From positions 1-23,289 of the IMG/VR virus record IMGVR_UViG_3300046170_000189: DNA of 23,289 bases, one strand, 5' to 3'. Position numbers and translations under genes: made by a program. This document shows, piece by piece, positions 1 through 23,289 of the stretch (positions within the stretch are counted from its first letter, which is position 1; each line of letters begins with the position of its first letter). The notes below the pieces were generated by a model, which saw only the letters and a list, made by a program, of their open reading frames with translations, did no database searches and was not told the DNA's origin. This DNA is from a virus.

Positions 1-9
1 GTATTCCAT
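1..9 (-). CDS. 5' end of a leftward gene cut by the window edge
   Basis: A leftward ATG at 9-7 is preceded on the minus strand by a good ribosome binding site (AAGGAG, 8 bases before the ATG). Only three codons (M-E-Y) lie inside the window, so no function can be given. The site implies that the leftward transcription unit of the 66-residue gene at 52-252 continues out of the window. Confidence 0.4.
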
Positions 10-29
10 TTCCGTGTCTCCTTGTTGGT

Positions 30-45
30 GGGGGCCGTAGCCCCC
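30..45. other. perfect intercistronic hairpin
   Basis: GGGGGC-CGTA-GCCCCC forms a 6-bp perfect GC stem with a 4-base loop, between the stop of the leftward gene at 52 and the ribosome binding site of the next leftward gene. No U-tract follows on either strand, so it is not a convincing intrinsic terminator. It may stabilise an mRNA end or limit read-through. Confidence 0.5.
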
Positions 46-51
46 TGTTGA

Positions 52-252
52 TTAGAATTGAGCTACAAATTTGTCGTAACCGTGTTTCCCTGCAAAGAAC
101 ACTGGCATACGAACCTGAGAAAGTTTGTACTGGTTTGTAAGAACCATGTATGCTGCGCAAGCCTTTGCAAACTCTGGCGACATATCTGGCTTCTTAAAAA
201 TGATGTTTGCGGCGATGCGATCTGCTTTTTGTATTTTGTCGTTGCGTGTCAT
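52..252 (-). CDS. hypothetical 66-residue early protein
   Basis: I do not recognise this small leftward protein. It starts MTRNDKIQKADRIA and is mixed charged and hydrophobic with no membrane segment or metal motif. The ATG at 252 is chosen over an upstream in-frame ATG at 306 because AGAAAGG lies 7 bases before it on the minus strand, whereas the upstream extension (rich in Tyr, Cys and Met) looks non-coding and runs through the intergenic promoter region. It diverges from the RusA gene, so the DNA between 253 and 385 probably carries promoters for both. Function unknown. Confidence 0.6.
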   Translation of the reverse strand: MTRNDKIQKADRIAANIIFKKPDMSPEFAKACAAYMVLTNQYKLSQVRMPVFFAGKHGYDKFVAQF

Positions 253-283
253 TTGGTTTGCCTTTCTGTTTAACATACACATA

Positions 284-307
284 CAATAGTATCTTATGTG
301 ATACATT
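284..307. promoter_or_regulatory. dyad in divergent intergenic region (possible operator)
   Basis: GTATC-TTATGT-GATAC (289-304) is a 5-bp perfect inverted repeat. The flanks CAA (284-286) and TTG (306-308) extend the symmetry after one or two unpaired bases. It sits between the leftward gene starting at 252 and the rightward RusA gene, in AT-rich DNA where promoters for both should lie. Use as a repressor operator is inferred from position and symmetry only. Confidence 0.3.
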
Positions 308-385
308 GCAAGGGGGTATTTGCAAAAAAAGTTAAGTATAACTAAGGTCGCAAAATATAGAGGTTACTATTTTGACAGGCACAAG

Positions 386-823
386 ATGTACGAAATTGAG
401 TTGGAAGTATCAGGGCAACCGATTGGCAAGGGCAGGCCACGGTTTACCAAAGTAGGCCACACTTACACTCCACAGAAGACCAAAGAGTATGAGCGGCGTA
501 TTCATGCGGCTGCATGGGCAGAGATGGCAAAGCACAACATTGACCAGACACTGAGGCCAGTGGCGGTTGAAATCATTGCGTTTATGGACATCCCGCAATC
601 ATGGTCTAAGAAAAAGCGATTAGAGGCAGAGTATGGTGCGATAAGCCCTATGACTAAGCCAGACGTAGACAACATTGCTAAGATCGCTCTGGATGGCCTC
701 TCAGGCACTATCTTTGCTGATGACAAGCAGGTTACTAGCATGAAGGTCAAAAAGACGTACTGTCATCCTGACCGTGGGCCAGTGCTTTACATATCAGTGT
801 CTTGGACTGATGAGGGCGCATAG
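386..823 (+). CDS. rusA: RusA-family Holliday junction resolvase
   Basis: Homodimeric RusA-type endonucleases cut Holliday junctions symmetrically during phage recombination and DNA packaging. The sequence shows the N-terminal strand with GQPIGKGRPRF (residues 10-20) and the acidic core KPDVDNIAK (91-99; D93 and D95), followed by D103 and D112/D113, matching the family's catalytic aspartates and lysine. At 145 residues the length is normal. The ATG at 386 fits the family start. A TTG at 320 with AGGGGG just upstream would add 22 residues and cannot be excluded. The gene is rightward while the other recombination genes run leftward, and its last 37 bases overlap the end of the convergent nuclease gene at 787-1134. 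Confidence 0.9.
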   Translation: MYEIELEVSGQPIGKGRPRFTKVGHTYTPQKTKEYERRIHAAAWAEMAKHNIDQTLRPVAVEIIAFMDIPQSWSKKKRLEAEYGAISPMTKPDVDNIAKIALDGLSGTIFADDKQVTSMKVKKTYCHPDRGPVLYISVSWTDEGA

Positions 824-1134
824 GGCGCATAAGACCAATCGGGGCCGTATTTCTCACGCCATGCGCGTTTGTCTTTGTGGATGGCCTGCTTGCTATCGTC
901 AAAGTTTCCCTGATGATGCCCATCGCATAGAGGGATAGCCCAATCGTCGCCGCGCTTATATACGCCATAGCGGTCATGTATCGGGTGGTGCGCTGTTGTA
1001 GGTGATAGCTGTACCTCACCGTGGGCTTGGCATACTGCACAGGGCAGTTCCCGCACTTTGTCCAACATCTTCTTGCTACGCAGCGGTTTATCTTTTTTCA
1101 GGCCAAGAGGTGGGCGTTTAGCTAAGTTCGTCAT
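787..1134 (-). CDS. Ref/DUF968-like HNH-type nuclease
   Basis: A 115-residue protein with a zinc-binding and HNH-like layout: CAVC (C32, C35), HH (49-50), then IPLCDGHH (C70, H73, H74), followed by a basic C-terminal helix ending in a W-x-x-K-Y-G motif. This spacing resembles phage recombination nucleases of the Ref/DUF968/NinG type, which nick or cut DNA at recombination intermediates. The N-terminus is very basic. An AGGT-type ribosome binding site precedes the ATG at 1134, and the first 17 bases overlap the end of the HTH gene, showing translational coupling in the leftward operon. The exact subfamily is inferred from memory of motif patterns. Confidence 0.7.
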   Translation of the reverse strand: MTNLAKRPPLGLKKDKPLRSKKMLDKVRELPCAVCQAHGEVQLSPTTAHHPIHDRYGVYKRGDDWAIPLCDGHHQGNFDDSKQAIHKDKRAWREKYGPDWSYAPYAPSSVQDTDM

Positions 1135-1426
1135 ACTTACCTGCCAAAACTTCTGTCACGCGCCCTTGGTTTATGTTTAGCTTCTCTGCAACATCGCGGG
1201 TATGCATTTGGGGATTATGTTTGCACATTGATTTGATTTGGTCGCGCAAAGAAGCGGTCATGCGCTTAGATGTTCTCTTGCCCTTGATTGGTTTATGCCT
1301 GTCACGATACATGTGGCGCAGTGCAGCTTTGACAGACGCGCGTATGTGCATCAGGTCTGTTTCAAAACCTTCTAAGTCTTTCATAAGCTGTTCTAGTATT
1401 TTTCTGGCGTGTGGAATGTTACTCAT
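1118..1426 (-). CDS. small helix-turn-helix DNA-binding protein
   Basis: A 102-residue protein. Residues about 1-45 are predicted helical with coiled-coil character. A strongly basic stretch follows (RDRHKPIKGKRTSKRM), then a C-terminal helix-turn-helix: TRDVAEKLNINQGRVTEVLAGKYDEL. The ATG at 1426 is chosen because GAGG lies 8 bases upstream on the minus strand and it starts just after the stop of the nuclease gene at 1429. The upstream in-frame ATGs lie inside that gene. It could be an early regulator or a DNA-recruiting partner for the neighbouring nucleases. I cannot tell which. Confidence 0.65.
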   Translation of the reverse strand: MSNIPHARKILEQLMKDLEGFETDLMHIRASVKAALRHMYRDRHKPIKGKRTSKRMTASLRDQIKSMCKHNPQMHTRDVAEKLNINQGRVTEVLAGKYDELS

Positions 1427-1428
1427 TT

Positions 1429-1941
1429 TTAAAACCTCATTTCTTGATAAACTCTCCATAGGCTTTCTATTGGTTGCAGTCTTATTTGCTCCATTGTCAT
1501 GCAAGGGCCATGACCAAGGTCATCTTCTTTTGCTTCTATGTGGAATTGTTTTCTAGGTATGTATCCAACAAGAGACATGACATTATCTTTTTCAGTGGCT
1601 GTCACCAATATAGAGCAACTAGCTTTGAATGAGGCCAATGACTTAAATAACAATTTACCGTGTTCGTGAAATGTACTTTTAACATCTATACTTATATCCC
1701 CTAAAAACATATCGGCACCATCATCTACGCCCAATTGAAATACGTTGTAATTGCAGCTAAACACCTTTGCTACCGCAAGCTCTGCCTTGATGCCTAGGTA
1801 GTCAACATCACTGTCATTTCTTCCTTGGTCTTTCCTTTGATTTCCTACACCACTTGCTCTTGCTAATTGCCACCGCAGAGTAGATGCCTGCTTGCACTGC
1901 AACATTTCTTCTAAAGACAAACTAACTTTCAAGGGGGTCAT
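1429..1941 (-). CDS. putative PD-(D/E)XK nuclease-fold protein
   Basis: A 170-residue protein with the layout of a restriction-endonuclease-like core: E54 in the helix GIKAELAVAKVF, D77 in DDGADMF, then D86-V-K88 in ISIDVKST followed by a hydrophobic strand. D...D-x-K after an upstream Glu is the usual catalytic pattern of small phage PD-(D/E)XK proteins. AAGGA lies 7 bases before the ATG, and the first 20 bases overlap the end of the preceding gene. Context with SSB, an annealing protein and resolvases suggests DNA recombination or end processing. The family call rests on motif spacing alone. Confidence 0.5.
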   Translation of the reverse strand: MTPLKVSLSLEEMLQCKQASTLRWQLARASGVGNQRKDQGRNDSDVDYLGIKAELAVAKVFSCNYNVFQLGVDDGADMFLGDISIDVKSTFHEHGKLLFKSLASFKASCSILVTATEKDNVMSLVGYIPRKQFHIEAKEDDLGHGPCMTMEQIRLQPIESLWRVYQEMRF

Positions 1942-2314
1942 AACCTATTCCTTCTGCCAGCTTTGTCATTGCCAGTTCAAAGAACGTGTTAAACTCGCTT
2001 TGATCCATCTTATCAAAGCTGATGCTGTCAGGTATGTTTACCAGTTCACCGTTTAGCGCAGATAACTTGATGCGCACATACCCACACGCAATCTTTAGCT
2101 CATCGTGTAGGTGATGCTCTGTGGGCCATTTGGCTGTATCTCTAGCCACCCTGCGCAGCGTAGACCAATACAGGTTATGATGTGGGTTGGATCGCTTACC
2201 AGTGGGTGACAGATTAAATAATGCGCCTTGTGGGTAATCTTCCATCCGTTCTGCGTCATATTGAGAAACAGGCACTAAGCGCCCATTCCTCAGTTCCATT
2301 TGTAATTTTGTCAT
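1922..2314 (-). CDS. NinB/DUF1367-like recombination-associated protein
   Basis: A 130-residue protein with features I associate with phage NinB/Orf or DUF1367-type proteins: a strand-rich start (MTKLQMELRNGRLVPV), a KRSNPHHNLYWSTL segment resembling the usual 'RS-x-x-Q/H-N-x-x-W' signature, HLHDELK followed by a GYV strand, and a C-terminal DKMDQSEFNTFFELAM helix. NinB (Orf) of lambda helps load recombination proteins on SSB-coated DNA, which fits its place just downstream of SSB and the annealing protein. A GAGG site precedes the ATG at 2314. Assignment to one family rather than the other is uncertain. Confidence 0.55.
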   Translation of the reverse strand: MTKLQMELRNGRLVPVSQYDAERMEDYPQGALFNLSPTGKRSNPHHNLYWSTLRRVARDTAKWPTEHHLHDELKIACGYVRIKLSALNGELVNIPDSISFDKMDQSEFNTFFELAMTKLAEGIGYDPLES

Positions 2315-2333
2315 CTTTGCCTCTTGTGTTGAG

Positions 2334-2396
2334 TGGGGGATTTACAGAACCCTTCCCCCAAAGGGCGCTCCGACATGGGTGGCTTGTGAACACCCA
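2334..2396. other. two hairpins between ssb and the NinB-like gene
   Basis: The 94-base gap between 2315 and 2408 holds two stems: TGGGGGA (2334-2340) with TCCCCCA (2354-2360), and TGGGTG (2376-2381) with CACCCA (2391-2396). Neither is followed by a T-run in the direction of transcription, so they look like mRNA stabilising or attenuating structures inside the leftward operon rather than strong terminators. Confidence 0.4.
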
Positions 2397-2408
2397 CCTC
2401 GTCTGTTC

Positions 2409-2786
2409 CTACCAAGGGATTTCATCATCCAACTTGTTTTCTGTGAACGTCTGACCCTCTGCTGCGCGTTGTGGTTCATGCTCAGTATGCATTACCTGCT
2501 GACGCTGTTGACCACCGATCAGCTTAACGTCATTAGCGCGAATACTTAGGTATGTTTTGCCGTTGTACTCACGGGTCTTTAGCTCACCTGATACGCCTAC
2601 TTGTTTGCCTTTCGTAACGTACTGGGCAATTCCTGTTCGGTTATAGTCAACGTCAAAGAAGATCGTGCCTTTATTTGCTCCATAGCCATCATCAACTGCG
2701 ACTGAAAACTTGAGAAATCCCCCTCTCTCGTTCTCTTGAATTTGACTGTCTTTGGTGACACGCCCGATAATAGTGCATACTTTCAT
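2409..2786 (-). CDS. ssb: single-stranded DNA-binding protein
   Basis: A 125-residue OB-fold SSB. It begins MKVCTIIGRVTKDSQI, has FLKFSVAVDDG, a GKQVGVSGELKTREYNGKTY core strand pair with the typical 'v-x-V-x-G-x-L' pattern, then a Gln/Glu-rich flexible linker and an acidic tail ending DDEIPW. This is a variant of the DDDIPF tip by which SSB recruits partner proteins. It would coat single strands during phage replication and recombination. The ATG overlaps the stop of the upstream annealing protein by four bases (ATGA), so the two are co-translated, a pairing known from many phage annealing systems. Confidence 0.93.
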   Translation of the reverse strand: MKVCTIIGRVTKDSQIQENERGGFLKFSVAVDDGYGANKGTIFFDVDYNRTGIAQYVTKGKQVGVSGELKTREYNGKTYLSIRANDVKLIGGQQRQQVMHTEHEPQRAAEGQTFTENKLDDEIPW

Positions 2787-3397
2787 ACCATTAGCTCCGT
2801 TTTACGTTTATCATGTGCTTCTACAAGCTGTTCATATTGTGGCTCTGACAGGTCAGGGCTGTTGATTAGTTTCTTATAGCGGTTCTCATTGTCAGCAAAC
2901 CGCTTTGCATCGCAGTTCTCATAGAACGTCAATGCAGCATCTATACGCGCTGCAAGATCAAGTTCCATTGATGGCTTGGGTGCAGCGTCAGATGCTTTGA
3001 TCGCCTGCTCTTTACGCTTTACACCTTCCATCTCGTTAGCAGATGCATACTGACCACCATGCATACCCATAGATGCAAGTGCGCGTCCGATGGCTGATGT
3101 CTCGCATACCTCTACAGCAGATGTCTTTGTAATGTGTGATGATCCACGGATTTCTTCTGCCAAGCCTGATCCGACAACAAAACCGTCTTTGTCTTTAACT
3201 GTGGCTTTAACCACTACTGTCTGACCGTCATTGTGGATGATGTCTGTATCAATCCCGTACTCACCGCCAAACACAGTGCGGAACGCTTCTACACGCTTTG
3301 CTACCTCTGTGTACTGCTTACCACCGCGCTGCATGACCCCATGTGACTTGTTGAGGTCTGCAACGAAATCCATTGCTGTTTGAAACTTATTGGGCAT
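2783..3397 (-). CDS. single-strand annealing protein, ERF/Rad52-like
   Basis: A 204-residue protein. The central region has YTEVAKRVEAFRTVFG, a strand-turn pair (VVVKATVKDKDGFVVGSG), a short AEE segment, and ETSAIGRALASMG, the signature of phage single-strand annealing proteins of the ERF/Sak/Rad52-like groups. The last 60 residues are charged and helical and probably contact SSB. The ATG at 3397 is preferred over one at 3448 because AAGGAAG lies about 7 bases upstream and the longer start would lie within the upstream gene. Direct four-base coupling to ssb supports a recombinase role. Which superfamily it belongs to needs a profile search. Confidence 0.75.
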   Translation of the reverse strand: MPNKFQTAMDFVADLNKSHGVMQRGGKQYTEVAKRVEAFRTVFGGEYGIDTDIIHNDGQTVVVKATVKDKDGFVVGSGLAEEIRGSSHITKTSAVEVCETSAIGRALASMGMHGGQYASANEMEGVKRKEQAIKASDAAPKPSMELDLAARIDAALTFYENCDAKRFADNENRYKKLINSPDLSEPQYEQLVEAHDKRKTELMV

Positions 3398-3563
3398 TGA
3401 TCGCTTCCTTCTTTTTGTCATGCGCAATGTTAGCTGCGCGGATACCATTATCTATTGCGTCATAGACTTTACTCATAGTTATGCTGTCAATCTTATCACC
3501 AGCCGCAATCAGTGCAGCTATAATGTGGTTCTTAATATCTGCGGGTACAGGATGTTTATACAT
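3387..3563 (-). CDS. hypothetical 58-residue protein, first gene of the leftward operon
   Basis: A short leftward frame reading MYKHPVPADIKNHIIAALI at its start and ending KKKEAINAQ. It has codon-like composition, a good ribosome binding site (GAGG 7 bases before the ATG at 3563), and its end overlaps the start of the annealing-protein gene by 11 bases. The middle (KIDSITMSKVYDAIDNGIRAAN) looks like a short helical bundle. It is the promoter-proximal gene of the early leftward unit. Function unknown; small proteins in this place are often regulators or host-takeover proteins, but nothing here shows that. Confidence 0.6.
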   Translation of the reverse strand: MYKHPVPADIKNHIIAALIAAGDKIDSITMSKVYDAIDNGIRAANIAHDKKKEAINAQ

Positions 3564-3589
3564 TGTTTACCTCATTTACTGTTTGTCTC

Positions 3590-3621
3590 TTGCATATATA
3601 TCATGTGTAGCCTATATACAA
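3590..3621. promoter_or_regulatory. overlapping divergent promoters (candidate)
   Basis: Rightward: TTGCAT (3590-3595), a 17-base spacer and TATATA (3613-3618) ahead of the Cro-like gene. Leftward: TTGTAT (complement of 3616-3621), a 17-base spacer and TATATG (complement of 3593-3598) ahead of the 58-residue gene. Each -35 lies on the other's -10, so RNA polymerase could use only one at a time. Matches to the sigma-70 consensus are modest (3/6 and 4/6). Confidence 0.35.
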
Positions 3622-3648
3622 CCCCAAGAATGCAAAAAAGGAGAACGC

Positions 3649-3834
3649 ATGAATAGCAAGATGATGTATAACTTGGAGCATATCCAGCGGCTGATGAAGG
3701 ATCGTCAACCGTCTAAGGTATGTGAAGCAACAGGTTTATCGCGGCATACTTACTACCGTGTTCGGGATGGCGTGGGCAATGTCACCTACGATACGGTAAA
3801 AGTCTTGTCTGATTATTTTATGGATGTAGAATAG
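3649..3834 (+). CDS. Cro/XRE-like helix-turn-helix regulator
   Basis: A 61-residue protein, the size of a minimal Cro. Helix 1 is NLEHIQRLMKDR, and the helix-turn-helix is SKVCEATGLSRHTYYRVRDG (residues about 22-41), followed by a helix VTYDTVKVLSDYFM as in XRE-family repressors. AAGGAG 6 bases before the ATG at 3649 sets the start; upstream in-frame codons run through the promoter region. It is the first rightward gene, opposite the leftward operon and followed at once by a terminator. It probably binds the intervening 3564-3648 region and sets the direction of early transcription. No CI-like partner is visible. Confidence 0.8.
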   Translation: MNSKMMYNLEHIQRLMKDRQPSKVCEATGLSRHTYYRVRDGVGNVTYDTVKVLSDYFMDVE

Positions 3835-3836
3835 AA

Positions 3837-3870
3837 AAAGACCCGCGCCTAGCAGAAGCAACGGGTCTTT
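3837..3870. terminator. rho-independent terminator-like hairpin after the Cro-like gene
   Basis: AAAGACCCG (3837-3845) pairs perfectly with CGGGTCTTT (3862-3870), a 9-bp stem with a 16-base loop just after the stop codon at 3834. The TCTTT end provides a short U-tract rightward, and the A-run on the other side makes it usable leftward. It lies between the regulator and the replication gene, where an attenuator would limit replication-gene expression. Confidence 0.7.
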
Positions 3871-3900
3871 AACACAAAACAGTGAAAGGAGTACACTTTC

Positions 3901-4491
3901 GTGTCCCACTATATGACAGCATTAGCAATGAAGCAACAGGGTTTGAAGCCTGCAACCAAAATTGTGTTGTATTGGCTTGCAGATCATCACAATGGAGAAA
4001 CAGGCGAATGTTTCCCAAGCATAAATCGTTTGGCAGATGTCTGTGAGATGTCGCGCCGTTCTGTTGAGAACCATTTAGAAACATTGGAAACATTGGGTCT
4101 AATACAGCGAGTGAACCAATTTCGTGACCGTGGGGGCAAAACGTCAAATCGGTACGTTTTAGACCTTGTAGGAACATCTGAGAACAATAGTTTGGCGGAC
4201 ACCGATACGCAAAATCTGCGCATGGTATGCGAAAAATCTGCGCATGGGGATACGCAAAATCTGCGCATGAATAACCTTGTAATAAATAACCTTGGAAAAG
4301 AAACCAATAATACATCATCAAAAGATGATGAGGTGAATTATTACTTTGATCAATTATGGGAAATGTACCCCCGCAAGATAGGGAAAGGGCAGGCGAGAAA
4401 AGCATATGTATCAGCTTCTAAGAAGATAGACTTCTTTGATCTATTGCCTAAACTGGAAGCATACGTTTCAACACTAGATGGTAAAGACTAA
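3901..4491 (+). CDS. phage replication initiator, O-like, C-terminus out of frame
   Basis: A 196-residue reading frame starting at GTG 3901, with AAGGAG 9 bases upstream. Residues about 15-90 form a winged helix-turn-helix of the phage replication initiator type (LKPATKIVLYWLADHHN, then FPSINRLADVCEMSRRSVENH and LIQRVNQF). The middle is low-complexity and overlaps the iterons at 4205-4268. The C-terminal part has FDQLWEMYPRKIGKGQARKAY, found near the end of lambda-O-like and DnaA-loader-like phage proteins. The family's closing motif (PH-x-ATWLN-x-x-RW) is present, but one frame over after the stop, so the gene is frameshifted at about 4483-4486. It probably binds the origin and recruits host helicase. 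Confidence 0.8.
   Translation: MSHYMTALAMKQQGLKPATKIVLYWLADHHNGETGECFPSINRLADVCEMSRRSVENHLETLETLGLIQRVNQFRDRGGKTSNRYVLDLVGTSENNSLADTDTQNLRMVCEKSAHGDTQNLRMNNLVINNLGKETNNTSSKDDEVNYYFDQLWEMYPRKIGKGQARKAYVSASKKIDFFDLLPKLEAYVSTLDGKD
4205..4268. repeat. three 19-bp iterons inside the replication gene (candidate origin)
   Basis: ATACGCAAAATCTGCGCAT occurs exactly at 4205-4223 and 4250-4268. Between them, ATGCGAAAAATCTGCGCAT (4227-4245) differs at two positions. The starts are 22 and 23 bp apart, about two helical turns. Each unit is itself a dyad (ATRCGCA, 5-base spacer, TGCGCAT). The repeats encode low-complexity protein in two different frames, so conservation is at DNA level. Repeats of this kind inside the initiator gene are how the lambda origin is built. 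Confidence 0.75.
4271..4330. other. AT-rich segment with direct repeat and hairpin next to iterons
   Basis: Directly after the third iteron the DNA becomes strongly AT-rich. It has a direct repeat ATAACCTTG (4271-4279 and 4286-4294) and a perfect hairpin CATCATC-AAAA-GATGATG (4313-4330). An easily melted segment beside iterons is what an origin unwinding element looks like. Its use as such is inferred. Confidence 0.5.
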
Positions 4492-4552
4492 ACAATACAT
4501 GCCTCACCTAGCTACTTGGCTAAACGGTGAGCGCTGGGCAGATGAGGTATAA
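4484..4552 (+). pseudogene. displaced C-terminus of the replication protein
   Basis: In the +1 frame relative to the replication gene, the DNA reads KTKQYMPHLATWLNGERW and then ADEV before a TAA at 4550-4552. This closely follows the C-terminal signature of O-like phage replication proteins. It has no start codon or ribosome binding site of its own. Removing one A of the AAA at 4483-4485 joins it to the preceding frame. The next gene's ribosome binding site lies at its end, so the undamaged gene would run 3901-4552. Confidence 0.75.
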
Positions 4553-4556
4553 TGCT

Positions 4557-4718
4557 ATGAACTATGATATGAGAGTGCAGCTAATCCGTAATGAGCTAAT
4601 GAACATCCTTGGCACTTACGCTATTCCAAAGCACCTAGAAGATGAGAAACGTGCGCAGGCAGAGGTAGAGGGTATCTGTCGCTTGATTAACCAGAAGTTC
4701 CCTAACGACACGACATGA
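4557..4718 (+). CDS. hypothetical 53-residue protein
   Basis: An unrecognised small protein, MNYDMRVQLIRNELMNILG..., mostly helical and charged. The ATG at 4557 is favoured: GAGG lies 9 bases upstream, overlapping the true end of the replication gene. An ATG at 4542 or GTG at 4527 in the same frame would lie inside that gene. Its stop overlaps the start of the next gene (ATGA at 4715-4718), so it belongs to the replication operon. A helicase-loader or initiator-accessory role is possible from position only. Confidence 0.6.
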   Translation: MNYDMRVQLIRNELMNILGTYAIPKHLEDEKRAQAEVEGICRLINQKFPNDTT

Positions 4719-5095
4719 GGATCACATTCGCGGCACAATGGATCGCTGCAATGCTGAAACTAAAAGAAGCGCACAAGTCTCGCTCTTGGCCCACATCCGC
4801 AGAAATCAGCGCAGCAGTTTCTAAGTCTATGACATCTGCATCCACACGCTCAGTAAGCAGCGGCCCGTGGAAGCCTGACACCTTACAGCTAAATGCCAAA
4901 CGTATCATTGCAGGTGAACCAGTAGGTGAGATGTATATACGCGGTAAGCTGGCAGACAAGATGGTAGAGATGGGACTTATCTCAGACGCACATTTGCAGC
5001 CGTACTTAGAATACTTGTCAGCTAACAACATACCTGCTAGGGTTGACCCACCTACTCTCATAGGTTTGCCTCACTTAAACTGCCCCCTCGCGTGA
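4715..5095 (+). CDS. hypothetical 126-residue protein, last gene of the rightward early unit
   Basis: I do not recognise this protein. It begins with a short amphipathic segment (MRITFAAQWIAAMLKLKEA), has a Ser/Thr-rich centre and a C-terminal part GEMYIRGKLADKMVEMGLI with a helical look, ending in a Pro-rich tail. It starts within the ATGA overlap with the preceding gene and ends exactly where a strong terminator begins, so it is the last gene of the Cro-replication unit. No catalytic motif is visible. Confidence 0.6.
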   Translation: MRITFAAQWIAAMLKLKEAHKSRSWPTSAEISAAVSKSMTSASTRSVSSGPWKPDTLQLNAKRIIAGEPVGEMYIRGKLADKMVEMGLISDAHLQPYLEYLSANNIPARVDPPTLIGLPHLNCPLA

Positions 5096-5119
5096 TCGCT
5101 CCGCAGGGGGTGTTTTTTT
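5083..5119 (+). terminator. rho-independent terminator
   Basis: CCCCCT (5083-5088) pairs with AGGGGG (5105-5110). An inner GCG/CGC pairing with one bulged C extends the stem, and a run of seven T (5113-5119) follows. The left arm overlaps the last codons of the gene ending at 5095. It separates the early rightward unit from the packaging and structural genes. Confidence 0.88.
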
Positions 5120-5306
5120 GCTTAAAATTGTGTTACCTTCTCAGCAAGAGCCAACCTCTCTCCCTCCCTGTTGGTATCGTGTAGCTCCATACACTGGCTC
5201 TCCTCACTGGCCCTCTGAGCGCGGTCACGTTCAGGGGGTCTTTCATTTCTACACACAAATGCACTAATATACACAACATATAGACGCACCCACTATGGAC
5301 GGTACT
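5120..5306. other. structured leader before the terminase genes
   Basis: No gene is seen in this gap. Three nested elements are visible: AGAGCCA (5147-5153) with TGGCTCT (5195-5201); CCAAC (5151-5155) with GTTGG (5170-5174), which competes with the first for the same bases; and GTGTA (5179-5183) with TACAC (5190-5194), stacked against the long-range stem. A further stem, CCCTCTGA (5211-5218) with TCAGGGGG (5231-5238, one G-U pair), is followed by a T-rich tail. An AT-rich stretch (5239-5290) before the small terminase may hold the late promoter, but no clear -35/-10 pair stands out. A packaging site or RNA control element are the candidates. Confidence 0.45.
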
Positions 5307-5645
5307 ATGAGTACGAAACAAGAACATTCAAACAGAGTGCTTACAGGCGGTTCTCGCAAGGGAAAGCCAAACAAAGTAAACAGATTACTTAAAGATGCCA
5401 TACTTGATGCGGCCCATCGTGCAGGTCAGCATATCGTAGATGAAAGATACGCAGGTAGAAAAGACGTAGACCCTCGCTTCATAGAGGCAGCAAAAAAAGA
5501 GGGCATGACAGAATACCTACAGTTCCAAGCAGAACAAAACCCCACAGCCTTTATGTCCCTGATGGGCAAGGTACTACCTATGCAGGTCAAAGCAGAAGTA
5601 GAGGGTGAAGTGCAGCATGTGGTTAGGCTCAAATGGCGCGAGTGA
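5307..5645 (+). CDS. terminase small subunit-like protein
   Basis: A 112-residue protein directly before the large terminase and overlapping it by 13 bases. It begins with a basic glycine-rich segment (GGSRKGKPNKVNRLLKDAIL), like DNA-binding N-termini of small terminases, followed by helices and NPTAFMSLMGKVLPMQV, a motif I associate with proteobacterial phage small terminases. The small subunit recognises the packaging site and regulates the motor. The ATG at 5307 (GGACGG upstream) is preferred over ATG 5295, which lacks a ribosome binding site. The identification rests largely on context. Confidence 0.7.
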   Translation: MSTKQEHSNRVLTGGSRKGKPNKVNRLLKDAILDAAHRAGQHIVDERYAGRKDVDPRFIEAAKKEGMTEYLQFQAEQNPTAFMSLMGKVLPMQVKAEVEGEVQHVVRLKWRE

Positions 5646-6907
5646 TAGAAGTAGATCAAGAAATAGACTACAAGCCACGCGATCAGATCAGAGCATTCCA
5701 CAACAGGAAAGAACGCTTTGCGATTATCGTAGCTCACAGACGCTTTGGTAAAACCGTAGCAGCCATCAACGATCTTATCCGTTCTTGCTTTGAAATAGAC
5801 CGTCCAAATGTACGGGTAGCATATATTGCTCCATACCTTTCCCAAGCTAAAGCAGTTGCATGGGATTATGCGTTGGAGTTCACCAGAGATATTCCAGAGA
5901 TAAAAGTAAACCACAGTGAATTGCGCATAGACTTCCTCAACGGTGCGCGGTTCCGATTATTCGGTGCAGATAATTACAATGCTTTGCGCGGCTTATATTT
6001 TGATGCGGTCGTGGCTGATGAGATGGCAGACTTCCCTGCGTCAGCTTGGTCAAATGTTATCCGTCCCGCATTGGCAGATAGGCGCGGCTCTGCTACCTTT
6101 ATCTCAACGCCTAAAGGGAAGAACGAGTTTTGGAAGTTATGGGATGAAGCGCAAGACGATCCTAACTGGTTCACCGCAATGCTCAAAGCATCAGATACGT
6201 CAATCTTGGATCAAGAAGAACTTGATGAAGCAAGACGTACAATGGGCGATGACCGCTACGAGCAAGAATTTGAGTGCAGCTTTGAAGCGGCAATCCAAGG
6301 GGCTTATTACGCAAAAGAAATGAAAGAGGCCACAGAAGATGGTCGGATTACCCGTGTGCCGTATGATCGTGCAGCATCTGTGATTACGGCATGGGACTTG
6401 GGGATAGGCGATAGCACAGCGATATGGTTTGCTCAGTTCGTAGGCCAAGAAATCAGGATTATAGACTATTACGAAAACAGTGGAGTAGGATTAGATCACT
6501 ATGCAAAAGTTCTCTTGGACAAAGAATATCACTACGAGCAACACATTCTGCCGCATGATGTCCAAGTCAAGGAACTGGGAACAGGGAAAAGCAGGCTTGA
6601 AACGCTTGACGCGCTGGGCATACGGAACATTGAGATTGCGCCGAAACTAGCGGTAGAGGATGGCATACAGGCTGCGCGTACCATGATCCCCAAATGCTGG
6701 TTTGATGCTGATAACTGCACCAGAGGCATAGAGGCGCTACGACAGTATCGCAGAGACTTTGACGAAAAGCTGAAGACTTGGCGGGGTAGACCGCTACACG
6801 ATTGGACATCGCACGGCGCGGATGCGTTTAGGTATCTTGCGGTAGGTTATCGCAGGGAAAGCGATTGGGGTGAGCCGATTAGAAGGAATTTGCGCGGCCT
6901 AGCCTAG
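5633..6907 (+). CDS. terL: terminase large subunit (packaging ATPase/nuclease)
   Basis: A 424-residue packaging motor. The ATPase domain has an adenine/Walker A segment AHRRFGKT (34-41; K40, T41), Walker B VVADE (126-130; D129, E130) and coupling motif FISTPKGKNEFW. The nuclease domain has AWDLGIGDST with the first metal-binding Asp, then the HDVQVKE region and the final DWTSHGADAFRY with the last Asp. It pumps DNA into proheads through the portal and cuts concatemers. Length and motif order are complete. It begins inside the small-subunit gene. Unusually, no portal gene follows. Confidence 0.95.
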   Translation: MARVIEVDQEIDYKPRDQIRAFHNRKERFAIIVAHRRFGKTVAAINDLIRSCFEIDRPNVRVAYIAPYLSQAKAVAWDYALEFTRDIPEIKVNHSELRIDFLNGARFRLFGADNYNALRGLYFDAVVADEMADFPASAWSNVIRPALADRRGSATFISTPKGKNEFWKLWDEAQDDPNWFTAMLKASDTSILDQEELDEARRTMGDDRYEQEFECSFEAAIQGAYYAKEMKEATEDGRITRVPYDRAASVITAWDLGIGDSTAIWFAQFVGQEIRIIDYYENSGVGLDHYAKVLLDKEYHYEQHILPHDVQVKELGTGKSRLETLDALGIRNIEIAPKLAVEDGIQAARTMIPKCWFDADNCTRGIEALRQYRRDFDEKLKTWRGRPLHDWTSHGADAFRYLAVGYRRESDWGEPIRRNLRGLA

Positions 6908-6940
6908 TGTGGTAAGGTGCAGCTAACACAGGAGTTGCCC

Positions 6941-7102
6941 ATGCCCAAAAAAGGTTTGTATGCGAATGTTCACGCAAAACGTAAGCGGATAGCTGCGGGT
7001 TCTGGTGAGAAGATGCGCAAGGCTGGCTCTAAAGGTGCGCCTAAAGCATCAGCATGGAAAGCAGCCGCAAAAACAGCCAAGAAAAAGAAAGCGAAAAAGT
7101 AA
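6941..7102 (+). CDS. conserved basic 53-residue phage protein
   Basis: MPKKGLYANVHAKRKRIAAG followed by a Lys/Ala-rich tail ending KKKKAKK. This belongs to a small protein family I recall from many marine phages, with the signature 'GLYANIHAKRKRI-x-x-GSGE-x-M'; function unassigned. The composition suggests nucleic-acid binding, either in the virion or in DNA condensation. The ATG at 6941 has AGGAG 7 bases upstream; a GTG at 6917 is less likely. Its stop shares bases with the next start (TAATG). Confidence 0.8.
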   Translation: MPKKGLYANVHAKRKRIAAGSGEKMRKAGSKGAPKASAWKAAAKTAKKKKAKK

Positions 7103-7380
7103 TGCCACCCAATGAGGATAAGAAGAAAAAAGGCGGGTTGCTGAATGATTTGGCAATGGGCCTCGGCCTGAAAGATCGGGATGCCAGTTACTACAACCGC
7201 ACAGCAAAGACGATAGGCAGAACGCAGGGTGCAGATGCGCAGCAGCGTTACATGCGATCCAGTGGTTACGGCAGGCCACAAGCTGGTCTTTTCTCATTTC
7301 TAAGCGGCGGCAACAGTCAAGGTAGCAACGCAGTAGCGGTGCGGCAACAACATTATACCGCGCATGTTTGGATACCGTGA
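7102..7380 (+). CDS. hypothetical 92-residue protein
   Basis: Starts MPPNEDKKKKGGLLNDLAMG at an ATG overlapping the previous stop (TAATG). It lacks a good Shine-Dalgarno of its own and so probably depends on reinitiation. The middle is Gln/Arg/Tyr-rich (TQGADAQQRYMRSSGYGRP) and the end Gly/Ser-rich. It looks flexible, like small virion accessory proteins. The last 17 bases overlap the next gene. Function not recognised. Confidence 0.6.
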   Translation: MPPNEDKKKKGGLLNDLAMGLGLKDRDASYYNRTAKTIGRTQGADAQQRYMRSSGYGRPQAGLFSFLSGGNSQGSNAVAVRQQHYTAHVWIP

Positions 7381-7624
7381 CACTACCGATATGTTTGACC
7401 GTGGCGGCAAGTATGCCTCTGGTGGCATGTATCAAGATGGTGGTGGATATAGCGTTTTAGCAAACATCGGGGCTGCACTTTCAGGTCAAGACATGGGTGA
7501 ACGTCAGCTTTATGTAGATCAGTACATTGATCAACAAAAAGGCGCTGGGTTTGCAGAGCAAATGAAGACTGCTTATCCAGAGTATTACCAGCAGCTAGTA
7601 GTCAATGCGATGAGAAATATGTAA
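7364..7624 (+). CDS. hypothetical 86-residue protein, Gly-rich N-terminus
   Basis: Begins MFGYRDTTDMFDRGGKYASG, with a Gly-rich turn region followed by helical segments (VLANIGAALSGQ, then VDQYIDQQKGAGFAEQMKTA). The start lies within the end of the preceding gene and the stop shares bases with the next (TAATG), so it is embedded in a coupled set after terL. Not recognised. Position suggests a small virion or head-assembly protein. Confidence 0.6.
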   Translation: MFGYRDTTDMFDRGGKYASGGMYQDGGGYSVLANIGAALSGQDMGERQLYVDQYIDQQKGAGFAEQMKTAYPEYYQQLVVNAMRNM

Positions 7625-7884
7625 TGGCGAAAGACCCTAGATTAGCCAGAGCAGGCGTTAGTGGCTACAACAAGCCCAAGCGCACACCTAATCACAAAAC
7701 CAAGTCACACGTTGTTGTGGCAAAGGACGGTGACAAGGTAAAGACGATCCGCTTTGGTCAGCAGGGTAAGACAGGCGATAAGACGATGACAAAACGCGCC
7801 AAATCATTTAAAGCAAGACATGCTAAGAACATCTCCAAGGGCAAGATGAGCGCGGCATACTGGGCAAATAAGGTAAAGTGGTAA
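7624..7884 (+). CDS. conserved basic phage protein with 'KTIRFGQQG' motif
   Basis: An 86-residue, very basic protein. A short N-terminal tail is followed by strands HVVVAKDGDKVKTIRFGQQG, then a helix rich in Lys/Arg (KSFKARHAKNI) and a closing SAAYWANKVKW. This pattern recurs in small proteins of many phages and some large DNA viruses, whose function is undefined. Nucleic-acid binding or a virion role is inferred from charge. It is coupled by TAATG on both sides. Confidence 0.75.
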   Translation: MAKDPRLARAGVSGYNKPKRTPNHKTKSHVVVAKDGDKVKTIRFGQQGKTGDKTMTKRAKSFKARHAKNISKGKMSAAYWANKVKW

Positions 7885-8333
7885 TGGATCAGCTTGTAAA
7901 CGCGATGCGCGATAAGTATGCGCGAGAGGCGCAAGACAAATCCAACGCCTTTCGTTTGCGTGAAGATGGCCCAGAGGGTTACTATTACAGCGATAGTGTG
8001 ATTGCCCGTGCTTTGCGCGAGTTGGAAAAGCTGGGCATTGACGACAAAGATGTTCGCCAGCGGGAGTACATGGAGCGCATGATGCGTGAATATGGCCCAC
8101 GGCAGGGTGTTGGTCGTGGATTGATGTATCCGCATAGCTACGAGCGAGGCCGCATGGACTTCATTGATAAGCTGCAAGAAATACAGCAAGCGGATGACAT
8201 GGGAAAAATGCGCAAACTTGGTATTATGATTGGTGATACTGCGGAAACCCTATTACAAGCACCGTCACGGCGCAGAGGGTATGCGTCAGGCTTGCTAACT
8301 TACCTGCTTGGGGATCGTGATGAACTTAATTGA
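7884..8333 (+). CDS. hypothetical 149-residue helical protein
   Basis: Starts MDQLVNAMRDKYAREAQDKS at the ATG overlapping the previous stop. It is almost wholly charged helix, with a GPEGYYYSDSVIARALRELE segment and an Arg-rich end. A GTG two codons earlier is a weaker start. The last 14 bases overlap the next large gene. I do not recognise it. Location between terL and the adaptor suggests a head or internal virion protein. Confidence 0.6.
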   Translation: MDQLVNAMRDKYAREAQDKSNAFRLREDGPEGYYYSDSVIARALRELEKLGIDDKDVRQREYMERMMREYGPRQGVGRGLMYPHSYERGRMDFIDKLQEIQQADDMGKMRKLGIMIGDTAETLLQAPSRRRGYASGLLTYLLGDRDELN

Positions 8334-10878
8334 TTTTCTCAGAATGGGCGGTCAAGAGCGCCGCAACATGTTGGATAACTACGTTGATGACTTAAACCTT
8401 GAACGGTTCTTGCCACCTAATTTGCGTCCAGCAGGTCAGTTTGTAAACGAAATGAACCCTGTCAACGCAATGGGCAGCGCAATGCAAGATGCCTCAGTTG
8501 CCTTTGATCCAAATCAAACCAACGCAGCTAGATTAGCGGCAGCGCGTGACATGGGCTTTGAGATGGCAATGACGCTTGCACCTGCTGCACTGGTACGCAT
8601 GGGTTATCTTACGGCGCCAGCGGGTCTGGCAGAAACCTTTGGTATGTCCGTTGACAACGCAGCAGAGAATGCGCGTGGTCTGATTTCGGATGCTACTTAT
8701 GCTGCACGTTCTGTAGCAGAGGGTGATCCGCGTGGGGTAATACAGGCGTTTCAGAGAAGCGGTACACCTCAGTCTGTTAGCGCGGCTAGTATTGGTGACA
8801 ATGGTGGGCCACCCTTAGATGTAGTGCCTGCCCGTGCAGAACTGTTTAGTCCATCTCTACGCGCAGCAGAGAACCTGAAGCAGAACAAAGGCACATACGA
8901 GCAAATGCGCGGCATGTTGTTGAAAGGCGGCGGCAAGGAAGCTGAACTTGAATGGTCTGGGATGGATCGCACCTTTGCAGGTCAAAAGGTTACAAAAGAA
9001 GATTTAATTAGCTATTTGCGTAAGTATGATCCCCGATTAGATCAAGAGACAGTAAGCGCGACTGTAAATCCTAATGCGCCACAAATTCCAGCGGGTGCGG
9101 TAGCGCGGTCAGATTTTGATTTTGACGAATGGTTTGAAAACAACGTCATGGCAGATCAACCATTAATTAGTGAAGAAACTAATTATCTCGTAGATAATCT
9201 ATCGGCAGACTTAACTTATACTAGGGATGATGTTGCCTACGGCCCAGACCTAGATGAAGAACAAGCGCAAGCACTAGCGGATGCGACTGGCGAAGATGTT
9301 GATGATCTGATGAACGCAGAGTACATTATAGAAACTGGCGAGGATAGCGTACTTCTGACAGACGATCCATATGATGCTGTAATGGCGGTATATGGAGAGG
9401 ACGCGATAGAAGAAATGGTGCGTGACGGATTGTACGAAAACTATGAATACAGATATAATTACGAAACGTCAGACTTTGAAAATCAAACGGGCTTGCAGTT
9501 CTATGACGATCCAGAAGACTTTGGAACGCAGGGCGTTATGGAAGAAGGGGACACAAGATACTCAGCCTATATGCCAGCAGGGTTCCGTAGCTACGATGAA
9601 AACTTTTATACCTATTCTGACCCGACTATGCAGTACCACGACGACTACATAGCAGGCGCAAGTCACTTTGGTCAGAATGATGCTCAGACGCAGTACCATA
9701 CCCGCGTTGGTGATTATCAGACTTCAAACACGGTTGGTGGTAGGCCGTTTAATGCACGATATGTGGCAGAGATACAATCAGACGCACAGCAAGCAGCAAG
9801 GTCGCGTGACAAAACTCCAATGACCTATGAGCAAGGTGTGGATTTGACGCGCCAGCGTCAAGCGATATTGCCATTTAAAAACGCAGAACAAATAGCGATT
9901 GAAGAACTAAATGAAGCTAATCGTGATTTTAATCGTTCCATTTCAGAGATACTATTACAAGACATAGAGGGAGATGGTTCTTATTTTGAAATGGCAGCTA
10001 AGGTCAACAAATTGAACAGGGCAATAGGGAGCCATAGACGAAGTGCGCTTGCAAAAGGCCCAAATGGCACAGAGCCGTTTCCTTTGTTTGGCAGCAATGA
10101 CATGCCGCCAATGGATGATTTAGTTATTGATTGGGAAAATGCTACAGACGCAGAGCTTTCACAAATATATCAGGATTATAATCTGTCCGAAGTTCGGGCT
10201 TTTGACGAAGACCGAATGGAAGTCATAAAAGACGAGAAACTGTTTGCAGATTTAAAACTACCAGATGCTGTGAGAGCCAAAGCTATAGACGCTTTAAGTA
10301 ATGTAGAAGCGGCAAAAGTTCGTAAAAAAGAAGCCCAACAAGCAATTTACGACAAAGAGATGGAATTAGAAAGTCAATGGATGCAAAAGCATAACAGCTT
10401 GCCACATCAATTGAACAGAAGTGGCCCAATGATGGCTTCACAAAACCGTTGGGTAGATGACGCAATAAGGCGTAGTATTATTGATGCAGTAAACGATGAA
10501 AACATAGATTTTTTAGCTTTTCCTAAGGATGAGCAAGCCATTGGTAAGGTTGGCGGTACAGACTACCCCAAAGATGGCACAATAGACTTTTACAATCGTG
10601 ATGTTCAAAATAGATTGCGCAACATTGTTCGGAAGATAGACAAGGACGCGCGTATTCAAGAGATTGGCTTGGAAAGTCCGATGCGCCGTGAGGGTGAGTT
10701 CCCTGCGTATGGTTTGCGAATTACACCAGATTTTCGCCGCCGTGTGATAGAGCAAGGACTACCCACATTTGCAGCACTAGGCGCAGTACCGCTAATGGGT
10801 GTAATTGATTACCTCAAAGAACAGAAAGAAAAACGCAATGAACGCTTTGGCGGTCTAATGGGTTACGGAGGCTTGTAA
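8320..10878 (+). CDS. large polyvalent phage protein with EIQSD-type domain
   Basis: An 852-residue intact gene. The N-terminus (1-100) is amphipathic with a hydrophobic stretch (MAMTLAPAALVRMGYL). A segment EQMRGMLLKGGGKEAELEW (194-212) matches a motif found repeatedly in giant phage polyproteins. Residues about 260-420 are highly acidic. EIQSD (484-488), preceded by a variable His/Tyr-rich strand region, and a late helix with IDFLAFP (about 711-735) correspond to the 'EIQSD' domain seen in such proteins. Its biochemical role is, to my knowledge, not established. A protein of this kind may be injected with the DNA. The ATG at 8320 is preferred over TTG 8308. TAATG couples it to the adaptor. 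Confidence 0.7.
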   Translation: MNLIDFLRMGGQERRNMLDNYVDDLNLERFLPPNLRPAGQFVNEMNPVNAMGSAMQDASVAFDPNQTNAARLAAARDMGFEMAMTLAPAALVRMGYLTAPAGLAETFGMSVDNAAENARGLISDATYAARSVAEGDPRGVIQAFQRSGTPQSVSAASIGDNGGPPLDVVPARAELFSPSLRAAENLKQNKGTYEQMRGMLLKGGGKEAELEWSGMDRTFAGQKVTKEDLISYLRKYDPRLDQETVSATVNPNAPQIPAGAVARSDFDFDEWFENNVMADQPLISEETNYLVDNLSADLTYTRDDVAYGPDLDEEQAQALADATGEDVDDLMNAEYIIETGEDSVLLTDDPYDAVMAVYGEDAIEEMVRDGLYENYEYRYNYETSDFENQTGLQFYDDPEDFGTQGVMEEGDTRYSAYMPAGFRSYDENFYTYSDPTMQYHDDYIAGASHFGQNDAQTQYHTRVGDYQTSNTVGGRPFNARYVAEIQSDAQQAARSRDKTPMTYEQGVDLTRQRQAILPFKNAEQIAIEELNEANRDFNRSISEILLQDIEGDGSYFEMAAKVNKLNRAIGSHRRSALAKGPNGTEPFPLFGSNDMPPMDDLVIDWENATDAELSQIYQDYNLSEVRAFDEDRMEVIKDEKLFADLKLPDAVRAKAIDALSNVEAAKVRKKEAQQAIYDKEMELESQWMQKHNSLPHQLNRSGPMMASQNRWVDDAIRRSIIDAVNDENIDFLAFPKDEQAIGKVGGTDYPKDGTIDFYNRDVQNRLRNIVRKIDKDARIQEIGLESPMRREGEFPAYGLRITPDFRRRVIEQGLPTFAALGAVPLMGVIDYLKEQKEKRNERFGGLMGYGGL

Positions 10879-11495
10879 TGGCTATAACAACATACTCAGA
10901 GCTAAAAACATCTATAGCTAACTGGCTAAACAGGGATGATCTAACAGCGGTTATTCCTGATTTCATTAGCTTGGCAGAGGCTGACATGGATCGCAAGATA
11001 CGCCACTGGCGCATGGAAAAGCGATCAACAGCGGTGTTAAATTCACGATATACAGAGCTACCAGAAGGTTTCTTAGAAGCAGTGCGGTTTCATTTAGACG
11101 CAGATGAGCGCCCGATAGAGCTTCTTACACCGTTGGCATTGCAGCAGCGTAGGCGGGGAAATGCTGACGCAGGCGGCAAACCTCAATTTTACTCCATTAT
11201 ATCAAGCCAAATAGAAACTTGGCCTACAGCCGATGGTGAATATACTGGGGAGCTTTATTACTACTCCAGAACATCGCCTTTGCAATCAGATGATGATACA
11301 AACTGGATTTTGAGGTACTTCCCAGATGCTTACTTGTATGGTTCGCTTGTGCATACTGCTCCATACTTAGTGGACGATCAGCGCACAGGAACATGGGCAG
11401 CATTGTATCAAAGCGCAATTGATGGTATAAATGCGAACAACGAGAAAGCTAAATTCGGCGGTTCTGGTCTTAGGCTGCAAGTAAATACCTACTAG
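10878..11495 (+). CDS. phage head-tail adaptor protein (SU10-type)
   Basis: A 205-residue protein. It starts MAITTYSELKTSIANWLNRD and continues with a helix DFISLAEADMDRKIRHWRM, typical of the SU10-like adaptor family that forms a ring between portal and tail. The central part (ELPEGFLEAVRFHLD...) forms strands, and the C-terminus has the long helix of the fold. The gene begins with the TAATG overlap. An adaptor normally implies a portal nearby, but none is seen upstream. Confidence 0.85.
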   Translation: MAITTYSELKTSIANWLNRDDLTAVIPDFISLAEADMDRKIRHWRMEKRSTAVLNSRYTELPEGFLEAVRFHLDADERPIELLTPLALQQRRRGNADAGGKPQFYSIISSQIETWPTADGEYTGELYYYSRTSPLQSDDDTNWILRYFPDAYLYGSLVHTAPYLVDDQRTGTWAALYQSAIDGINANNEKAKFGGSGLRLQVNTY

Positions 11496-11504
11496 GAGAA
11501 AACA

Positions 11505-11876
11505 ATGGCATCCATCTCAGATTACGTTTTAGATGCGGCACTTTCAAAGCTGGACTTGGAAGCTAACCGTCTAGACATCACCTCTCAGGAAGTGACAACG
11601 TATAACGAAGCAATCAGCACTTTCACGCTGGGAAACACAACATCGGTGTCGTTTGCTGCGCCAGTAAATGGTGATGTTTCTGGTCGCAAAACAACGTGCG
11701 CAGCGGTTACAGACGGTAGTGTTACAGGCAACGGTACGGCAACGCATTATGCGGTCACGGACACCACGAACAGCCGATTGCTTTGCACAGGATCATTATC
11801 CACAAGCCAAAGTGTTGTATCTGGCAACACGTTCACAATTTCAGCATTTGATGTAGAAATTCCTGATCCAGCATAA
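11505..11876 (+). CDS. conserved phage neck/virion protein
   Basis: A 123-residue protein starting [20 protein letters not shown] and containing [17 protein letters not shown], then a beta-rich domain with a Thr/Ser-rich strand pattern ending [14 protein letters not shown]. Proteins with this start commonly follow the adaptor in phages of proteobacteria. They are assumed to be virion components; the exact role is unclear to me. A strong ribosome binding site (AGGAG, 6-7 bases) precedes it. Confidence 0.7.
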
Positions 11877-11884
11877 GGTGTAGC

Positions 11885-12337
11885 ATGGTCAAGTTAGCCA
11901 ATCGCGTAAAAGTTGCCACAGGCACACTAGGTAGCGGCACAATCACGCTAGGTGCGGCAGAAGATGGTTTTCAGTCTTTTGCGGATGGTGGCATCGCTGA
12001 CGGTGACTTTGTGCGTTACACGATAGAAGATGGAACCGCTTGGGAAATTGGCAGTGGTCAATATTCCTCAACAGGCCCAACACTCACACGCGATTACATT
12101 GAAAGCAGCGGAGGTGCATTGCTTTCTCTAAGTGGTGAAGCGGTTGTGTTTATTTCAGCGGGTACTGAGGAAGTATACGGATATGTCACAACAACGGTGC
12201 AATCAGACCGCACTTTGGACAGTGGTATTGAGTACGATGTTGGAAGCGGCTTCACGGTGAACAATGGCGTTACGCTAACGATACCAACAGACGCGCAGCT
12301 AACGATCAATGCCTACACAGAGAAAAGGCCGTTTTAG
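11885..12337 (+). CDS. virion protein with fibre-stem-like C-terminus
   Basis: A 150-residue protein. The N-terminal domain [18 protein letters not shown]...[12 protein letters not shown]...[11 protein letters not shown] is a recurrent phage structural module attached to fibre or tail proteins. Residues 100-140 ([16 protein letters not shown], then [15 protein letters not shown]) repeat beta-strands of the sort found in trimeric fibre stems. It probably anchors the first fibre cassette to the virion. The preceding gap is 8 bases with an AGGTG site. Confidence 0.7.
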
Positions 12338-12346
12338 GAGAACAAC

Positions 12347-12817
12347 ATGGCTCTAAGGATTAATTCAACAAACGGTTCAGTAACCATCAGCGCAGTGGAT
12401 GGGGTAGGCAACCAAGACATCACTATTCCACGCTCTAACCTAGTCGGTGAGGATCACAGTGGAGAGTTGATTGTTGATAGCTATAACGAGCGTTTCAACC
12501 TTGTTACCTCTAGCTCCAACGCGATTACGATTGATTGTGAGACAGGCAATCATTTTGCGCATGTATTAACAGAAAACACTACAGCAACATTTGCTAATCC
12601 ACCCGCAAGTGGCGTTGCTTACACAATGTCCATTGAGATCATACAGGATGCAGGTGCAAGTACGTTTACATGGGGCTGGCCTGCCAGTGTAGATTGGAAC
12701 GCGGCAACAGCACCATCCTTATCAACGGCGGCAAATGCCAAGGATATTTTTGTACTGATTACACGCGATGGCGGCACAACGTGGTATGGTTTTGTAGCTG
12801 GTCAAGGAATGGGCTAA
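12347..12817 (+). CDS. fibre-stem protein, cassette 1
   Basis: A 156-residue beta-rich protein, MALRINSTNGSVTISAVDG..., continuing with ITIPRSNLVGEDHSG, a NHFAHVLTENTTATFANPPA strand pair, TFTWGWPASVDWNAATAP and a closing GGTTWYGFVAG. It is clearly paralogous to the 155-residue protein at 15910: same order of TIPRSN/TVPRSN, the NPPASGVAYT versus EPTSGVAYE block, and the shared end GGTTWYG. This module is common in phage tail fibres, upstream of a receptor-binding part. AGGAG lies before its ATG. Confidence 0.8.
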   Translation: MALRINSTNGSVTISAVDGVGNQDITIPRSNLVGEDHSGELIVDSYNERFNLVTSSSNAITIDCETGNHFAHVLTENTTATFANPPASGVAYTMSIEIIQDAGASTFTWGWPASVDWNAATAPSLSTAANAKDIFVLITRDGGTTWYGFVAGQGMG

Positions 12818-14923
12818 ATGGGTAAGAAGCTAACTTCTGCGACTTTAAAAGCTACAGATGGGCCAGATAACGTCATTACTGGCGAACATGAGAAAACTAT
12901 CTATAATTCGTCCACATTAGGTGCAGCTTATGATAGTCGTTTTGGAGAGGCGGGGTATGGTAGGCAGTATGAAGTAAGTTCAAATTATATTGTTTACGGT
13001 CTGCCAAATGCCACCACTTCAAGAAGTGCGGAAGGACTGTCTATTGATGAAATTTCAGGTAAAGGTTGTGTCAAAATTTATAACGGGCGCAGTGGTAATA
13101 TAACTAATGCTAATCCCCCAGAGTTAATAACAACAATCTATCCACCAGAAAGCGCTGCCAATCCGTTTGATAATGGTAATTTTGGTTATGCAGTTGCTAT
13201 CAGCCCAGATCAAACAAAAATAGCTATTTCTGCTTATGTATATGATGATGCTCTGGGAAGTAATAGTGGGCGTGTATATTTGTATTCTACGGGGCCAAAC
13301 CCCGAAGATTGGCAATTGCTACACACTTATACAAACCCTAATTACTATAACACAGGAACGGATGATTATTTTGGCTTTTCGGTTGCTTTAACAGATACAC
13401 ATTTAGGCGTTGGTGCGACAGGCGAAGATACTCCTAGCTACACCATGGTCGGCGCAGTGTATGTTTTTCATACAACAAGTTCAAATCAATACGGGCTAAC
13501 TTTTCAAAAACAAAACGATGGCAACTTAGTAGAAAACAGTGACCGATTTGGTTATAGTATTGCGATGTATGGCGATCTGATCGGGGTGGGTGCGCCTTAT
13601 GAGGATATTTCATCAACAGTAGATGAATATGGTAGAGTATACATTTATAATCATGTGACGAATACACAAGTTTTAAACGCCCAACCTTATGCCGTTTATA
13701 ATAGTAGTTACCGTACTTATGCAGGGTTTAATGTTCGCGCAAACAGCAATTATTTTTATTTCAGTGCGCATTCTGATAACTACAACAATGGTCGGATTTA
13801 CTCTTATTATCATAATGGCAATAGTGCATTAACTATCAATGGTGTTGGTGGTAATTTCGGTTATAGTTTTGATGTTGATTATGATCATTTATTTGTCGGC
13901 TCTTATACCTATGATAGAGTGACTTGTTATGACGCAAGTTCAGGAGGCAATCAGGGTACTTTATATAATCCGAATGTGGATACTCAAAGTAGTAGCGATA
14001 ATTTTGGCACGATAGTAAGGTGCAATAATTCAAGTGGAAATTCATTTTGCACACAAGTGCATATCTCGGCACGATATGAAGATAGTAAGGACAGTGCTGG
14101 AGGACTAACGGGCTACAATTCAGGCACTATCTACATCTTTGATGACGGTAATGGATTTCCATCAAATATGACTAGAATGTATGATTGGCGCGCGCCCGCA
14201 GACGATTTGCATTTTAGCAGGCGTTATGATGAATATTTTGGTCAAGCAATGGCCACCAGTTCTACAAAGTTAGTCGTAGGTTCACCTTTAGAGGATTATA
14301 CTGGGACTACACGGTACGTAAACAGTGGTGGTGCATATGTTTACAGCATAGAAACAGGGAATTTGTTAGCTAGTTTAACGAACCCAAACATTTATGGCAC
14401 ACAAAGTTCAGATTATTTCGGAGCAGCGGTAGCAATTAGTGATGATTACATTGCCGTAAGTGCTCACCTAGAAGATGTTGGCGGTGTGACAAATAGTGGT
14501 GTCGTGTATGTTTACGATGCATCAACGTATCAATTACTCCATCAAATTTACAATCCAAATAATTATAACACGGGAGTTAGCGATTACTTTGGTGGGGCTG
14601 GCAGTTGGGATAATTCTAAAGATAGTATGGCAATATCAGGGGATTATTTAATCGTGGGTGCGCCTTATGAAGATAGTGCTAACAGCAGTACAGGCGCGGC
14701 CTATGTATTTAGTCTGCAAACGGGACAACTGATCAGATCACATACACATTCAACAAACGCAAACGCATATTTTGGTATTAGTGTTTGTGCAAATGACACA
14801 TATTATTATATCGCTTCAAAAAATGGCGACGAGTATTATTCTTCTAATTATGGTGGTGTGACTTGCTACGACTTAGCAACAGGAACAGAGCAGTGGGTAG
14901 CAGGCCAAAACCTCCGAAAGTAG
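12818..14923 (+). CDS. FG-GAP-like beta-propeller receptor-binding protein (first part)
   Basis: A 701-residue frame immediately after the fibre-stem gene (TAA-ATG adjacent). It is made of repeats of about 55-70 residues with a core such as YFG-x-x-VA-x-S-x-D-x-I-x-VGAP-x-ED followed by G-x-VYVY. These are FG-GAP-type blades, with acidic loops that could bind calcium. Eleven repeats lie in this frame and three more in the shifted continuation to 15414, about 14 in all, enough for two seven-bladed propellers. A surface adhesin or receptor-binding role is inferred from position between fibre stem and chaperone. The DNA is visibly more AT-rich and Tyr/Asn/Ser-rich than its neighbours, suggesting recent acquisition. 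The frame ends early through a shift near 14907. Confidence 0.75.
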   Translation: MGKKLTSATLKATDGPDNVITGEHEKTIYNSSTLGAAYDSRFGEAGYGRQYEVSSNYIVYGLPNATTSRSAEGLSIDEISGKGCVKIYNGRSGNITNANPPELITTIYPPESAANPFDNGNFGYAVAISPDQTKIAISAYVYDDALGSNSGRVYLYSTGPNPEDWQLLHTYTNPNYYNTGTDDYFGFSVALTDTHLGVGATGEDTPSYTMVGAVYVFHTTSSNQYGLTFQKQNDGNLVENSDRFGYSIAMYGDLIGVGAPYEDISSTVDEYGRVYIYNHVTNTQVLNAQPYAVYNSSYRTYAGFNVRANSNYFYFSAHSDNYNNGRIYSYYHNGNSALTINGVGGNFGYSFDVDYDHLFVGSYTYDRVTCYDASSGGNQGTLYNPNVDTQSSSDNFGTIVRCNNSSGNSFCTQVHISARYEDSKDSAGGLTGYNSGTIYIFDDGNGFPSNMTRMYDWRAPADDLHFSRRYDEYFGQAMATSSTKLVVGSPLEDYTGTTRYVNSGGAYVYSIETGNLLASLTNPNIYGTQSSDYFGAAVAISDDYIAVSAHLEDVGGVTNSGVVYVYDASTYQLLHQIYNPNNYNTGVSDYFGGAGSWDNSKDSMAISGDYLIVGAPYEDSANSSTGAAYVFSLQTGQLIRSHTHSTNANAYFGISVCANDTYYYIASKNGDEYYSSNYGGVTCYDLATGTEQWVAGQNLRK

Positions 14924-15414
14924 TGATGAGTTTGGTTTTAGTATTGCTTGCACTAATGAAAATTTAGTTGTGGGACATCGCTATTCGGATTTTGCAGGTA
15001 CCAACCAAGGTAAAATTTGGGTTTGGGACGCAGAAACGGGTGTTGCGAGGTTCAATCTAAATAATCCAGAGAATGTGGGATATTCTAGCAGTAGCGATTA
15101 CTTTGGGTGGGCTGTAGACGTAAGCGATCAACACATATTTGTCGGTGCGCCCTATACGGACGTTACATACTCCCATTGATGGATATACTTATAACAGAAG
15201 CGATGTAGGTGTAGTGTATCAATATGATTTGAACGGCACTCTAATCAGAACTTATGACTTGCGCAGTTATCCTTCAATTATTGGACACGCAGGTCAATCT
15301 GCACGTTTTGGTGCTTGCATTAGATCGTTTACGGGTGGGTTTTTCTGTTCTGCGCCGTATCGTGGGGTAAATTACAACAGCAGCGGTCAAGGCTTAGTAT
15401 TTAAGTTCACTTAG
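14904..15414 (+). pseudogene. C-terminal repeats of the beta-propeller protein, frameshifted
   Basis: Two displaced frames continue the propeller repeats. From about 14910 the +1 frame reads SSDEFGFSIACTNENLVVG and then SSSDYFGWAVDVSDQHIFVG, up to a stop at 15179. A second +1 shift around 15172-15174 (CCC) leads to RSDVGVVYQYDLNGTLIRTY and RFGACIRSF, ending with a TAG at 15412-15414 just before the chaperone gene. Neither piece has a proper start signal (a GTG at 14970 lies mid-repeat). Dropping one A at 14907-14910 and one C at 15172-15174 makes one continuous protein of about 864 residues. Confidence 0.75.
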
Positions 15415-15423
15415 GAGAAGAAA

Positions 15424-15900
15424 ATGAGACAATACTTAAAATACGAAAATGGAGAGGTAACATATCCATATTCGCGCAGCCAATTGCAGAGGGACAACCC
15501 TACAGTTAGCTTTCCGAATGTTATGACAGAAGATATTTTGGCAACCTACAATGTTTATCCTTACACTGTAGCTTCAATGCCTGTTTACGATATGGCAACA
15601 CAGGTATGTCAGCAGCAAACGCCAGTTTTACAGTCTGATGGTACATGGGTGCTGAATTGGACTGTCGTAGAAAAAACAGCAGAGCAAATAGCCGAATGGA
15701 ATGCGAATAAAAACCATGAGGTGAGAGGCAGACGCAACTCACTACTTTCAAACAGCGATTGGACACAAGTTGCGGACAGCCCCTTATCTACAGAGGCAAA
15801 AGCGCAATGGGCAACATATCGTCAATCTTTGCGTGATATTTCCTCACACGCGAATTTCCCAAATCTTGCAGACACTGATTGGCCTACAGAACCGTCATAA
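15424..15900 (+). CDS. tail fibre assembly chaperone-like protein, cassette 1
   Basis: A 158-residue protein. The N-terminal half, MRQYLKYENGEVTYPYSRSQ, is specific. The C-terminal half, RRNSLLSNSDWTQVADSPL...AKAQWATYRQSLRDI...FPNL...WPTEPS, is the phage tail-assembly chaperone domain (DUF4376/Phage_TAC type). Such proteins fold or trimerise the fibre encoded next door. AGGAG precedes the ATG and it follows the propeller gene by 9 bases. It shares its C-terminal layout with the protein at 17917. Confidence 0.82.
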   Translation: MRQYLKYENGEVTYPYSRSQLQRDNPTVSFPNVMTEDILATYNVYPYTVASMPVYDMATQVCQQQTPVLQSDGTWVLNWTVVEKTAEQIAEWNANKNHEVRGRRNSLLSNSDWTQVADSPLSTEAKAQWATYRQSLRDISSHANFPNLADTDWPTEPS

Positions 15901-15909
15901 GGAAACAAA

Positions 15910-16377
15910 ATGCCTATAAAAATTGAAACAGCTAACGGTTCCATAGTTTTATCAGGCATTGATGGTTCTGGTGAGGCTTCTGTTACCGTGCCACGCTCAA
16001 ATGTGGTTGGTGAAACGCATACAGGTAACGTGGCTATTACAGGAACCGTAAAAGGTACTTACAACCAGATTTACAACACAATGAGTGGCGCGACAGTCAC
16101 AATGGATTGTAGTTCTGGCAATGTGTTTGCATTGACCACATCGGCGGCAACAAGTGTTGCGTTTAACAACGAGCCAACTTCTGGTGTAGCGTATGAATGC
16201 AAGCTGATATTAACATCAGGCGGCACACATGCTATAACATACCCAGCAAGTGTTCAGTGGCCTAGCGGCACACAACCAACTGACCCCGCATCAGGTCAAA
16301 CAGACATACTTTCTTTTATGACTGTAGACGGTGGGACAACTTGGTATGGGAGACTTTTAGGCGACAACATGTCGTAG
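15910..16377 (+). CDS. fibre-stem protein, cassette 2 (paralogue of 12347)
   Basis: A 155-residue beta-rich protein starting MPIKIETANGSIVLSGIDGS, with SVTVPRSNVVGETHTGNVA, a variable middle, EPTSGVAYECKL, TYPASVQWPSGTQP and GGTTWYGRLLGD. Motif order and spacing repeat those of the protein at 12347, so one arose by duplication or both were recruited from the same fibre-stem family. It opens the second receptor-binding cassette. AAGGAA lies before the ATG. Confidence 0.8.
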   Translation: MPIKIETANGSIVLSGIDGSGEASVTVPRSNVVGETHTGNVAITGTVKGTYNQIYNTMSGATVTMDCSSGNVFALTTSAATSVAFNNEPTSGVAYECKLILTSGGTHAITYPASVQWPSGTQPTDPASGQTDILSFMTVDGGTTWYGRLLGDNMS

Positions 16378-16385
16378 GTGATTAG

Positions 16386-16640
16386 ATGTTAGGTTTCTTT
16401 CCATTAGCCAAAAAGCCGCTGTCAACAACATCGGTAGCAACGGCCACCAACGTCAAATCCTTCTCAGCGCAACAAATCACGCTTGGAACGCCAACTGTTG
16501 ATCCTATCACAGTTGTTCAGACGCAAAACCTAACAGTTTTAGATATTGTTACGCAGCCACCAGTGGTTGCCGATCTTATTACTACGGTAACAAGTAATCT
16601 TGGCCTTAGAGGATATAACATCAACGCCAGTGGTAGATGA
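16386..16640 (+). CDS. tandem-repeat virion protein, N-terminal piece
   Basis: MLGFFPLAKKPLSTTSVATA, followed by repeats of about 22 residues: QQITLGTPTVD and LDIVTQPPVVA. The frame then leaves the repeat pattern at about residue 72 and stops at 16640. The next repeats continue in the +1 frame from about 16600, so this is the first part of one gene running 16386-17016. Proteins with such 'ITxGxPxVD' repeats accompany fibres in many phages. Confidence 0.7.
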   Translation: MLGFFPLAKKPLSTTSVATATNVKSFSAQQITLGTPTVDPITVVQTQNLTVLDIVTQPPVVADLITTVTSNLGLRGYNINASGR

Positions 16641-17016
16641 CCTACCAGTGACGTTTGTAGACGTTCTCAGCGCAGATGAAATTACGGCGGGTGTTCCTGT
16701 TGTAGATACAGTTTCCGAAACAATTATTTCTAACTTTGTTGCTGACGAAATTACAATCGCTGCGCCTACTGTTGACACGATCTCTGTTGATATACAGAAC
16801 TTCAGAGCGTTACCGTCAGATATTACGGCGGGCATCCCTACAGTAGATGCGCCAATATTTGTTCAAATACACAATTTTGCGGCTACAGATGTATTCGCTG
16901 GAACGCCAACAAACGTTGCAAGGTTCACATGGGATTTCCAAGAAATAGAAGCAGAGACATGGACGGATGTTTCTGATATAACTGATACATGGACGCTAGT
17001 TCGCAAGGTAGCGTAA
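16600..17016 (+). CDS. tandem-repeat virion protein, C-terminal piece
   Basis: Continuation, in the +1 frame, of the protein starting at 16386. Repeats are LEDITSTPVVD, ADEITAGVPVVD, ADEITIAAPTVD, PSDITAGIPTVD and ATDVFAGTPTN, followed by a distinct end with ETWTDVSDITDTWTLVRKVA, a closing motif of this family. The TTG at 16600 is not a real start; no ribosome binding site precedes it. Dropping one T of 16600-16601 restores one protein of about 210 residues with seven repeats. Confidence 0.7.
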   Translation: MALEDITSTPVVDDLPVTFVDVLSADEITAGVPVVDTVSETIISNFVADEITIAAPTVDTISVDIQNFRALPSDITAGIPTVDAPIFVQIHNFAATDVFAGTPTNVARFTWDFQEIEAETWTDVSDITDTWTLVRKVA

Positions 17017-17026
17017 GGAGACTTAG

Positions 17027-17137
17027 ATGGCGATAACGATCACAAAGCCAACCGTTGGCGGTTCTGAGGATAGTTGGGGGACAACCATCAATACCGCGTT
17101 AGACGACTATTGTTTTAGAGATAAACAGCAATGCTGA
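17027..17137 (+). CDS. tail fibre N-terminus (piece)
   Basis: The true start of the fibre gene: ATG 17027 with AAGGAG 8 bases before it, reading MAITITKPTVGGSEDSWGTT and then INTALDD, a standard beginning of phage fibres. The frame runs off into nonsense at about residue 28 and stops at 17137. The rest of the fibre continues in the +1 frame from about 17109. Confidence 0.75.
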   Translation: MAITITKPTVGGSEDSWGTTINTALDDYCFRDKQQC

Positions 17138-17915
17138 CGGTACAAACACAGTCACACCTAATCTGGGATCGGGCTGGGAAGTTGGCGGCGTAGCAGTTAC
17201 GTCAACTGCGGCAGAGCTAAACATCCTTGATGGTGTTACAGCAACAGCAGCAGAACTAAATATTTTAGACGGTGACACAGTCGCAATATCTACAACAGTT
17301 GTTGATGCTGACCGCGTTGTTTTTAATGACGCAGGCACAATGAAACAGGTCGCCATGAGCGATTTAAAAACATACATCAACGCCTCTGCGGGGTCTGGGT
17401 CGGTAACAAGCGTTGCTATGACCGTTCCTACTGGCTTGTCAATCAGCGGATCGCCAATCACAACAAGCGGCACTTTGGCTGTCACACTAGCTAGTGGGTA
17501 TACAATTCCACAGACATCGCAAATTCCATCAACTTCCGATATAAGCAACTGGAACACAGCGTATAGTTGGGGCAACCACGCTGCGGCGGGATACGCGACA
17601 GGCACTATTCCAACAAACAACAATCAGCTAGCCAACGGTGCGGGGTACCTTACAAGTGTGCCAAACACACAGGGTGCCGTGGGTGCATACTCTTTTGGTC
17701 GCCCAGCAAACAGAAACACTAGTTATGCCGCAGGGGCCACAAATAGTGCTTTCCACAGCGTTCAAATGAAAGGGCCATCTGGTGTCCCTCGATATACCTC
17801 AACTGGCTTCGAAAATGCTAACTCAACCCTTCAGTCTGGAACTTGGAGAAGTATGAGTGGTGCCATTAGTGATGGCGGTGCGGGTTACTGTGGTATTTGG
17901 GTAAGGATTTCATAA
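17109..17915 (+). CDS. tail fibre, main part
   Basis: An open frame joined to the start at 17027 by removing one T (17113-17116). It reads IVLEINSNADGTNTVTPNLG, two copies of TAAELNILDG (a stem repeat known in phage fibres), MKQVAMSDLKTYI, a GSVTSVAMTVPTGLSISGSP block, WNTAYSWGNHAAAGYAT, and a C-terminal tip with SGTWRSMSGAISD ending CGIWVRIS. The ending is typical of fibre tips that bind host receptors and may vary among related phages. The complete protein would be about 296 residues. Confidence 0.8.
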   Translation: MVLEINSNADGTNTVTPNLGSGWEVGGVAVTSTAAELNILDGVTATAAELNILDGDTVAISTTVVDADRVVFNDAGTMKQVAMSDLKTYINASAGSGSVTSVAMTVPTGLSISGSPITTSGTLAVTLASGYTIPQTSQIPSTSDISNWNTAYSWGNHAAAGYATGTIPTNNNQLANGAGYLTSVPNTQGAVGAYSFGRPANRNTSYAAGATNSAFHSVQMKGPSGVPRYTSTGFENANSTLQSGTWRSMSGAISDGGAGYCGIWVRIS

Positions 17916-17916
17916 A

Positions 17917-18339
17917 ATGGCATCAACAGTAGAAATAACAGAATTTCGTAACGCGCGTTCTATGAACGCTGAGAACACAATTATAGACGTAGAGATCAAC
18001 CATCCAGAATACGGGTGGATACCTTACTTACTAACAGACTTTGATACTGACAATACGATAGACAATGACAGCCTCATGTCTCTTATTGGCACTAATTTCA
18101 CACCATATGTTGCACCGTCACAAGAAGAACTAGATGCAACGACAGCATCTCAAGTGCGCTATGAGAGAAACGAACGCTTAGTATCGGAAGTAGACCCGAT
18201 TGTAACCAATCCACTACGTTGGGCAGACTTAACAGCAGAGAAACAAAATGAGTGGACGCAGTATCGCACTGACTTGCTCAACGTACCGCAGCAAGCAGGC
18301 TTTCCAAACACCATCAACTGGCCCACTAAACCAGAGTAA
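17917..18339 (+). CDS. tail fibre assembly chaperone-like protein, cassette 2
   Basis: A 140-residue protein directly after the fibre gene (one base gap after the stop). The C-terminal half, VRYERNERLVSEVDPIV...RWADLTAEKQNEWTQYRTDLLNVPQQAGFP...WPTKPE, is the phage tail-assembly chaperone domain, better conserved here than in the cassette 1 copy. The N-terminal half differs and probably recognises its own fibre. It likely folds the fibre tip. Confidence 0.83.
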   Translation: MASTVEITEFRNARSMNAENTIIDVEINHPEYGWIPYLLTDFDTDNTIDNDSLMSLIGTNFTPYVAPSQEELDATTASQVRYERNERLVSEVDPIVTNPLRWADLTAEKQNEWTQYRTDLLNVPQQAGFPNTINWPTKPE

Positions 18340-18344
18340 CGCGC

Positions 18345-18488
18345 ATGGCTCTCATACCGCTTAAAATCCCCGCAGGCTTCTACCGCACAGGTACGGAGCT
18401 AGACGCTTCTGGTCGCTGGCGTGATGGCTCACTTGTTCGCTGGCGTGACGGATTCGCTTCGTCCTATCGGCGGCTGGCGTGTGAATGA
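18345..18488 (+). CDS. conserved virion protein, N-terminal piece
   Basis: The start of a large conserved phage virion protein: MALIPLKIPAGFYRTGTELD, then GRWRDGSLVRWRDG. After GGA (18450-18452) the family sequence SLRPIGGWRVNE appears in the +1 frame, and after a second +1 step at AAAA (18488-18491) it continues as TIARITTNAPRSMHTW in the long frame starting at 18485. It therefore belongs to one gene, 18345-20291. Confidence 0.75.
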   Translation: MALIPLKIPAGFYRTGTELDASGRWRDGSLVRWRDGFASSYRRLACE

Positions 18489-20044
18489 AAACTATTGCCA
18501 GAATTACAACAAACGCGCCACGTTCTATGCATACTTGGGAAAGCAACAACGGCACACGCTACGTTGCAGCGGGATCGTACAATGAACTATTCGCAGTTGT
18601 TTCTGGTGGCACAGCATACGACATAAAGCCGACAAACCTAACAGTGGGAGCAGAGGATGCTGCGGTCAACATTGGCTACGGATATGGGTTTTATGGACGC
18701 GGCACTTACGGCACCCCGCGTCCAGACACTGGAAACCTAGTTGAAGCAACCACATGGTCATTGGACAACTGGGGTGAATACCTTGTCGCGTGTTCTACAG
18801 TTGACGGTAAGCTGTACGAGTGGGACTTGCAAACAGTTGCAACAGAGCAAATTACTGATGGTGACTTTTCTGACGCTATTTTTGGCAGTTATAACTTTGT
18901 CAATTGGACGAACACAAACAACGCATTTATTGTAAATTTTGGTGGGTTTCTATCTGGCGGCACAGCACAAAATCCTAGTGACGATCAGATAGCAAGCACC
19001 ACTGGTGTTGTGGGGTCGTTGTCGCAAACGATAACTACCGTTGCAGGCGCAACATACACAATTGAATTTAACCAAGTATCAGTTACTGCGCCAGTAGATG
19101 CTACGCTTACGGTCACTGGAAGCGCCACACTGTTAAGTGAAACCATTACAGATTTTGACGCTGGCGGGTTAGGTACAGTTGTTACATATGAATTTACTGC
19201 CGATAGTTCATCAGCGGTGGTTTCTTTTAATGCGACAAGTACAAGCTCTAGTTTTGATATTAGCCTTGTTTCGGTTGTGCAGACTTCCTTCCCAGCGCAG
19301 CAAATTTCAAATGCACCAATAGATAACCTTGGCCTGATTGTAACAGAAGAGCGCTTCTTGTTCGCGCTTGGCGCGGGCGGCAATCCTCGCAAGGTGCAGT
19401 GGAGTGATCGCGAGGACAACACCACATGGACACCAGCATCCACAAACGAGGCTGGCGATATTGAGTTGCAAAGCTCTGGCGAGATACAGACAGCGATCCG
19501 CACACGCGGTCAGACGCTAATCCTAACAACGACATCGGCACATACGGCGCGATACATCGGCCCGCCCTACGTTTACTCTTTTGAGCGTGTTGGAACGTCA
19601 TGCGGTCTGATTGCCAGAAGCGCTGTGGCAGATGTTGACGCAGGCACATTCTGGATGGGTCAGCGGGGCTTCTTTGGCTTCAACGGTAATACAGTGTCAG
19701 AAATACCGTGTGAGGTTCACGATTATGTGTTTGGCGACATTAACACCTCTCAGGTCAGTAAGACATGGGCATTGGCAAACGGTCAGTTTGGCGAAATCTG
19801 GTGGTTCTATTGTTCTTCAGGCTCTAACGAGATTGATCGCTATGTGGCGTATGACTACAAGGAAGGCCACTGGCTAATCGGTGATCTATCCCGCACATGT
19901 GGCGTTGAGCGCAACGTGTTTACCTATCCTATGCTGTCAGATGCAAGCGCGGTCATCTATGACCATGAGCGCGGCTTGGCGCACAGCGGTGGATCAGTCT
20001 GTATTCGCAGAAAGCGGCCCGATCAGCATTGGCAACGGCGATAA
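18485..20044 (+). CDS. conserved virion/tail protein, main part
   Basis: A 519-residue frame. It contains SMHTWESNNGTRYVAAGSY, GYGYGFYGRGTYGTPRP, ATTWSLDNWGEYLVAC, a carbohydrate-binding-like beta insert (about residues 120-260, starting ITDGDFSDAIFGSYNFVNWT), then RFLFALGAGGNPRKVQWSDR, GYRT-type strands and EIWWFYCSSGSNEIDRYVAY. The scaffold is a beta-rich phage virion protein widespread after fibre genes, probably tail-associated. The insert interrupts the family scaffold and could be a glycan-binding domain. The ATG at 18485 is internal. Residues after about 506 are out of frame. Confidence 0.72.
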   Translation: MKTIARITTNAPRSMHTWESNNGTRYVAAGSYNELFAVVSGGTAYDIKPTNLTVGAEDAAVNIGYGYGFYGRGTYGTPRPDTGNLVEATTWSLDNWGEYLVACSTVDGKLYEWDLQTVATEQITDGDFSDAIFGSYNFVNWTNTNNAFIVNFGGFLSGGTAQNPSDDQIASTTGVVGSLSQTITTVAGATYTIEFNQVSVTAPVDATLTVTGSATLLSETITDFDAGGLGTVVTYEFTADSSSAVVSFNATSTSSSFDISLVSVVQTSFPAQQISNAPIDNLGLIVTEERFLFALGAGGNPRKVQWSDREDNTTWTPASTNEAGDIELQSSGEIQTAIRTRGQTLILTTTSAHTARYIGPPYVYSFERVGTSCGLIARSAVADVDAGTFWMGQRGFFGFNGNTVSEIPCEVHDYVFGDINTSQVSKTWALANGQFGEIWWFYCSSGSNEIDRYVAYDYKEGHWLIGDLSRTCGVERNVFTYPMLSDASAVIYDHERGLAHSGGSVCIRRKRPDQHWQRR

Positions 20045-20291
20045 CATCATGCAAGTCACAGACTCTGATCCCTGATGAAAAAACGCAGGGCGATGTAGAT
20101 GTGACATTTAAGAGCAGCTACTATCCAAACGACACAGAATACACGCATGGGCCTTACACACCGTCTAGCCCGACATGCCGTGCGCTTCTCAGGTCGCCAG
20201 ATCAGAATGCGCGTAGAGGGTCGATACACCTTACGCAGCGTGGCGTGTTGGCACAATGCGGGTAGATGCAAAAGCGGGTGGGCGTAGGTAA
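20007..20291 (+). pseudogene. C-terminus of the conserved virion protein, multiply frameshifted
   Basis: Successive +1 steps are needed to follow the family sequence. Frame 0 carries FAESGPISIGNGDNIMQVTD; frame 1 from about 20065 carries LIPDEKTQGDVDVTFKS; frame 2 from about 20178 carries VRFSGRQIRMRVEG; frame 0 from about 20221 carries DTPYAAWRVGTMRVDAKAGG and then RR with a TAA at 20289-20291. That stop forms a TAATG overlap with the next gene, which confirms the reconstructed end. Confidence 0.7.
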
Positions 20292-20955
20292 TGGCAGCAC
20301 CCGTCCTACCCCCGATTGGCGACAACATTAAGGCTTGGGGCAATAACCTTACCGCATATCTGCGCAGGCAGCTTCCGCGCTTGTACTTCAAAACAGTCAG
20401 ACGACAACCCATCAGAGAATGGCGTTATCTTGTGGGATGAGAAGCAGGGTATCCCGTTGTATCCAAGAACGGCGCGTTTGTGCAGATCGTCTTGGAAGAT
20501 GGTCACGCTAACTTTATCCGCTCATCGCAGCTAACGTAGCCGAGCGGCATCGATCACGCTATTGCGATTTTGTTTGACGATGCCACAAGCAGCCAAGGCA
20601 TTAGCTAGAGGACGCGATCCAATCCAACGGATCGTCTTTGAGCAGGCTGGCGAATACTATCTGATGTTCTCAGCGCAGATTAGCTCAACGTCATCTAGCA
20701 CGGTCAACTTTCTACTTCTGGCGCAGCAATCAACGGTACAGACGTCCTAACACAACCATGAAGAACAGCTTGCACCAGAACGGCGCAACGCTAGTTGTTT
20801 CACGCTCTGCAAAGTTTGATGTAATCGCGGGTGATTACTTGCAAGCTATGTCGGCGGTGGATAGCACCAAGCGGTTATTGGCAATGCTTTTACGCACAGG
20901 ATTTGCGCCAGACACGCCTGCGGCAACGCTTGCAATTACAAGGGTGCATGGATGA
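20291..20955 (+). pseudogene. virion protein with C-terminal C1q/TNF-like fibre-tip domain, multiply frameshifted
   Basis: Starts MAAPVLPPIGDNIKAWGNNL at a TAATG overlap. The sequence continues in shifted frames: SDDNPSENGVILWDEKQG, PVVSKNGAFVQIVLEDGHA, then AIAILFDDATSSQGIS, LEDAIQSN, RIVFEQAGEYYLMFSAQISS, YFWRS, INGTDV, and from ATG 20758 MKNSLHQNGATLVVSRSAKF to TRVHG, ending at TGA 20955. The second half has the beta-jellyroll pattern of fibre-tip or C1q-like domains (RIVF-x-x-AG-x-Y-x-x-x-FSAQ). A TAG at 20537 also falls in the path and can be removed by a compensating pair of indels. At least seven one-base changes are needed to give a protein of about 220 residues. Confidence 0.6.
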
Positions 20956-21334
20956 AGCACTGGAAACTAAGCCCAGACCTAGAAAGATGTAAGCCTTGGA
21001 TTGAGGCAGCTTGGTTCATTGCAATGGAACGCATCGAATGGGAAGACATTGTTCAGGCATTGCGTCTAGCAAGATGCAACTGTGGGCAGCGCCAAGGGGG
21101 TGCATAGTTACGGAAATTGTGGTATATCCTAGAAAGAAGGTTATAAACATTTTCCTTGCTGGTGGTGAATTGGATCAGATAATGGACATGGAGCATGACA
21201 TAGCGCAGTGGGCGAAATCGCACGGTTGCACTGGTGGAATGATGACAGGTCGGTTAGGATGGAAAAAACCATTAACGGAAAACGGTTGGAAATTGCAGCA
21301 TGTGCATTTCCACAAGGAGATTGAAAATGGCTAA
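20952..21334 (+). CDS. GNAT-like phage protein (frameshifted in first third)
   Basis: Begins MKHWKLSPDLERCKPWIEAA at an ATGA overlap with the previous stop. After two small shifts (near 21011 and 21035) it reads LVHCNGTHEWEDIVQ, and after a third (near 21056) GIASSKMQLWAAPRGCIVTE, followed by VVYPRKKVINIFLAGGELDQ and MMTGRLGWKKPL to IENG. Residues from about 40 are in one open frame (21011-21334). The strand-helix order and GGELDQ resemble the small acetyltransferase-like proteins found in this place in many phages. Substrate unknown. Confidence 0.65.
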
Positions 21335-21758
21335 AGGTGGCACAAGTTCAACACAAGCTACGTTGCCAAGTTGGTTGGAAACAGGCTTACAACAAGGCGT
21401 AGGAATGGGGACAGATTTAACGCCCCTGATGAGTACATACATACCTGAAACTGGCCCAACAGTTGCAGCCTTGTCGCCGCAAGAACAACTTTCTCAGCAA
21501 TACACAAACATGGCAGCGCAATCTTTTGGAATGCCCACGGTTGATACATCTAGCTATTTACCACCTGTGCAGAACATGGGCGGCGTTCAGGGTTACTCAG
21601 CCCAGCCAATGATTGACCAGATGATCAGCAACGTACCGCAAGGGCAGCGTGATTATATTGAGAGTTTTGGATTAACAGAAGCGGGTGAGGTAGGCTCCAG
21701 ATCGCCACAGAACCAACCTGTTTCACTGGAAATGCAGCCAAGCGGCGGCGGGAAGTAG
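21327..21758 (+). CDS. hypothetical Gln/Ser/Pro-rich virion protein
   Basis: A 143-residue protein beginning MAKGGTSSTQATLPSWLETG. It is rich in Gln, Pro, Met and Ser with few charged residues and no catalytic motif, like flexible internal virion or tail proteins. AAGGAG lies 9 bases before ATG 21327, which overlaps the end of the preceding gene. A GTG at 21300 is less likely. It pairs with the next Gln/Ala-rich gene. Confidence 0.65.
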   Translation: MAKGGTSSTQATLPSWLETGLQQGVGMGTDLTPLMSTYIPETGPTVAALSPQEQLSQQYTNMAAQSFGMPTVDTSSYLPPVQNMGGVQGYSAQPMIDQMISNVPQGQRDYIESFGLTEAGEVGSRSPQNQPVSLEMQPSGGGK

Positions 21759-21767
21759 GAGACAGAC

Positions 21768-22559
21768 ATGGGCGCAGGCGCAAATCCACAAATGACAGCC
21801 AACCCGTTTGCACAGGCATCGGGGGCGCAGCAAGGCGCACTGGCAGGCACAGCGGCAGGTATGACCTACCAACCCTCACAGGTTCAGGCGACATCATATC
21901 AAGCAGCCGATCCAACACAGTTGATGGCTGGCTATCAAAACCCATACGAAAGCCAAGTGGTTCAGCAAACTCTGGCAGACATCGGGCAAGCGCAAGACAT
22001 TGCTTTGAACCAGATGGGCGCACAAGCAGAAGCCGCTAACGCTTTCGGTGGATCGCGCCAAGGGGTTGCAGAAGCGCAGACACGTTTGGGTTACGGCAAG
22101 CAGGCAGCAAACACCATCGGTCAGTTACGTCAGCAGGGTTTCAACACAGCACTATCAGCGGCACAAAACCAAGCGGCAGCGCAGAACGCAGCAGCACAGT
22201 TTGGCGCTACGCAGGGGATGACAGCGCAGCAGCTTAACCAATCAGCAGGCTTGCAAGGCGCACAGCAACGTTTAGGCGCAGCATCACAGCTAGGGAACTT
22301 AGGTCGTCAGTCATTTGGCTACGGTCAGCAGATACAGCAGCAGCAAGCGCGTGAAGGTGCAATGCAGCGTCAAATCCAACAACAGTTGATTGACCAAGCG
22401 CGTGGTGGGTTCCAGAGATACACAGGTGCGCCAGCACAAGGACTAAGCACACTTCTAAGCACTCTATCAGGTGTACCGAATGTGACGGGTCAACAGCAAT
22501 CGTTCCAACCAAGCCTCTTTAACTATTTGCAGCTTGGCGCATCCATGATGCCTAGATAA
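21768..22559 (+). CDS. probable internal virion / DNA-ejection-type protein
   Basis: A 263-residue protein, very rich in Ala, Gln and Gly. Residues 65-130 (MAGYQNPYESQVVQQTLADI, then IALNQMGAQAEAANAFGGSR) and the following Ala/Gln helices are a recognisable family seen in many phages of alphaproteobacteria near ejection proteins and lysozymes. Long helices without charge suggest an internal protein released into the cell envelope with the DNA. The function is inferred from composition and neighbours. AGGAG precedes the ATG. Confidence 0.65.
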   Translation: MGAGANPQMTANPFAQASGAQQGALAGTAAGMTYQPSQVQATSYQAADPTQLMAGYQNPYESQVVQQTLADIGQAQDIALNQMGAQAEAANAFGGSRQGVAEAQTRLGYGKQAANTIGQLRQQGFNTALSAAQNQAAAQNAAAQFGATQGMTAQQLNQSAGLQGAQQRLGAASQLGNLGRQSFGYGQQIQQQQAREGAMQRQIQQQLIDQARGGFQRYTGAPAQGLSTLLSTLSGVPNVTGQQQSFQPSLFNYLQLGASMMPR

Positions 22560-22568
22560 AGGTTTACT

Positions 22569-22907
22569 ATGGCAAACCCTTTTCCACAGATACCCTTTCA
22601 AACGCAGTTAGATTTTCTGTGGTCTGAGCTAGAAGGGCCAGAAAAGAAAACCTTAGAGGCGTTTCAATCTGGTGGCTATGTTACGCCGCAAGATTATGCA
22701 GAAGCGTTTGAGAAGCTATTTGAGCGCTCTAAGGGGTCTGCTTTAGATAAACGTAAGCAGTATGCTTTTGAAGTGTTTAAGGGGATGGAAGACCCCCTTA
22801 ACCCGCAAGGGTTATCGCAGAACGCTGCAATTGCTTATAATTACTTACTGAATAAGGGTCTAAATGCACCGCAAGCATCGGGTATTGTAGGGGAACCTAA
22901 TGGCTGA
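22569..22907 (+). CDS. phage tail lysozyme, N-terminal piece
   Basis: A 112-residue frame, MANPFPQIPFQTQLDFLWSE..., ending with AIAYNYLLNKGLNAPQASGI then VGEPNG. The last part begins the phage tail lysozyme (Phage_lysozyme2-like) domain, whose signature is 'yL..kGL...qA.GivGNL..ES'. GNL-MAES appears only if one G of the GGGG at 22889-22892 is dropped, so the domain continues in the next frame from 22900. Confidence 0.7.
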   Translation: MANPFPQIPFQTQLDFLWSELEGPEKKTLEAFQSGGYVTPQDYAEAFEKLFERSKGSALDKRKQYAFEVFKGMEDPLNPQGLSQNAAIAYNYLLNKGLNAPQASGIVGEPNG

Positions 22908-23289
22908 AAGTTTTGGGTCACTTGATCCAGCAGCATACAACCCAAAAGGCGGTGGTCAGGGTGCGTTGGGCATTGCGCAATGGCGTGGCCCTAGATTGGA
23001 AAGTCTGCTAAAATTTGCGGGAATGAACGGAGAAAAACCAATGGTACAATCAACATTCGGATCGGGCGTACCGACTGCTGGCACGATCTTTCCCCAGCAA
23101 AAACAAAAGCAGGGCTTGCAAGGGTTACTACAGCGCTTCATGCAGACTAACGAGACAACTGGCCTTACGGGTGCAGAGAACTTTGCACAAGCACTAGATG
23201 CACTTATTTTACCGCAAGCGCGGATGGGTGAGCAGATCAGAGCGCGTGGAGCGCAGAGATTGCAAACACAGTCTCGTAACAAAACCATA
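22900..23289 (+). CDS. phage tail lysozyme, continuation (runs off window)
   Basis: An open frame from 22900 to the window end, with no stop. It begins MAESFGSLDPAAYNPKGGGQ and continues GALGIAQWRGPRLESLLKFAG, the core of phage tail lysozyme/transglycosylase domains (Glu in the ES pair, then GIAQW-x-G-x-R). It would digest peptidoglycan during entry. The ATG at 22900 is probably not a start: it lies inside the conserved GNLMAES motif, and no ribosome binding site precedes it. The Gln/Arg-rich sequence after residue 60 is a linker to further domains outside the window. Confidence 0.75.
   Translation, partial: MAESFGSLDPAAYNPKGGGQGALGIAQWRGPRLESLLKFAGMNGEKPMVQSTFGSGVPTAGTIFPQQKQKQGLQGLLQRFMQTNETTGLTGAENFAQALDALILPQARMGEQIRARGAQRLQTQSRNKTI

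Follow-up and report, generated by a model that had tools for sequence, protein, structure and literature searches.

Why does the replication initiator gene of a phage carry an array of DNA repeats followed by A+T-rich DNA within its coding sequence, and does replication start there? We addressed this question in an IMG/VR phage contig from a marine bacterial virus, analysed over its full length of 23,289 bases (hereafter the window). The record is classed as linear and is probably an incomplete genome; the contigs of its closest relatives, found by a viral contig search, reach about 36 kb as against 23,289 bases here. Because the contig is a fragment, a further origin could lie outside it.

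The initiator gene and its iterons

The gene (3901–4491, plus strand), identified from the list of open reading frames and from Pfam and PHROG matches, begins with a GTG codon and has 196 codons as it stands. Pfam HTH_36 at residues 14–68 (57.5 bits) is the sole domain above the cut-off, and the protein matches phrog_270 (replication initiation protein, 8e-33) and phrog_391 (O-like, 2e-20). With its N-terminal HTH_36 winged helix and these PHROG matches, it belongs to the HTH_36 phage initiators (phrog_270/phrog_391). The two open reading frames 3′ of the gene matched no Pfam or PHROG family.

Comparison of the initiator sequence with solved structures gave no useful match. The structure was modelled with AlphaFold2 using 59 relatives, which resulted in a confident winged helix (residues 1–88), a disordered stretch (92–139) and a helical C-terminal domain (141–192). 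The winged helix-turn-helix domain proper spans residues 14–88 (3940–4164, plus strand) within a block of pLDDT 83–94 over residues 11–90. It includes the recognition helix, whose start and body fall at residues 51–64 (4051–4092, plus strand; helix 52–64 in the model), and a wing strand at residues 80–87. The linker of residues 92–139 (4174–4317, plus strand) has pLDDT below 50 at 92–101 and 107–139, and the C-terminal domain (4321–4476, plus strand) consists of predicted helices 141–155, 162–173 and 178–192. A fold search with the model returned weak, generic winged-helix matches that include MarR-type and other regulators, the DnaD N-terminal domain (E 0.002) and a Rep-DNA complex (E 0.016). 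The predicted disordered linker is the part of the protein encoded by the repeats described below, which explains how a DNA element fits inside a protein gene.

A repeat search located three iterons on the plus strand of the linker-coding DNA. Iterons 1 (4205–4223) and 3 (4250–4268) share the sequence ATACGCAAAATCTGCGCAT, and iteron 2 (4227–4245) reads ATGCGAAAAATCTGCGCAT. The three copies, which the search delimited as 4204–4224, 4226–4246 and 4249–4269, are 86–100% identical in pairwise comparison and are spaced by 22 and 23 bp; no further copy occurs elsewhere in the 23,289-base record. Each copy forms a good, imperfect dyad, in which 7-nt arms with six of seven matches flank a 5-nt centre. 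This array is the best 19-mer triple of the contig at spacings of 19–40, with a minimum pairwise identity of 17/19, and it far exceeds chance, as the best triple in 60 second-order Markov sequences reached 12/19. The array of three 19-bp dyad iterons at 22–23-bp spacing inside the initiator reading frame, given in the preliminary description, is thus confirmed. So is its statement that the iterons are read in two protein frames, since the codon offset is 1 for iterons 1 and 3 and 2 for iteron 2.

Near its end (4484–4552) the initiator gene is frameshifted by a single-base difference. The conserved C-terminal tail KQYMPHLATWLNGERWADEV (4490–4552, plus strand), recognized by comparison with relatives, is out of frame in this record, whereas intact, in-frame copies exist among relatives; four of them (L014, L016, L018 and L074) read through it in one frame. 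The exact shifted sequence occurred in no other contig of the viral contig search. The read-through in relatives and the privacy of the shifted sequence make a private mutation or an assembly error more likely, and a programmed frameshift for the tail is disfavoured. We regard the frameshift as probably an assembly error. Other genes of the contig appear similarly broken, which makes an indel-prone assembly likely. A 701-amino-acid repeat protein, FG-GAP/beta-propeller-like by eye, lies at 12818–15414 and continues in two other frames (14970–15179 and 15139–15414); its apparent indels, together with the frameshift at 4489, suggest an error-prone assembly. Two adjoining reading frames in different frames at 7054–7624 may also represent a single gene interrupted by an indel. 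The origin DNA itself is unaffected by the initiator frameshift.

Upstream, the initiator gene is directly preceded by a small Cro/C1-type HTH gene (3649–3834; phrog_18104), possibly an early regulator, after which an inverted repeat AAAGACCCG/CGGGTCTTT occurs at 3837–3870. A recombination and repair block lies beside the candidate origin at 320–2314 and 2409–3563. It comprises RusA (320–823, plus strand), a NinB/Orf-like gene (1922–2314, minus strand), an SSB gene (2409–2786, minus strand) and a gene for a phrog_11717 protein of no assigned function (2783–3448, minus strand).

Covariation of iterons and recognition helix

Relatives were collected as 80 loci from the viral contig search, which was then widened by further searches, and from two Rhodobacterales genomes (Donghicola tyrosinivorans and a Rhodobacterales MAG). 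The occurrence of relatives in Rhodobacterales indicates that the hosts are probably roseobacters and their relatives. The comparison set consists of 71 genes dereplicated ungapped at 93%, a procedure that leaves some near-duplicates among the 71. In every one of these genes the triple-repeat score exceeded the maximum of the same search upstream in the same gene, and the array was found at the equivalent position, always in the linker-coding part; the exact 22/23 spacing is kept in 61 of the 71. The preliminary description had proposed a search for such repeats in related phage initiators, and they are indeed present throughout, in sequences specific to each type. It had also named homologous initiators that keep the protein and lose the repeats as evidence against an origin. 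We looked for this combination among the 71 relatives and did not find it; instead, a change of the repeats accompanies a change of the recognition helix.

Distinct helices go with distinct iterons. SRRSVE helices pair with TGCGCAAAATCTGCGCA iterons and SKRAVQ helices with ATGGCAGAATCTGCCAC iterons, and [DN][KR]ST[VI] helices mostly have TGTTGCAAAACGCAACA-like or CGTCGCAAAATGCGACC-like sites. Further pairings include SRQSIINN with TGTCAAAAATTTGGACA and GKTALVGH with TGTTCGGAATgCGgACA. Over the 71 genes, iteron similarity correlated with similarity of the recognition helix (r 0.645, a raw value that includes a contribution from the physical linkage of both) as against r 0.099 for the C-terminus. 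Given the remaining N-terminus and the C-terminus, the partial correlation between iterons and helix was 0.531, compared to a null maximum of 0.174 (0 of 2000 Mantel permutations, which correct only partly for shared ancestry). Where two genes agreed in the C-terminus (at least 80%) and differed in the helix, iteron similarity was 0.45 (n = 17), against a background of 0.46; where they shared the helix and differed in the C-terminus, it was 0.79 (n = 27).

As a control for linkage, partial correlations were calculated along the N-terminus. They were 0.10 for residues 62–74 and 0.16 for residues 75–88 versus 0.52 for residues 47–61, and no N-terminal segment other than the helix exceeded 0.17, not even those encoded closer to the array. 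The strongest single-residue associations with the iterons were found at residues 56 (0.57), 51 (0.54) and 53 (0.52), followed by 83, 54 and 80. These positions map to where the predicted recognition helix starts and to the wing, and we consider 51, 53 and 56 putative specificity residues. This pattern is what would be expected of a winged helix that reads the iterons. Palindromic repeats of a sequence particular to each type also occur in the linker-coding DNA of most of the distant relatives inspected, and we propose them as a feature of the family; a short Microbacterium protein of 88 amino acids has no such repeats.

Unstable DNA and a tandem AACC element

The A+T-rich DNA that had been noticed behind the iterons is confirmed, with 74% A+T over 4270–4345 versus 53% for the contig. 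Nearest-neighbour calculation of duplex stability placed the lowest of 23,209 windows of 80 bp at 4277–4356, at −1.130 kcal/mol per step compared to a mean of −1.380 (SD 0.077). We consider this stretch the predicted DNA unwinding element. The perfect 7-bp hairpin CATCATC-AAAA-GATGATG (4313–4330; arms 4313–4319 and 4324–4330) is present as described. As a general part of the origin it did not hold up: stems of at least 7 bp occur at the equivalent place in 11 of the 71 relatives, with about 2 expected from shuffled sequences, and we ruled the hairpin out as a core element. The cumulative GC skew, calculated over the contig only, has its minimum at 3625, near the candidate origin; this is weak evidence because gene direction changes there too.

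The preliminary description had also reported a 9-bp direct repeat in this region. Direct repetition is present, and three AACC units, starting at 4272, 4287 and 4301, describe it better. Repeat 1 TAACCTTGTAATAAA (4272–4286) and repeat 2 TAACCTTGGAAAAG (4287–4300), both on the plus strand, were defined by motif position and silent-site conservation. Repeat 3 AAACCAATAATA (4301–4312, plus strand), defined by motif position, is read in a frame different from that of repeats 1 and 2 and is degenerate in relatives. The AACC repeats overlap the predicted unwinding element.

Repeats 1 and 2 are kept in nearly all relatives, regardless of iteron type. At residues 127, 131 and 132, which are the Gly/Val, Leu and Gly codons of the AACC units, codon identity among relatives with the same amino acid was 0.97–1.00, versus 0.34–0.44 expected for the family. 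This silent-site identity of 97–100% indicates that the DNA of the AACC units is constrained beyond the peptide. The 60 nt that follow iteron 3 contain 2.37 copies of AACC in the window family, compared to 0.26 copies per 60 nt in other parts of these genes; this family alone was anchored on iteron 3, and the counts in two distant families used AACC-like anchors and are partly circular.

AACC units also stand behind other, different repeats. This is the case in the HTH_36 initiators of Rhodobacter and Labrenzia phages and prophages, in SfV-type, Vibrio, Psychrobacter, Stenotrophomonas and Serratia phages and in phage mEp044, and the cluster is weaker in Aeromonas phage AsXd-1. In Arthrobacter phage Galaxy (locus L089, 950–1744) they follow its own, different repeats at steps of 11, 11 and 13 nt. 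There GAACCGTCC recurs at 11-nt steps, which places the first three copies in three frames of one gene. The element thus spans phages of Alpha- and Gammaproteobacteria and one Arthrobacter phage, and across families its units are read in all three frames. At the corresponding place the initiators of Lactobacillus and Lactococcus phages and of lambda have no AACC cluster. Lactobacillus phage J-1 (L251) and Lactococcus phage PLgT-1 (L252) carry GGTATACCGAAAAAT-type repeats at the equivalent place, without AACC units, and share a repeat core despite their different hosts.

As the AACC units stay constant across iteron types, the element is independent of type and is probably used by something equally unchanging. 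We tentatively suggest, at somewhat less than even odds, that the origins of HTH_36 phages have in the tandem AACC a second recognition element, not named before and common to phages of Proteobacteria and Actinobacteria. It may be recognized, perhaps in single-stranded form, by a component that is constant across iteron types, such as the replicative helicase, its loader or whichever part of the initiator is conserved. A limited search of the open-access literature suggests that the element is undescribed; the matches listed there for AACC strings were all unrelated.

A candidate origin and its known counterparts

Our preferred answer is that positions 4205 to about 4356 very probably constitute the phage replication origin, a theta origin placed inside the gene of its own initiator and working by a mechanism like that of ori-lambda and pSK41. 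The preliminary description had likewise placed an origin in the initiator gene, putatively bound through the winged helix, and this proposal appears well supported by the iteron–helix covariation, the arrays in 71 of 71 relatives and the least stable 80 bp adjoining them. The anatomy, the covariation, the DNA-level constraint and the low computed duplex stability are consistent with the following course of events. Dimers formed by the winged-helix N-terminus would bind the three dyad iterons via the recognition helix, with residues 51, 53 and 56 reading the variable bases and wing residues 80 and 83 assisting. The resulting nucleoprotein complex would melt the unstable DNA just downstream, from the AACC repeats onward, and the helical C-terminal domain on its flexible linker could then recruit helicase, loader or primase. 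Within the protein it is the linker that can vary freely, and its coding DNA can therefore serve as origin. The DNA-binding domain and its cognate sites would move together as one exchangeable cassette.

Three other explanations of the repeats were weighed. The iterons could be an operator at which the protein represses or otherwise regulates its own gene or adjacent ones. Iteron-binding proteins often autoregulate, and MarR-type and other regulators are among the fold matches of the winged helix. An operator is nevertheless improbable for sites that begin some 300 bp into the gene, are always located in linker-coding DNA and are followed by AACC repeats and, in the window, by the least stable DNA, and in a gene whose matched PHROG families are replication initiators. 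Even less probable is that the array binds the initiator while replication starts elsewhere, so that it would act in copy control or tethering as a titration or incompatibility site. Plasmid iterons can act in copy control and the contig is incomplete, but the array is adjoined by unstable DNA and a conserved AACC tandem, and ori-lambda and the pSK41 origin sit at the equivalent place in their initiator genes. That the repeats serve the protein, as a repetitive peptide linker (QNLR / EKSAHG / NNLG) with its own function, is scarcely credible: the linker is always present and of nearly constant length, but it is predicted to be disordered, silent sites are conserved, and the use of two frames by the iterons of one gene and of three by the AACC units, across families and within one Arthrobacter phage gene, rules out a reading as peptide repeats.

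An origin within the initiator gene bears on how phage and plasmid initiators select their origins through DNA-binding specificity. The HTH_36 family offers a large natural experiment, with many pairs of winged helix and matched site adjoining in one gene while the remaining protein is nearly constant. Residues 51, 53 and 56 are singled out as a putative specificity code that is directly testable. If the AACC reading is true, the winged helix and iterons would form a swappable specificity cassette ahead of a fixed AACC element. The family also raises a new question, namely what recognizes the AACC units. Inspecting the linker-coding part of HTH_36 genes for repeats together with AACC units could also offer a simple way to find origins in uncultured phages.

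The preliminary description had called the origin lambda-like, which holds for its architecture and not for homology of the initiator. Gene O of lambda contains the origin, in which dyad iterons bind O dimers and about 40 bp of A+T-rich DNA then opens (PMC5043065, PMC7466680). In the lambda record the iterons are 18 bp long, 20–24 bp apart, read in three frames and have a central A run. In both systems the origin occupies the middle of the initiator gene. The iterons are imperfect palindromes that have a run of A at the centre (ATCCCTCAAAACGAGGGA), are read in several frames and lie about two helical turns apart, and easily melted A+T-rich DNA comes directly after them, here the least stable 80 bp from 4277. 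They differ in that lambda has four iterons as against three here, of different sequence and without an adjoining AACC tandem. O carries Phage_rep_O (PF04492), whereas the window protein carries HTH_36 (PF13730), and profile comparison of lambda O with the window family by hhalign gave a probability of 3.4%, i.e. no detectable similarity. Homology to lambda O is thereby ruled out, and the window protein stands outside that family though alike in its proposed working. No homologue of lambda P was identified by Pfam and PHROG in the flanking genes scanned.

Judging from the model, the staphylococcal plasmid pSK41 is a closer structural parallel than lambda. Its initiator has an N-terminal winged helix, a central linker encoded by the origin and a separate C-terminus (PMC5703833), the same layout as predicted for the window protein. 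In pPR9 a phage-like pfam13730 (HTH_36) module stands in place of the N-terminus and origin, which were exchanged together, and the replicon is compatible with pSK41 (PMC5703833), which provides a precedent for the cassette exchange proposed here. The pSK41 N-terminus is RepA_N as opposed to HTH_36, and RepA_N (PF06970) is absent among the Pfam matches of the window protein up to E 0.1. A staphylococcal plasmid is also compared with an alphaproteobacterial phage. The pSK41 C-terminus is DnaD-like, and the C-termini are compared here by layout. In repABC plasmids, oriV lies inside repC and requires an A+T-rich region (PMC3155836); they share with the window an origin within the initiator coding sequence and alphaproteobacterial hosts, and differ in initiator family.

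Further counterparts are the phrog_270/phrog_391 proteins, for example those of SfV, Vibrio phage D72, Escherichia phage mEp044 and Rhodobacter phage RcMamaDuck. They share the domain, the gene layout and type-specific palindromic repeats after the winged helix, followed by AACC units. They differ in iteron sequence and in AACC steps, which are 11–14 bp compared to 14–15 here, with 17 bp before the second AACC copy in gammaproteobacterial phages. A survey of Stx phages noted HTH_36 replication types and did not mention iterons. The type of origin is thus known, and the novelty lies in this family with its helix–iteron pairs and, to judge from the limited literature search, in the AACC element.

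Follow-up and report, generated by a model that had tools for sequence, protein, structure and literature searches.

A predicted double seven-bladed FG-GAP propeller as the probable exchangeable head of a tail fibre in an uncultured short-tailed virus

To our knowledge, beta-propellers have rarely been described in the receptor-binding proteins of phages. A case in point is Gp45 of Staphylococcus phage phi11, a receptor-binding protein with a propeller in which an N-terminal strand closes the ring (PMC4901313). Among the comparisons drawn in the same account are the seven-bladed propeller of PhiKZ gp131C, located at the baseplate periphery and suspected to be a receptor binder, and PRD1 P2, which is discussed beside Gp45 among propellers in a receptor-binding role (PMC4901313). 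The protein analysed here resembles Gp45 in that a propeller domain appears to be part of a tail receptor-binding protein and to be closed by an N-terminal strand, but Gp45 has five blades and one ring per chain, forms a trimer, carries helical stem and tower domains and does not belong to the FG-GAP class (PMC4901313). The likeness to gp131C is one of description, as given in that comparison, and there the differences are a single ring and a function designated as putative (PMC4901313).

The FG-GAP family as such is not new in viruses, given that BFVD and phage records contain FG-GAP proteins annotated in cyanophages, where they are designated virion structural proteins, and in giant viruses. 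One of these, the 'virion structural protein and packaging' of S-TIM5 (F417_gp054), which came up in a tblastn search (31%) as well as in a fold search, likewise combines PF14312 repeats, about seven of them, with a virion annotation; it is, however, a single ring from a different phage lineage, with no adjoining stub or chaperone gene, whereas the present protein appears to consist of two rings. In the open-access literature, we found no description of an FG-GAP propeller as part of a phage tail fibre.

So how does the present locus compare? The window, that is, the entire stretch of DNA analysed here, is a 23,289-base IMG/VR virus fragment, and the features that matter in it are the following.

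10878..11495, + strand: tail tubular protein A-like gene (phrog_2941, 5.9e-50), which bounds the cassette region
11885..12337, + strand: anchor protein, 150 aa (blastp matches to proteins of 289-1273 aa)
12347..12817, + strand: fibre stub, 156 aa, directly upstream of the FG-GAP gene (tail fiber matches phrog_7760, 4.5e-17, and phrog_9017, 1.6e-16)
12818..12886, + strand: N-terminal 23 residues, MGKKLTSATLKATDGPDNVITGE, a probable docking peptide and presumably a divergent MATKKKLLQ-type tag
12818..14923, + strand: uninterrupted part of the FG-GAP gene, 701 aa, covering blades 1-11 (PF14312, E 2.1e-37)
12887..14158, + strand: predicted first propeller, made up of blades 1-7; the outer strand that would close it lies near the N-terminal end (blade HMM residues 44-460)
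14159..15411, + strand: predicted second propeller, blades 8-14 in three frames, with two breaks; read through in the relatives L003, L008 and L009
about 14913-15074, + strand: blade 12 (blade HMM, shifted frame)
about 15084-15255, + strand: blade 13, split by the second frame break
about 15295-15411, + strand: blade 14 (blade HMM, shifted frame)
15424..15900, + strand: tail-fibre assembly chaperone, 158 aa (PF16778 Phage_tail_APC, 2.1e-20; phrog_4912 tail fiber assembly, 2.4e-16)
15910..18339, + strand: second fibre cassette, comprising a paralogue of the stub (15910-16377), fibre genes and a chaperone-like gene (17917-18339)
16386-17013 (broken) and about 17027-17915, + strand: fibre genes of the second cassette, the latter of S74-chaperone type in relatives
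18345..20218, + strand: virion structural protein, which bounds the fibre region (phrog_3287, 2e-67); frame-broken here, 874 aa and intact in L003 and L008

The location of the FG-GAP gene in a phage fibre region, as previously proposed, is supported by this neighbourhood: the stub lies upstream, the PF16778 gene downstream, and the tail tubular A-like and nozzle-like genes lie around them. The tail tubular A-like protein shows 47.6% to the 'tail tubular protein' of Octadecabacter Antarctic DB virus 2, and the product of 18345-20218, which is homologous to chain Y of PDB 9nwi (six chains; E 9.1e-12), is probably the nozzle. In relatives, long tail fibres or spikes have an anchor homologue as their N-terminal part, and the two tested (L036 and L044) end with Peptidase_S74 and have tail spike/fiber PHROG matches. 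The stub, which is a paralogue of 15910-16377, has a C-terminal domain common to many tail fibres, and its homologues sit before a variable head gene in more than 100 loci. The heads of the second cassette begin, in relatives, with other tags (MLGFFPLA, MSMTARRMQMAA). The terminase is closest to those of Methylophilales and Pelagibacter phages, all below 60%.

The preliminary description counted about 14 FG-GAP-like repeats across two frame breaks, and this count is borne out by profile searches. The 701-aa open reading frame scores 127.5 bits against PF14312 (FG-GAP_2), well past the Pfam gathering cut-off of 23, with six stretches that are each above the threshold alone; the out-of-frame piece at 14922-15176 matches the same Pfam family (E 3.1e-13), and relatives score 178-462 bits. 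A blade HMM made from the relative L008 recognizes 11 blades in the 701-aa frame and three more in two shifted frames, so that the count of 14 stands, and the intact homologues L008 (866 aa) and L009 (865 aa), which are 65-67% identical, have exactly 14 repeats each. When blades are compared with one another, the mean local score is 43, versus 24 (s.d. 5) for the shuffled sequence, and 46% of the blade pairs lie beyond the 99th percentile of the shuffled ones. With regard to the motif initially reported, the repeats stand, the GAP half is often degenerate, and the family is FG-GAP_2; the integrin model PF01839 gives E 0.12 on the window protein, under the Pfam cut-off. Sequence searches with the window protein and with L099 matched no solved structure.

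How, then, are the 14 repeats arranged? That the FG-GAP protein consists of two seven-bladed propellers on a tail fibre, as had been suggested, appears to be well supported by the repeat count, the gap between blades 7 and 8, the strands predicted in a relative, the single-ring relatives and the cassette context. Exactly 14 blades are found in three lineages (L008/L009, L074 and L097-L099), and single 7-blade versions are present in the equivalent slot in L079-L083 and L107. The longest inter-blade spacing is the one between blades 7 and 8 in L008 (78-79 residues), L003 and L099, and it is tied for the longest in L074; with a second blade profile, the differences at this gap are smaller for L099 and L074. 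In the 7-blade proteins, the part of the blade profile that stands for the outer strand (columns 48-58) finds its match in the N-terminal stretch and is missing from the final repeat, which ends at about column 40. The combination of a short last repeat with an N-terminal outer strand is the usual closing pattern of propellers. The C-terminal repeat of the 14-blade proteins is shortened like that of the single-ring ones, and blade 7 of L099 also stops short in the blade profile. In the arrangement that we propose, the N-terminal strand would close blade 7, and the strand that follows blade 7 would close blade 14.

The structural work was based on natural intact relatives, the window gene being left unrepaired. 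The AlphaFold2 model of L099, a 14-repeat relative (mean pLDDT 77, pTM 0.52), contains 56 strands: a single one at the N-terminal end, then 13 x 4, and three in the last blade (14 sets). The linker behind blade 7 is of low confidence in this model. Confidence is lower, and no more than moderate, for the model of the close relative L008 (pLDDT 66, pTM 0.49). In Foldseek searches, these two models, whose moderate confidence has to be kept in mind, match SSU processome proteins from end to end with a TM of about 0.4; we take these targets to be tandem (WD40 double) propellers. Integrin alpha propellers were a further match to the L099 model, with a TMt of about 0.6 across some 480 columns. The similarity to the integrin alpha chain thus lies in the seven-bladed FG-GAP-type ring, but the latter is a single ring in a eukaryotic adhesion receptor, and a motif search found no DxDxDG calcium loop in the window protein; integrin mimicry via such loops was accordingly dropped from consideration.

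The tendency to occur in sevens extends beyond the relatives of the window. The preliminary description deemed a propeller of this size in such a position unusual, which holds only in part because one-, two- and three-ring viral FG-GAP proteins are scattered through IMG/VR: seven repeats in L182, L183, L188 (twice), L189 and L196, 7+7 in L177 and L187, and 7+7+7 in a 1308-aa protein (L176, 4866-8789) with linkers located exactly after blades 7 and 14. The exceptions in this census are L190 (six), L191 and L192 (five each) and L179 (6+7, with a linker between the two blocks); as highly repetitive genes may collapse in assembly, they do not settle the matter in either direction. A very large hypothetical protein of Sinorhizobium phage Phosso (L005, 57900-68978) has about 28 weak FG-GAP-like repeats. 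In L099 (1299-3734), the blades are about 77-82% identical to each other and still total 14; this near-identity suggests recent blade amplification. We also considered similarity between blades seven positions apart as a sign of duplication of a whole ring and set it aside, as the excess is slight in L099 (82% versus about 77% at offsets 1-6), weak in L008 (28% versus 23-26%) and absent in L074.

The gene is indeed AT-rich relative to its flanks (40.3% GC versus 47.3% in the rest of the window), as noted earlier, but the recent acquisition that was read from this feature is unsupported. The low GC owes much to the composition of the protein, about a quarter of which is Tyr, Asn and Asp. At fourfold-degenerate sites, the GC fraction of the gene (0.324) falls within the range of its neighbours (0.27-0.42; terminase 0.47), so that base composition is no argument for a recent arrival and the idea was dropped; furthermore, an FG-GAP gene is found at the matching position in several related contigs.

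A scan with two close FG-GAP sequences yielded only four loci. The comparative set was drawn instead via the neighbour genes, with 80 contigs retrieved of the 330 viral contigs found for the tail tubular gene, and 80 of the 536 found for a stub relative. In the loci read, the gene that follows the stub varies widely, including FG-GAP proteins of 14 and of seven blades, SBBP (PF06739) propellers, Lactonase-type propellers, LamG + DUF7483 proteins, a glycine-rich protein and some without a family; in other words, exchange for unrelated heads after homologous stubs is seen among the relatives. The SBBP heads (L042, L060 and L054) are comparable to the window protein in their equivalent stub and chaperone neighbours and in having about seven repeats, but they represent another propeller family, form a single ring, start with a MATKKKLL tag and end in a low-complexity tail. 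Compared with L013, the window has 67% identity in the head, 97% in the stub and 82% in the chaperone. We also considered diversity-generating template repeats and dropped the idea, there being no direct repeats of at least 28 bases within the window.

What connects such different heads to the stub? A possible answer is suggested by their N-termini, of which 43 of the 76 distinct ones that follow stub homologues start with M(A/S)TKKK(L/M)(L/F) or nearly so, many of the others resembling looser versions. The MATKKKLLQ-type tag is present on 7-blade FG-GAP, 14-blade FG-GAP (L099), SBBP and LamG heads; apart from the tag, no sequence family unites them. Peptides of the MATKKKLLQAAAG type occur at L099:1299-1340, L042:2040-2080, L079:10950-10990 and in many other loci, as well as at 12818-12886 of the window, and look like a general docking tag. 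The N-terminus of the window protein, MGKKLTSATLKA, resembles the MATKKKLLQ tag only loosely but may be its equivalent; the first 23 residues of the protein are 100% identical between the window and L008, the blades being 55-84% identical. The natural reading, as far as the sequences go, is that this peptide docks the head onto the stub. Since the presumed docking peptide, the stub and the chaperone persist through replacement of the head, the locus would serve as an exchange slot for heads.

We consider it likely that the gene encodes the distal, host-recognizing head of a tail fibre, made of two seven-bladed FG-GAP_2 rings, in a short-tailed virus of bacteria. Under this hypothesis, the protein of about 865 residues would consist of a short N-terminal docking peptide followed by two consecutive seven-bladed FG-GAP_2 propellers; the peptide would attach the head to the tip of the stub encoded just upstream, the Phage_tail_APC protein encoded downstream would assist the assembly of the head, and the loops of both rings would bind a ligand on the cell surface, with a glycan or a surface protein as the probable candidates. 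Because the head is a replaceable part of a fibre cassette, alternates with lectin-like folds and is more diverged than its neighbours, a host-recognition module is the simplest interpretation. Of the receptor-binding function initially attributed to the protein, the cassette position and the exchange of heads have found support; binding itself, although the most likely role, is inferred from this context.

Several other scenarios have to be weighed against this one. The two breaks in the reading frame, one near 14.90 kb and the other near 15.16 kb, are present as first reported and would be compatible with a decaying pseudogene, the breaks being real mutations in the window virus. This is very unlikely, considering that L003, which is 87% identical in DNA to window positions 13142-17103, reads through both breaks in a single open frame of 757 aa that is ended by the contig end, that L008 and L009 have the full-length gene, and that at least five other genes of the window, including the nozzle-like gene, are frame-broken yet whole in relatives. 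Sequencing or assembly error across the contig fits better with this distribution of breaks and appears to be the simplest reading. Breaks outside the FG-GAP gene are located at about 4484-4750, 7326, 16600, 17107 and 18451-18490. Another scenario concerns the architecture: the repeats of L074 and L099 are continuous, with little linker, which would suit one large 14-bladed ring or an open solenoid. We know of no natural 14-bladed ring, and the 7-blade relatives, the 7+7+7 arrangement with linkers at multiples of seven, the distinctive gap between blades 7 and 8 and the presumably double-propeller nature of the full-length Foldseek partners make this architecture extremely improbable.

With respect to function, a double propeller could be an enzymatic head, a polysaccharide depolymerase or glycosidase with the active site between the rings as in GH74 xyloglucanases. 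Indeed, GH74 double propellers are among the Foldseek matches of the L008 model, and a tailspike enzyme with a beta-propeller, the K1F endosialidase, figures among the examples given in one account (PMC12632334). The GH74 TM-scores are low (0.24-0.27), however, and unrelated double propellers reach them too; by sequence, no glycosidase family in Pfam was matched, cleft-free single-ring versions occupy the equivalent slot, and the nearly identical blades of L099 leave little room for a special active site. An enzyme thus seems unlikely, and we are slightly more sceptical of a purely structural or decorating protein of the virion (an adaptor, whisker or baseplate-like platform) that would lack a receptor role, after the manner of nozzle propeller domains. 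The precedent here is the seven-bladed propeller of the SU10 nozzle protein (PMC9509320), and the annotations of FG-GAP proteins in cyanophages describe them as structural or baseplate components. Against this stand the separate nozzle-like gene of the window, the position of the FG-GAP gene between a fibre stub and an assembly chaperone, and the replacement of the head in relatives by unrelated folds, some of them lectin-like.

If the host-recognition reading is correct, a further scenario presents itself, on which we are evenly divided: one stub and a short docking peptide may serve several unrelated plug-in heads, and doubling of the ring may alter valency or specificity. The users of such a system would be a family of uncultured short-tailed viruses, whose heads include LamG-type lectins, and the doubling would be from 7 to 14 blades, with 21 blades seen elsewhere. 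FG-GAP propellers come as one, two or three whole rings of seven and alternate with other propeller and lectin folds in one slot. They make up a natural series for studying how phages may change host when entire heads are swapped and the docking peptide is conserved; the same series poses the question why the repeat number tends to change by sevens.
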